Assembly: GCA_020072965.1 (NCBI GenBank) | Contig: JAIQFY010000040.1 | Coordinates: 1 to 52,411, forward strand | Direction of reading: 5' to 3' | DNA: 52,411 bases | DNA from: Terriglobia bacterium | GTDB taxonomy: Bacteria > Acidobacteriota > Terriglobia > JAIQFV01 | In this document: positions 1-52,411 of the stretch, piece by piece | How the letters are laid out: every line of letters starts with the position of its first letter | Numbering within the stretch: position 1 is the first letter of the stretch | Made by a program: the position numbers and the translations under genes | Notes under the pieces: model-generated | Database searches by the model: none | Seen by the model: the letters and a program-made list of their open reading frames with translations, nothing else | What the model was told of the DNA's origin: nothing

Positions 1-239
1 GGATCATTCTTCGATCGGCACGGATAGAAGGTCGTTCCGGGAGCATTCTAAGAATCTCCCGAACTGAACAAAGAGCCACCACAGCCAAGTAAAATATCCG
101 TTCGCAAGGAGCTTGACAAAAACGACCACATAGAAGGTCTCCGCATTCTTCAATTGCTGACGGGCGAGGGCCAGCGCGGTGGTTAGCTGAAGATCGCGAA
201 TGAAAAAAATGTGGAGTTGCCTCTTCAAATGCAGATTGC

Positions 240-256
240 GGAGACCTGACCCTCCG
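240..256 (-). repeat. GGGTCAG motif left of RAYT gene
   Basis: Read on the minus strand this contains GAGGGTCAGGTC, a few bases beyond the stop codon of the transposase at 259-966. Two similar GGGGTCAG motifs in the same orientation lie on the other side of the transposase (1017-1031 and 1114-1130). The shared motif on both sides suggests ends or recognition sites of a small transposase-linked element. This is inference from three short matches. Confidence 0.35.
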
Positions 257-258
257 CA

Positions 259-966
259 TTAGTCTCGGACAAAAGCTTCATCCCCCAACGCCACCTGCGC
301 CTGCAACTGGTCCCACGGGATCTGGATCAGGCCCTCCCGTGCGGCCGACTCCACATACTCCCGATACCTCTCCACGCGCTGACTCTGCTCTCCCCCCAGC
401 CACGCCAGCACCGCGTGGGTGCTTAACCATGCGGGCACCGGCTCCAGGCCAATGTAGGCGCGATAGGAACTCCACCGGTAGTTCCTCAAAAACTCAATGC
501 GATCCCTCCACACCGCGGTCCCCAGTTCCCTCCCTGCTCCCACTTGATTTCGTCGCCGAGTCTGCTTGTTCAAGGCGAAGCGCTCGACGCGAATAGGATT
601 GAGGTGCACATAACGACTGAGCTCCAACCCCCAGCGTTGCGGCTCCACGATGATGGCTTTGAACCGCCCTTGCAGGAGGTGTCCCGCCCGCCGGTGTCGC
701 CCATTGAACCAGCTGCTGTACCCACTATTCAACCATTGCATGGCCCGGCTGAGGTTCGCTTCCAGCGTTTCCAGCAACCCATGCCAATGATTGTCCATCA
801 GGGTGTAAACATGCAGACGCAGGCGATACCGCTCCGTCATTTGGCTGAGTCGCCTCAGAAATTCTCGCCGGTCCTCGTCATCACGAAAAATCAGCTGCCG
901 CTCATTCCCTCTCGACGTAATGTGATACCATCCCCCTTCGCACTGAAGGCGTAACGGCCTGGCCAT
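259..966 (-). CDS. REP-associated tyrosine transposase (Y1/HUH), probably C-terminally truncated
   Basis: Single-strand DNA transposase of the Y1/HUH (RAYT) family. It begins MARPLR, the usual start of this family, so I place the start at 966 rather than at an in-frame ATG 33 bases upstream. The HUH metal site is seen as MDNHWH (residues 58-62, His60 and His62), and the catalytic tyrosine as Tyr119 in YVHLNPIR. The N-terminal substrate-side motif YHITSRGN is at 14-21. At 235 aa it is shorter than the roughly 300-aa relatives with a full C-terminal helix-turn-helix, and it stops shortly after the LGDEAF segment, so the DNA-binding tail may be missing. GGGTCAG motifs flank the gene. It may be inactive; it does not closely resemble the second RAYT at 29328-29837. 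Confidence 0.88.
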   Translation of the reverse strand: MARPLRLQCEGGWYHITSRGNERQLIFRDDEDRREFLRRLSQMTERYRLRLHVYTLMDNHWHGLLETLEANLSRAMQWLNSGYSSWFNGRHRRAGHLLQGRFKAIIVEPQRWGLELSRYVHLNPIRVERFALNKQTRRRNQVGAGRELGTAVWRDRIEFLRNYRWSSYRAYIGLEPVPAWLSTHAVLAWLGGEQSQRVERYREYVESAAREGLIQIPWDQLQAQVALGDEAFVRD

Positions 967-1016
967 GGGAACTCCACTGCGGGGGAAGGTTGGAAGCAAA
1001 GGCCCTCTCTGTGGGG

Positions 1017-1130
1017 GAGGACACTGACCCCATTATACCGCGTTCGAATTAGGGAGGATCGATAAATCCTCTTCGCATCAGCGGCGCCATTGCGGATCCT
1101 CCAAATGTCCAAAGTCCCGATCTGACCCCA
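1017..1130 (-). repeat. Two GGGGTCAG motifs upstream of RAYT gene
   Basis: On the minus strand GGGGTCAG occurs at 1017-1031 (GGGGTCAGTGTC) and at 1114-1130 (TGGGGTCAGATCGGG), the second followed by an AC-rich stretch with GGACATTTGG. I recall this GGGGTCAGATC... type of sequence beside Y1 transposases in other soil bacteria, but I could not search for it. The rest of 967-1332 holds no gene that I can support. Confidence 0.35.
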
Positions 1131-1332
1131 CCCGTGCCCCACCCGTGCACTGATCGAGGTCGGCTGCAAGCGGTTGTAAAGCAAGTGAGCATCAGATCCG
1201 AATGTTACTTCAAATGGATTTGGCCTTTCTGTACTGTGGAGGCAAATGAGGATGAGGCCTGCTGCAACTGTTCAGTTGGATAAAGGTTCAGGCCTGCCCG
1301 AGCAATTCCTATTCAAGCAGAGGCCAGCCTCC

Positions 1333-1719
1333 TCACCTTCGCACTTCGACGAGTTCCCCATGGATTCCGTAAAACTTCAAGCCGGGCTCCGGAAGGAGTC
1401 GCATACTAATTTCAAGTTTAGCCGCCGAGGTAAGCGCCAAGTTCTGCCGGCGGCTAAAGATGAACAACCTGGTCTCATATAAGAACGTTCCGTTTGGCGC
1501 GCCCAGGATCTCACGGCTGCGCGGGTCAATTGCGTAAAGCATACCGTTGGTCGCTTCAACCAGCAGTACGCCATGCCGTTTGAAGACAGCCCCATCGCTA
1601 AACTTTTGCCCATTTATCTCGACTGTGGCAGGTATCCGCCACCAAAAATTGGACCACAGCACAAAAGATAGAATGAGTAGGAGTCCTAGTGCCCCAATCG
1701 CAGATGTCTTCCGTTTCAT
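1333..1719 (-). CDS. Small membrane-anchored protein, candidate immunity protein for the RHS effector
   Basis: A 128-aa protein with an N-terminal transmembrane or uncleaved signal segment (about residues 8-25, GLLLILSFVLW) followed by about 95 residues predicted to lie outside the inner membrane. I do not recognise a family. The start at 1719 is well supported: its ATG overlaps the RHS stop codon (ATGA), and a strong GGAGGAGG ribosome site lies inside the end of the RHS reading frame. This overlap implies translational coupling to the RHS protein. Because the RHS tail looks like a Cys/His cell-wall hydrolase, a membrane-tethered periplasmic partner is what an immunity protein would look like. 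That role is inferred from position and topology only. Confidence 0.7.
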   Translation of the reverse strand: MKRKTSAIGALGLLLILSFVLWSNFWWRIPATVEINGQKFSDGAVFKRHGVLLVEATNGMLYAIDPRSREILGAPNGTFLYETRLFIFSRRQNLALTSAAKLEISMRLLPEPGLKFYGIHGELVEVRR

Positions 1720-3602
1720 TGTGGGACGAGCCTCCTCCATGTGACTTGATCGATTTGGTGACCTTGCTGTGCTAGACCACGAACGGTGCCTCCCACCGTA
1801 TTCGCTTTCACTATGCTCGAACCGGCATAAACGACGACATTGCCCCCGACAAAGATCGCCGAATGCCCTTCTCGACCCGCCGCTTGGGCATGGAACCCTA
1901 CAACATCACCAACCCGCGCTGACGACGGGGTAGTTTGCCCTCCTCCGACCACCGCCAAACCAGTTATACCTTTATTCTTGTCTCCAAGATCATTCGCAAT
2001 GGGTGGGTAATTGCTTCCGAGCAGTGTTTGGTTCGTTGGATAACCTCTTACGCCATCCCACCCGACGCCAGCACCGTTAGCATACTGCTCAGCAACAAAG
2101 ACGTTGCATTTGTCTGTCCTTGGGCCGTATGAGCCGGTATATCCGTTGTCGGGCAGGTCAGCGTCAAAGGCGTACTCTGTACTGCCCAAATTGTTAAGAG
2201 CGCTCATAGCAGCACCCAGCCCGGCCGGGTCCGAAGCTCCATCGGGGACAGCTGCAATAGTAGTGTTGACGTCTGCAATAGCGGCTGCAGCTTGCTTGTC
2301 CCCAACTTGTATCGCGAGCTTTTGTTGAGCCTCTTGGAGCCGTTTCTTCTCCTCCTCAGTTGGATCCCGGTGGCCATCGGGATCGGCCGCAAGTATCGGG
2401 TTATTGTTGATGTAGCTATAGAGATTTAGCGACTGGGGATTTCTCAGGTCGGCATATGGGATTGGAACAGGAAGCAGGCTCCAGTCTGGCGACGTCCAGC
2501 GGCCCATGTTCGAGCCGTAGTATCTCGCCCCAAAGTAATCGAGGCCGGATTCGGCGTCCCGTTCTTTGCCGGTAAACTTCTGGTTGATCGCATCGAGCTG
2601 TTCGTAGCCCATCACCGCGGTCCGTCCACCGACTCCCGCAGGGATGGTTTCTCCAAACGGGAGGTAATCGTGACGGGAGATGACAGCTCCTGAGGCATCG
2701 GTCACGAGGCGTGTGCTTCCGAGGTGGTCTGCCGTTAAAAAACTTGTCCCAGTCCCCGCTGGCCCCCCTGTCGAGTACTCCGCCGTCAATTTTCCCGCAG
2801 CATCATAGACAAAGATTGTCGTCACACCACCAGCCACCTTTTTCACCCGCCTACCGTCCCCATCGTAACTGTAGGCTCCAGATCCACTATTGCCAGCGGC
2901 GCTGACCAGGCGGTTCTCGGCATCGTAGTTGTACTGGGCGTTGCTAGTGGGATCATAAGTCAGGTTTCCCGCGTTGTCGTGAACATAGCCCGGGTCATTG
3001 ATCCGATTCTTGATATGGTCAATGCCCGGGATTAGCAATGGCGGCAAGAAGGGCGAGTCCGACCTCTGACCTCCGGTGCGATTTCCATACTGGTCGTACT
3101 CGTACGTGTACCACCACAAATCGTTGTTCTCCCCAATCTTCTTCAGGCGGTTCAATGCATCATATTCATATTTCTGGTTCATCGAAGTCGCGCCCACTGA
3201 AATCATCTGCGTCAGCACATTGCCATTGTTGTCGTTTTGCCCGGTGGTGTTGTAAGAGTACGCTAACTTAAGGACCGAAGAATCGGTGCCGGAGGTGCCC
3301 AATCCGATCTCTGTCGGCTGCAACCGACTCCCGTATTCCGCATGCTTCTCCGAGGTCATTCCACCTGCCAGATTATACCCGTAATACATCTTGTAGGTTT
3401 GCGAGCCAGTCGTCTGCCAGCTCTCAGCTACTCGCCCCATGCCATCATAACTCTTGAAGTCCGTGATTGAAACGCTGGAATTGACCTGGGTGAGGCGGCC
3501 CTTGGAGTTGCTGACACTCGAGTCATCGTAGTGGTTATGCCTCGCGTATCCGTCTTCGTGAGCAGGTTTCCGTTGCCATCGTACGAATATCCTTGGGACC
3601 AT
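1716..3602 (-). CDS. RHS repeat protein, C-terminal part with Cys/His hydrolase-like tail (frameshifted from 3428-6787)
   Basis: This frame continues the RHS protein of 3428-6787 after a one-base frameshift near 3530; residues before about 25 are out of frame with the family and probably not real protein. It has YD repeats (YDALNRL, YDAENRLVSA, YDGDGRRVKK), the RHS core motifs DHLGSTRLVTD and FTGKERDAESGLDYFGARYY, and the core end motif NLYSYINNN...DPDG (ending at residue 411). Beyond DPDG lies a 217-aa variable tail. The tail has a cysteine in DKCNVFVAEQY (Cys499) and a histidine in GREGHSAIFVGG (His580) after a GDVVGF turn, the order seen in NlpC/P60 and CHAP-like amidases. So the tail is probably a peptidoglycan-directed toxin. 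Its stop overlaps the next gene by ATGA. Confidence 0.85.
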   Translation of the reverse strand: MVPRIFVRWQRKPAHEDGYARHNHYDDSSVSNSKGRLTQVNSSVSITDFKSYDGMGRVAESWQTTGSQTYKMYYGYNLAGGMTSEKHAEYGSRLQPTEIGLGTSGTDSSVLKLAYSYNTTGQNDNNGNVLTQMISVGATSMNQKYEYDALNRLKKIGENNDLWWYTYEYDQYGNRTGGQRSDSPFLPPLLIPGIDHIKNRINDPGYVHDNAGNLTYDPTSNAQYNYDAENRLVSAAGNSGSGAYSYDGDGRRVKKVAGGVTTIFVYDAAGKLTAEYSTGGPAGTGTSFLTADHLGSTRLVTDASGAVISRHDYLPFGETIPAGVGGRTAVMGYEQLDAINQKFTGKERDAESGLDYFGARYYGSNMGRWTSPDWSLLPVPIPYADLRNPQSLNLYSYINNNPILAADPDGHRDPTEEEKKRLQEAQQKLAIQVGDKQAAAAIADVNTTIAAVPDGASDPAGLGAAMSALNNLGSTEYAFDADLPDNGYTGSYGPRTDKCNVFVAEQYANGAGVGWDGVRGYPTNQTLLGSNYPPIANDLGDKNKGITGLAVVGGGQTTPSSARVGDVVGFHAQAAGREGHSAIFVGGNVVVYAGSSIVKANTVGGTVRGLAQQGHQIDQVTWRRLVPQ

Positions 3603-6600
3603 TGGCGGTTTCCTGTGACCAAATCTAGGAGATTCAGGCTGGCATTGACATCCTGTTCGGGATTCTTGGCACGCACAAGCCGTTTGAGAGAATCGTACAT
3701 GAAGTACCGTGTCTGCTGCCCTTGAATCACGGTCGTCAAATCATCCAGCGCGTCATAGGTGTAGGAGGTCGGCTGGACCGGACTGTTGACATCGCCCAGC
3801 ACGCCGGTGGTCTTGTCGGGCTCATCCACGCGGATCAGTCGGCCAAGCGCGTCCGTCAAACTTCGCCGCGGCTTGCCGGCCTGGTCCGTCACCGTCGTCG
3901 TGTTTCCGTAATAATCAGTCGTTACCACTCCGGTAGACGCGTTGAATCGATCCGTGGTCTCCGTCGTCTTGACCCGCGACAGCCCGTCATAGCCGAACGT
4001 GGTCATCCCGTAAGTCTCGTCCGATGTGCTGCGGTAGGGGTTCGAGACCGTGTGCTTGCGCCCCAGCGCGTCGTAAGTTGTGTCGGCGTAGACGATGCCC
4101 TGGGGGTCGCTCATCAACTGCGTCTGGATGACCCGCGCCAGGCCATCATACACACTCTTGGTTTTAATGACCCCGTCGCCACTACTGTTCAAATCACGCG
4201 CCGTCACCACGTTTAGAGCGTTGTCGTTGTAAGTGTAGACGGTCGTGGGATGATACGAATTCTGACCCACGGGCACGAGTGGAAAGGTCACCGTCTTCAG
4301 CCGATCGAGCAGATCATCGTAGGCATAATCGGTCTCTTGATTGTTGGGATCCGTGATCGAGATGGGCTTGCCCGTGCAAGAATCGTAGGTGTAGCTGGTG
4401 ACCTGTTCCAAGGCATTCGTTACCTTCTTCACGTACGCGGCGGCGGAGCCACTGGATGGCTTACACGTGTCATTGCCCCACGAATCCGTGTAGTCAAACG
4501 TGGTGAAATTGGTCCGCGGATCGGTGGTCTTGACGACATTGCCGGCATCGTTGTACTGGTTTCGCGTCGTGAGCCAAGTGGGACAGTTATTCTGATCGAG
4601 CGGTGGCGTTCCCAGGCATTGCATGGTGGCCGTCAGATTGCCCCGGGAGAGGTAGTTTGTTGTGAAGATCGACCCGTGTTGAACGGCGTTCGTGCTGGAG
4701 ATACCCTCGGTGTAGGAATCGTATTCAAACTTGGTCATCGACTGAAGACTGCCCGAACGGTCGTAAACGAATTGTCGTGCGGGTAAACTGCGCAAATGGA
4801 TAGTGGCATTGGGGTCGGGTGAGCCGCTATTCGGCGGATTGACCGTATCGTAGAAATAACCACTGTTCCCCGGAAGGCCGGCGCTGACGTTACAATCATT
4901 GCCGTTGATCAGGTAGCAAATATGAGTATGTCGCTCTGGTGTCGTCGAGCCGTAATCGTATTCGCTGATGTCAGTCCTGTTATTGTACTTGTCGTAGAAG
5001 AAAAGTTGTTTGGAAGTTTGGCCGTCATCGAGCGTTGTATCAGTCTCAACAATAACAGGATTGTTGGCCGGAGCGAGGTCAGGTGACACCATGCTCCACC
5101 AACTTGGAGGTTGTTGGTTCCAGGTATTCGTCTGTCGCTTCAACAGCGGCGATCCCAGGTCGGTCTGGTACTCTTTGCTTTGCTTCCATGGGGGATAACT
5201 CAGTGGATCGGCTTCGTTCCCATTGTTGAATAAGTCGAGCGCAGGAGCCCCAAAGAAGTAATGTATTTCGCTGGCAAGTGGATGGCTTTCAGCATCGAAT
5301 TGATCCATTTCCGACATGCTGGTATTGGTGACCTGTCCCTGGGGTGCCGGACTTTCCGCGTAGGTGTATGTCGTCTTCAATTCTGGCACCTGTGTCTGCA
5401 AATTTGGATAGACGCGCCGTTCAACCACTTTACGCAAAACTTGGCGACCCCCACCGCCTTGCCCAGTAAAGGTACTGACCAGTACTCCGGCATGATCGTA
5501 CTCAATGGCGCCACCCGTTGGTAGCTCCACTCGCGCCAGCTCACCATAGACATTGTAAAAGAACTGATAATGGAGAGTGTGTCCATTGAGGTCGTCCGGA
5601 CTGTTGCCAGGCAACCAGACGGACGCCACTTTACTCGGATTAACGATCAGGCTTGCGACGCTGGCGTGGATGGGAGTCAGATCGGGGAATAGGGTGCCAT
5701 TTGTCGCCGCTTGGGAAGCATCGTAAGTTTGCGTTTGGCGCAAGGCGCTGGCCAGGTAGGCGAACACAATGTAAATCGTCCGAGAGGCTCCGCCCACACC
5801 TGAAAACGTGATTTCATCGCATTGCCCCTCGGTTCGACAAAGACTAAAGTTCAGGTCAGGTGCTCCGTATTGAAAGGTGACCGTACGTCCCACTGAATCG
5901 GTGATGCTGGAGAGATTGCCACCGATGTAGGTAAAAGTGACTATATTCCCGTTGCGGTCTCGCATCTCGGTAACCGCCCCCCCAGGGATGTTGTACGGTG
6001 GTGCTTGATCGGCTGCAGAGATCCGGTAACGGGTCCCGTCGCGAAGATAGAGGTAGCCAGCCACGGAAATAATCCCCTGTTGACCGCCGGCCGCTGTGTA
6101 ATCATCAATAATGGGATTATCTGCAATAAAGGTTGCCGAGGAACCATCGGCAGTAACAAAAACAGTGCCCCGATCAAAGCCTACAGGCGCTGATGGATAC
6201 GTATCAGTACATATCACAAACTTCGATTCGCCTCCAGTCCTTGCATCTCTTAGTTCATACTCTGTTCCATCGGCCGATGTGAAGGTTAAACGGGTGAGCG
6301 TGATCGCCGATCTTGACAAGGTGGTGCAATCGACAGGCCCATCTTTGCCTACGGTTCTTCCCTCCAGGGAGCCGGGAGCAAACCAAGGAACGGTCGACCA
6401 CCAATCTTGAAGCGGGGAGTAACTCTCATCTATTTTCAGAGGCGGGCCTTTCTCGTAATGGTAAAAATGATTGATCCTCCACTTAGTTGAGAGCGGGGGA
6501 AGGTGGACAGCGGTTTGTGCGCTTCCGCGGCCGAGGATCTGAACCAGGGGGAGCCGAAAATTGAGGCTTCCATTGTAGAGGTTTACTGTTTCAAACCCGC

Positions 6601-6787
6601 TCAAGGGATACGACCCTGCTGGAGACCCGGGCGCGATTCCCGGAGGGGTCCATCCATCGGTCCCGGTGGTATTAGTTTCCTGAGCGTTCGTGGCGGTCGT
6701 CTCGCAAAGAAGGACCAGGAATGTCAAGAAAATGGTCAGTTTCAAGATCTGAAATATCTGGCGTCGAAATTCTTCTGATTCCCTCAT
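3428..6787 (-). CDS. RHS/YD-repeat secreted protein, N-terminal part (frameshifted)
   Basis: Exported RHS-family polymorphic-toxin scaffold. A signal peptide is visible at residues 9-36 (hydrophobic ILKLTIFLTFLVLLC, then TNAQE). Many YD repeats follow (YDGLARVIQT, YDALGRKHTV, YDGLSRVKTT, YDSLKRLVRA), which form the beta-cocoon shell of RHS proteins. The reading frame leaves the family pattern after NGNLLTKTDTRGITT (about residue 1085) and ends in a basic, unrelated 30-residue tail; the family pattern resumes in another frame as YDDSSVSNSKGRLTQ. One missing base around 3530-3531 explains both. An unbroken protein would be about 1690 aa. The start has a GAGGGAAG ribosome site. Either this is a real mutation that silences the toxin end or a sequencing/assembly error. 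Confidence 0.88.
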   Translation of the reverse strand: MRESEEFRRQIFQILKLTIFLTFLVLLCETTATNAQETNTTGTDGWTPPGIAPGSPAGSYPLSGFETVNLYNGSLNFRLPLVQILGRGSAQTAVHLPPLSTKWRINHFYHYEKGPPLKIDESYSPLQDWWSTVPWFAPGSLEGRTVGKDGPVDCTTLSRSAITLTRLTFTSADGTEYELRDARTGGESKFVICTDTYPSAPVGFDRGTVFVTADGSSATFIADNPIIDDYTAAGGQQGIISVAGYLYLRDGTRYRISAADQAPPYNIPGGAVTEMRDRNGNIVTFTYIGGNLSSITDSVGRTVTFQYGAPDLNFSLCRTEGQCDEITFSGVGGASRTIYIVFAYLASALRQTQTYDASQAATNGTLFPDLTPIHASVASLIVNPSKVASVWLPGNSPDDLNGHTLHYQFFYNVYGELARVELPTGGAIEYDHAGVLVSTFTGQGGGGRQVLRKVVERRVYPNLQTQVPELKTTYTYAESPAPQGQVTNTSMSEMDQFDAESHPLASEIHYFFGAPALDLFNNGNEADPLSYPPWKQSKEYQTDLGSPLLKRQTNTWNQQPPSWWSMVSPDLAPANNPVIVETDTTLDDGQTSKQLFFYDKYNNRTDISEYDYGSTTPERHTHICYLINGNDCNVSAGLPGNSGYFYDTVNPPNSGSPDPNATIHLRSLPARQFVYDRSGSLQSMTKFEYDSYTEGISSTNAVQHGSIFTTNYLSRGNLTATMQCLGTPPLDQNNCPTWLTTRNQYNDAGNVVKTTDPRTNFTTFDYTDSWGNDTCKPSSGSAAAYVKKVTNALEQVTSYTYDSCTGKPISITDPNNQETDYAYDDLLDRLKTVTFPLVPVGQNSYHPTTVYTYNDNALNVVTARDLNSSGDGVIKTKSVYDGLARVIQTQLMSDPQGIVYADTTYDALGRKHTVSNPYRSTSDETYGMTTFGYDGLSRVKTTETTDRFNASTGVVTTDYYGNTTTVTDQAGKPRRSLTDALGRLIRVDEPDKTTGVLGDVNSPVQPTSYTYDALDDLTTVIQGQQTRYFMYDSLKRLVRAKNPEQDVNASLNLLDLVTGNRQWSQGYSYDGNGNLLTKTDTRGITTTMTRVSATPRAASPRSIPAFQSRTSRVMMAWGE

Positions 6788-6897
6788 AGCTTCCCTCTCA
6801 TCTTTTGGAGATTGGTTGTGCCCTTCGGTTCCTCGTTCTCTCGGCCTCTGTCATTCCTTGTGAAGACAGCTCGCAATTCCTCTTTCGCAGGCCCGGA

Positions 6898-7392
6898 TCA
6901 GTTTGGCGTGATGGTGATCCTACACACCCATTTGGGATGGCTTGACTCGCTCAGAACATAGTCACCGGGGGACAAATCGTACACCTCGCGATAATCGTGT
7001 TGCCCCTTGCGTGGTTTTACTTCCTTTACATGGTCGCCAGTGAGGCGGTTGAGATGAAAATCGAGCCCTTCGAAACCAGTACGATTGTCAATCCCGAACA
7101 AAAATCTTCCTCTCGGAAGCGTGAATGATGAAGGATCAAAACCTGAGGGCCGGAGAATGACGATCAAGCCCGGGATGATTTGGCTGTGAGGATTACCCTG
7201 ACCGTTTGCTGCTCGGGGGATCGCCAACAACGTAAGAGCCAAGAGCAGGGCGAGGCATAGGATGGAAGCATTCTTCCCGATTACGCAATGACCGGGCAAA
7301 GGCCCCCTACCTTGTAAGGACCGCATGTGCTTCCACTTCATCCCTATGAGAGGCATCTTCCTCTGTGGAATTTGTTTGTCGAGAATTTTCAT
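6898..7392 (-). CDS. Exported hypothetical protein, beta-rich
   Basis: A 164-aa protein of no family I recognise with certainty. A long N-terminal leader carries a hydrophobic segment (ILCLALLLALTLLAI) ending at PRAANGQG, like a signal peptide with a long n-region. The mature part, about 100 residues, is rich in beta-type stretches (GLIVILRPSGFD, GDYVLSESSHPKWVCRITITP) and could be a cupredoxin-like or Ig-like sandwich, but I see no clear set of copper ligands. The start at 7392 is chosen over 7404 because GGAGGT sits 4 bases upstream. It precedes the RHS gene by 110 bases on the same strand and may be co-transcribed. Confidence 0.65.
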   Translation of the reverse strand: MKILDKQIPQRKMPLIGMKWKHMRSLQGRGPLPGHCVIGKNASILCLALLLALTLLAIPRAANGQGNPHSQIIPGLIVILRPSGFDPSSFTLPRGRFLFGIDNRTGFEGLDFHLNRLTGDHVKEVKPRKGQHDYREVYDLSPGDYVLSESSHPKWVCRITITPN

Positions 7393-7467
7393 TGTGACCT
7401 CCATAAACTGCGCAATGGTCTTGGCCGTCGATCGTCCGTGGAGTCCTATGACATTGCTCGGAATGCT

Positions 7468-8304
7468 CTACTTCTGAATTCCCAGAAACAAGAAATTCGC
7501 ATCCGCGAGTCCCACGTTGAACTGAACATCATTCAGCTGAATTGCAGAAATTTTCTCCGTACCCACATACTCCTCCTGGTGATAAGGGATCCCTATGCCC
7601 CCTACTGGGCGGTAATCAGAAAACACCAGGGTATGCTCAACCACAGCAGTGGGATCATCCGGTGACACCCGCAAGAATTTGACTTGCAGGGGGAGGTGCG
7701 ACGCGTCGGAGATCCATACGGTCAAGTGCCCCACCTGTCGGCGGGCGGCTGCCTGGGGGTCATTGGATGCCGGTTCGCGGTTGATCTCAATACGGTGAGC
7801 CAACTGACCTGCCAGAACTTCCGTCCCGGGATAAGAAAACGTGACCCGAGCGTCGGTCGACGCAGTCACATCCGAATAAAACGGGAAGAGGAATGCGCGC
7901 ATGGAAATTGCCGCAAAGAAGGGGAGCACTTGGGACCCATATCTGTGGACATAAGCCGCCTGATCCGCGTTGGTCAAGGTGACAAGGTCTCCACCTTGGA
8001 TTTCGATGCGGGACAAACTCAATCCCTTCTGCTTGATAACGAAATCGGTTGCGGTCGGAGTCGCGCTGTCATACTGGATCAGGGTTCCCATCGCCAGGAT
8101 ATCGGCAGGGATTTTCAGGCGCGTCCACTCGCTGGCAGTCGTCATCTGGTTAAGCAGTGAAAGTGCAGGGACACTGGATTGCGGTTGCGCGACGGCCTGA
8201 CCTGTGAGCCATGTCAAAAGCAGGAGGGTTAAAGCCCACCATCTCTCAGGATGTGCCTTCTCTGATTTCGTCCACTGATTATGATATCGCTGGCCCTTGT
8301 CCAT
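7468..8304 (-). CDS. Exported hypothetical protein, possible LolA-like fold
   Basis: A 278-aa exported protein. Signal peptide: ALTLLLLTWLTGQAVAQP (about residues 24-41). The mature part has the feel of lipoprotein-carrier-like proteins of Acidobacteria: a run of beta strands with VTFSYPGTEV, LTVWISDASHLPLQVKF and a closing strand pair (DVQFNVGLADANFLFL). The phrase on conversion of the measured lipid or substrate is absent, so function is unknown. Start 8304 is chosen because AAGGAT lies 7 bases upstream of it; an in-frame ATG at 8346 is possible. It is 75 bases from the next gene (7392) on the same strand, so the two are probably one transcript. Confidence 0.65.
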   Translation of the reverse strand: MDKGQRYHNQWTKSEKAHPERWWALTLLLLTWLTGQAVAQPQSSVPALSLLNQMTTASEWTRLKIPADILAMGTLIQYDSATPTATDFVIKQKGLSLSRIEIQGGDLVTLTNADQAAYVHRYGSQVLPFFAAISMRAFLFPFYSDVTASTDARVTFSYPGTEVLAGQLAHRIEINREPASNDPQAAARRQVGHLTVWISDASHLPLQVKFLRVSPDDPTAVVEHTLVFSDYRPVGGIGIPYHQEEYVGTEKISAIQLNDVQFNVGLADANFLFLGIQK

Positions 8305-8420
8305 GACTTCATCCTTTCCATGAGAGTAGTTTGTGGTCCCTGACATCCTCGCGTCCCTATAGCGACCTTTCCCGTTCGATCGTGCCTGCTAGTACAAAAT
8401 CACCTAAAATGGAGTCAGAG

Positions 8421-8505
8421 TTGTAGGCCGCCCCGATCCATCGGGGCTGACCCGGCGCTGACCGATGGGCCAAAAGGCCGCCGCGTGAGGGCACGCGGCC
8501 TACAA
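8421..8505. repeat. Paired GTAG palindromes (BIME-like element)
   Basis: Outer arms TTGTAGGCCG (8421-8430) and CGGCCTACAA (8496-8505) are perfect inverted repeats. Each arm begins GTAG and is followed by its own hairpin: CCCCGATCCATCGGGG at 8431-8446, and CCGCGTG/CACGCGG at 8481-8498. This is the layout of two REP sequences head to head. The sequence differs from the GTAG palindromes at 28885-30141. It sits 120 bases beyond the stop of the surface-protein gene and could also end its transcript. Confidence 0.6.
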
Positions 8506-8626
8506 CGCACGTCAAATCCCCAAGCCCATGCCCTCTCGCATTGATTGTCGACGTTTGCATTAACAGTCCTTTCAGGCCTCACAAGACCGTTGGTCCCCAG
8601 CCAGGCCTCCACTCCTTTTGGTCTTC

Positions 8627-11600
8627 TCATGGAGTATCAGTCGAGAAGGTGGCATTGCCGTAAAGGTTCAAGTTATTGTGGCTGCTCGAGGAGTCCAGCG
8701 TAGAGAGCCCATCGAACGTCCATAGCCCTTTGGTATTGGCCAATGCCGTTAGGTGATGCGGGGGGGTGAAGGCGCCGGTATAGACCATGTCGGCGGTCAA
8801 TCGCACTTCATCGATCAGACCATTGAAGGCGTTCGTTGAGAGGTCGGCGCCAATCCCGATCTCTAATCCCGAGGTTCCTGACCCTAAAGGATAAGCCGCT
8901 GTCGCACTGCCCTGGAGCACACCGTCCACGTAGATCTTGAGCTGACTGCCATTGTAGACACCCCCCACATGGTGCCAGGACCCGTCTGCAAGGCTGTTCG
9001 ACCCGGCAGCATAGCTGTAAGTCTTGGAGTCCTTGTAAATGTAGAACCGCGGTTTGCCCGATGAGAGGCGCAGGGCATAGCCGCCCTCGCTCGAATTCTG
9101 GGAGGAGAGTCGTACCACAATATCCGCGGAGGCCGTTGAACTCGTCTTGATCCAGGCCTCCACCGTGAGCGGTCCAGTGATATTAAGCGAAGGAGCACCC
9201 TGCGCCCTGGCGTAGCTGTGATTCCCATCCAAGGAGAGCGAGTTGTTTGGTTGATTCACTGTGAGAGTAGCAGCAGTGGAGGTGCCACCACCGGGGGTCA
9301 GGTTGACGACCGTGATAGCTAAGGAGCCTGGGTTGGCAATATCAGTGCTGATGATCTGGGCTGTAAGCCTTTGGCCGGTCCCATAGGTCGTGGAACGTTC
9401 ATTTCCGCCAACCTTGACCTTCGAGTTCAATACAAAGTTGTTGCCATTAACGGTCAGATTGAACGGTCCGCCCCCTGCGGTCACATTGGTGGGATCAATG
9501 GTTGTTATTGATGGAAGAGGATTGGCATTCACCGTCAGAGGCAAAGAAGAGGGTGAGAGTCCACCCCCTGGGGGCAGATTAACCACCGTAATCGGCAAGG
9601 TTGCGGGTAAGGCGACATCCGCGGCAGTGATTAGAGCTGTAACCTGGTTTGAACTGACGAATGTCGTGGCGCGACCGCTCCCGTTGACCTGAACGACCAA
9701 GCCGCTGACAAAGTCACTCCCATTCACCGTTAGCGTAAAAGCGCCATTTGCGACGAAAACACTGGATGGGGCCAGAGATGAAATGTCCGGAGCCGGATTG
9801 TTGTAGGAATAACCACCTGGGAGGGCTTTACTCACACCGTTGGGATTGGTCACCAGAACATCGACAACGCCGGCCGCGTGAGCCGCGGTGGTGGCGGTGA
9901 GGGAAGTGCCGCTGACGAAAGAAACGTTGGTTGCGGGGGTTCCACCCAACTTCACCGTCGCCCCCGACTGGAAATTGGCGCCCGTGATCGTGATTGCAGT
10001 CCCGCCGCTGATCGGGCCGAAATTCGGCGAAACGCCACCCACGGTGGGCGGACTGACATAGGTAAACGCGTTGGGAAGCGTTCCAGTCCGTCCATCATCG
10101 TTGGTAACCGCAACGCTGACACTTCCTGCAGCATGAGCGGGACTGCTGGCTGTGATGCGAGTATTATCGATTACTGTTCTGTTCGTTGCGAGAACTCCCC
10201 CAAGGTTCACCGTGGCACCAACGATGAAGTTGTATCCGTACACCGTCACGGTGGTCCCTCCATCGGTTGATCCTATTGTGGGTGAGACGCTGGAAATTGA
10301 CGGCGACATGACTGGCACTCTGGCGTCCCAATTGATGTAGCCCTGTCCTGTCCCGTGATTGCCATTTCCCGACGAATCATTGAGATTCTGATCATCAAAC
10401 TTCCAGAGGGCCTTGGTACCTGCCAGGGTTATCAAATGGGCCTGGGGAGTGAATGTGGAGGTGTATAGGGCCGCTGCCGAGATCCGCACTTCGTCGATTA
10501 ACCCGTTGAAGAAATCTGTATACGACTTTGTGTCGTACCTGCCCCCGAGGGTGAGGGCTGAATTAATAGTTGCAGGAGGACTGCTCCCGACGGGGGTGCT
10601 TGCAGGGGTCCCGTCGACATAAATCTGCAATTGAGTCCCATCAAAAACCCCTGCGATGTGGTGCCACAAACCATCGTTGACCACCGAGGTACCCGTAACG
10701 GAAGTGAACAGACTGCCTGAGTAGAATATGTAAAAACGTGGTCTTCCATTGCTTAAGCGGAGCGAATAGCTATTGCCGCGGTCAACAAGACATTGAGTGG
10801 CGTTGGCGGATGTGGTATTGATCCATGCCTCGACAGTGATCGCTCCATTAATGCTGAGGGATGGACTGTTTGGCACGTTGACCACCGTCGCCCCATTGAG
10901 AGAAAGGGAAGTGTTGTGGACGGTACTGACCGTTGTAGTGGCCGATGCCGGCAAGGATTGAGCCGAGTTGTTATTCGCCGCATCGTAGGCAGAGACCGTG
11001 TAAGTGTACGTCGTTGCCGGCTCCAGTCCGGCGTCGTAAAACGTGGTCGCTGTGGAGGTGGCAATCTGCGCAAAATTCTGGTCCACTTTTTTGCGGGAAA
11101 TCTTATAGCCCGTCACGCCCACATTGTCCGTTGAGGCATCCCATACAAGAGTGATCTGACCGGAACTTTGGGTTGTCGCTTGCAAATTGTTCGGAACCGA
11201 AGGGGCTATGGTGTCAACTGCGCTCTGAGTCCAGGCCGATGCTGGCAACGATTGAGCCGAGTTGTGATTCGCCGCATCATACGCGGAAACCGTGTAGGTG
11301 TATAAGGTGGAGGGTGTGAGTCCGGTGTCCTGGTAGGAGGTCCCAGTCGCGGTGTTGACCTGCGTCCCGTTCTGAAAAATCTTGTAACCAGTCACCCCGA
11401 CGTCGTCCGTCGAAGCAGTCCATGACAGGTTGATCTGGGTGGGGCCTGCCGCTGTCGCCGTCAAGTTGGTCGGGACGGTGGGCGGAGTGGTATCTCCTGC
11501 ATCCAAGGTAGTAAAAGTAAAATCATTTGATATCGCAAGATTTCCGGCAGCATCCTTTGACTTCACACGATAGTGATAAAGCGTGGAGCTGGCCAAGCCG

Positions 11601-12064
11601 GACAAAGCCACGGAATGACCCGTCACCATGGTCGCGATCAGTGTGGTCGATGTCCCGTACCCTGTCGTCGTACCATAGTCCACCTGTGAATCCGAACCTT
11701 CATTGGTTGTCCAAGTGACCGTTGCCCCGCTGGAGCTGATCGGGGAGGCACTCACGGCCGAGATGACCGGTGACGTGGTGTCGTTGCCTTGAGGCGTTTC
11801 TATGGCTAGAAGCCTCCCGCCGACATAAATGTATTCCTTCGATGGTTGGCCGGAAGACTGGGCCGACAAAACCACAGGGAGGCACGTCACTATCAATGCG
11901 CACAAACAGATAAGCCCGGCCATGGAAGAGCAAAAGTCTCCCGCGGCTCTTCTCGCGTTCAATAGGGATTCCTCTGGCCCCATGTCCAAATCTCGATGCT
12001 GTCTGGGAGAGTCACTACCGGACGCGTACTTCGTGAAAAATAGTGCAATCTGTGACAGAAACAT
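8627..12064 (-). CDS. Large secreted surface protein: Fn3, LamG and IPT/TIG domains
   Basis: A 1145-aa exported multidomain protein. After a 47-residue leader comes a signal-like segment (LICLCALIVTCLPVVLSAQ), then KEYIYVGGRLLAIE, a phrase I associate with RHS proteins of this group. Next are three fibronectin type III-like modules (about residues 95-385, with SGLASSTLYHYRV, GLTPSTLYTYTVSAYD), a LamG/concanavalin-like jellyroll (about 385-560), four IPT/TIG-like modules (about 585-935, ISSVSPTIGSTDGGTTV), and a second LamG jellyroll to the C-terminus (GGVYNGSQLKIYVDG). Such proteins bind glycans or surfaces outside the cell; no catalytic motif is visible. Start 12064 is chosen over 12097 because GGAGG lies 5 bases upstream. 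The second and third Fn3 units share near-identical sequence (SAYDAAN.NSAQSLPAS), a recent internal duplication. Confidence 0.88.
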   Translation of the reverse strand: MFLSQIALFFTKYASGSDSPRQHRDLDMGPEESLLNARRAAGDFCSSMAGLICLCALIVTCLPVVLSAQSSGQPSKEYIYVGGRLLAIETPQGNDTTSPVISAVSASPISSSGATVTWTTNEGSDSQVDYGTTTGYGTSTTLIATMVTGHSVALSGLASSTLYHYRVKSKDAAGNLAISNDFTFTTLDAGDTTPPTVPTNLTATAAGPTQINLSWTASTDDVGVTGYKIFQNGTQVNTATGTSYQDTGLTPSTLYTYTVSAYDAANHNSAQSLPASAWTQSAVDTIAPSVPNNLQATTQSSGQITLVWDASTDNVGVTGYKISRKKVDQNFAQIATSTATTFYDAGLEPATTYTYTVSAYDAANNNSAQSLPASATTTVSTVHNTSLSLNGATVVNVPNSPSLSINGAITVEAWINTTSANATQCLVDRGNSYSLRLSNGRPRFYIFYSGSLFTSVTGTSVVNDGLWHHIAGVFDGTQLQIYVDGTPASTPVGSSPPATINSALTLGGRYDTKSYTDFFNGLIDEVRISAAALYTSTFTPQAHLITLAGTKALWKFDDQNLNDSSGNGNHGTGQGYINWDARVPVMSPSISSVSPTIGSTDGGTTVTVYGYNFIVGATVNLGGVLATNRTVIDNTRITASSPAHAAGSVSVAVTNDDGRTGTLPNAFTYVSPPTVGGVSPNFGPISGGTAITITGANFQSGATVKLGGTPATNVSFVSGTSLTATTAAHAAGVVDVLVTNPNGVSKALPGGYSYNNPAPDISSLAPSSVFVANGAFTLTVNGSDFVSGLVVQVNGSGRATTFVSSNQVTALITAADVALPATLPITVVNLPPGGGLSPSSLPLTVNANPLPSITTIDPTNVTAGGGPFNLTVNGNNFVLNSKVKVGGNERSTTYGTGQRLTAQIISTDIANPGSLAITVVNLTPGGGTSTAATLTVNQPNNSLSLDGNHSYARAQGAPSLNITGPLTVEAWIKTSSTASADIVVRLSSQNSSEGGYALRLSSGKPRFYIYKDSKTYSYAAGSNSLADGSWHHVGGVYNGSQLKIYVDGVLQGSATAAYPLGSGTSGLEIGIGADLSTNAFNGLIDEVRLTADMVYTGAFTPPHHLTALANTKGLWTFDGLSTLDSSSSHNNLNLYGNATFSTDTP

Positions 12065-12719
12065 GAAATCCTCCGTTTGAGCGCATCGATCGTTCACATC
12101 TTCTTATCTTTGCTAATCTTCAGTATCTGGGAAGAAGTGCCCGACGTTTCACAACCCTTCCTCAACCGGGCCTGGGGAATGCAAACGTCGTCTCTTCATG
12201 TTTCAATACCTACCGGGAGAGTTCCAAATGCAGCGGCGGTGCCAATCCGCCTCTACTTAAAAAGGCGAGAAAAGAGTGAGAATCAGGCCGCCAATTCAAA
12301 ATTTTTATCTAACGATCACGCGAGGTTTAAGGTTTAGAATCGGCTCCCCATCTTAGGGTTCTCACGCGCAGTAATTTCAATCCAGACTGCGATACTGTTT
12401 GGCCTTGCTGATGGGCAAAAACAATTCTCAAGAAAATCGCTCATGGTCGTGTGAGTCGGCGGAGAAGGCTGGCGGGGCATTCCTCTGCACTGCTCAGAGC
12501 GATCGCCGCATTTCCAGCCCCTCGAGTCAACCAACAAACGGGCACAGCTTATCTTTTAAGTTGGCGTGACCCTCGCCCGGCGACCCGAACCGACCGTCTC
12601 CAAATCGAGTCAGACAGGGCCATGGCGACCTTTGCCCCAGTCTGGCCTCCTGCGGAGCTGCGCCGCCGGTTTCTCTTTGTCCGACCGGGTGCGCCCCATT
12701 TCCAAGCGGTCAATTTCTT
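12065..12719. other. Divergent intergenic region, no gene seen
   Basis: This stretch separates the minus-strand surface protein from plus-strand apgM. The open frames in it have no family look, no ribosome sites and Arg/Pro-rich composition. I see no strong repeat here. Confidence 0.5.
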
Positions 12720-12750
12720 TTGACACTCCTCCCAGAATCAGGCATCTTAT
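12720..12750 (+). promoter_or_regulatory. Possible sigma-70 promoter for apgM
   Basis: TTGACA at 12720-12725 is a perfect -35 box. A weak -10 candidate TCTTAT lies at 12745-12750 with a long 19-base spacer. It is 75 bases upstream of the apgM start. Only the -35 is convincing. Confidence 0.3.
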
Positions 12751-12824
12751 CTTTTTCGTAGTACGCACGTAGAAATGCCGGATTGGCAGAATGCCATCAT
12801 CATTATTATCCATGAGGTTCCCCG

Positions 12825-14030
12825 ATGCTGACTGAAGAAATGATTAGCGCACTCATTCAGAAAACGGATTCAAAGATATTGTTGCTCGTAATGGATGGCC
12901 TGGGCGGGCTGGCCGTAAACGGCAAAAGCGAAATGGAAACGGCGGTGACCCCCAACTTCGATGCCCTGGTCAAGACTTCTGCGGTTGGTCTGGCAGACCC
13001 GGTCTCCCCCGGCATTACCCCGGGAAGCGGTCCAGGCCACCTGGCCATCTTCGGATATGATCCCCTGAAGTACCAGATCGGCCGCGGCGTCCTCGAAGCG
13101 CTGGGCGCGGGTTTGGAGATGACGCACCGCGATGTGGCGGCCCGTGGGAATTTTTGCACTATCGACTCCGGCGACGTCATCACAGATCGCCGAGCGGGCC
13201 GCATGGCGACCGCCATTAACAAGAAACTGTGTGCCAAGCTGAAGCGTGAAATTCCAGCGATTGACGACGTCCAACTGATCATCCAGCCAGGAATAGAACA
13301 TCGCTTCTCAGTGCTGTTCCGGGGAGACGACCTCGATGACCGCTTAACCGACGCCGACCCGCAGAAGGAGGGGAAGAAGCGCATTCCCGCCGAGACGCTT
13401 GATCCCGCGGCGAAAAAGACGGCGGTGATTGTGAACAAATTCCTAGAGCGGGTGAAGGAAGTGCTCCGCGAGGATCATCCTGCCAATGCGGCGATTCTTC
13501 GGGGATTTGCCAAGTATCCGGCCATTCCCAGCATGCACACGCGGTTCGGACTCCGCGCCGCCGCCATTGCGACTTATCCGATGTACCGCGGACTGGCAAA
13601 ACTGGTCGGGATGGAGGTGTTGAAAACCGGGGATACCTTCGCCGACGAGATCCAGACCCTCCGTCAGCATTTCTCGAGCTACGATTTTTTCTACCTCCAT
13701 TACAAAAAGACCGACAGCTACGGAGAAGACGGCAATTTTGAAATGAAAGTGAAGTCGATTGAGGAGGTGGACCGCCACATCCCGGAGCTGTTGTCATTAG
13801 ACGCCGAGGTCTTTGCAATTACCGGCGACCACTCCAGCCCCTCGGCGCTCAAAGCCCACAGCTGGCATCCAAGCCCGTTTCTTCTCCACTCAAAATATTG
13901 TGGGGTCGATGTCGTCGGCCGTTTTACAGAACGGGAGTGCGCGCGAGGGGTCCTGGGGAAATTTCAGGCTGTAGAGGAAATGACCCTGATGCTTGCGAAT
14001 GCCCTGAAACTCAAGAAATACGGGGCTTGA
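12825..14030 (+). CDS. apgM: 2,3-bisphosphoglycerate-independent phosphoglycerate mutase, archaeal type
   Basis: Interconverts 3- and 2-phosphoglycerate in glycolysis/gluconeogenesis. The protein is 401 aa, the usual length for the ApgM group of the alkaline phosphatase superfamily. Metal-site motif LLLVMDGLGG is at 18-28 (Asp24). The catalytic serine loop is GITPGSGPGHLAIFGYDP (about 62-79). Further family marks are YQIGRGVLEALGAG, HTRFGLRAAAIATYPMYRG, DFFYLHYKKTDSYGEDGN and the second metal site AITGDHSSPSALKAHSWHP. A GAGG ribosome site precedes the ATG. It stands alone upstream of the phosphate cluster. Confidence 0.95.
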   Translation: MLTEEMISALIQKTDSKILLLVMDGLGGLAVNGKSEMETAVTPNFDALVKTSAVGLADPVSPGITPGSGPGHLAIFGYDPLKYQIGRGVLEALGAGLEMTHRDVAARGNFCTIDSGDVITDRRAGRMATAINKKLCAKLKREIPAIDDVQLIIQPGIEHRFSVLFRGDDLDDRLTDADPQKEGKKRIPAETLDPAAKKTAVIVNKFLERVKEVLREDHPANAAILRGFAKYPAIPSMHTRFGLRAAAIATYPMYRGLAKLVGMEVLKTGDTFADEIQTLRQHFSSYDFFYLHYKKTDSYGEDGNFEMKVKSIEEVDRHIPELLSLDAEVFAITGDHSSPSALKAHSWHPSPFLLHSKYCGVDVVGRFTERECARGVLGKFQAVEEMTLMLANALKLKKYGA

Positions 14031-14157
14031 TTTTGGAAGGCCGAAAAATAGACCATACTCCTGCGGCGGGTTGCGGGTCCGGCGCAGGATCGGAGGAACT
14101 CAGAGATCTTTCCGGGAATGGTTTCGGGGCACTCGAGCACTGCCGCCGGATCAAGAA

Positions 14158-14658
14158 TTACTTCATCCGCCGGAGTAGCTTGCTGGTGAGAAGCCAGCAG
14201 AGTTGGCCGCGGCCCTTGGGCGGGAGGGAGGTTATCTCGATGAAACAGAGTCCGCCCTTCTTGAGTTGAAGGGTTACACCGTCCGCGCGTCCGGTGAGCA
14301 GGAGCGCCGCCAATTGGCTGAGGTCGGGCTCATGGCCAACCAGCATCAGTCGCCGTGCCCCGGAGTAGGGTTTGAGCGCCAGCCAGAGTTTTTCAACCGC
14401 AGATCCCGGCCTGAGAGCCGGCAACTCCCTTAACCGGTCCTTGGCGCCATAGACCGAGGCCACGATGTCGGCGGTCTGGCGAGCCCTCACAAGAGGGCTG
14501 GTCAGCAGGGCATCAAACGCCACACCCAGGTTCTTCATGCCTTCTGCCGCCGCGCGCATTTTGGCCGTGCCTTCGGGGGTCAGGGGGCGTTGCTCCTCCG
14601 TGATTCCCCGCGTTCCGTGTTCGACAGCGACTCCGTGTCTGAGCAGGTAGATTTCCAT
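14158..14658 (-). CDS. sixA: Phosphohistidine phosphatase SixA
   Basis: Histidine phosphatase (phosphoglycerate mutase-like fold) that removes phosphate from phosphohistidine in proteins; related domains act on small phospho-esters. The 166-aa length fits SixA. The catalytic RHG is at residues 7-9 (His8 is phosphorylated), the SPLVRARQTA segment is at 54-63, and the second histidine is in LVGHEPDLSQLA (His109). It is divergent from ppx, with about 79 bases between the two starts, so they may share a control region. SixA, CHAD, Ppx and NUDIX proteins often cluster, which suggests a shared phosphate role. Confidence 0.9.
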   Translation of the reverse strand: MEIYLLRHGVAVEHGTRGITEEQRPLTPEGTAKMRAAAEGMKNLGVAFDALLTSPLVRARQTADIVASVYGAKDRLRELPALRPGSAVEKLWLALKPYSGARRLMLVGHEPDLSQLAALLLTGRADGVTLQLKKGGLCFIEITSLPPKGRGQLCWLLTSKLLRRMK

Positions 14659-14737
14659 AATCCAGCGATCAATGTACGTAGAAGGTCTGACCGGGAAATT
14701 TTACCACACCCGCCATCTGACCCATCAAGATTTTAAT

Positions 14738-16351
14738 ATGAAAATCGCAGCCATTGACGTGGGGAGCAATTCCATCCACATGATTCTGGTCGAATCGCAC
14801 GACGGCATCGATTTTGAGATCGTCGATCGCGAAAAGGAGATGGTGCGTCTGGGAAGCGGTGTGTTTGAAACGCGCGAGCTCAGCGAGGCGGCGATGGCGC
14901 GGGCGGAACAATGCTTGCACAATTACAGGCGGCTGGCGGAGCGTCTCCGCGCCGACCGAATTCTTGCGTATGCCACCAGCGCGGTGCGCGAGGCCCGCAA
15001 TGGCGGCGACTTCATCAGCCGCATCCACGAGCGGGTCGGGATCTTCCTCCAGCTCATCACGTCCGCCGAGGAGGCCCGTCTCATCACACTGGCGGTGCAG
15101 CATAGCATCAACTTTCGCGGACGCCGCGCCCTGCTGATCGACATTGGCGGGGGGAGTGTGGAGGTGTCTTTGTGTGATTCCAAGCAGACCTTCCTTTCTG
15201 AAAGCCGGAAGCTGGGAGTCATTCGCCTGACGGAAAAGTTCATTTCGCAAGATCCGATCACTAACAAGGGACGTGAGGCGATTGAGAGGTTTGTTGTCAA
15301 ACGGGTCTCCGACCTCGTCCGCGAGGCGCGTCGAATCGGTTTCGCCATGGCCGTCGGGACGTCCGGTACGATCCTGACTCTGGCCGATCTGGCGCATCAA
15401 ACCCGGTACAGGGAAGGGCTGCGCCATTTCAATCAACAGATTCTGAAGCTGGAATCTTTGGAGCTGCTCAATCGGCGATTGCTGGCGATGAGCCTGAAGG
15501 AGCGGCTGCGGTTCGAAGGAGTGAACCTCGCGAGGGCCACCACCATCGTGGCTGGCGCCATCCTGCTCGAAACGCTGATGCGGGAATTCAGGGTCAAACG
15601 GCTCACCCTATGCACCCGGGCTATGCGCGAAGGAATGGTCTTGGATTTTCTCCAGCGGTCCTGGGAGCCGCAGGGTTCGGTGAACGACCTGATCTCCGAC
15701 GTGCGCCGGCGCAGCGTCCTGGAGCTGGCACGCCGCAGTCGCTATGACCAGGCCCATTCCGAGCGAGTCGCCCAGACCGCACTGCAGATCTTTGATGCCA
15801 CGCGCCGGGTGCACCGTCTGAATCAGGAGACGCGCGAACTGTTGGAGTATGGGGCCCTCCTGCATGATATCGGAATCCTGGCGAGTTACACGCGCCACCA
15901 TCGCCACTCCCAGTACCTTATCCTTAATAGCGACCTTCGCGGTTTCACGCCCAGGGAGATTAATTTTATTGCTCTTCTGGCCCGCTTTCATCGCAAAGGT
16001 GAACCGAACCGAAGGGATCCCGAATGCGCCTTGATACCGAGGAAGGAATTTGAGAGACTTCGCCGGTTGAGTGCAATCCTCCGGGTGGCGGATGGGATCG
16101 ACCGCAGCCATAACCAGATTCTCACCCTGATCTCGTTGCGCAGGGATCATCGCCGCTGGCGATTTGAGTTTGAGGCCCGCGATGAGGCCGAGCTGGAGCT
16201 GTGGGGAGCACAGCGGAAGGGTCAATTGTTTGAGAAGTTGTTCGCGGGAAAAATGGACTTCCGGGTCACCTTGAACCGTCCTGAACATCCGGCAGCCCTG
16301 GTCCGGGGGAGAAAACCCCGGCCCGGGCGAAGGTCTCACAGTACCCGTTGA
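14738..16351 (+). CDS. ppx: Exopolyphosphatase / pppGpp phosphohydrolase with C-terminal HD domain
   Basis: Ppx/GppA phosphatase, 537 aa. These enzymes strip terminal phosphate from polyphosphate or from pppGpp. The actin-like N-terminal part opens MKIAAIDVGSNSIH, which is why I place the start at 14738 and not at the upstream in-frame ATG (14672). The phosphate-2 loop is LLIDIGGGSVEV (132-143), and AVGTSGT lies at 205-211. The C-terminal HD part has His340 (QAHSERVAQTA) and LLHDIGILASY (HD at 376-377), with a further histidine-rich HHRHSQYLI. Whether it prefers polyphosphate or pppGpp cannot be told from sequence alone. The next gene starts 37 bases downstream on the same strand, so these probably share a transcript. 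Confidence 0.92.
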   Translation: MKIAAIDVGSNSIHMILVESHDGIDFEIVDREKEMVRLGSGVFETRELSEAAMARAEQCLHNYRRLAERLRADRILAYATSAVREARNGGDFISRIHERVGIFLQLITSAEEARLITLAVQHSINFRGRRALLIDIGGGSVEVSLCDSKQTFLSESRKLGVIRLTEKFISQDPITNKGREAIERFVVKRVSDLVREARRIGFAMAVGTSGTILTLADLAHQTRYREGLRHFNQQILKLESLELLNRRLLAMSLKERLRFEGVNLARATTIVAGAILLETLMREFRVKRLTLCTRAMREGMVLDFLQRSWEPQGSVNDLISDVRRRSVLELARRSRYDQAHSERVAQTALQIFDATRRVHRLNQETRELLEYGALLHDIGILASYTRHHRHSQYLILNSDLRGFTPREINFIALLARFHRKGEPNRRDPECALIPRKEFERLRRLSAILRVADGIDRSHNQILTLISLRRDHRRWRFEFEARDEAELELWGAQRKGQLFEKLFAGKMDFRVTLNRPEHPAALVRGRKPRPGRRSHSTR

Positions 16352-16388
16352 AAAATGCAGCATGACCGTCAGCACGAGAAGGACCCTT

Positions 16389-17051
16389 ATGACCATACTC
16401 AATGCCAAACACGACTTTCCGGGAAAACTGATCATCGTGGAAGGGATTGATGGATCAGGCAAGTCAACCCAGCTCCTGCTTGTGCAGCGCTGGCTGCAGT
16501 CGCAGGGCCTGAAGGTGTTTTTCACGGAATGGAATTCTTCCCCCTTGGTCAAGAAGGCGAGCAAGGCGGGAAAGAAGAAAGGGATCCTGACCCCCACCAC
16601 CTTTAGCCTGCTCCACGCCACGGATTTTGCCGACCGCCTGGCCTACAAAATCATTCCTCCCTTGAAGGCCGGCATGATCGTGTTGGCGGACCGTTATGCG
16701 TTTACTGCCTTTGCCCGCGATGCGGCCCGCGGGGTTCATCGGGAGTGGGTGCGGCGGGTTTACAATTTTGCGGTTCGACCGGACCTGGCGTTCTACTTCC
16801 GGGTGCCCATTGACGTGTCGGTGAAGCGACTGCTGGTCGGCCGGACTCAGTTGAAGTATTACGAGGCCGGGATGGACTTGCATCTCTCCACCGATCCCGT
16901 GGAAAGCTTCCGGTTGTTCCAGTCGCGCGTGCTTCGGGAGTACGACCACATGGTGAAGGAGTACGGTCTCATTGTGATCGACGCGCGGGATCCCATTTCA
17001 GCCATGCAGAGGCATGTGCGCGCCATTGTGCAGGCGGAGTTGGGGTTGTGA
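16389..17051 (+). CDS. Thymidylate-kinase-like P-loop kinase, copy 1
   Basis: P-loop nucleoside-monophosphate kinase fold of the thymidylate kinase group, about 220 aa. Walker A GIDGSGKST is at 19-27 (Lys25). The TMK-like base/phosphate region LLHATDFADRLAY is at 74-86, and DRYAFTAFARD is at 101-111. The loop that in true dTMP kinases reads REPGGT is replaced by TEWNSSPLVKK, so substrate may not be dTMP. Start 16389 is chosen over 16362 because AAGGA lies about 6 bases upstream. It follows ppx closely and has a paralogue directly downstream (17225-17998), from which it is separated by paired heptad repeats. A role with phosphate or polyphosphate is inferred from the neighbours. Confidence 0.8.
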   Translation: MTILNAKHDFPGKLIIVEGIDGSGKSTQLLLVQRWLQSQGLKVFFTEWNSSPLVKKASKAGKKKGILTPTTFSLLHATDFADRLAYKIIPPLKAGMIVLADRYAFTAFARDAARGVHREWVRRVYNFAVRPDLAFYFRVPIDVSVKRLLVGRTQLKYYEAGMDLHLSTDPVESFRLFQSRVLREYDHMVKEYGLIVIDARDPISAMQRHVRAIVQAELGL

Positions 17052-17060
17052 AAGAAGTTA

Positions 17061-17211
17061 TCAGTTCTCAGTTGTCAGTTCTCAGTTTGCGCCCAAGAGG
17101 TATATTGAGAACCGGGGGTGGTTGTGATCCTTGGATCCTCTTGAAACCCATTTCTGAAATATTTTTGCCTTCTGAACCTACCCACTGAGAACTGGCAACT
17201 GACAACTGACT
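17061..17211. repeat. Paired inverted heptanucleotide arrays between the kinase paralogues
   Basis: Left array 17061-17088 is four seven-base units of type TCAGTTC/TCAGTTG. Right array 17184-17211 is four units of type ACTGACA/ACTGAGA in the opposite orientation. Together they form a 26-bp inverted repeat with 2 mismatches around 97 bases. The structure could fold into a long hairpin between the two kinase genes. Confidence 0.75.
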
Positions 17212-17224
17212 ACAGGACTCGACT

Positions 17225-17998
17225 ATGAATTCAATGAAACTCGTTGAAGTTCCAAAGAGGTTTTTTGGCCTGGGGTTACCCTATATCGACCTGCAGGAAC
17301 TGAAGGGAAAGATCATCGTGATTGAGGGGACCGATGGGGTCGGCCGTTCCACGCAAATCGCGATGCTGCGGGATTGGCTCGAAGTGCAGGGTTTTGCCAC
17401 CATGGAGACAGGATGGACCCGATCCGATTTGATTGGGCAGACGATTACCGAGGCCAAGGAGGGTCACAGCCTGAATAAATGGACCTTTAATCTGCTCTAT
17501 GCCACCGATTTTGCGGACCGACTCGAGAACCAGATCCTCCCGGCCCTGCGGGCAGGCTATATTGTCCTGGCGGACCGTTATATTTACACCGCGTTTGCCC
17601 GCGCCCATGCGCGCGGGGTGGACCCGCGCTGGGTGCGTGATTTGTTCGGGTTTGCCCTGGTCCCGGACATTGTCTTTTATTTGAAGATCGATGTGAAGAC
17701 GCTGATTCAGCGCGTGCTGGAATCGGGAGGGATGGATTATTGGGAATCAGGCCAGGACCAGAATCCTCACTCCGACATGTACGACAGTTTCAGGAAATAT
17801 CAGTCGCAACTACTCCGCGTGTATGATCAACTCGCCCTGGAGTATCAATTTCACGTCCTGAATGCCCGACACTCCGTGCAACGAACTCAACGCGCTCTCC
17901 AACAGGCCATCACGGAATATCTGTTTGAAAAGCCCAAGGCTGCCGGCCGTCGCAAGCGCCTGGTCCTGAAGTCGGCCGCTACCAAGAGTATCCCTTGA
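17225..17998 (+). CDS. Thymidylate-kinase-like protein, copy 2, with Arg in the Walker A lysine position
   Basis: Paralogue of the protein at 16389-17051, 257 aa, with an N-terminal extension of about 27 residues and a basic tail (KAAGRRKRLVLK). The P-loop reads GTDGVGRST (35-43), so the Walker A lysine is arginine (Arg41). Shared marks with copy 1 are LLYATDFADRL (90-100) and LADRYIYTAFARAHARG (115-131). The REPGGT loop of dTMP kinase is replaced by ETGWTRSDLIGQT. Lysine-to-arginine in Walker A usually weakens phosphoryl transfer in P-loop kinases, so this copy may be regulatory or act in a heterodimer with copy 1; a conserved family trait is equally possible. The start has AGGA 9 bases upstream. 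Confidence 0.78.
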   Translation: MNSMKLVEVPKRFFGLGLPYIDLQELKGKIIVIEGTDGVGRSTQIAMLRDWLEVQGFATMETGWTRSDLIGQTITEAKEGHSLNKWTFNLLYATDFADRLENQILPALRAGYIVLADRYIYTAFARAHARGVDPRWVRDLFGFALVPDIVFYLKIDVKTLIQRVLESGGMDYWESGQDQNPHSDMYDSFRKYQSQLLRVYDQLALEYQFHVLNARHSVQRTQRALQQAITEYLFEKPKAAGRRKRLVLKSAATKSIP

Positions 17999-18029
17999 GA
18001 TCTCTTCCTCCGGCCAACCTCTCGCATTT

Positions 18030-18607
18030 GAATTTTCAAATTTGAGTTTGGAATGCGTACCACAATGGGGCTGAAGGGCCCCGACGAGAGAATCCCGATC
18101 GGTCCCAAGGACCTTCTTCCGCGCTCAGGTTCTCCAGTCAAGAGAGGGGGTGAGGAGGTCCAGGAGTCTGTCCGTGTTCGTACCAGCCTTTTGGGAAGTT
18201 TCCATGCCTGGGCTGAAGGTTGGCGCCTTAGACGAGGCTTCGAGTTCGGCAACCTGCATCGACCTGAATTTCGGAACTAAATCCCCAGGGCTATCCTCAC
18301 TAAGGATTTCAGGAAGGATCGATAGACTCTTCCTACTTGCTTTCGTGGCGGGACCAGAACCTCAGCGGATTGGGCAGCGGAATCTGAAATTTCAAATTTG
18401 AGATCGGGTGTCCGTTTGGAGACGGGGGTCAAGAGCAACCCCGGAGAGGGCAAACGATGTGCCTGCCCCAAATCCTTGACCTCAGGCCGGAGATCGCATT
18501 TCCAGAAAAGAGAGAGGAGGTCCTGCACCCTTTGCTCGATCGACCCCCACTGAAAATTTCACGGCCCGGGCTGTAGATTGCTGCCTTAGACGAGACTTCG
18601 ACTTCGG
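18030..18607. repeat. Diverged ~357-bp tandem duplication between convergent genes
   Basis: Two segments recur with a constant offset. GAATTTTCAAATTTGAG at 18030-18046 matches 18386-18402 (offset 356). The 40-base segment at 18210-18249 (GGGCTGAAGG...CTTCGAGTTCGG) matches 18568-18607 with 34 of 40 identical (offset 358). Between these, pieces such as AAGAGAG...GAGGAGGTCC also recur. So copies 18030-18249 and 18386-18607 are an old non-coding duplication. It fills the 618-base gap between the convergent kinase and CHAD genes; no gene is seen in it. Confidence 0.6.
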
Positions 18608-18616
18608 GACCCTACT

Positions 18617-19663
18617 TTAGCCCGGACTGGGGGGGATCTCGGGCGTCGATTGAAGGGGAGGAGGTGCGCTCTCTTCCTTCAGCGCTGCGGGAATCCTTTC
18701 GAAAAACCGAAGCGAAGCAAGCCTTCTGAGATGAGATTCAATCGTTTTCCTCTGAACATTCTGTGCATGAGCGAGAACACGCATCAGACGGAGCAGCTGC
18801 CTCTCCAGATGAAAGAGCTCGCCTCTGCGAAGCTGGGTCCGCAGGGCCCTCACCGTGGAATGAAGAACGCTGCAGTCGTGCAACGCCCCCAGTTCATCTT
18901 GGAGCGTCTTGAGTTGTTTCAGGATGCGGACCGCGCGATGCGAGTCGAAGGCCCTTGATAGAAGCTCCAGAGAGTATCGAAATTTCTTAACCTGGATTCT
19001 CAGCCGATGGTAATTAAGCAGGGTCGCTCTTGAAGACGCCGCTTCGACACTCGTGCGGATTAGTCCCAATCCTGCTTCGACAAAATGCCGGGCGAACGAC
19101 ACATAAGAGATCGTGAACTCTCCCCCGGGTTCATCCTCCATTGCAGGGCTCGGCCAAAGAGGACGTTGGAGTAACCTGGAAATATCGGCCTGGAGCGTGT
19201 CCAGGTCCAGGTCATCCAGTCTGGCGAACATCTTCTTCCTCAATCGCCGCTGCCGCGACTGCTCCATGGCGAGGCAATACTCGACTGGAATGGCATAGGC
19301 CTCTCCCAGTTGACCCTGCCACATTTTGAGTTGCTCGACATTAACGTCCACCTCCCGGACCAGGCCCAGGGTACGCGTCACGCGACGGACATCCCGTTTA
19401 CCCTGCTTCAATTTTTTCTGAGGGTACAAACCTGCATAGATGCGCAAGGCTTCCCGCAATCGCCGCGAAGCGACGCGCATGTCATGCAAGGCCTCGATGT
19501 CGTTTTCCGCGCGGGTACGCTTCTCGTTTGTGAGCAGGACATTGAGCCGGGACTGAAGAGCGCTCTCAGCCATCTCGAGGAGGCCAGGGCCGTTTCCGCG
19601 CCGGGCGGGCGATGGGACCACGGTCGGGTAATCCTTGGTGTCTTCGGAATGCTCTTGACTCAT
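18617..19663 (-). CDS. CHAD domain protein (polyphosphate-binding)
   Basis: Conserved Histidine Alpha-helical Domain protein, 348 aa. CHAD proteins bind inorganic polyphosphate through a basic groove. The two pseudo-repeat halves are visible: LHDMRVASRRLREAL (59-73; His60, Arg63, Arg67, Arg68, Arg70) and YHRLRIQVKKFRYSLE (218-233; His219, Arg222, Lys226, Lys227, Arg229), then LQDELGALHD (254-263). It lacks the CYTH domain that is fused in some relatives. Neighbours Ppx, SixA, PAP2 and NUDIX support a polyphosphate setting. The proline-rich C-terminal tail (PPPLQSTPEIPPSPG) is not part of the domain. Confidence 0.9.
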   Translation of the reverse strand: MSQEHSEDTKDYPTVVPSPARRGNGPGLLEMAESALQSRLNVLLTNEKRTRAENDIEALHDMRVASRRLREALRIYAGLYPQKKLKQGKRDVRRVTRTLGLVREVDVNVEQLKMWQGQLGEAYAIPVEYCLAMEQSRQRRLRKKMFARLDDLDLDTLQADISRLLQRPLWPSPAMEDEPGGEFTISYVSFARHFVEAGLGLIRTSVEAASSRATLLNYHRLRIQVKKFRYSLELLSRAFDSHRAVRILKQLKTLQDELGALHDCSVLHSTVRALRTQLRRGELFHLERQLLRLMRVLAHAQNVQRKTIESHLRRLASLRFFERIPAALKEESAPPPLQSTPEIPPSPG

Positions 19664-19747
19664 AGAACCCCGGGTGCAATCTTTGTCTTGAAGTGCTCCA
19701 TCATAGCCTTGAATGAAGGCTCTCGCAATCCTGACGCTGAATTGTAG

Positions 19748-19812
19748 GGTTCAGCCCGCTATGGCGTTATGACGGCCAATCTTTGACCTCGGTAGACCAA
19801 ACGGGCTGAACC
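19748..19812. repeat. 11-bp inverted repeat in the CHAD/PAP2 divergent region
   Basis: GGTTCAGCCCG at 19748-19758 and CGGGCTGAACC at 19802-19812 are perfect inverted copies 43 bases apart. They lie in the 364-base space between the divergent CHAD and PAP2 genes. It could be a stem or a paired binding site; nothing more is visible in this space. Confidence 0.45.
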
Positions 19813-20027
19813 GGGACCGGTATTGGATCTCATTTGGGAGTCAGGAGATCGGCCATCGACAAATGACCTGCCGTCGCGGCATAATCACGCTCTCTCTTGA
19901 TCGAAAGTAATTCGCATCGTGGAATCCGGGCCTCGCTAGGTTTAATATGTTGCCATTGACGGCTTAGTTTCTGTTGTTGAGCTATTAGTGCGCCGGGGTG
20001 AGCGATCCGGACGGGTGAAACCCCGCC

Positions 20028-20753
20028 ATGGCGATTTTTGATCCCGGGCCCGCGGACAACTGGGTGCGATGGCGCATTCCTGATGGCGTGAGACAGGTCC
20101 CTATTCGCATGACCTTAAGAACATTTATCGGGCTTTTTTTATTCGTCTGTCTCTCGGTAGTCCTCACCCATTTTTACCTTGATGCCCGGATCGCCAGGTT
20201 CCTTTACCAGCAGCTCGATGCGCGGAATCCACTGCTCGGTCCGATGGATCGACTCACCCACATTGCGAGTTATCTGTTTCTAATGGTCTGCGCAATTGCC
20301 CTGGCGGGCTGGGCAGTCTATCTCTACCTGCGGCACACAGGGATCGATAACAGTCATCGACGCTTTTTTCTATTAATAAGTGTCGCCCTCCCTGTTGCCT
20401 TCCTGTTGAAATCCTTCCTGCAGGATGTCTTCGGTGCGCCCAGCCCAAGAGAGTGGCTGCGACACCCCGATGAATGGGGGTTCCACTGGTTCGCCGGAGC
20501 CGGTTATATGAATGCCTTTCCCTCCGGACATATGACCGTGCTTACGCCTTTGATCATCGCCTTGTGGAGATTCTATCCCAGGTGCCGGAAGATATCCTTG
20601 GCGCTCTGGCTGGCCCTGGCCAGCGGTTTGGTCGTGACAAACAGCCATTTTGTGAGTGATGTGATTGCCGGAGCTTACATCGGTTTGCTCGTCGATTTCA
20701 ATGTTCGAATGGGTTTGTCCCTCTTACCTGGCTCAGACGCCAGTAGGCATTGA
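20028..20753 (+). CDS. PAP2-family membrane phosphatase
   Basis: Integral-membrane phosphatase of the PAP2/acid phosphatase superfamily, 241 aa, with about five or six hydrophobic segments (first at 31-48). The three phosphatase signatures are KSFLQDVFGAPSPREW (128-143; Lys128, Arg141), FPSGHM (164-169; His168) and NSHFVSDVIAGA (205-216; His207, Asp211). Substrates in the family are lipid phosphates such as undecaprenyl diphosphate or phosphatidate. The start is uncertain: an internal ATG at 20109 begins directly at the first membrane segment and may be the real one. The following NUDIX gene lies about 80 bases downstream. Confidence 0.87.
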   Translation: MAIFDPGPADNWVRWRIPDGVRQVPIRMTLRTFIGLFLFVCLSVVLTHFYLDARIARFLYQQLDARNPLLGPMDRLTHIASYLFLMVCAIALAGWAVYLYLRHTGIDNSHRRFFLLISVALPVAFLLKSFLQDVFGAPSPREWLRHPDEWGFHWFAGAGYMNAFPSGHMTVLTPLIIALWRFYPRCRKISLALWLALASGLVVTNSHFVSDVIAGAYIGLLVDFNVRMGLSLLPGSDASRH

Positions 20754-20836
20754 AGCCGCAGCCCCTCCAGGGCCGGAGTTCTTCATGCGCGCTTCGCAGG
20801 GCGAGGGATCAGAGGGCGATTGGACGTAAGATCTCT

Positions 20837-21307
20837 ATGCCCAATCACAGTGCGGGTCTGTTGATGTACCGCCGTCACAACGGCGTACTGGAATTTTTCC
20901 TGGTGCACCCGGGTGGGCCATTCTGGGCAAGGAAAGAGGACGGGGTTTGGTCCATCCCCAAGGGCGAGCTGGGGGCCGGTGAAGATCCCCTCGCGGCGGC
21001 GAAGCGGGAGTTTGAAGAGGAAACCGGTTTGTCTCCGTCAGGAGATTACATTGCGCTGACCCCAATCAAGCAGCCCGGTGGCAAGATCATTCACGCCTGG
21101 GCCTTCGAAAGCGACTGCGATCCTGCAACCCTCCGCAGCAACACCTTCTCGCTGGAGTGGCCCCCTCGCTCCGGCCGCCAGCAAGTGTTTCCGGAAGTCG
21201 ATCGTGCGGGATGGTTTAATCTTGATGCGGCCAAATCGAAAATCCTGAGGGGGCAGGCCGGTTTCTTGGACACGCTTCATGAACTGCTATCCAGGCGTCC
21301 TACTTAA
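20837..21307 (+). CDS. NUDIX hydrolase
   Basis: Small NUDIX pyrophosphohydrolase, 156 aa, of the group annotated for (di)nucleoside polyphosphates. The NUDIX box starts at Gly43 (GELGAGEDPLAAAKREFEEE, then TGL) and has the catalytic REFEEETG at 57-64. The family opening SAGLLMYRR and the HPGGPFWARKEDGVWSIPKG segment are present. Start 20837 (MPNHSAG) matches family length; the frame is also open upstream to a TTG at 20750 that overlaps the PAP2 stop, but that extension is basic and unlike the family. In mycobacteria NUDIX and SixA-like domains are fused in MutT1, which fits their nearness here. Confidence 0.9.
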   Translation: MPNHSAGLLMYRRHNGVLEFFLVHPGGPFWARKEDGVWSIPKGELGAGEDPLAAAKREFEEETGLSPSGDYIALTPIKQPGGKIIHAWAFESDCDPATLRSNTFSLEWPPRSGRQQVFPEVDRAGWFNLDAAKSKILRGQAGFLDTLHELLSRRPT

Positions 21308-21379
21308 AGATAATTATCTCTGCTTGCCCACGGTATCCGGGTAATGGAGACCAACCCTCTGTGCGCACCCGAGGTCTAT

Positions 21380-21421
21380 CACCCATTCCCCATCACCTAA
21401 CCCTTATTTTCCCATTTGCCT
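21380..21421. repeat. Heptanucleotide array (CACCYAT type)
   Basis: Six consecutive seven-base units: CACCCAT, TCCCCAT, CACCTAA, CCCTTAT, TTTCCCA, TTTGCCT. Similar arrays lie at 26615-26649 and 27897-27938. The remainder of 21308-21746 holds no supported gene. Confidence 0.55.
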
Positions 21422-21746
21422 GTTTTTGCGCAACTGTCCTATACTCCGCTCGATCTGAATGAAAGGGCGTCCATTCAACCTCGGACTGCACCTTTTGTGG
21501 CAGGGATCGAGGGGATGAGATCCATTCGGGGCGGAGAACTCCCTCTTCAAAATGCGGGGGATCTCCGGCCCAGGGCTTTGGGCAAGCCTTGGGAGGAGGT
21601 CGATGAGCGATTAAAGGGCTCGTGTTGATTCATAACTCCGCCACGTTCGCTTGAATGCCGGTCCACTCTCCATTGGAATTCTTCAATCGCTTGCACCCAT
21701 GCATTCGTTGCACCTAGAAATCAAAAACAGTAGGAGGAAAATTCGA

Positions 21747-23891
21747 ATGAAAAGAACAGCAACTCCTCTAAAGTTGCTCGCGACAATCGCGCTCGTTCTC
21801 GCCTTAATGGGCCTGCCGGCGATTGCTGAAAAGCTGAATTACCCGGCCACCCGGAAGGTTGAACATGTCGACACGTACTTCGGCGTTACCGTCGCTGATC
21901 CGTATCGCTGGCTCGAAGATGATAACTCGCCTGAAACGGCGAAGTGGGTTCAGGAGGAGAACAAGATAACCTTCGGCTACCTGGAGAAGATTCCCTTTCG
22001 AATGAAAGTCAAGGAGCGCCTCGAGAAGCTTTACAACTATCCCAAATATACCGCCCCCTTCCGGAGAGGCGAATACTTCTTTTATTTCAAGAACGACGGT
22101 CTGCAGAACCAAAATGTTCTCTACGTCCAAAAAGGCCTCGAGGGACAGCCTGAAGTGTTCCTGGATCCCAACAAGTTTTCCGATGATGGGACCGCACGGT
22201 TGGGCGCGTTTTCAGTGTCGAAGGATGCGAGGTATGCCGCCTATGGGATCTCCAAAAGCGGATCAGACTGGCAGGATTATTTCGTTATGGAAGTGGCCAC
22301 CAGGAAGCCGCTGACCGACGTACTGAATTGGATCAAAGTCTCCGGCATCTCCTGGCAGGGGAACGGATTTTATTACAGTCGGTATCCTGCACCCGCAAAG
22401 GGACAGGAGCTCTCCTCGAAGAACGAGAACCACAAAGTGTATTATCACAAGATCGGCACCCCGCAGCCGGAAGACGAATTGATTTACGAGAACCCGAAGG
22501 AACCTCAACGGTTTCATCTTGTCTCAACTACAGAAGACGAGCGCTTTGCCATTTTGACAATTTCTGAACGTGGCAAGGGCAAGAAAGGGAATGCTCTCTT
22601 CTACCGTGATGCGTCCAAAGGCGGAAGGACCTTTACTCCGATTGTCGCAGACATCGGCGACGACAGCTATGGCGTCGTGGGCAACGTGGGGGACAAGCTT
22701 CTGATCGAAACCAACCACCAGGCCCCGAATGGCAGGGTCATCCTGTTCGACCCCAAGATCCCCGATGAGAAGAACTGGAAAGACGTCCTCCCTGAGAAGC
22801 CGGAACCCCTGGAAAGCGCCAATATCGCTGGAGGGAAGCTTTTTGCCACGTACATGAAAGATGTCACCACCCGGGCCTCTGTCTACAGCTTGGAGGGGAA
22901 GCCGGAGAATGAAGTGAAGCTTGCCGGATTGGGGACAGCGGGAGGATTTCGCGGCCTGAAAGACGACAAATTTGTTTTCTACACCTTCACTTCCTTTAAC
23001 TTCCCCCCGACGATTTACCGCTACGACATTGCAACCCAGAAGAGCACCCTCTTCCGATCGCCCGAGATTCCCGATTTCCAGCCCACCGACTATGAGACCA
23101 AGGAGGTCTTTTATCCCAGCAAGGATGGCACGAGGGTTCCAATGTTCCTTGTGCACAAGAAGGGCATCAAGCTGGATGGCAATAACCCGACCCTGCTGTA
23201 CGGTTATGGCGGATTCAACATTACCACCTCGCCCGGTTTCAGCTCCCTCCGATTGGCCCTGCTTGAGCAGGGTGTGGTTTATGCCTCAGCCAACATGCGC
23301 GGAGGAGGCGAATATGGAGAGAAATGGCACGAAGCGGGAACCAAGCTCAAGAAGCAAAACGTTTTTGATGATTTCATTGCCGCGGCTGAATTCCTGATTG
23401 CTGACAAGATCACCTCCCCGGAGCATCTGGCGATTCTGGGAGGATCCAACGGCGGACTGCTCGTCGGCGCTGTCATGAATCAGCGGCCGGATTTGTTCAA
23501 GGTGGCCATCCCGGAGGTGGGTGTCATGGACATGCTCCGCTTCCATAAATTCACGATCGGATGGAACTGGATTGCAGATTACGGGTCGAGTGACAACGAG
23601 GAGCAGTTCAAGGCCCTCTATCGCTACTCACCCCTGCACAATATCCGGGCGGGAGTCAAGTACCCGGCCACGCTCATCACGACAGCCGACCACGACGACC
23701 GGGTGGTCCCGGCGCATTCGTTCAAATATGCCGCTACCCTCCAGGAAAAGAATGCGGGCGACCAACCGGTCTTGATCCGGATCGAAACTAAATCGGGGCA
23801 TGGGGCCAGCAACACCACCAAGGTCATCGAACAAACGGCCGATATCGATTCCTTTGTCTTTTACAACCTCGGGATTACGCCGAAGTATTGA
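21747..23891 (+). CDS. Prolyl oligopeptidase (S9A), exported
   Basis: Serine peptidase that cuts after proline in short peptides; 714 aa. The signal peptide is residues 1-27 (LLATIALVLALMGLPAIAEK), so it acts in the periplasm or outside. The mature protein begins with the family phrase YPATRKVEHVDTYFGVTVADPYRWLEDD. An N-terminal beta-propeller precedes the alpha/beta-hydrolase domain. Catalytic residues are Ser567 in GGSNGGLL, Asp in ADHDDRVVP (about 651) and His685 in KSGHGASN. The ATG at 21747 is chosen for its strong AGGAGG site; upstream in-frame ATGs lack one. A terminator follows at 23970. Confidence 0.95.
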   Translation: MKRTATPLKLLATIALVLALMGLPAIAEKLNYPATRKVEHVDTYFGVTVADPYRWLEDDNSPETAKWVQEENKITFGYLEKIPFRMKVKERLEKLYNYPKYTAPFRRGEYFFYFKNDGLQNQNVLYVQKGLEGQPEVFLDPNKFSDDGTARLGAFSVSKDARYAAYGISKSGSDWQDYFVMEVATRKPLTDVLNWIKVSGISWQGNGFYYSRYPAPAKGQELSSKNENHKVYYHKIGTPQPEDELIYENPKEPQRFHLVSTTEDERFAILTISERGKGKKGNALFYRDASKGGRTFTPIVADIGDDSYGVVGNVGDKLLIETNHQAPNGRVILFDPKIPDEKNWKDVLPEKPEPLESANIAGGKLFATYMKDVTTRASVYSLEGKPENEVKLAGLGTAGGFRGLKDDKFVFYTFTSFNFPPTIYRYDIATQKSTLFRSPEIPDFQPTDYETKEVFYPSKDGTRVPMFLVHKKGIKLDGNNPTLLYGYGGFNITTSPGFSSLRLALLEQGVVYASANMRGGGEYGEKWHEAGTKLKKQNVFDDFIAAAEFLIADKITSPEHLAILGGSNGGLLVGAVMNQRPDLFKVAIPEVGVMDMLRFHKFTIGWNWIADYGSSDNEEQFKALYRYSPLHNIRAGVKYPATLITTADHDDRVVPAHSFKYAATLQEKNAGDQPVLIRIETKSGHGASNTTKVIEQTADIDSFVFYNLGITPKY

Positions 23892-23969
23892 GAAAAGGGT
23901 ATGAGGATGACTCTGCCCAAGCCTAAGACAATAGAGAAGAGATGCTCCTCACTAAAATTACTTTTTCGC

Positions 23970-23997
23970 GGCCGGGGCAATCCCCAGCCTTTTTTTT
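23970..23997 (+). terminator. Rho-independent terminator after the prolyl oligopeptidase
   Basis: Stem GGCCGGGG/CCCCAGCC (7 of 8 pairs) with a CAAT loop, followed directly by eight T residues. It lies about 80 bases after the stop codon of the S9 peptidase gene. Confidence 0.85.
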
Positions 23998-24226
23998 GAG
24001 ATTGAGGTAAAGAGAGGCCCGTGTCAAAAGGGCCGCAAAGCCGCGTCAGAAGGTAGCACCGAGAGTGGGCGTACGGAAACTGGACCGCGTCATCCGCGTC
24101 AATTCAGGAAAGATTTTTGGAAAGGTGACCTCGTGTTTGTGCGTTATACTTGTGGAGTCGAACGGGCAGGCCATTGGAGGAGATTCATTCCTTTTGAAAT
24201 GAGTTTGGAAGAGAGCTGACCGCTGA

Positions 24227-25618
24227 ATGGAATCGATGATCAAGACAGACTTGTTTTTATCATTGTTAAAGTGGCGTCGGAGGTTGAAACGACAGGAGCG
24301 CTGGAATCGCGAACAATTGGAATCTTATCAGGCACAGGCGCTGAATCGGCTTCGTGAGTTCGTCTATACGCGTTCCCCCTTCTATCAAAAATTTCACTGT
24401 GGCTTGTACCGGGCCCCGTTGCGGGAGGTTCCGATCCTGACCAAGTCTCTAATGATGGAGAATTTCGATGACCTGGTGACGGATCGAAGAATTCATCTCG
24501 ACGAGATTCGCACGCATCTGAAGCGCGTTCCCAAGGAGAAGCGCTATCAGGACCGCTATTGGATCATTCCCACGTCCGCCACCACGGGGGATCCCTCGGT
24601 CAGCCTGTTCAACAACAACGAATGGGCAGCAGTCCTGGCCTCCGGGATACGTTCCTATGATTGGGCAGGCGTGAGGATTCGCCCCTTTCATCGCATCCGT
24701 GCCGCTGCCATTGTTTCAAAGGTCCCCACGAATATGACCGCTCGAGTCACTGGGACGATCCATTTCTGGTGGTTTCCGACCCTTCGAATTTCGGCCGCTG
24801 ATCCGTTGAGCAGTATGGTAGAGCGACTCAATAGGTGGCAACCAGAAATCCTGCAGGCGTATGGCGGCATTGCCTCCCTGCTGGCCGAGGAACAGTTAGC
24901 CGGCCGATTGAAGATTGCTCTCCGGGTTATCGCGACGGGCTCCGAGACAATGTCCAGGTCCTGGCGGGAGCGCATTGATTCGGCATGGAAGGGTTGTCTA
25001 TTTGATCGATATGCTTGTGCCGAGGCCGGGATGGTCGCTTCAGAGTGCGACCGGCATTGTGGGCTGCACTTCTATGAAGACTTGCATATCGTGGAAACCG
25101 TGGATGAAAAGAACCAGCCCGCTCCCCCCGGCGAGCCGGGAAGCCGGATCTTGATTACAGACCTGTCAAAATACACGCAGCCACTCATTCGTTATGATTT
25201 GGGCGACTTTGTGCGGACCGCCTTAGATTCTTGCCGTTGCGGGCGCCCGTTCATTCTGGCGGAAGAGATTCAAGGACGCACAAGGGAGATCCTTCACCTT
25301 CCTTCCTTGAACCACGGCCAGGTGGTCCTGCAGCCCAGCGTCTTCCACCAGGTCCTGGATGCGCTGCCCATCAATGGGTGGCAGATTATTCAGCAGGAGG
25401 ATGGATTGGAGATTCTCGTGCGCAAGGTGCCAGATGATTTCTCGGATGAGAGTCTGGTACAGTCCATCCAACAGGCGATCTCTGCAATGGGCGCTATTGT
25501 GCCGCCGATCCGGGTGAAACGAGTCTCTCACATTCCCGGCACCCCCCATGGCAAGACCCCCCTGGTCAAATCGAATCTCCGAGAGAGGGCGCCCCTCACC
25601 ACATCCGCGCCAGTCTAA
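24227..25618 (+). CDS. PaaK/CapK-like adenylate-forming enzyme (phenylacetate-CoA ligase family)
   Basis: Acyl-adenylate-forming protein, 463 aa, of the phenylacetate-CoA ligase / CapK group. It activates a carboxylic acid with ATP, usually to a CoA ester. The P-loop-like motif TSATTGDPS is at 116-124. Other marks are AYGGIASLLAEEQ, the adenine-binding region FDRYACAEAGMVASEC, and RYDLGDFV. Two cysteine-based turns (SECDRHC and SCRCGRPF) are typical of this family. The final HGKTPLVKS supplies the C-terminal lysine. The substrate is unknown and there are no pathway genes around it. The first ATG has no clear ribosome site; the ATG nine bases later is an alternative. Confidence 0.82.
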   Translation: MESMIKTDLFLSLLKWRRRLKRQERWNREQLESYQAQALNRLREFVYTRSPFYQKFHCGLYRAPLREVPILTKSLMMENFDDLVTDRRIHLDEIRTHLKRVPKEKRYQDRYWIIPTSATTGDPSVSLFNNNEWAAVLASGIRSYDWAGVRIRPFHRIRAAAIVSKVPTNMTARVTGTIHFWWFPTLRISAADPLSSMVERLNRWQPEILQAYGGIASLLAEEQLAGRLKIALRVIATGSETMSRSWRERIDSAWKGCLFDRYACAEAGMVASECDRHCGLHFYEDLHIVETVDEKNQPAPPGEPGSRILITDLSKYTQPLIRYDLGDFVRTALDSCRCGRPFILAEEIQGRTREILHLPSLNHGQVVLQPSVFHQVLDALPINGWQIIQQEDGLEILVRKVPDDFSDESLVQSIQQAISAMGAIVPPIRVKRVSHIPGTPHGKTPLVKSNLRERAPLTTSAPV

Positions 25619-25712
25619 GGGCCAGCGATCAAACTCCTCCAGTGGAAGGGAAGCAGAAGAACCGGCGGCAGACCGTTTGATTCCGAAAACAACCCTCCGC
25701 GGCAATGCTCCC

Positions 25713-26489
25713 CTAAGCAAATTGTTCGGCGGCGTGCAGGGCGACTGCAATAGCGTTCTTCACGGAGACTTGTTTCTGCTCCAAAACCATCTGTTCGCTT
25801 TGGGTGCGTTGGGCGATCACCGCGCAGACACTGGCTGCGGCGAAACCGTAAACGCCTGCCATCTTGAACAACATCCCGGTCTCCATTTCATAACAGAGCA
25901 CATTCAAGCGCCGGTATTCCTCTGTTACCCCACGCAACTGACGCAGCAAATGTGGATTGGCCGAATCGTAACGTTCCTGTCCTTCGTAGAACGTGTCGAC
26001 GGAGGCCGTAAGGCCCAGGTGATATTCGACCCCCAGCATTCGAGCCTTTTCGGCCAGGGCCACGGTGAGAAAGGGATCCGCTGCGGCCGGGAATTCGGGA
26101 GGTGCGACGTCGTTCGCAGCGCCTTGACGGCACAGGGCCGCGCGCAGGATCACAAGGCTGCCGGGCATCACGTGGGGCTGGATGGACCCGCAGGTTCCGA
26201 TCCGGATGATCGATCGAATGCCCACTTGGACCAGCTCATTCACGACGATGCTTACCGAGGGAGCTCCCATGCCGCTGGTGGCCGAGAGCAGGGGGCGTCC
26301 GTTGGGCAGGAAGCCGACATAGCTGTTCAGGCCACGGTACTCGGAGAGCATCCGGACTTCACGGAGTCCAGTCTCTGCGATGAACTTGGCCCGCTCCGGT
26401 TCTCCAGAAAGAAGAGCCATGGTCGGAGGATTCGTTCCCAGCTCGCCGCGCCCAAATCCGATGTGATGCAACTGAGTGCCCTCGGTCAT
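25713..26489 (-). CDS. udp: Nucleoside phosphorylase, uridine phosphorylase-like
   Basis: PNP/UDP superfamily phosphorylase, 258 aa, splitting nucleosides with phosphate to a base and ribose-1-phosphate. Marks: SGMGAPSVSIVVNELVQVG (72-90), phosphate/ribose-site RIGTCGSIQ (96-104) and EMETG (201-205), in which the glutamates bind ribose. The GTCGSIQ form and overall length fit uridine phosphorylase more than purine phosphorylases; the exact base is inferred. The start has GGAG upstream. The gene is convergent with the PaaK-like gene and lies 175 bases from the hydrolase at 26665. Confidence 0.88.
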   Translation of the reverse strand: MTEGTQLHHIGFGRGELGTNPPTMALLSGEPERAKFIAETGLREVRMLSEYRGLNSYVGFLPNGRPLLSATSGMGAPSVSIVVNELVQVGIRSIIRIGTCGSIQPHVMPGSLVILRAALCRQGAANDVAPPEFPAAADPFLTVALAEKARMLGVEYHLGLTASVDTFYEGQERYDSANPHLLRQLRGVTEEYRRLNVLCYEMETGMLFKMAGVYGFAAASVCAVIAQRTQSEQMVLEQKQVSVKNAIAVALHAAEQFA

Positions 26490-26614
26490 GGCAGACTCCA
26501 GGGAAGCGAGAATTTTTAAGTCAGTGTGTCGAACACCATCTCAAACGCGAATCGAGCCATCAAGAGGTGCAGCCCTTCCTTGAGGAACTCCTCGAGTCTT
26601 TCCCCGATCCCCGA

Positions 26615-26649
26615 CACCTAACCCCTATCACCTATTTCCTAAGACCTCT
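26615..26649. repeat. Heptanucleotide array (CACCTAT type)
   Basis: Five consecutive units CACCTAA, CCCCTAT, CACCTAT, TTCCTAA, GACCTCT, just beyond the stop codon of the metallo-hydrolase gene. The same kind of array as 21380-21421 and 27897-27938. Confidence 0.6.
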
Positions 26650-26664
26650 CTCGCCACCCTGCAT

Positions 26665-27516
26665 TCAATCAATCCTCGCCACCCCGCCGCCGGGCTTTGT
26701 AAATCTTTCAAACACAGCGGGATCATGCCCGGGAATGATCAGCCGGGGCTGGCCGGCCAGGGTTCTCATGCGGTCCTGCGCCTTCAAGTTGGAAACGGGG
26801 TCGAAGGTTGCGGCAATCGGCATGTGCTTTTCGAGATTTTCATAAAGGTAGACATTATCTGAGGCGATGACCACCGTTCCAGCTCGGGTACGGACGCTGA
26901 CATATTGCGAAGCGTAAGTATGACGCCCACCGGTATAGAATGTGAGCCCAGGGATCAAAGATTGCGCGTCCCCATCGACCAAAGTCAGCCGGCCCTCGTG
27001 GTTCATCCTTGACAGCACCGCCATGTCTTCCGGGTCGACCCCCTTCACCTGATTGGCCGGATCGCTGTAGTGATCAAATTCGTCTTTCTGAATCCATACA
27101 TGCGCCTTGGGAAACAGATCCACGCCGTCGGCATGATCCCAATGCATATGGGTGATTATGAGGTCAGTAATTTCTCCCGGCTTGAGACCCAGCTTGCCGA
27201 TCGCCTCAGAGGGTTTGACATAATCCTTGAGGTGCCAGTGCTCGAAGAATTTCGCCCGATAGAAACCGCTGTCCACGAGGATGTTTCTTCCACCCGGACT
27301 TTTGACCAGCCATATCATCATATCGATATTCATTTTGCGCGAGGGATCAGCGCCCGCAACGAGCTCTGAGACGGGGAAATCCGGAATAATCCCATAGCGG
27401 ATGGCGTAAACTTCATAAACCGAATTTGCAACAGGCGCTGGCGACTTTCCGGTGTAGCCCAGGACCGCGCCGGTAAGCAAGACCCCCAATCCCAGCAACA
27501 CCCATGAGCACTTCAA
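26665..27516 (-). CDS. Exported metallo-beta-lactamase-fold hydrolase (AHL lactonase-like), odd start codon
   Basis: MBL-fold hydrolase of the group often called N-acyl homoserine lactonase family, about 283 aa. A signal/anchor segment (VLLGLGVLLTGAVLGY) leads the protein. Metal ligands are seen in THMHWDHADG (His123, His125, Asp127, His128), GGRHTY (His199), ASDNVY (Asp220) and PGHDPAVF (His264). The start is unusual: the longest ordinary frame begins with TTG at 27516, but an AGGAGG site sits exactly upstream of an in-frame ATA at 27529-27531, which would give MKLLGLK..., a textbook signal-peptide start. So the real start may be ATA or a mutated ATG. Substrate is unproven; many relatives are not quorum quenchers. 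Confidence 0.85.
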   Translation of the reverse strand: MKCSWVLLGLGVLLTGAVLGYTGKSPAPVANSVYEVYAIRYGIIPDFPVSELVAGADPSRKMNIDMMIWLVKSPGGRNILVDSGFYRAKFFEHWHLKDYVKPSEAIGKLGLKPGEITDLIITHMHWDHADGVDLFPKAHVWIQKDEFDHYSDPANQVKGVDPEDMAVLSRMNHEGRLTLVDGDAQSLIPGLTFYTGGRHTYASQYVSVRTRAGTVVIASDNVYLYENLEKHMPIAATFDPVSNLKAQDRMRTLAGQPRLIIPGHDPAVFERFTKPGGGVARID

Positions 27517-27896
27517 TCCAAGGAGCTTTATGGCATCCTCCTTTCCTGACCCATCAATGCGTCAGTCACCATTCAGCACTATTCGTGCGTTTATTGGTAA
27601 AAGGTTATCCAGGGAACCGTTACTCTTTAGACCAATCTTGCGGTGCTAAGCCTCTTCCTCGGTAAGTGGAAAAAACCTCCATTCGAGTTTGGGTTTGCCC
27701 TTTGCGACGAGATGTTTCTCGTGCTAAAGATCTTTTTCGCCCGACTCATGAGGCGGGTCAAAGTTCATGGTCAAATTAGGTCCATCGTCAGTATATCACT
27801 TTCAGCAAGGAACCAGTTTGGATCAAAGATCATTTCCGTTCCATGTGATAAGCTCTCCAAACGTCACCTCATTGATCGATCTGACGCCCTCCCAAG

Positions 27897-27938
27897 CCCC
27901 TACCACCTATTGCCTATTTCCTATCACCTATTACCTTT
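27897..27938. repeat. Heptanucleotide array (CACCTAT type)
   Basis: Six units: CCCCTAC, CACCTAT, TGCCTAT, TTCCTAT, CACCTAT, TACCTTT. It lies in the 498-base divergent space upstream of the barrel gene; no gene is supported elsewhere in that space. Confidence 0.65.
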
Positions 27939-28014
27939 CCTTTCATACCCGCCTTCCTCGTTGCCCGCCCTTTTGAACTGAGGTACACTCCGCCATTCAA
28001 CGTGAGCATCAAAC

Positions 28015-28878
28015 ATGAGCGAATACCCCTCCGGTTCTATGAGTGAATGCCAGGTAGAATCATGGCCGCACCGGCGATTCTCATTCAGGTTAAGCCATCT
28101 CTTACTAAGTTTTGCTTTCGTTCTGTTTCAGGCAATTCCCTCGCTTGCTCAAGACAACTATGAGATTCAAGTCTATGGAGCCGACACCGTTGCTCGGCGT
28201 CAGACGATGGTGGAGCTGCACAGCAACTTCACCATCTCCGGGAGCAAGGCTGTGGTGAATGGACTGTTTCCGACCAACCACTCTTTTCACGAGACTCTCG
28301 AAATCACGCATGGGATAACTGACTGGTTTGAGCTGGGTTACTACAACTTCACCTCCGCCCGATCCGGCGAGGGTTGGGACTGGGTCGGAACGCATCTGCG
28401 CCCCCGCGTCCGTGTGCCGGAGGAGCGGCATTGGCCGGTAGGATTGAGCCTCTCCATGGAATTTGGCTATCAGCGCCGTCAATACTCTCCGGACACCTGG
28501 ACCATTGAAATTCGTCCCATCATCGACAAGCAAGCCGGCAAATGGTACCTCTCGTTCAACCCCTCCGTCGATCGATCTTTGGCGGGCGAAAACAAGAACA
28601 AAGGATTTGCATTCTCCCCGAACTTCAAGGTGAGTTACACGCTCATCCCGAAGGCGAGTGTGGGCTTGGAGTATTACGGATCGCTGGGACCCATCTCCAA
28701 ATTCGATCCGCTGAGTGAGCAAGAACAACAGATTTTTTCTGCCGTCGATTTGAACCTCTCCCCCGACTGGGAAGTGAACTTCGGGCTGGGCGTGGGAATG
28801 ACCCGCAGCACCGACCATCTCATTGCGAAGCTAATCCTGGGTTACCGGTTCAAGAAGTTTCCATTCTCGAGACACTGA
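28015..28878 (+). CDS. Probable outer-membrane beta-barrel protein
   Basis: A 287-aa exported protein with a signal peptide ending ...FQAIPSLAQDN (about residue 46). The mature part alternates aromatic and polar residues in strands typical of outer-membrane barrels (WFELGYYNFTSA, YLSFNPSVDRSL, ASVGLEYYGSLGP, WEVNFGLGVGMTRS) and ends in LILGYRFKKFPFSRH. I do not recognise a named family; substrate or role is unknown. The start is weakly supported, since no clear ribosome site is seen, and an ATG 24 bases later is an alternative. Its last 90 bases were duplicated at 29043-29132 together with the palindrome beyond the stop. A GTAG palindrome begins seven bases after the stop codon. Confidence 0.7.
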   Translation: MSEYPSGSMSECQVESWPHRRFSFRLSHLLLSFAFVLFQAIPSLAQDNYEIQVYGADTVARRQTMVELHSNFTISGSKAVVNGLFPTNHSFHETLEITHGITDWFELGYYNFTSARSGEGWDWVGTHLRPRVRVPEERHWPVGLSLSMEFGYQRRQYSPDTWTIEIRPIIDKQAGKWYLSFNPSVDRSLAGENKNKGFAFSPNFKVSYTLIPKASVGLEYYGSLGPISKFDPLSEQEQQIFSAVDLNLSPDWEVNFGLGVGMTRSTDHLIAKLILGYRFKKFPFSRH

Positions 28879-28884
28879 AGCCTT

Positions 28885-29043
28885 GGTAGCCCCGGCGAGC
28901 GTCTTTCTCGCCGGGGGCTTGTGTGAGAAGCTGTTACGATTCTGGTGTCTCACAAGAGCTCTGAACTAAAGGCCATCGATAGGGGTAAATCAATCGTCTC
29001 CCGAAGATTCATAATTTCTGTGAGCCGGCGCACAAGCCCCCCG
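28885..29043. repeat. REP pair (BIME), copy A, right end truncated
   Basis: Starts GGTAG, then stem CCCCGGCGAG / CTCGCCGGGG, as in copies B and C. Its interior resembles copy C (shared words TCACAAGA, TAAAGG, ATCAATCGT, AATTT). The inverted partner on the right is cut at ...CACAAGCCCCCCGGCG, where the duplicated gene tail begins. It lies directly after the barrel gene and may act as its terminator or mRNA 3' stabiliser. Confidence 0.75.
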
Positions 29044-29184
29044 GCGTCGGAACAACATGCAGCACCGACCATCTCATTGCGAAGCTTATTCCGGGTTATC
29101 ATTTCAAAAAGTTCCCATTCTTGAGGCACTGAAGCCTTGGTAGCCCCGGCGAGCGTTGTTCTCGCCGGGGGGTCGTGTGAGAGG
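29043..29184 (+). repeat. Duplicate of the barrel gene tail plus adjacent palindrome
   Basis: Bases 29043-29184 repeat 28789-28930 at an exact offset of 254, covering the last 90 bases of the barrel gene, its stop codon and the left REP. A few substitutions have accumulated. It is a non-functional gene fragment made by tandem duplication. Confidence 0.85.
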
Positions 29185-29323
29185 TCATCAAAATGACGAG
29201 CTCAACTAAGATATTCCGTGCACTCATGACAATGATCTTGCCCCAGGATGTCGTCAAAGTCAGGATCGGTGAGACGTCGCGCAAACGCCCCCGGCGAGAA
29301 GAACGCTCGCCGGGGCTACCAAA
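29139..29323. repeat. REP pair (BIME), copy B, next to the RAYT stop codon
   Basis: Left palindrome GGTAGCCCCGGCGAGCG... at 29139 and the inverted partner ending ...CGCCGGGGCTACC at 29320, then AAA. The right end is 4 bases from the stop codon of the RAYT gene. The interior is only weakly similar to copies A and C. Confidence 0.8.
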
Positions 29324-29327
29324 CCAA

Positions 29328-29837
29328 TCATCCCCTGTAATCATCTGAAAGATGAATGTAATCGATCTGAATCGGGCACGCAGCTACCGCCGACGGATCC
29401 AACGAAAAATTGTTATAGCTTGACCAGCGCCACTCTTCTGGTCGGGACACCAATCCTTTTCGCACTGGATTGAGGTGCATATATTCCAACCGTTCATTGA
29501 ACTCTTTCTTATTCCTCGCGAAACGGTCCCAGAAGCGATGTTGCCAGAAGTCCCCATAGGTCCTGCGGGATGCGTTCAGCCGGCTGGACGAGACCTCCTT
29601 GATTTCCTTCAACACTCGCGAAATGGTCAGAGGAAATTGTGGCCAAATCAGGGTGTGCCAATGATCCGGCATAAAGACGTATCCACAAAGAATAAACCCC
29701 ATCCGCCTTCGGGCTTCCTTGAAGACATCAATCAACAAGTCGAATTCAAAATCGACAAGGGGGAGATGGCGGCGAAGGAGGTTCGAGGTCCTAAAGAAGA
29801 TGCGGTCTGTCTCGCGCAAGCGACGAAGCTTCGTCAT
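29328..29837 (-). CDS. REP-associated tyrosine transposase (RAYT), flanked by its REPs
   Basis: Y1/HUH single-strand transposase, 169 aa, the compact RAYT type. HUH site MPDHWHTLIW (56-65; His59, His61). Catalytic Tyr119 in EYMHLNPVRKGL. The segment WQHRFWDRFARNKKEF between them is typical of RAYTs. A good AAGGAG ribosome site precedes the ATG, so the gene looks intact. GTAG-type palindromes lie on both sides (copy B ending at 29323, copy C from 29951), the REPtron arrangement in which a RAYT acts on its own REPs. The related gene at 259-966 has an extra C-terminal region and different flanks. Confidence 0.93.
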   Translation of the reverse strand: MTKLRRLRETDRIFFRTSNLLRRHLPLVDFEFDLLIDVFKEARRRMGFILCGYVFMPDHWHTLIWPQFPLTISRVLKEIKEVSSSRLNASRRTYGDFWQHRFWDRFARNKKEFNERLEYMHLNPVRKGLVSRPEEWRWSSYNNFSLDPSAVAACPIQIDYIHLSDDYRG

Positions 29838-29950
29838 GGATTCTCCTTATTGCGGGGGAGGGGGATGTTCTATTCGTCGTAGGCAGGGGGAATGACCCGT
29901 CTAGTGTAGTTAATTCAGAATAAAAGTTGAGAATTACTTTGGGGTTTGTT

Positions 29951-30141
29951 TTTGGTAGCCCCGGCGAGCGTCCTTCTCGCCGGGGGCTTGTACGAGAAGT
30001 GTTCAGTATGCTGGCTCTTCACAAGAACGCCGAATTAAAGGTCATCAATCGGGGTTGATCAATCGTTTTCTAAAATTCAAAATTTTGATGAGCTTCTCGT
30101 ACAAGCCCCCGGCGAGAAGGACGCTCGCCGGGGCTACCAAA
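29951..30141. repeat. REP pair (BIME), copy C, with 49-bp perfect terminal inverted repeats
   Basis: Arms 29951-29999 and 30093-30141 are perfect 49-base inverted copies, beginning TTTGGTAG. Each arm holds GTAG (29955-29958 on the left), a ten-base-pair stem CCCCGGCGAG/CTCGCCGGGG with loop CGTCCTT, then GGCTTGTACGAGAAG. The 93-base centre is AT-rich. The total of 191 bases could be mobilised as a unit by the RAYT next door. Confidence 0.9.
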
Positions 30142-30301
30142 TCTGAATCCCCGCACGTGTCATTCCCTTTAAAAAATAAAGGGAGACCGGTTTCTGAAAC
30201 CTGCAATAATATGTAAGCACCGATCCGATGGGTCCGAAAGAGTTTGAGAATACCCATGGACGATACAACGCTGACCCCCATTTCGCGAAAGGCCTACTCC
30301 C

Positions 30302-31246
30302 ATGTTCCACGGTAAACTATCCAAGGAAATCGCACAGGGCTTGGTTGAGCTGCAAGCCCGTATCAAGAACGCTCAGATTCCCCCGTCGAAACTCGATGAG
30401 ACGATCAACATTGCCACCTGGAACATCCGGGAATTCGGCAAGGTGAAGCGAAGCGAGGCCGCCATCCATTACATTGCCGAGATTCTGGGACAGTTTGATC
30501 TGATCGGAATCGTCGAGCTTCGCGACGATTTGGGCGATCTCGGTCGGGCGTTGACCATCCTGGGCCCATACTGGCGAGCCATCTACTCCGACATGATTCC
30601 GGACAGCGGAGGGAACCGCGAACGGATTGCATTCCTGTACGACAAGCGTTCCATTACGTTCGGCGGATTTGCGGCGGAAGCGAATCCGCCCCGCAAGAAA
30701 GTGGGCCAGGAGTACATCTCCGAGATCTCGTTTTGGCGGAGCCCCTACATGGCTTCGTTCCACTCGGGGAACTTCGATTTCATCGTGCTGAGTGCCCACA
30801 TCCGGTGGGGTGACAGCGAGTCTGCGCGGAAGGGCGAGCTTCAATTGCTGGCTGACTGGGTCGACGAGAAGCGAAAAGAGAAGACACACGAGGACAAGGA
30901 CCTGATCGTCATGGGCGACTTCAATATCGCAGGTCGCGATGATGATCTTTTTAAGGCCATCACCAGCCGTGGACTGGTGATTCCGCAGGCGCTCCGGCAA
31001 CTGAATTTCGGCACCAACCTTGCCAAGGACAAGCGCTACGACCAGATTCTCCACCTTCCGATCTATCCGGAGAACTTCACCAACCAGGGCGGAGTCCTGG
31101 ATTTCCATGCGGGCGATCACAACCCCTTGTTTCCCGGCATGCCCTTAAGGGATTTCACCTATCAACTCTCGGATCACTTGCCGCTTTGGATGCAGGTCAA
31201 CACCGACATCGAGGGACACCAGCTCGATGAAATCATCCGAGGCTAG
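30302..31246 (+). CDS. Endonuclease/exonuclease/phosphatase (EEP) family protein
   Basis: Metal-dependent phosphodiesterase of the DNase I-like EEP superfamily, 314 aa. Active-site marks in order: NIATWNIREFG (36-46; Asn41), IGIVELRDD (68-76; Glu72), SAHIRWGDS (about 163-171), GDFNIAGRDDD (204-214; Asp205, Asn207) and the terminal SDHLPLW (289-295; Asp290, His291). No signal peptide is visible, so it is probably cytoplasmic. Substrate cannot be told: family members cut DNA, RNA, or phospho-esters. It stands alone, 160 bases after REP copy C. Confidence 0.87.
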   Translation: MFHGKLSKEIAQGLVELQARIKNAQIPPSKLDETINIATWNIREFGKVKRSEAAIHYIAEILGQFDLIGIVELRDDLGDLGRALTILGPYWRAIYSDMIPDSGGNRERIAFLYDKRSITFGGFAAEANPPRKKVGQEYISEISFWRSPYMASFHSGNFDFIVLSAHIRWGDSESARKGELQLLADWVDEKRKEKTHEDKDLIVMGDFNIAGRDDDLFKAITSRGLVIPQALRQLNFGTNLAKDKRYDQILHLPIYPENFTNQGGVLDFHAGDHNPLFPGMPLRDFTYQLSDHLPLWMQVNTDIEGHQLDEIIRG

Positions 31247-31495
31247 ATTCATCAACGCCAGCCTGCCGGAAGGGTCACTCACCCACTGGAAATTGTCGAG
31301 ACGGCCCGGCGGGACATCTCGGCTCATGGCTACGGTGGCTCAATAAGCGCTTTGTCATGGCGGATCGGTGCTCCCAACACAACTCTCTCCCGTCATCATC
31401 AGGGCGATGAATGAATTTGAGGGCGTCCGTCAAACACGCCGATGAGGAGATGTCTCAGAAATCGCGGCTGAAGAGGTTCGTGATATGCTCTTGAG

Positions 31496-32821
31496 ATGAA
31501 CATCGCGTCGAAGGTGTGGAAGGGTTGGATCGTTTTCGTTTTGCTCGGCGCCACGGCGGGGTTGTTTTATGGAGGAGGTAATCCGGTTTCCCCGATGCCT
31601 ACCTTTTATCGGGATGTCCTCCCCATCCTTCAGCAGCACTGCCAGAGATGCCACCGTCCCGGCGAAATTGCACCCTTCCCCCTGGTGACTTACAACCAAA
31701 CGCACCGCTGGGCGGGCCTGATCCGGGATGTAGTGCGCCAGAAAAAAATGCCTCCCTGGTTTGCCGATCCCGGCTTCGGTCATTTCTCGAACGACCCCTC
31801 ACTCACGACGCAGGAGATCGATACGCTTTCGTCCTGGGCATCCGCCAACGCTCCCGCCGGTGACGCGCACGAGGCGCCAGCGCCACCTCACTGGGCCGTG
31901 GGCTGGAACATCCCTCCACCGGATCTCGTCATTGAAATGCCCAGGCCAGTCGCCCTCCCCGCTCACGGAGACGTCGAGTACACCTACGAAATTGTCCCCA
32001 CCGGTTTCAAAGAGGGCATGTGGGTCCAGAAATCGGAGGTTCGGCCTTCCAGCCGCGAGCATGTCCACCATGCAGTGGTCTACATTCGCCCTCCCGACTC
32101 GCCATGGTTGAGGCAAGCGCCGGTCGGCGTGCCGTTCACCGCGTCGAGTTTGGCCGACGAGGAATTACGGCACGAAGCGCACTCCACCGGCAGCGACCTG
32201 CTTCTCGTGTTTGCACCGGGCAGTTCGCCCGATCTCTGGCCTGATGGCATGGCCAAATTTGTTCCGGCCGGCTCAGACCTCGTGTTCCAGATGCACTACA
32301 CGACGAACGGTCATGCCGGACAGGATCAGACTTCAGTCGGGATGGTGTTTGCGAAGGAACGGCCCAAACAGCGCGTGATCACATTGCAGTTGACCAATAG
32401 CAGCTTCGTGATTCCACCGGGTGTTGATAACTTTCGAGTGGAAGCGCACGGCACCCTCCCGAACGACGCCATGCTGCTCAGCTTTTTCCCGCATATGCAT
32501 CTGCGGGGAAAGCGCTTCGAATATGACCTCATTCACCCCGACGGAAGTGTTATCGAGACGCTCCTTCGGGTCAACTACGATTTCTATTGGCAGTTGAGCT
32601 ACCGGTTGGCGGAGCCACGTTTTCTTAAGGCCGGCACGGAGCTACAAGCCGTCGCCTGGTACGACAACTCCCGCCACAATCCGCACAATCCCGACCCCGA
32701 CAGCTCCGTCCGATGGGGCGACCAAACGTACGACGAAATGATGGTCGGCTTCTTTGATATTGCCGTGCCGGCATCGCTCGACAAATGGCATTACTTCATT
32801 CGCCATCCCGGTGGAAAATAA
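31496..32821 (+). CDS. Cytochrome c-linked copper type II ascorbate-dependent monooxygenase-like protein
   Basis: Exported 441-aa redox protein joining a small c-type cytochrome and a PHM/DBM-like copper monooxygenase. A membrane/signal segment is at 9-28. Heme site CQRCH is at 49-53. Copper-site motifs are EHVHHAVVY (His189, His191, His192), FQMHY, FPHMHLRGK (His333, His335) and DEMMVGFFD (the methionine ligand region, 413-421). The combination is common in Acidobacteria and Planctomycetes, where the substrate is unknown. A tyrosinase-type copper enzyme lies convergently downstream. The heme would be expected to deliver electrons to the copper site; this is inference. Confidence 0.87.
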   Translation: MNIASKVWKGWIVFVLLGATAGLFYGGGNPVSPMPTFYRDVLPILQQHCQRCHRPGEIAPFPLVTYNQTHRWAGLIRDVVRQKKMPPWFADPGFGHFSNDPSLTTQEIDTLSSWASANAPAGDAHEAPAPPHWAVGWNIPPPDLVIEMPRPVALPAHGDVEYTYEIVPTGFKEGMWVQKSEVRPSSREHVHHAVVYIRPPDSPWLRQAPVGVPFTASSLADEELRHEAHSTGSDLLLVFAPGSSPDLWPDGMAKFVPAGSDLVFQMHYTTNGHAGQDQTSVGMVFAKERPKQRVITLQLTNSSFVIPPGVDNFRVEAHGTLPNDAMLLSFFPHMHLRGKRFEYDLIHPDGSVIETLLRVNYDFYWQLSYRLAEPRFLKAGTELQAVAWYDNSRHNPHNPDPDSSVRWGDQTYDEMMVGFFDIAVPASLDKWHYFIRHPGGK

Positions 32822-32965
32822 AGAACCGACGCTCGGGGCTTTCTGAAGTTTTAAAGGATTCAGCACCTGCACATCGGGGTAGATCGAAGGATGCTCCAAT
32901 CGGTCTTGTCCCAACGCACACATCCCCCGCTGCGGCAGACGCATGGTGTGCGCCATCCCGACGCA

Positions 32966-34126
32966 TCAGTGGTTCCCGGCGCTTTTGCCCTTCGGTTCGT
33001 TCCCGGAGGAGAGCTCTTCAAGCCGCCTCCGGAAGTGATCCCGTGGCGAAATCTTCAAAGGCCGTTGTTTGAGCGGATCGGTCTCGGGGTTCTCTTTCTC
33101 TCCCACCGTCATTTCTTCCGCCCGTACGCTGGTTGTTTCGGAGTCATACCGATAGCCTAACTGGTGATGATCCGCGACATCATGCGGCGTGACGGCCGGT
33201 CCCAGCCATGGAGGAGTCGAAGACAAGTTTTTATCGTAGAAGATCATGGGCTCATTCCACGCTTGACCGGGATCCCCGGAAAGAGCCGCTTTGGGAAGAT
33301 AAGGAGCGACTTGGGAATGTTGAGCCTGCCACTGTGCCCACAGTCGATCGACGTTACAGTGATGCAGAAAGAAAACAGGGTCATTCGGGGAAGTGCTGGG
33401 AAGCATCGTGCCTTGCGTTCCGCCCACCCACAAATGAACGAGATTGTGCATCCCAACCGCGCGCGAACTGCCGGGCGCGACATGCCAGCCTTCGGTCTGG
33501 TTCCGGAAGCTGCCGAGGGACTTGCGGTCGCTCCAGGGAGACTTATCGTAGAAGGAGATGTTGAGCGCCTGAGTTAATTCATTGGGAGTGGGGAGCGAGG
33601 TGGCCATCGAATCGCGGCCGAACCCCCTGACGAGATGATCCACTCCGTCCTCACTGAGCGACAGCTCCCAGTTTGCCTTGCCGGCGAACGGTCCCGTCGT
33701 TACTGGGCCGTCGGCCCCGTCTCCCCCCATGAAGTCATTGGTCCAGGGGGCGGCGTCCTTGCGTTGATCGACTGACCAGTCCCAGTAGGGAATCGCCAGA
33801 TTGGGATTCTGCGCTGCCTTTTGCAGTTCCGACTCCAGCTGATGTAACAGTTCACGATGCCAGGGGAAGAACGCCGGACATCGGTGCGCCCACATCGGCA
33901 TTCGCATGTCACTGGTCACCTTCACGTTTCCATTGCGCACCGGCTTGGTGGGATCGATTATTTTCATGATAAGCATGGCTTGCATGTGAACGTAGACAAA
34001 ATCGTCATAACGGCTTGTGGTGGGCGGGTTGAATTGGCTGGGTGATTTCTTTAGCGCCTTGAGCGCGTTGATGTATTGGGCACGTTCCGACGCGGTCAAT
34101 GCACTTTGATTTTTTCGAGTTACCAT
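32966..34126 (-). CDS. Tyrosinase family protein (type 3 copper)
   Basis: Dinuclear copper oxidase of the tyrosinase/catechol oxidase family, 386 aa. CuA ligands: His47 (VYVHMQA), His81 and His90 (AHRCPAFFPWHREL). CuB ligands: His227 and His231 (MHNLVHLWVGG), His255 in NDPVFFLHHCNVDRLWAQW. Family phrase YWDWSVD is at 114-120. There is no signal peptide, though tyrosinases are often exported by other means. The C-terminal tail after about residue 340 is charged and could be a lid or linker. A strong GGAGG site 7 bases upstream supports the start. Substrate is presumably a phenol; not provable here. Confidence 0.92.
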   Translation of the reverse strand: MVTRKNQSALTASERAQYINALKALKKSPSQFNPPTTSRYDDFVYVHMQAMLIMKIIDPTKPVRNGNVKVTSDMRMPMWAHRCPAFFPWHRELLHQLESELQKAAQNPNLAIPYWDWSVDQRKDAAPWTNDFMGGDGADGPVTTGPFAGKANWELSLSEDGVDHLVRGFGRDSMATSLPTPNELTQALNISFYDKSPWSDRKSLGSFRNQTEGWHVAPGSSRAVGMHNLVHLWVGGTQGTMLPSTSPNDPVFFLHHCNVDRLWAQWQAQHSQVAPYLPKAALSGDPGQAWNEPMIFYDKNLSSTPPWLGPAVTPHDVADHHQLGYRYDSETTSVRAEEMTVGEKENPETDPLKQRPLKISPRDHFRRRLEELSSGNEPKGKSAGNH

Positions 34127-34397
34127 GGGTCATCCTCCAATCTTAAGAAAGATTCAGTGGACCAAGGGCCGATTTCGTGAAAGTCGAGTTCTTGCATCTG
34201 ACAATCCATCGGGTCGGGAGGTGCAGAGATGGAGAGGGACCATCCCGGAGGGGATTAGTTAGATAAAATCTATCTCACAGAGACCTAACTGACCTCGAGT
34301 CCGCCACGACGGATCTGTTGCCGGTCATAACGATAATCGCCAGCGGGGAGGAAGCAGCAGATCTACTTCACGCCCCATTGGATCGAGTTCCTCGTCG

Positions 34398-35189
34398 TCA
34401 CTGGGCACTTCTCATCTTGCGGCCAATGATCGCCACGGTTTTCTGGTTGAAGAAGAGTTCACCGTTCAATCGAAAGGGCCTCGTCCCGCTCAGATCCTGA
34501 GCCAAATCCTTTTCGATCATTCTTCTGACTTCGGCTGCCTGCTCAGGCGGAGTCTGCGAATTCGCCAGCCACCGTTCCACGGAAGGCGTAAGTTGGTCGG
34601 TGTAAACCCTTGTCACCTCCAGGCCATTGGCTGTGAACATCGAAAGCAGGTCGCTTATTGGCCGTGCCCTGACGTGGGAGGAATCGCGGAGTCGTTCGAA
34701 CCGGTTCTGATATTGCGCTCTTTGGAGATGCTCACTGACGGTCAGGTCTTCGACGGCAACGGATCCATCCACACGGCAGGTGCGAGTCATTTCCCGCAGG
34801 GCGAGCTCCGGCGCCTCAAAATGATGGAAAGCCAGCCGGCAAACGACAACATCGAATTCACCGTCCGAAAACGGGAGATGGTCTGCATCACCCACCTTGA
34901 ACGAGACGTTATTGAGACGCCGGGCACGGCGAGTTTCCTCCGCAATTGCCAAGGGCGCCGCAGTGATATCAACCCCGATGACTTCAAGGCAACGCTCTGC
35001 AAAGGCCAGCGCGACGTATCCAGGACCGGTCGCGGTTTCGAGCACGCGGGCGTTCGGGTCGGGATCGACCGCATTCACCAGGCGCAATAACCTTCCCGGG
35101 TCGTGGATGTCGGCGCTGGAAGCATACGCACGCGCCTGCTTTGTAAATTCTTCCCGGATTTGTTGCTTGTGAGTTGAAGAGTCAGTCAT
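34398..35189 (-). CDS. Class I SAM-dependent methyltransferase, last gene of the liv operon
   Basis: Rossmann-fold methyltransferase of the UbiE/Methyltransf_11 type, 263 aa. SAM-binding motif I is VLETATGPGYVALAFA (49-64), motif II has VIGVDIT, then DADHLPFSDGEFDVVVCR. The methyl acceptor is unknown. Its ATG overlaps the stop codon of livF (ATGA), so it is translationally coupled to a branched-chain amino-acid type ABC transporter. That arrangement suggests the transported compound or its metabolite is methylated, but this is inference. No terminator is obvious after it. Confidence 0.87.
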   Translation of the reverse strand: MTDSSTHKQQIREEFTKQARAYASSADIHDPGRLLRLVNAVDPDPNARVLETATGPGYVALAFAERCLEVIGVDITAAPLAIAEETRRARRLNNVSFKVGDADHLPFSDGEFDVVVCRLAFHHFEAPELALREMTRTCRVDGSVAVEDLTVSEHLQRAQYQNRFERLRDSSHVRARPISDLLSMFTANGLEVTRVYTDQLTPSVERWLANSQTPPEQAAEVRRMIEKDLAQDLSGTRPFRLNGELFFNQKTVAIIGRKMRSAQ

Positions 35190-35920
35190 GTACTCCCGAG
35201 GTACGCTTCCTGGACGTAGTCGTCGGCGAGCAATTTCTCACTCGGACCGTCCAGCGTGATTTTTCCTGTCTCCATAAGGTAAGCGTACTGAGAAATCCGC
35301 AGCGCGTAATTGACGTTTTGTGCCACCATCAGAATGGTCACTCCTTCCCGGCTGATATTGCGGACAAACTCAAAAATCTCGTCGACAATCTTGGGTGCAA
35401 GGCCCAGCGAAGGCTCATCGAGCATCAATAATTCCGGCTCGGCCATCAGTCCTCGCCCGATGGCGCACATTTGTTGCTCTCCTCCCGAGAGCGTCCCGGC
35501 CAGCTGCGAGCGGCGTTCTTTTAGTCGAGGAAAGATATCATACACCCGTGAGAGATTGGGAACGGCATCCTTCCGGAGAGTGGAGGGGAAGGCTCCCATC
35601 AGGAGATTATCTTCAACGGTCATTTTGGGCCAGAGCTGGCGACCCTCGGGAACCAGGGTCATGTGCCGCTTGACCCGTTCATGGGGCGGTTGCCGGACGA
35701 TGTCTTCCTGCTTGAAAACAATTTGTCCGCGGCCGACTTTTCGCACCCCCAGGATGGCATTGAGTGTGGTGCTCTTCCCGGCACCATTCGATCCTATGAT
35801 AGAAACCACGTGTCCCTTACGGACCGAGAGGGTGACCCCCCACAAGACCTGGACGGGACCATATGAGACCTCCAGGTTCTGAACGCTAAGTAGAATCGAC
35901 GATTCGGAAATGTTACTCAC
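35186..35920 (-). CDS. livF: Branched-chain amino-acid type ABC transporter ATP-binding protein LivF
   Basis: ATP-binding subunit of a HAAT-type importer, 244 aa. Walker A GSNGAGKST is near 40-48, signature LSGGEQQ near 144-150, Walker B LLMLDEPSLGL near 165. The start is GTG, overlapping the livG stop (GTGA), and the gene ends with ATGA into the methyltransferase. The substrate could be a branched-chain amino acid, another hydrophobic amino acid, or an aromatic acid; the binding protein does not settle this. Confidence 0.93.
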   Translation of the reverse strand: MSNISESSILLSVQNLEVSYGPVQVLWGVTLSVRKGHVVSIIGSNGAGKSTTLNAILGVRKVGRGQIVFKQEDIVRQPPHERVKRHMTLVPEGRQLWPKMTVEDNLLMGAFPSTLRKDAVPNLSRVYDIFPRLKERRSQLAGTLSGGEQQMCAIGRGLMAEPELLMLDEPSLGLAPKIVDEIFEFVRNISREGVTILMVAQNVNYALRISQYAYLMETGKITLDGPSEKLLADDYVQEAYLGST

Positions 35921-36681
35921 CCTTCCTGCCTTCTGCCCGGCGGATGCCCCAGATAAGCTTCAATGACGGCGGGATCCTGCTGGATGTGGTCCGGCGCGCC
36001 TTCGGACAGCTTCCGGCCATAGTTCAGGACCAGGATCCGGTCACATACCGCGGTGATTGCCTTGACGTCATGTTCCACGTACATGACGGTCGTGCCCCTG
36101 TCCCGGATTCGACGAAGCCAATCGAGCATGGCAGCCGTCTCGACGTGTGTCAGTCCGCCACAAATCTCGTCGCACAGCAACAGGTCGGGTTCCGTGGCCA
36201 TTGCGCGCGTGATTTCGAGCCTCTTCTGAAGGCCCACGGACAGGATGGACGCCGATTTTTGCGCGAACGTCTCCATGCCGAACCAGGTGAGGATCTGCAT
36301 GGCATGCTCCTCGGCAGCCGAATCGCTGGTCACGTTCTTCCTTCCGAAATGAGACGCCAGCTTCACATTCTCCAGTACGGTCATTTCGCGAAAGGGCCTC
36401 ACGATTTGGTGGGTCCGGGCGATTCCGGCTTGGACGAGCTGGAACGGTTTCAGAGCGGTGATGTCCCGGCCGCGGCTGCGGACCTTTCCTGAACTGGGCT
36501 TCAGGGCGCCGGCAATGATGCTGAACAAAGTCGTCTTGCCCGCACCATTCGGTCCAATAAAACCGAAGATCTGGCCCTCTCGAACTTCAAAGCTCACGTC
36601 CTTAACCGCGGCGAGGCCTCCAAAGTATTTCGTCAGCCTTTCCACTTCCAGGATCGGAGGTTTGGGCTTAGCGTCGGCCAT
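35917..36681 (-). CDS. livG: Branched-chain amino-acid type ABC transporter ATP-binding protein LivG
   Basis: Second ATPase of the importer, about 254 aa from MADAKPK. Walker A is GPNGAGKTT. The signature is altered to ILSVGLQKRLEITRA and Walker B is followed by DEICGGLTHVE instead of the usual DEPxAGL, a variant that I associate with one LivG subgroup. Start 36681 is chosen because AGGAG lies just upstream; it overlaps the end of livM by 14 bases. An in-frame ATG at 36735 lies inside livM and has no site. Confidence 0.92.
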   Translation of the reverse strand: MADAKPKPPILEVERLTKYFGGLAAVKDVSFEVREGQIFGFIGPNGAGKTTLFSIIAGALKPSSGKVRSRGRDITALKPFQLVQAGIARTHQIVRPFREMTVLENVKLASHFGRKNVTSDSAAEEHAMQILTWFGMETFAQKSASILSVGLQKRLEITRAMATEPDLLLCDEICGGLTHVETAAMLDWLRRIRDRGTTVMYVEHDVKAITAVCDRILVLNYGRKLSEGAPDHIQQDPAVIEAYLGHPPGRRQEG

Positions 36682-37633
36682 GGATTCTCCTGAGCAACTT
36701 GCGAAAGGCACCGAGTATTCCGCCGGGCTCAACAAGAATAATTAGAATAAGCATTGAGCCGTAAATAAAGAGATGGATCTCGGGGAAGGAAGCGATGATT
36801 TGCTCTTCCACGATTCCAAACACAACCCCGCCTAAAACCGGCCCCCAAATTGTTGCAATGCCGCCGATGACCGGCATGAGGAGAATGTGCACGCTGGTCT
36901 GAAATCCAAATACGCCTTGCGGATGGATGAACGCGGCGTAGCGCGAAAAAACCCCACCGACCATACCGGTCAACGCCGCGGCGAGGGCATGCGCTCCCAG
37001 CTTGTAGGCGTAAGGATTCACGCCCAGACCCGCCGCCGCGTCCTCGTCCTGACGGATGGCATTCAGGCCCAGGCCAAACCGGGTGCGCGAAATGAAAACA
37101 GAAAATGCCACGGCGATGGAAGCCAGCACCAAGGCGGTGTAATAGTGGTCCAGTTGTCGAAAGGCGCGGTGCTCCACAATGCGGTAACCGCTCGCCCCCC
37201 CCGTGAAACTCAGGTTCGTCATTACCACCCGAACGGCCTCGCTGATCCCGATGGTGGCAATGGCAAAGTAGGGCCCCCTGAGACGGAACGTAGGTAACCC
37301 GACGAGCAGCGAAGCAGCCGCGGCAGTTATCGCGGAAACCAGGAACGCAATGAACGGATTCACGCCGGCGTTCATCGACAGGGCAGTCGTGTACGCTCCA
37401 ATTCCATAAAAAACCGCAAACCCGAACGAAATCTGTCCTGCAAAGCCTCCCAGCAAATTCCAAGCGACGCTGGTCGTTATCCAAAGTAAAGTCACGAACA
37501 ACAGGCGGATGAAGTTTGGACTCGAAAGCAGCAAGGGCATGACCGCCAGGCCGGCCAGAATCATCCAGGACGGGGCGAACGTTCGCCACTGGGCGAGCAA
37601 CCGGATGGGGAGGGGTGCTGGAGAAGTGCTCAT
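36668..37633 (-). CDS. livM: Branched-chain amino-acid type ABC transporter permease LivM
   Basis: Inner-membrane permease, 321 aa, with about nine or ten hydrophobic segments. LivM marks: NLLGGFAGQISFGFAVFYGIGAY, GLPTFRLRGPYFAIATIGISE and the EAA-like loop AIRQDEDAAAGLGVNPYAYKLGAHALAA (split here into shorter pieces: AIRQDEDAAAGLG and NPYAYKLGAHALAA). Its ATG overlaps the livH stop (ATGA). Confidence 0.93.
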   Translation of the reverse strand: MSTSPAPLPIRLLAQWRTFAPSWMILAGLAVMPLLLSSPNFIRLLFVTLLWITTSVAWNLLGGFAGQISFGFAVFYGIGAYTTALSMNAGVNPFIAFLVSAITAAAASLLVGLPTFRLRGPYFAIATIGISEAVRVVMTNLSFTGGASGYRIVEHRAFRQLDHYYTALVLASIAVAFSVFISRTRFGLGLNAIRQDEDAAAGLGVNPYAYKLGAHALAAALTGMVGGVFSRYAAFIHPQGVFGFQTSVHILLMPVIGGIATIWGPVLGGVVFGIVEEQIIASFPEIHLFIYGSMLILIILVEPGGILGAFRKLLRRIHGRR

Positions 37634-38523
37634 GCGAGCCGACGCACCTTCGCCGTGAGCGCAGCCACGCCACCTGGCAGGAAGATAAGGACCACGACCA
37701 GGAGCCCGTAGGAGAGGGCGAGCTGATATCCCGCGGGAACAAAGAGGATGCCAAAGGTCTCCACGAATGCCAGCACGAAGGCCCCGATGGCCACACCCGA
37801 GACGGACTCCAGCCCCCCCAAAACGATTATGACAAAAGCGCGAATCAGGAAGGGGCGGCCGAAATCAGGATTGAATGAATAAAGACTGGCCAGGAGTGCG
37901 CCCGCAAGGCCGGCAAAGCCGATTCCAAGACCAAAAGTGATACTCGCGGTCTTCTGGTCATCCACTCCAACAATCTGTCCTGCATAGCGATTCTGGATGA
38001 GGGCCCGCACCGACCTCCCGAACCAGGTGTGGTTGAGGATGAGGTGCAGGGCGACCATACACGCTACCGCCGCACCGAATACCACGAGACGGACCGTCGA
38101 AATGGTCACCGCGCCGAACCGGAGAAGCGAAAGGGTGTGCGAGGTGTAAATAGACCGGTCCGCATTCCCCCAGATGAAGTATCCCAGGTTCTGCAACACG
38201 AGCCACAATCCGAACATCAGCAGCAGGGAGGCGAGGGTCGGCTGGTCGGAGGTCGGCAGCCTCCGGACTAGCAGCCAGTGGAGAACTCTGCCGACCACAA
38301 ACATCACCGGAAAGACCAGCAGCGCGGCGAGGATAGGGTCGATGCGAAATCGCTCGAAAAGCTCCAGGGCCAGATAGGCGCCCAGCATCATGAATCCGGC
38401 GTGAGCGAGATTGACAATCTTCATGACGCCATAAATAACCGTCATGCCGACTGACATCACCGCATAGATTCCTGCCAGCAACAGGGCGGATGCCAGCAGG
38501 TTCACGAATTCGATCAGGGTCAT
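37630..38523 (-). CDS. livH: Branched-chain amino-acid type ABC transporter permease LivH
   Basis: Inner-membrane permease, 297 aa. LivH marks: SVGMTVIYGVMKIVNLAHAG, MMLGAYLAL and AFVIIVLGGLESVSGVAIGA. It begins 15 bases after the binding-protein gene, with an AGGA site. It forms the channel with LivM. Confidence 0.93.
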   Translation of the reverse strand: MTLIEFVNLLASALLLAGIYAVMSVGMTVIYGVMKIVNLAHAGFMMLGAYLALELFERFRIDPILAALLVFPVMFVVGRVLHWLLVRRLPTSDQPTLASLLLMFGLWLVLQNLGYFIWGNADRSIYTSHTLSLLRFGAVTISTVRLVVFGAAVACMVALHLILNHTWFGRSVRALIQNRYAGQIVGVDDQKTASITFGLGIGFAGLAGALLASLYSFNPDFGRPFLIRAFVIIVLGGLESVSGVAIGAFVLAFVETFGILFVPAGYQLALSYGLLVVVLIFLPGGVAALTAKVRRLA

Positions 38524-38538
38524 CGGGAGTCCTGATAA

Positions 38539-39792
38539 CTAGTGCTTCGGAGTCGGTGCAATCGAATCGCCAGTCGCCGCGTCTTTGGGGAATACAATGT
38601 CCACCTTTCCGCCCGGCTTATTCTGCACGATGACGAAGGGGGTGTTGATCTGGCCGTTGGCCCCAAACTTCAGCGTCTGGCCTGGAAGCAATGAATCGTT
38701 AAGTTGGACTTTCCTTAACGCGTCCCGGATTGCGGTCTTGTTCAGGGTCCCGGCATTTTCAATTGCCTTGGCGAGCGCCCGCATGGCGTCATAAGCAGTG
38801 GCCGGATACCAAGAGTCGGGTTCGTGGCCGGTGAAGGCCTTGTAATCCTCGTTAAACTTCTTGACCTGGGGATAGGGAAGGTTCCGGGACCACCAGATTC
38901 CCGCGAAGATATAATCGACTCCATCCCCCAGCGCCTTGCGCGCGTCTGACTCCGGTCCTCGGGCGCCATAGCTGATCATCAGGTGACGCATGCCGCTTTG
39001 CAGGTATTGCCGGTGCATCGTGATGTAATCCTGAAGGTGAGCATCCGCCAAAAAGATATCGGCGTTGGCACTTTTCACTTTCTGGAGCAGGCCGGAAAAA
39101 TCGGGGGAGCCGAGATCAAAGTTTTCGCTGAAGACGACAACGAAGTATCCGGGGTGTTGCTGGATCCACTCCTTGATCCCGTTACCATAATCCACCCCAT
39201 GGTCAGTATTTTCGAGGGCCAGGGCGAGCTTCAGCCCCTTAGTCAATTTCCGCTGGTCCACCAGTGTGCCCAGGTACTCGGCCGTGGTGGAGCCAAGGAG
39301 ATTGGTAGGGCTGAGCGTGCCGAAGGCGTACTGGTACCCATGGTTGAAGATGGTGCTCGCGGCGGCGCCGGTCGTGATCCAAGGAACCTGGTACCGGTCC
39401 GGCATCACGGACTCTGCTTCTCCCAGCGCCGTGGAGTATGCCCCCACGACGGCCACCACGTTGTCGGAGCTCATGGCCCGTTCTGCGAAGGCCGCCGACT
39501 TCGCCTGATCTGAAGTGTCATCGTAGAACACCTCCTTGATCGGCAACTTCTTATCAAGATCCTTCACCAGGATGCCGCCGTTCTGATTGATCTGCTTGAT
39601 AGCAAGTTCAATCCCTTCCCGCTGGTACTGTCCCGGCTTGCCTTCGCGGCCTGTGATCGGCAAAACGACTCCAACCGTAATGGAGTCGCTGGAGCCGGTC
39701 TTGTTACGACTGCATGCTGTGAAGAAGGAAAAGGTGAGCACTGCACAAACGGCCATCGACAAACCTCGCCCCACTCGACGGGTTCTTAGCAT
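38539..39792 (-). CDS. ABC transporter substrate-binding lipoprotein, LivJ/LivK type
   Basis: Periplasmic binding protein of the type I fold (Peripla_BP_6), 417 aa. A lipoprotein signal ends FFTAC with Cys27 as the lipid site. The mature start ITVGVVLPITGREGKPGQYQREG is family-typical (read as ITVGVVLPITGREG and GQYQREGIELAIKQIN). It captures the substrate for the LivHMGF importer; which compound is not clear from the sequence. A strong AGGAGGT site precedes the ATG. It is the first gene of the six-gene operon, and a candidate promoter lies at 39831-39857. Confidence 0.92.
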   Translation of the reverse strand: MLRTRRVGRGLSMAVCAVLTFSFFTACSRNKTGSSDSITVGVVLPITGREGKPGQYQREGIELAIKQINQNGGILVKDLDKKLPIKEVFYDDTSDQAKSAAFAERAMSSDNVVAVVGAYSTALGEAESVMPDRYQVPWITTGAAASTIFNHGYQYAFGTLSPTNLLGSTTAEYLGTLVDQRKLTKGLKLALALENTDHGVDYGNGIKEWIQQHPGYFVVVFSENFDLGSPDFSGLLQKVKSANADIFLADAHLQDYITMHRQYLQSGMRHLMISYGARGPESDARKALGDGVDYIFAGIWWSRNLPYPQVKKFNEDYKAFTGHEPDSWYPATAYDAMRALAKAIENAGTLNKTAIRDALRKVQLNDSLLPGQTLKFGANGQINTPFVIVQNKPGGKVDIVFPKDAATGDSIAPTPKH

Positions 39793-39830
39793 TGAGACCT
39801 CCTGGATGCTGTATTGGGTCGAACCGTAGA

Positions 39831-39857
39831 TTTATAGAATGCGTATAAAAAAGACAA
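39831..39857 (-). promoter_or_regulatory. Possible promoter of the liv operon
   Basis: On the minus strand TTGTCT (39852-39857) and TATAAA (39831-39836) are 15 bases apart, about 40 bases upstream of the first liv start codon. The spacer is short for sigma-70, so the call is tentative. Confidence 0.35.
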
Positions 39858-40333
39858 GCTGACTTAGGATGGGAACATATTAGGACGTTTTAATGCAGGG
39901 GGCAAGGTGAAAAGGGAGGAACCGTTGAGAGGATGAAGCGACGGGATAAGACCAGGCAGGGTGAAAGCAATCCGCGGCCTATGGTAGGTCTAAAGTAACT
40001 CTCTTTGGGATCGGTTTCTCTAAATCTGATTTCCGAAATGGAAGTTCCAAGACCTCCTCTCCAGTTTCTCCGCGAAGTGATCTGGGGCGTGTGACTAAGG
40101 TCGGGGAGCGGCTTCGGCCTCCCGCGTCGTGGCTGCTCGTCATCTCCGTCACCCCTCAGTACCCGATCCTAAATGCGAAATGTCAGATCTTGCCATCCGG
40201 ACAGGGGAACGCTAGCGCCCGCAGCCAGAGCGGCCCGTGCCGCGGGAGATGAAGTCAGCGAACTTCTGGTCTTGTACATTTTTTCACGCCACAAGTATGG
40301 GTCCAAATGGGGAGGAGAGTGGTTCTTTGGGTT
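39858..40333. other. Intergenic region, nothing seen
   Basis: No frame in this stretch has a family look or a ribosome site, and no repeat is evident. Confidence 0.4.
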
Positions 40334-40804
40334 CTACACTTCTCTCCGCCTTGCGAGATGTTCTTGCCTGCCAACCTTGTAAGCTTCCCGCAACCATTGC
40401 ATGACTTCGCGGTCCAGCTCATTAGGTGATCGGATCCGAAAGTAGTGGATATGGTTTCGGGGTGAAAGCGAGAGGATCAGCGTGAAGCGGGGGTTTTCGA
40501 GTCTTCGCGCCAGGATCACGTAGGCGTCAAGCCAGTTCCTCTTAAACATGACATCGGCAAATGCCATCTTCACCTGGAAACCTATCAGGGTCTTGGTGGG
40601 TGCCAGGATCACCGGACCACAGCGTCGCACCATGGCCGCAAATCGCCGGTAGAGCGAGATCACTTGAGGGTTCTTGCCTTTGAGCTGCTCCCTGACCGTG
40701 AAATGCCCACAGGAATGTGACTGGTTGCGGTTGGCAAACGGCCGTCGACACTTGGGGCAGCGCCAAAGAGGACGCACCTTCGGATTTTTATTTCTGCTGC
40801 TCAT
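40334..40804 (-). CDS. DUF5655 domain protein with N-terminal zinc-ribbon-like motif
   Basis: A 156-aa protein that I recognise as DUF5655-type. The N-terminus has CPKCRRPFANRNQSHSCGH, where Cys and His residues could bind zinc. The body has APTKTLIGFQVKMAFADV, ILARRLENPRF and the C-terminal RSPNELDREVMQWLREAYKVG of the family. DUF5655 is of unknown function. The start has no strong ribosome site. It is divergent from the S41 relic 30 bases away. Confidence 0.8.
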   Translation of the reverse strand: MSSRNKNPKVRPLWRCPKCRRPFANRNQSHSCGHFTVREQLKGKNPQVISLYRRFAAMVRRCGPVILAPTKTLIGFQVKMAFADVMFKRNWLDAYVILARRLENPRFTLILSLSPRNHIHYFRIRSPNELDREVMQWLREAYKVGRQEHLARRREV

Positions 40805-40834
40805 GCGCCGAGCCCACTCCCTCCCCGGAGTTTA

Positions 40835-41140
40835 GAAGTCTTCCTCCTGACCAGCCGCCATACATTCTCGGCCGGCGAAGGGTTCTGCTACCACATGGAA
40901 AATCTGAAACGCGCCACAGTCATTGGCGAGCCGACGGGTGGAGGAGCAAACCCCGGCGTCCGGAGAAGGCTGGACAATCACTTTTGGATGTTCCTGCCCA
41001 CGATGCGGGCCCTCAGCCCGACTACAGGGACGAACTGGAACGGGGTGGGTGTCTAACCCGACCTGATCGTTCCGGCCGACGAGGCGCTTTCAGCAGCCAT
41101 TAAGTCGGCTAAGAAATCTCCTTCACCAATAGCGCGCTGA
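40835..41140 (+). pseudogene. Relic of an S41 (tail-specific protease-like) peptidase
   Basis: Translating in this frame gives LLTSRHTFSAGEGFCYHMEN, then LKRATVIGEPTGGGANPG, then ALSPTTGTNWNGVGV, a stop codon (TAA at 41054-41056), and PDLIVPADEALSAAIKSAKK. That is the C-terminal half of an S41 catalytic domain: TS..TFSA holds the catalytic serine, and G(E)PTGGGANPG and GTNWNGVGVxPD are standard. The stop replaces the residue between GVGV and PD (usually GVEPD-like). The N-terminal part is absent. No start codon or ribosome site is visible, so this is a decayed fragment. The remaining 41141-41489 holds nothing I can support. Confidence 0.82.
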
Positions 41141-41489
41141 GGCCTGCTCTCCCCTGTAAAGCGCTGTCCATTTCCGGCCAGGCAGGTCGTCGTTTTGCGC
41201 CCTGATTTCCCCGGCCCAAGTTCATCCCCTGCGTCTGGCAGGCGCTCGACCGGGACCGGCGCTTGATCGCATGAGAGGGGGGGCGATTATTGCCATCTCA
41301 ACTCTTCTGACCGGATCTTTTGCCCAGGCTGTCCTTGAAACTTTATTGAACCCGTCGCGTAGTGTAAAACGCCATCTCAGCTCAAAAATCAAAGTGGGTC
41401 AAACCCTGATGAGATTTGACTCTAACGTAATTGATCCCAAAGGAATATGGTCTGACCAAGAATTCCCGACGAAGATAAAGGAGAGAACT

Positions 41490-44252
41490 ATGCGTAGCCG
41501 AATCGCATTACTTTTTGCAGTGTTGTTACTCTGCGCCATAGTGATGGGGGCGCAGACACGGTCCCTGGAGGCGGCGAAGAAGGCCGACCCAAAGAAGCAG
41601 GAGAGTCCGGAGGCGAAGAATCCGGAATCCAGCGAAGTCAAGAAACCGGAATCCGGTGAGGCGAAGAAACCGGAAACTCCCAAAGACAAGCCCTTTGACG
41701 AGATTGTGAAGGACGCGAAGGTGATCAAAGGCCTGTTTACCCTTTATAGCACTGAAGACAAAGCCTACCTCGAAATTCTTCCGGACCAGTTTGACAAGAT
41801 GTACGTGTTGTCGCTGACCTGCGATTCGGGCATCGGCGAGGGCGGACTGTATGCGGACGCGATGTGCGGCGAAACGCCCATCGTGTTTCATAAGCATGTA
41901 AAGAACGTGCAGCTGATCGCCAGGAACACCCGGTTTGGCGCTCCGGAGGGCACGCCCATGGGCCGGGCCGTCGCCCGTTCGTTCAGTGATTCAATCCTGG
42001 GATCGACCAAAGTGGAGAGCCTGCCGCATCCCGACCGCAAGAGCGTCCTGATCGACTTGGGTGCGCTTCTGCTGACCGACCTGCCGATGATGAGCTATAA
42101 CCTGGAGGCGACGTTTCGTATTGGCTATCACTTCGACCCCAAGAACAGCTATTTCGGTACGCTGAAGGCATTCGAGAAGAACGTGGAAATCGAAACGGTG
42201 GCGCATTACGCCACGGAGCGACCGCCGTTGCCTCCGCTCCTGGCGCCGGGTCAGCCGCCTCCTCCCTTGCCCCCGCCGCCGCGGAATCTGCCCGATGTGC
42301 GGAGCCTGCAATTACATTTTCGTTACAGCCTGTCAGAGCTGCCCGATGCCGCGTTTCGTCCGAGGCTGGCCGATGACCGCGTGGGACATTTCTTTCAGCA
42401 GGTTGAGGATTACAGCACTGACGTGCATCACACCACGGCCCGCCGCTACATCAACCGCTGGCGGCTCGAAAAGGAAGATCCGTCGGCATCCCTTTCCCGC
42501 CCCCGCAAGCCCATTGTGTTCTGGCTTGAAAACACGATTCCCGTGCAGTACCGCAACGCCATTCGCGAAGGCGCTCTTATGTGGAACAAGGCGTTTGAGA
42601 GAATCGGCTTCAAGGATGCCATCGAAGTAAAGCAGCAGCCCGATGACGCCGATTGGGATGCGGGCGACATCCGCTACAGCACGCTACGCTGGTTTGCCGG
42701 CCACCCCGATCCCGGCTTTGCCCAGGGACCGTCAAGTGTGAACCCGCTCACCGGAGAGATCTTCAATGCTGACATCCGCTTTTCTGAATCTATGACACGG
42801 TTTTTCCGCCGCGAGGTGTCCGAGCAGATCCAGCCGGTGACCATGCCGTGGGAATACCAGCCCGTGCGGCCGTTCGCGGCCCCCTGGAGCAACGGACAGG
42901 CCGGTGTGTTTTGCGATCTGGCCCAGGGTGCCGTGCTCGATGCTCAGTTCGCGGCCGACCTGCTGGAGGCGCGTGGAGTGGACCCTCAGGGACCCGCGGC
43001 GGAAAAATTTATCAACGAGTTCCTGCGCGAGATCGCCGCTCATGAAGTAGGCCACACGCTTGGCCTCCGGCACAATTTCCGCGCCAGCACCATCCATACC
43101 CTTGAACAGGACCAGGACGCGGGCCTGACAGGACGGGAGGGCCTTACCGGGTCGGTCATGGATTACATCCCTACCAATATTGCCGAGCTGGGTGCAAGGC
43201 AGGGCGAATACCACCAGTCGACCCTCGGGCCTTATGACTACTGGGCCATTGAATATGCCTATAAGCCGATCGTGGCTTCGACGCCCGAAGGTGAGGTGGC
43301 GGAACTTCAGAAGATCGCATCGCGTTCGACCGATCCGCTCCTCGCCTACGATACCGACGAAGACACGCTGTTTAACGGCTACGATATGGATCCGGTAGTG
43401 AATCGTTTCGACCTCGGGGCGGACCCGATGAAGTATTATGCCCACCGCGTGAAATTGGCGAAGGAAATCTTTACTTCGATGGAAGAGAAGCTGGAGAAGC
43501 CCGGTGAAGGGTACCAGATTCTGCGGCGGAGCTTCCAGGGGGCGTTGGGGCAAGCCGGTTACGGGTTGTTCCTTGCGTCCAAGTACATCGGCGGGGTCTA
43601 CCAATACCGCGCTCACGTCGGCGATCCGGGCGATCGTCTTCCGTTCCAGCCGGTGCCCGCCGCCCAGCAGAAGGAAGCGCTGAACCTGATTCGTGAGAAT
43701 CTCTTTTCGGCTCAAGCGTTTCAGTTTCCACCCCGGATGCTGAACAAGCTCAATCGGGACCGCTTCCCGGACTTCACGGATTTTCAGTCCCTGCTGTCGC
43801 GCGCCGACGTGCCGATCCACAGCATGGTGCTGTCGCTGCAAAAGCAGGTTCTGGACCGTGTATACAATCCGGTGGTGCTAGGCCGTGTCATCGATTCAGA
43901 GGTCAAGACCACTTCGCCCTCAGAATCCTTCAGCCTGGGATTTTTGTTTTCCTCGCTTCAAGACGCGATTTGGGCGGAGACCAAGACCCCCGGTGAGTCG
44001 GTCGACATCAACAGCTACCGCCGCTCGCTCCAGCGCGAGCATCTGCGAAAACTGATCGGGATGCTGGTTCGAGATGCGGCCGCTCCGGAAGATGCCCGAA
44101 CGATGTCCCGGCAGGGCCTGGTCTCGCTGCGCGGACAGTTGCAGACGGCACTGGCCAAGAAGATGCCGATGGAAACCCGTGCCCACCTGACTGAATCCAT
44201 CGCGAGGATTGACGAGGCGGTCAAAGCAAACATCCAGCGCACGGCGTTCTAG
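41490..44252 (+). CDS. Exported zinc metalloprotease, DUF5117/DUF4953 type
   Basis: A 920-aa exported peptidase. Signal peptide: IALLFAVLLLCAIVMGAQ (4-21). A Lys/Glu/Pro/Ser-rich linker with repeats such as EAKNPES and EAKKPET covers about residues 25-65. DUF5117-like and DUF5118-like segments follow. The zinc site is HEVGHTLGLRH (His518, Glu519, His522, His528), a metzincin-type HExxHxxGxxH. A proline run (PPPPLPPPPRN) lies near 250-260. Start 41490 has an AAGGAG site 6 bases upstream; the upstream in-frame ATG (41271) lacks one and would add 73 unlikely residues. Substrates are unknown; it is one of four exported peptidases in the window. Confidence 0.9.
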   Translation: MRSRIALLFAVLLLCAIVMGAQTRSLEAAKKADPKKQESPEAKNPESSEVKKPESGEAKKPETPKDKPFDEIVKDAKVIKGLFTLYSTEDKAYLEILPDQFDKMYVLSLTCDSGIGEGGLYADAMCGETPIVFHKHVKNVQLIARNTRFGAPEGTPMGRAVARSFSDSILGSTKVESLPHPDRKSVLIDLGALLLTDLPMMSYNLEATFRIGYHFDPKNSYFGTLKAFEKNVEIETVAHYATERPPLPPLLAPGQPPPPLPPPPRNLPDVRSLQLHFRYSLSELPDAAFRPRLADDRVGHFFQQVEDYSTDVHHTTARRYINRWRLEKEDPSASLSRPRKPIVFWLENTIPVQYRNAIREGALMWNKAFERIGFKDAIEVKQQPDDADWDAGDIRYSTLRWFAGHPDPGFAQGPSSVNPLTGEIFNADIRFSESMTRFFRREVSEQIQPVTMPWEYQPVRPFAAPWSNGQAGVFCDLAQGAVLDAQFAADLLEARGVDPQGPAAEKFINEFLREIAAHEVGHTLGLRHNFRASTIHTLEQDQDAGLTGREGLTGSVMDYIPTNIAELGARQGEYHQSTLGPYDYWAIEYAYKPIVASTPEGEVAELQKIASRSTDPLLAYDTDEDTLFNGYDMDPVVNRFDLGADPMKYYAHRVKLAKEIFTSMEEKLEKPGEGYQILRRSFQGALGQAGYGLFLASKYIGGVYQYRAHVGDPGDRLPFQPVPAAQQKEALNLIRENLFSAQAFQFPPRMLNKLNRDRFPDFTDFQSLLSRADVPIHSMVLSLQKQVLDRVYNPVVLGRVIDSEVKTTSPSESFSLGFLFSSLQDAIWAETKTPGESVDINSYRRSLQREHLRKLIGMLVRDAAAPEDARTMSRQGLVSLRGQLQTALAKKMPMETRAHLTESIARIDEAVKANIQRTAF

Positions 44253-44426
44253 GTTAAAGGCACAGATCCGATTACCGGAGTATCATCCGACGGAGCGATT
44301 CAAGCATATTTGACCCCTGAAGTGCAGGGTCGGGCAGCGTCATCTGAAATATCCGAGGCCACTGCCTGGCCGTCACTGATTGTGTTTTCGCTTGGAGTCG
44401 GGAAATGAGTGACCGGATAGATCAAA

Positions 44427-44840
44427 TCAGGCGATTCCCAGAAGTTCGTTTAAGAAACCGACGAGATATTTCCACACGAGGTAATAAATTACCAGCAAAG
44501 CCGGCAAGGTGATCGCCAGCATGGTGGGGAAGAAGTGCGGGATCGCGAAGTCCAGGCCCCGGGCGAAGGCCAGCCCCACCGGCACTGCCCACAAGGGAAT
44601 AAGCGCGCCGTGGATCCCCAGAGGAAGACGGCGGTGCGAATGGAGCGAAAGATAGAGCATGTTCCAAAGACCCCACAGATTGGGAACCAGGGCCATCGGG
44701 AAAACGATGACTCGTTCGATGGGAACAGGGACATCGTAGACGAATCGAGCCACGCAGAAGAAGGTGAAGATCACCAGCAGAAACACGGTGGGCACGACGA
44801 TTCCCGCCATGTATGCTCGAAGATAAGGATGAGTATTCAT
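44427..44840 (-). CDS. Hydrophobic membrane protein, third gene of the ECF sigma operon
   Basis: A 137-aa protein with about four hydrophobic segments (AGIVVPTVFLLVIFTFFCVA first). I do not recognise a family. The ATG at 44840 has a strong GAGGAGG site 5 bases upstream and the gene begins 14 bases after the small TM protein. The frame is open further upstream to 44990, but that part overlaps the small gene. It may be the target or helper of the sigma system. Confidence 0.68.
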   Translation of the reverse strand: MNTHPYLRAYMAGIVVPTVFLLVIFTFFCVARFVYDVPVPIERVIVFPMALVPNLWGLWNMLYLSLHSHRRLPLGIHGALIPLWAVPVGLAFARGLDFAIPHFFPTMLAITLPALLVIYYLVWKYLVGFLNELLGIA

Positions 44841-44854
44841 CACAACCTCCTCGT

Positions 44855-45076
44855 TCACAACTGATAAAGCACCACTGTAACCACCCCCGGAAAGACGAGG
44901 AGCCAGACGATCACGAGCGCTACCAGGATCCAGTCCAGCCGCGACGTTCGCATCGGACGCTCGTCCAGCTTTTGGAGCATCTGTGGCCACAGATCCCGTT
45001 CGAGTTCCGGTGCCTCCAAAGGCGGAATTGCACTTTGGAGAATTCTTCGAAGCCTTTCGTCACTCTGTTCGCTCAT
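44855..45076 (-). CDS. Small single-TM protein, candidate anti-sigma factor
   Basis: A 73-aa protein with a cytoplasmic N-terminal part of about 45 residues and one transmembrane helix (ILVALVIVWLLVFPGVVTVVL, 50-70). Its ATG overlaps the sigma factor stop codon (ATGA). This layout fits a membrane-bound anti-sigma factor, but it lacks the usual HxxxCxxC zinc motif and is unusually short. I do not recognise the family. Confidence 0.65.
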   Translation of the reverse strand: MSEQSDERLRRILQSAIPPLEAPELERDLWPQMLQKLDERPMRTSRLDWILVALVIVWLLVFPGVVTVVLYQL

Positions 45077-45591
45077 GGCTCAACACCCAGACGTTTGAGT
45101 TCTTTTCTTAAAAGACGGACGGCCCTGAATTGGCGCGATTTGACCGCCGCCACGGATATTCCCAGTGCTCCTGCTATTTCTGGAAGGGGCGTTTCTTCAA
45201 CGAGGGCCAGCGTCGCCACCGCTCGAAGCTTAACCGGCAACCGGTCGAACGCCCGATGAGCGGCGTCGTGGATGTCCTGCTGGGCAACGCCATCCGGTGC
45301 CGGCCTTTCCGGCAGGTGCTGCGGAAGGGGAACTTCGCGGCGGGAGGTCTTCAATTGATCGAGCGCTGCATTTGTCGCGATTCGGCGAGCCCACGGCCCG
45401 AAGCTCCGCTCCGGGTCGAATCGGCTGCGGGCCCGGTAGATACGCCAAAACGTCTCCACCGTGACATCTTCCGCGGTGCGCGGGTCCCGGATAATGCGAG
45501 CGATCCAGCGGTAGACCTCACCCTGGAATTGCCGAAACAACGTTTCGAAAGCTTCCAGGTCGCCGCGGGTGAATCGCTCCAACAGTTCCAT
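45073..45591 (-). CDS. ECF-type RNA polymerase sigma factor
   Basis: RpoE-like extracytoplasmic-function sigma factor, 172 aa. Region 2 spans about 5-75 (GDLEAFETLFRQFQGEVYRW, DPRTAEDVTVETFWRIY), and region 4 about 110-160 (LPVKLRAVATLALVEET, PLPEIAGALGISVAAVKSRQ). Start: GGGGAGG 3 bases upstream of the ATG. It is the first gene of a three-gene operon with a small TM protein and a membrane protein. Upstream, at 45718-45771, lies a motif also present at 51728-51779, which might be a promoter element it recognises. Confidence 0.92.
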   Translation of the reverse strand: MELLERFTRGDLEAFETLFRQFQGEVYRWIARIIRDPRTAEDVTVETFWRIYRARSRFDPERSFGPWARRIATNAALDQLKTSRREVPLPQHLPERPAPDGVAQQDIHDAAHRAFDRLPVKLRAVATLALVEETPLPEIAGALGISVAAVKSRQFRAVRLLRKELKRLGVEP

Positions 45592-45717
45592 TGCCTCCCC
45601 CTGCTAACGATTACTAGTGGGGACCACCCTTGGTTTCATTTTTCTTGAAGACGCGGTGAACCACACGTCCGGTCGTGCCCGGGCAGGGATTCGACAATCT
45701 TTTGAAAACCCGGGAGG

Positions 45718-45771
45718 CTTCACATTTGAACATCAATTGTGTATCGTTAACCTTTACAGTTTCTCAGAGAT
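45718..45771. promoter_or_regulatory. Shared intergenic motif, copy 1
   Basis: CTTCACATTTG, seven variable bases, then ATTGTGTATCGTTA, then a looser TTCTCAGAGAT. The same two blocks with identical spacing recur at 51728. It sits between the divergent ECF sigma and DinB genes, so either could be controlled. Confidence 0.45.
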
Positions 45772-46021
45772 TGCTTGTTGGGAGAAGGATCATCGCACTT
45801 GCGGTTGGTCCGAGGGAGCCTTCCGCAACGAAGCATTAGAGGGTCGGCACGGACGCGTCGACACGGCGCGGATTCGCCGTGTACTGGCGCGTGATTTATC
45901 CCGGGAGTGCGCTGATCCGGCGGCTGTGGCTCCGAGCCATCAGGCGTCGTGTAGAAGCGGCGATTTCATGAATGGAGATACCTTCAAGAAGGCGCAAGGA
46001 ACCTGAGCAAGGAGGAAAGCG

Positions 46022-46546
46022 ATGGATCTACGATATCCGATAGGACCTTTCAAAATGGACGAGGGCATCACTGCGGAGAAACGACAACTCTTTATCGATC
46101 AAATTGCAGAAGCCCCGGCGAAGCTTCGAGCAGCCGTGGAGGGTTTGTCCCCCCAGCAGCTGGAAACGCCGTATCGGCCTGACGGGTGGACGGTGCGGCA
46201 GGTGGTACATCATGTGCCCGACAGTCATCTCAACAGCTACATCCGGTTCAAGCTGGCCATGACCGAAGAAGAGCCGACCATTAAACCTTATCACGAAGAC
46301 CGTTGGGCCGAGCTCGAGGATGCCCGCACTGCTCCCCTTGCCACATCGCTCACCCTGCTGGAGGCGTTACATAGTCGCTGGGTCCAGTTTTTGAGATCGC
46401 TGGCCCCTCAGGATTTTGCCCGTACCTTCCAACATCCGGAGCTGGGCCCGATGACCCTGGAGAAGAACCTCTGCCTCTATGCCTGGCACGGCCGCCATCA
46501 CGTGGCACAAATCAACTCCCTGCGTGAACGAATGGGGTGGCGTTGA
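46022..46546 (+). CDS. DinB/YfiT-family putative metal-dependent hydrolase or thiol transferase
   Basis: A 174-aa four-helix-bundle protein of the DinB/YfiT superfamily. Relatives include the bacillithiol transferase BstA. The family phrase RYPIGPFKMDEGITAEKR opens the protein. The three metal-binding histidines are seen in VVHHVPDSHLN (about 61-71) and WHGRHHVAQINSLRERMGW (about 155-173). An AGGAGG site precedes the ATG. Since Acidobacteria mostly lack bacillithiol, the thiol partner is unclear. Confidence 0.88.
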   Translation: MDLRYPIGPFKMDEGITAEKRQLFIDQIAEAPAKLRAAVEGLSPQQLETPYRPDGWTVRQVVHHVPDSHLNSYIRFKLAMTEEEPTIKPYHEDRWAELEDARTAPLATSLTLLEALHSRWVQFLRSLAPQDFARTFQHPELGPMTLEKNLCLYAWHGRHHVAQINSLRERMGWR

Positions 46547-46713
46547 GGATCGGCGGCACCGGGATTTTGACTGGCCCTCCTCCGGCGAATACCCGGGAAC
46601 AACCCGGCCCTGTCAAAATCCGCGTGAAACCTGCAGCTCGGGAGCAGCTTCGCCCCCTCCCTTACATCTCTAAGTTTCACGCGGACTCGACCCGGGATGA
46701 TCCGGAGCGTGAT

Positions 46714-47616
46714 TCACGCCGTCGCGGACTTCCCTTGGAAGCGGGGGACAAATTCCTCTGCCACAAAGGTCTCGAATGAAGTCGGGGTTGTGTTCTGGGC
46801 CGACCGTTTTTCGAGGGCGACCATGTAACCCGAGTTCAAAGAAGCAGCCATTTCAAGCAGTAGATTTGCGACGTTGAGTGACATTCCCATCTGTGTCAAG
46901 GCGGGCCGAAGTTGTTCGTCGGGTGGATGGTTATAGGCCAGAGTGGGTCTCTTGATCGCCTTACCGATGACGGCGGTGACCTCGGTCATGGTGAGATCCC
47001 GCTGTCCCAAAAGCTCGCGCGTCTCGTGAGACGTGAAGTTGAGCTTGAGCAGGGCCTCGGCCGCAATGGCCCCGATGTCGCGGGTCGCAATCATGGGAAC
47101 CTTCAGATCGGGGCGCAGAGGTCCGGCAGTGATTCCCATCGATTGTATAATTCCAATCTGCGGAAGAGTGTTCTCCATAAAGTAACCCGCGCGCAAGTGC
47201 AGGACGTTCAGCCCGGCAATTCGATTCAGTTGCTGTTCCAGGTAATGCAAGCCAACGACCGGGCCGGTTTTTTCAGTTTTGTCCGCTCCGATGCTGCTGA
47301 GCGACACCGCATGTTTAACTCCCGCCCTCTCAAGCGCGGCTGCTATTGCCCCTGTGGCACGATCCTGATGGGCACGGAAGTCCGGACTGGTCAAGTCCGG
47401 AGGCATCATCGCATAAACCGCTCGCGCGTTGGTGAAGGCCTTGGTCAGCGCCCCCGCATCGGTAATGTCACAAGCAAAGGGCTCTGCGCCCTGGGCGGCG
47501 AGTGTGCGCAAGCGTTCGGGGCTCCTGCCAATCACGCGGACCTCTTGCCCCTTGGCAATCAGGTTTCTTGCTACGATATTTCCGGTATTTCCGGTGGCTC
47601 CTATGACAACGTACAT
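46714..47616 (-). CDS. NmrA-family NAD(P)-binding protein
   Basis: Atypical short-chain dehydrogenase fold, 300 aa. The nucleotide motif GATGNTGNIVARNLIAKG is at 6-23, with NmrA-type strands AVSLSSIGAD and LRAGYFMENTLPQIG later. Such proteins are NAD(P)-dependent reductases of quinones or redox sensors; the substrate is unknown. There is a GGAG-type site upstream. It is downstream of, and separated by a terminator from, the esterase at 47776. Confidence 0.87.
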   Translation of the reverse strand: MYVVIGATGNTGNIVARNLIAKGQEVRVIGRSPERLRTLAAQGAEPFACDITDAGALTKAFTNARAVYAMMPPDLTSPDFRAHQDRATGAIAAALERAGVKHAVSLSSIGADKTEKTGPVVGLHYLEQQLNRIAGLNVLHLRAGYFMENTLPQIGIIQSMGITAGPLRPDLKVPMIATRDIGAIAAEALLKLNFTSHETRELLGQRDLTMTEVTAVIGKAIKRPTLAYNHPPDEQLRPALTQMGMSLNVANLLLEMAASLNSGYMVALEKRSAQNTTPTSFETFVAEEFVPRFQGKSATA

Positions 47617-47672
47617 GGTGGTCTCCTTCCTTTTGTCTCTTGAAGACTTCCAGGTCTTCCTTGGGATTATTT

Positions 47673-47702
47673 AAAAAAAGGACCTTGGGATGCCCAGGCC
47701 CT
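47673..47702 (-). terminator. Terminator of the HSL-type hydrolase gene
   Basis: On the minus strand a GGGCCTGGG / CCCAAGGTCC stem with a one-base bulge is followed by seven T residues. It lies about 75 bases beyond the stop of the hydrolase gene and before the NmrA gene. Confidence 0.6.
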
Positions 47703-47775
47703 TAGCAGAAAATGATGCCTCTTATAAAGGGACTTAGGAACTCTTCTCGCCGTCTGATAGAAAATCTCCCTGATC

Positions 47776-48765
47776 TTAGCCGGCTGCCCGAGCGAGCATT
47801 TGCTTCTTGATGAAGGCCATTTGCAGGTAATCGGTTGTCAGGGTGATTGCGCTTCGGGTCGCTGGAGTACTTGCCAGGGCGTTGAGCATCGTGAAATCGT
47901 GAATCGTTCCCAGTTGGCGGACCGCTGTGACGTGAACGCCTGCTTCGATCAGTTTATGCGCATACGCCTCGCCCTCATCACGAAGCACGTCGAACTCGCC
48001 GGTGATGATCAGGGCGGTAGGAAGCCATCTGAGATGGTTGACGGAGGCCCGTAAGGGGGAGGCGGTCGCCTGCTTTCGAGCGCCTTCGTCAGGCAAGTAA
48101 TGGTTCCAAAACCATTTCATGGCCTCGCGGGTCAGAAAGTGCCCCGTGGCAAACTGCTGGTATGACGACGTCTCGAAATTGGCGTCGGTCACCGGATAGT
48201 AGAGCACCTGGAAAATGATACTGGGGCCGCCCCGCTCCTTGGCGAGCAGCGTCACGGCCGCCGCCATGTTGCCGCCGACACTGTCGCCGGCCACGGCGAT
48301 CCTCGTCGTGTCGAGATTGAGGCCTCGCCCGTTTTCTGCAACATACCTCGTCGCCGCAAACGCCTGTTCGATGGCGACCGGATATCTTGCCTCGGGGGAG
48401 CGGGTGTAATTAACAAACACCACCGCCGCGTCGGCTCCATTCGCAATCTCACGGACCAGGCGGTCATGCGTGTTCGCGTCCCCGAGCACCCACCCGCCCC
48501 CGTGGAAATACATCACCACAGGTAAAGTGCCCGTGCTTCCCTTGGGCCGGATGATTCGGATGGAGATCTGTCCCGCCGGCTCAAAAGGGATACTTCGGTC
48601 TTCGATGTCTGCTGCGAGTTTCGTGACGGGAATCGCCTGCGCCGTGGCGAGAACATTGCGGGCCTCTTCCACGGACAGTTCGTATAATTGCGGGCCACCT
48701 TTGGCATTGAGCACGTCGAGAAAAGCCCGGGTTGTGGGTTCAATGGCATGGCTTAGGGGGTTCAT
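47776..48765 (-). CDS. Alpha/beta hydrolase, HSL family esterase/lipase
   Basis: Hormone-sensitive-lipase type esterase, 329 aa. Oxyanion motif HGGGW is at 88-92. The catalytic triad is visible: Ser162 in GDSVGG, Asp259 in GEFDVLRDEG, His289 in GTIHDF. No signal peptide is visible. The enzyme probably hydrolyses short-chain esters; natural substrate unknown. An AGAGGA site supports the start. Confidence 0.93.
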   Translation of the reverse strand: MNPLSHAIEPTTRAFLDVLNAKGGPQLYELSVEEARNVLATAQAIPVTKLAADIEDRSIPFEPAGQISIRIIRPKGSTGTLPVVMYFHGGGWVLGDANTHDRLVREIANGADAAVVFVNYTRSPEARYPVAIEQAFAATRYVAENGRGLNLDTTRIAVAGDSVGGNMAAAVTLLAKERGGPSIIFQVLYYPVTDANFETSSYQQFATGHFLTREAMKWFWNHYLPDEGARKQATASPLRASVNHLRWLPTALIITGEFDVLRDEGEAYAHKLIEAGVHVTAVRQLGTIHDFTMLNALASTPATRSAITLTTDYLQMAFIKKQMLARAAG

Positions 48766-49293
48766 GATGGATTCCTCTCTTATGATGAAGCCGCTTGTTT
48801 ATGAATGATGGAGGACCAAATTTGCAGCAGGAGAGGGAACAGGCACAATCGTCCTCGGGTGGAAGCTTGAAACCAGGAAATAGGTGTCGTCCCCGATCGA
48901 ACTGGATGGCGGATCCTCCCTTCTCATCAATATGGACCGGTACGTGAGGACACAGCGAGGTTGAGAACGAGGGTAAAACCGCAGCAATGACTGTGAGGCT
49001 TAAGCATAGTCCAGCGGCCCTAACGATGTCAAAAGGAAAACAAGAATTTCAGGGAGGCAGCGGCCGACGACGATTCGAAGAGAGGCTAAAGAAAGACAAG
49101 CAGTGGGCCGAGATCTTCCAGCCTGGAAAATCCCAATTGCACAGTGCAAAGACATGGATCCATTCAAGTTTCAAATTCCAATGCTCCATTCGATGGACCC
49201 AGCCCGAGGAGTCCGTCTTTAGTTTCCCCCCTTTTTCGTTGCAGGCGGCTGAGGGGCGGGTATATTCTTTCGTCTCTTCCAGCGAGGTGAAAA
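48766..49293. other. Intergenic region, nothing supported
   Basis: An open frame at 48987-49301 overlaps the start of the M13 peptidase gene and has no family look. I see no repeat or hairpin that stands out. Confidence 0.4.
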
Positions 49294-51318
49294 ATGCGTA
49301 AAACACTCATTGTCCTTCTCGGCATTGGATTGGCCACCGTATCGGTCGTGGCACAGTCGCCGAAGGCGATTGATCCCGCCAACATGGACCCCAGCATCAA
49401 GGCATGCGAGAACTTCTATCAATACGCGGACGGGGGCTGGGTCAAGGCCAATCCGGTGCCCGCGGACAAAAGCGCTTGGGGCAGCTTTGCGCAGTTGGCC
49501 GACCACAACCGCGACATCCTGAGGTCCGTATTGGACGAAGTCAGCGCGAAGAAAGAGTGGCCCAAGGGGAGCCTTGAGCAAAAGGTGGGGGATTTCTATG
49601 CGAGCGGCATGGAGGAAGCGGCCGTCGAGAAGGCCGGTACCGCGCCCTTAAAGCCCTGGCTGGCCAAGGTGGAGGGTCTCAAAAGCGACAGTGACCTGGC
49701 GTCGCTTCTGGGTGAGCTTCGGGTTAATGGCCTGGCTGGCGCCTTCAACTTCATGGTTGCTCAGGACGCCAGGGAAAGTACCCGGTACATCGGCATCCTC
49801 AATCAGGGCGGCCTGGGATTGCCGGACAGGGATTACTACATCAAGGAAGATCCAAAGACCAAAGAGATCCGCGACAAGTATGTTGCTCACGTGACGAGGA
49901 TGCTGGAGCTCGCCGGCGAGAAGCCCGATTCCGCCTCGGCCGATGCCAAAGCGGTCATGGCCGTAGAGACACAACTTGCCAAGGCCAGCTTCACCCGCGT
50001 CGAGAACCGCGATCCTCAGAAAACCTACCACAAGATGACCCTTGCGGAACTCGAGAAGTTGAGTCCCGCCTTCGGCTGGAAGACTTTCTTCGGCGAACTT
50101 GGCGTGAAGCAGGTTCCGGACCTGAACGTGCGCCAGCCACAGTTCTTCAAGGCCTTCGCGGAAATGAGCACGGACGTGCCGCCGGAGCAATGGCGGGCCT
50201 ATCTGCGCTGGCATGTCATCAATGCGATGGCGGACTTGTTGACCAAGGCCTTTCAGGAAGAATCTTTTGCCTTCCGCGGAAAGGCGTTGAACGGCATTCC
50301 CGAACAGGAGGAGCGCTGGAAGCGCGTGCAAGCGGCTACGGACCGTGCCTTGGGCGAAGCGCTCGGCCAGCTCTACGTGAAGCGCGCCTTCAGCGCGGAC
50401 GCCAAGGCTAGGATGATTGAGATGGTGGAAAACCTCCACGCCGCACTGAAGGACCGCATCGAGGGATTAGAGTGGATGAGCCCTGAAACCAAGGCCCAGG
50501 CCCTCCGAAAGCTCACCGCCTTCGGTGTGAAAGTGGGCTACCCCGACAAGTGGCGGGACTATTCCAAACTCGAGATTACTCGCCCTTCGTATGCGGACAA
50601 TGTCATGCGGGCGCGGCGGTTCGAAAGTGCCCGTAACCTCGCCAAGCTCGGCAAGCAAATCGATCGAACCGAATGGGGTATGACGCCCCCCACGGTGAAC
50701 GCTTATTACAACTCCACCCTGAACGAGATCGTCTTCCCCGCGGGCATTCTTCAGCCGCCCTTCTTCGATCCGAAGGCGGATGATGCCGTAAACTACGGCG
50801 GCATCGGGGCGGTGATCGGTCACGAGATGAGCCACGGCTTCGACGACAGCGGAAGCCAGTTCGACGCCGACGGGAATCTTAAGAACTGGTGGACCGACGC
50901 GGACCGCGCCGCCTACAAGTCGAGGACCGACCTGATCGTAAAACAGTTCGACGCCTATGAACCTTTGCCCGGAGAACACGTCAACGGTAAACTCACGCTG
51001 GGTGAGAACATCGGGGACCTGGGTGGACTCAAGATCGCTTATGCAGCCCTGCAAAAAGCGCTGGAGAACAAGGGCCGGCCCGGGCCAATTGACGGCTTCA
51101 CCCCGGAGCAGCGATTCTTCCTGAATTGGGCGCAGGTGTGGCGCACCACCATCCGCGACCCGGCATTGCGCGTGCATATCAATACCAACCCGCATAGCCC
51201 CGGGATGTACCGGGTCAATGGGCCGCTGAGCGACCTTCCCGAGTTCTATCAAGCCTTTGGCTGTGACGCCGGCGAGGCCATGGTCAGGCCCAAAGAGCAA
51301 AGGCCGAGCATCTGGTGA
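49294..51318 (+). CDS. pepO: M13-family (neprilysin-like) metallopeptidase, exported
   Basis: Zinc endopeptidase of the neprilysin/PepO family, 674 aa. Signal peptide is about residues 1-20 (LIVLLGIGLATVSVVAQS). Family marks: CENFYQYADGGWVKANPVP near the N-terminus, PPTVNAYYNS before the zinc site, HEMSHGFDDSG (His510, Glu511, His514), GENIGDLGG with third zinc ligand Glu571, and the final SPGMYRVNGPLSDLPEFYQAF (split: SPGMYRVNGPLSD and LPEFYQAFG). A GAGG site precedes the ATG. It acts outside the cytoplasm on peptides up to about 40 residues, as known for the family. Confidence 0.95.
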   Translation: MRKTLIVLLGIGLATVSVVAQSPKAIDPANMDPSIKACENFYQYADGGWVKANPVPADKSAWGSFAQLADHNRDILRSVLDEVSAKKEWPKGSLEQKVGDFYASGMEEAAVEKAGTAPLKPWLAKVEGLKSDSDLASLLGELRVNGLAGAFNFMVAQDARESTRYIGILNQGGLGLPDRDYYIKEDPKTKEIRDKYVAHVTRMLELAGEKPDSASADAKAVMAVETQLAKASFTRVENRDPQKTYHKMTLAELEKLSPAFGWKTFFGELGVKQVPDLNVRQPQFFKAFAEMSTDVPPEQWRAYLRWHVINAMADLLTKAFQEESFAFRGKALNGIPEQEERWKRVQAATDRALGEALGQLYVKRAFSADAKARMIEMVENLHAALKDRIEGLEWMSPETKAQALRKLTAFGVKVGYPDKWRDYSKLEITRPSYADNVMRARRFESARNLAKLGKQIDRTEWGMTPPTVNAYYNSTLNEIVFPAGILQPPFFDPKADDAVNYGGIGAVIGHEMSHGFDDSGSQFDADGNLKNWWTDADRAAYKSRTDLIVKQFDAYEPLPGEHVNGKLTLGENIGDLGGLKIAYAALQKALENKGRPGPIDGFTPEQRFFLNWAQVWRTTIRDPALRVHINTNPHSPGMYRVNGPLSDLPEFYQAFGCDAGEAMVRPKEQRPSIW

Positions 51319-51727
51319 AGTAGAAGATCAAGTTTCATGTTTCGAATGTTCAGAAGGTACCAGGCGACGGGTATCCCTACCGTGTATCATTCATTTGATG
51401 AAGCCCTGCATGCAGTCCGCCGTGGGCCAAAGGTCTTACGGGCCCGGGGGGCTAGGTCAAACAAACGCTGTCCTATCTTCTTTGCGCCATTGGCACACGT
51501 GCCGCAGAACCCACAGCACACGTCCGCACCACATTGCCTGCATCGTCGTATTGGCGGCTTGCGGTCAGCCATGCGGACGGAAATTATTCCAATAAAAGGA
51601 GGACTCGAAGGACATCGCTTCAGCGCTATAGCATTTTCGGGTTCTCGTTCATCAAGCCGATGAGGTCGTCCCCCGTTCGTGCATTACCGAAGAAATTTGG
51701 CCCGAGGATTCGGTGGAGAGAAGAGCC

Positions 51728-51779
51728 ACTTCACATTTGGCCGTTGATTGTGTATCGTTACCGTCTCGTATCTCACAGA
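51728..51779. promoter_or_regulatory. Shared intergenic motif, copy 2
   Basis: CTTCACATTTG, seven variable bases, then ATTGTGTATCGTTA, matching 45718-45749 at the same spacing. It lies about 155 bases upstream of the BNR protein. The rest of 51319-51933 holds no supported gene. Confidence 0.45.
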
Positions 51780-51933
51780 TGACTGTCAATTCGGATGTGG
51801 ATGTCTTCACCCTTGCCAGTGTCCCAAATGTGTCCCGATACGCATGAGTTTGGTTTTCAAGATCATCAGAATCAAACTATTCACTGAATCCCGCTCAATG
51901 GTCTGCTCAACAGTCTCCCCTCCGAGGTGGAAT

Positions 51934-52411
51934 ATGCCTTCGACCCGTCGTCATTCTTTGCTCATCAGCACATTATTGATGCTGCTGGCATGGTTGTCCG
52001 TGGAGTATGCGCAGCCGTTCAATCCGAATTTTTATTCCGAAATGCATTGGCGGATGATTGGCCCATTTCGAGGTGGGCGGACGGTGGCGGTGAGCGGAGT
52101 TCCCGGTCAACCGAATGTTTTCTATATGGCGCCTAACAACGGCGGGGTTTGGAAGAGCACCGACTATGGTCACGTGTGGAAACCGATTTTCGATGATCAG
52201 CCGACCGGGTCGATCGGAGCTCTCGCGGTGGCGCCGTCTGATCCTAAGATCATTTACGTCGGCAGCGGAGAAGGCCTCCAGCGTCCGGATCTTTCGGTGG
52301 GGGATGGCCTCTACAAATCAACCGATGGGGGAAGCACGTGGAAACACCTGGGTCTGCGCGAAGGCCAGCAAATCGCCGCCATCCTCGTCGATCCGCGCGA
52401 TGCGAACCGAT
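51934..52411 (+). CDS. Exported BNR/sortilin-like beta-propeller protein, 5' part
   Basis: The first 159 codons of a gene that runs off the window end. Signal peptide: HSLLISTLLMLLAWLSVEYAQ (read as HSLLISTLLMLL and AWLSVEYAQ). Then FRGGRTVAVSGVPGQPN, VFYMAPNNGGVWKSTDYG and GDGLYKSTDGGSTWKHLG, which are BNR/Asp-box-like propeller repeats of the sortilin/VPS10-like group. The full protein in this group is usually 900-1100 aa. GAGGTGG lies 4 bases before the ATG. Confidence 0.85.
   Translation, partial: MPSTRRHSLLISTLLMLLAWLSVEYAQPFNPNFYSEMHWRMIGPFRGGRTVAVSGVPGQPNVFYMAPNNGGVWKSTDYGHVWKPIFDDQPTGSIGALAVAPSDPKIIYVGSGEGLQRPDLSVGDGLYKSTDGGSTWKHLGLREGQQIAAILVDPRDANR

Follow-up and report, generated by a model that had tools for sequence, protein, structure and literature searches.

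The locus considered here lies in a stretch of 52,411 nucleotides (the window). It comprises a gene for a REP-associated tyrosine transposase (RAYT), whose open reading frame has no internal stop, and, within 1.26 kb around it, five exact copies of the palindrome GTAG-CCCCGGCGAG-N7-CTCGCCGGGG (REP), which consists of GTAG, a stem of 10 bp and a loop of 7 nt (Table 1). An earlier reading from the letters alone (the sequence-only reading) had seen here an intact RAYT gene between GTAG palindromes with a ten-base-pair stem, and this description is exact at all five REPs; also right were the distances of pair B to the stop codon and of pair C to the start codon (113 nt) and, upon recomputation, the arms of pair C (49 nt each, 100% complementary, separated by 93 nt). 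That the palindromes are paired is correct for B and C, which are complete, but of pair A only the left REP is whole. The gene is thus flanked by inverted REPs. In 100 dinucleotide shuffles of the window no REP match was obtained, even when 3 mismatches were allowed, and as single-stranded DNA the window REPs fold into hairpins with z values of −3.2 to −4.5. The host genome is acidobacterial and not that of a proteobacterium, the group for which the sequence-only reading had cited the GTAG hallmark; its 16S gene has no mismatch to the probes Acido31 and HoAc1402, which we take to be specific for Acidobacteriota.

Table 1. Features of the RAYT locus, with positions in the window (for the active site, residues of the protein)
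Feature	Position	Strand	Basis or remark
Upstream gene	28015-28878		
3' end of upstream gene and bases up to REP A	28789-28882	+	source copy of duplicated tail
REP, left element of pair A	28886-28916	+	exact pattern match
Stretch missing at orthologous G001 site	28896-30260		borders good to about 20 nt
Interior of pair A	28933-29020		homologous to interior of pair C
Right REP of pair A, truncated	29031-29046	-	stops after CCCGGCG; duplication junction at GGCG
Second gene-tail copy, before pair B	29043-29136	+	repeat comparison
REP, left element of pair B	29140-29170	+	exact pattern match
REP, right element of pair B	29289-29319	-	extended arm 4 nt from RAYT stop
RAYT	29328-29837	-	169 aa; profile match and active-site motifs
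RAYT active site	His59, His61 (HUH motif DHWH); W98-Q99; catalytic Tyr119		motifs
Left arm of pair C	29951-29999	+	contains REP 29955-29985
Interior of pair C	30000-30092		93 nt
Right arm of pair C	30093-30141	-	contains REP 30107-30137

The RAYT is recognized by the NCBIfam model NF047646 (REP_Tyr_transpos) with 105.1 bits (cut-off 80) and also by Pfam Y1_Tnp, and it matches in sequence the solved TnpA-REP 4er8 (E = 1.3e-12), from which match the positions of its motifs were taken. It has the Y1 HUH core of a RAYT, with a tyrosine motif of the type YxxxNP (YMHLNP) rather than YxxxQ. The combination DHWH, WQ and Y[MI]HxNP is kept throughout the RAYT clade and equals none of the consensus sets given for the TnpA-Y1 subclasses 2.2, 2.4, 2.5 and 2.7 in Table 1 of PMC6006769, in a comparison of consensus motifs and not by a tree with the sequences of that paper; the clade is perhaps a new subclass. 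A contig scan of the named genome collection gave one partial match to the RAYT, and this was acidobacterial.

In the genome of the window (G000) the RAYT model has 26 matches, of which eight are above the cut-off. The closest relative of the window RAYT, which lies on contig C67, is the copy on contig C10 with 70% identity, and the gene itself is therefore not a high-copy element. The window copy is absent from the sister species G001. The C10 copy has an orthologue there (91% amino acid identity), with a dN/dS of 0.105, which indicates purifying selection. Between the window RAYT and the G001 RAYT dN is 0.21 and dS is near saturation, as compared to 0.46 for the species pair; the C67 and C10 lineages separated long before the two species did. 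A second Y1/HUH protein is encoded in the window at 259-999 (minus strand). It has 246 amino acids with the motifs NHWH and YVHLNPI, scores 54.9 bits with the RAYT model (cut-off 80) and adjoins a protein of 628 amino acids (1716-3602, minus strand) that by eye resembles a YD-repeat/RHS protein.

The three REP pairs of the locus do not have the same history. Positions 28789-28928 and 29043-29182 form a direct repeat (86% identity) that includes 90 bp from the 3' end of the upstream gene, and the right REP of pair A is truncated because the GGCG junction of this repeat falls inside it. A and B are thus derived from a tandem duplication, host gene sequence included. The duplication is not recent, since each of the two tail copies is about as different from the other as from the G001 tail (86–87%). 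Pairs A and C have homologous interiors (score 59 versus a shuffle maximum of 25), as had been noticed from the letters. The further proposal that the whole unit of about 190 bases is mobile had to be given up: neither B nor the C22 and C100 doublets have this interior, and in the rest of the genome the matches are to the arms alone. With the interior common to A and C only and A/B explained by duplication, mobility of the unit is without support beyond the locus, and the doublets are not dispersed as units with a common spacer, as REPINs would be. The perfect arms of pair C had been taken to imply recent activity. This is possible but unproven from the arms alone, since gene conversion can also keep inverted arms alike.

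The palindromes are not confined to the locus, which is what a REPtron, as the locus had been named from the letters, leads one to expect. A search of the 5.9-Mb genome with the REP pattern at up to 3 mismatches gave 23 hits, a few of them palindromes read a second time on the other strand, versus none in the reversed control. The census, which is based on pattern searches, amounts to about 21 copies of the family and is a lower bound because contigs C35 and C7 break off in or close to REP arrays; even so, it is below the more than 100 copies per genome described as usual for REPs (PMC2817692). Seven copies are exact, five of them those beside the RAYT. Of the dispersed REPs, 15 were checked, and every one falls between predicted genes; the palindromes are thus, in head, structure, repetition and extragenic position, GTAG REPs. 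On C35 (L100) and C7 (L101) the arrays, which lie at or near the contig ends, alternate two GTAG palindromes, of the GTAGCCTCCCCGCGG and GTAGCCTCGCCGGGC types, with about 170 bp per full step.

Around the C10 RAYT, palindromes of alternating types form a BIME-like array with a step of about 142 bp, and the G001 orthologue of this RAYT sits in a similar one, the steps of both being 142–145 bp. The two RAYTs are differently placed among the same neighbouring segments (L107, G000:C10:18000-24211; L108, G001:C2:9000-28000), which looks like a displacement of the REPtron over a few kb. Stepped arrays of this kind are what unequal exchange would give, and together with the tandem duplication A/B and its GGCG junction they fit the view that the window locus is a relic, i.e., that the RAYT is inactive and that the local repeats arose by ordinary recombination and replication slippage. 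We consider this improbable. The open reading frame and the active site are intact, the distance to the G001 RAYT is that of a gene with few amino acid replacements relative to near-saturated silent sites, and dispersed REP copies lie on many other contigs.

That the RAYT and its REPs are parts of a REPtron is further supported by their changing together. Acidobacterial RAYT loci whose protein is at least 41% identical to that of the window number 31; a GTAG palindrome lies within 600 nt of the RAYT at 30 of them, and on both sides at 23. The stem begins GTAGCC with RAYTs that are at least 53% identical to that of the window and GTAGCG with those that are less than 49% identical; the sole locus with the other dialect (L118) adjoins another RAYT of the second (GTAGCG) type. 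On the RAYT tree, which has modest support at its deep forks, the dialect changes twice as compared to a shuffled mean of 10.6 changes, and none of 500 shuffles was as low. The REP stem dialect thus follows the RAYT tree. Over 55 distinct REPs of 31 nt from several genomes, Watson-Crick pairing holds at 510 of the 550 stem positions (shuffle mean 470, maximum 483), and there are compensating swaps at pair 3 (C-G/A-T) and at pair 7 (C-G/T-A). The pairing count carries a bias, the pattern used for the search being a palindrome.

On the 3' side of the hairpin GCTTTT is kept over six bases with about one bit each and nothing beyond, and on the 5' side of GTAG little is conserved in the RAYT-flanking copies except one G. 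The enzymes described in PMC8266576 cleave next to the REP, at C|T, and the CT just 3' of the hairpin is therefore a candidate cut site. The other reading of GCTTTT is the U-tract of a terminator, and it could be argued that the palindromes, which are GC-rich hairpins, many of them followed by GCTTTT, and which are extragenic in all dispersed copies checked, serve mainly in transcription termination or in the stabilization of mRNA ends, the RAYT being an incidental neighbour. This appears quite improbable. It cannot account for the joint change of stem and RAYT across loci or for the conserved GTAG head, and several dispersed REPs lie antisense to, or upstream of, both neighbouring genes. For the window REPs themselves a terminator function was rejected, as a terminator search found no such site at them. 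A search of Rfam found no known structured RNA between 27500 and 31500.

The sister species offers a comparison of a different kind. In G001 the upstream gene (86% amino acid identity) and the nuclease gene (92%), on either side of the REPtron in G000, are adjacent with 63 bp between them, the whole REPtron of about 1.36 kb being absent, and the genome has one intact REP of the window family as compared to about 21 in G000 (26 hits minus other-strand readings of the same palindrome). Locus and REP family are thus jointly present in one sister species and, but for one REP, jointly absent from the other. The G001 junction (L138, on G001 contig C10) reads TTGGAGAGCCCCGG and resembles the start of a REP. 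REP-like starts are also kept by the G001 alleles of the C100 site (TTGGTAGCCC; L169) and the C96 site (TTTTGGTAACCCCGG; L165). All three are either relics left after loss or pre-existing target ends. Of the two flanking genes, just one has a homologue in G002 and G003, and only one other genome was found in the genus.

Of 12 dispersed REP sites queried in G001, nine were found (not C15, C22 and C78). One of them (C36) has the same REP as in G000, and the others show a palindrome with a GTGA head (C55), an altered stem-loop (C39), a degenerate REP (C89), about the first ten bases of a REP (C100), absence of a REP unit of about 46 bp (C96), absence of a stretch of about 294 bp (C70) or no clear state (C63 and C19); the comparison is biased to apparent decay in G001 because the sites were selected for an intact REP in G000 and because the G000 consensus served as the pattern. 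Beside the REP sites of C96 (L051/L165) and C39 (L168) both species have a longer palindrome headed GGTAGTCCCGGTCCG, which looks like a further repeat family. The relics would be consistent with loss of the RAYT in G001 and subsequent decay of its REPs; the alternative direction is a gain in G000 beside existing REP ends. In G002, which belongs to the same family, there are six places with similar REPs and no close RAYT; in most of these REPs the first base of the stem is altered (GTAGACCC, GTAGGCCC).

A gain is also what an autonomous IS200-like transposon would predict, in which the RAYT and the outer REPs move together and the G001 contrast is a plain insertion in G000: the G001 site is empty, and simple related loci have the gene between two REPs in the manner of inverted ends, but this is very improbable given that the RAYT is single copy where IS200/IS605 elements have several near-identical ones, that it is without their YxxxQ motif and scores below the cut-off of the IS200 model, and that the missing stretch reaches past the REPs and leaves a REP-like start at the G001 junction. 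The window RAYT looks rather like a single-copy gene of a vertically kept kind, as its C10 relative is.

We therefore regard it as very likely that the locus is a REPtron, probably a domesticated Y1/HUH single-strand transposase together with the GTAG-tagged palindromes that it recognizes. The RAYT is intact with conserved active-site motifs, its cognate REPs lie at the locus and outside genes, and the arrangement recurs at related loci, so that in this main point the sequence-only reading was borne out. Against the REPtron speak a motif set outside the published consensus sets, the modest number of REPs, the G002 REPs without a close RAYT and the paralogous C10 RAYT, which could also act on REPs of the window family. 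From the TnpA-REP enzymes of Escherichia coli and Stenotrophomonas (S. maltophilia) we infer binding, cleavage and strand transfer by the window RAYT: by this analogy it would bind the GTAG-hairpin strand of a REP while this is single-stranded, cut at the nearby CT with formation of a Tyr119-5'-phosphate link and rejoin the cut strand, and in doing so it may spread or rebuild REPs and REP doublets in trans across the genome. A wider proposal can be made only tentatively and is, taken as a whole, doubtful: that G001 lost the entire REPtron, that its family REPs then decayed to one intact copy with altered or partial relics at C89, C55, C39 and C100, that the upkeep of REPs would thus need the cognate RAYT in trans, and that RAYTs of this distinct acidobacterial clade have a fixed cleavage site, the CT immediately 3' to the hairpin.

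By what mechanism a RAYT maintains its REPs and spreads them is an unsolved problem. The two sister species, one with and one without the whole REPtron and most intact REPs of its family, allow a direct comparison of both states; if the loss in G001 is real, they would be a natural knock-out pair. In addition, RAYT and REP stem can be seen changing together over 31 loci.

A RAYT gene between GTAG hairpins is already known from other bacteria, and what is new here, as far as the main texts of PMC3733652 and PMC6006769 go, is the acidobacterial host and the RAYT clade. The REPtrons of S. maltophilia (Sm) and Marinomonas (Ma, Mb) likewise have one RAYT per REP family, with the gene between perfect GTAG palindromes that are inverted relative to each other, and in Ma/Mb the REPs are concentrated near the gene as in the window (PMC8266576; PMC2817692). 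They differ in phylum, in the stem and loop (8 bp and 3 nt in Sm, shorter than here) and from the DHWH and YMHLNP motifs and the conserved GCTTTT found here. The E. coli REPtron shares the protein fold family (4er8) and the GTAG head, and its BIMEs alternate palindrome types as does the C10 array; however, the E. coli enzyme needs a bulge in the stem, whereas the window REPs are perfect palindromes without one. The REPINs of Pseudomonas fluorescens (PMC3116915) are also RAYT-linked inverted REP doublets with a spacer, but in the window the spacer is common to two copies (A and C) only and not to dispersed doublets. Of the same phylum are the TIRYT elements of Acidobacteria, which have Y1 tyrosine transposase genes with inverted-repeat flanks; these flanks are TIRs described in PMC3733652 as unrelated to REPs, whereas those of the window are canonical GTAG REPs. 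In the same paper the Acidobacteria are listed with TIR-flanked genes, and GTAG repeats are assigned to Proteobacteria, Cyanobacteria, Chloroflexi and the PVC group; in PMC6006769 class 3, which has a CnGA foot, is placed partly in Acidobacteria; acidobacterial GTAG REPs are not given in the main texts of either. Next to the other terminal repeats and CnGA-foot structures reported there, the window locus brings canonical GTAG REPs with their RAYT into the Acidobacteriota.
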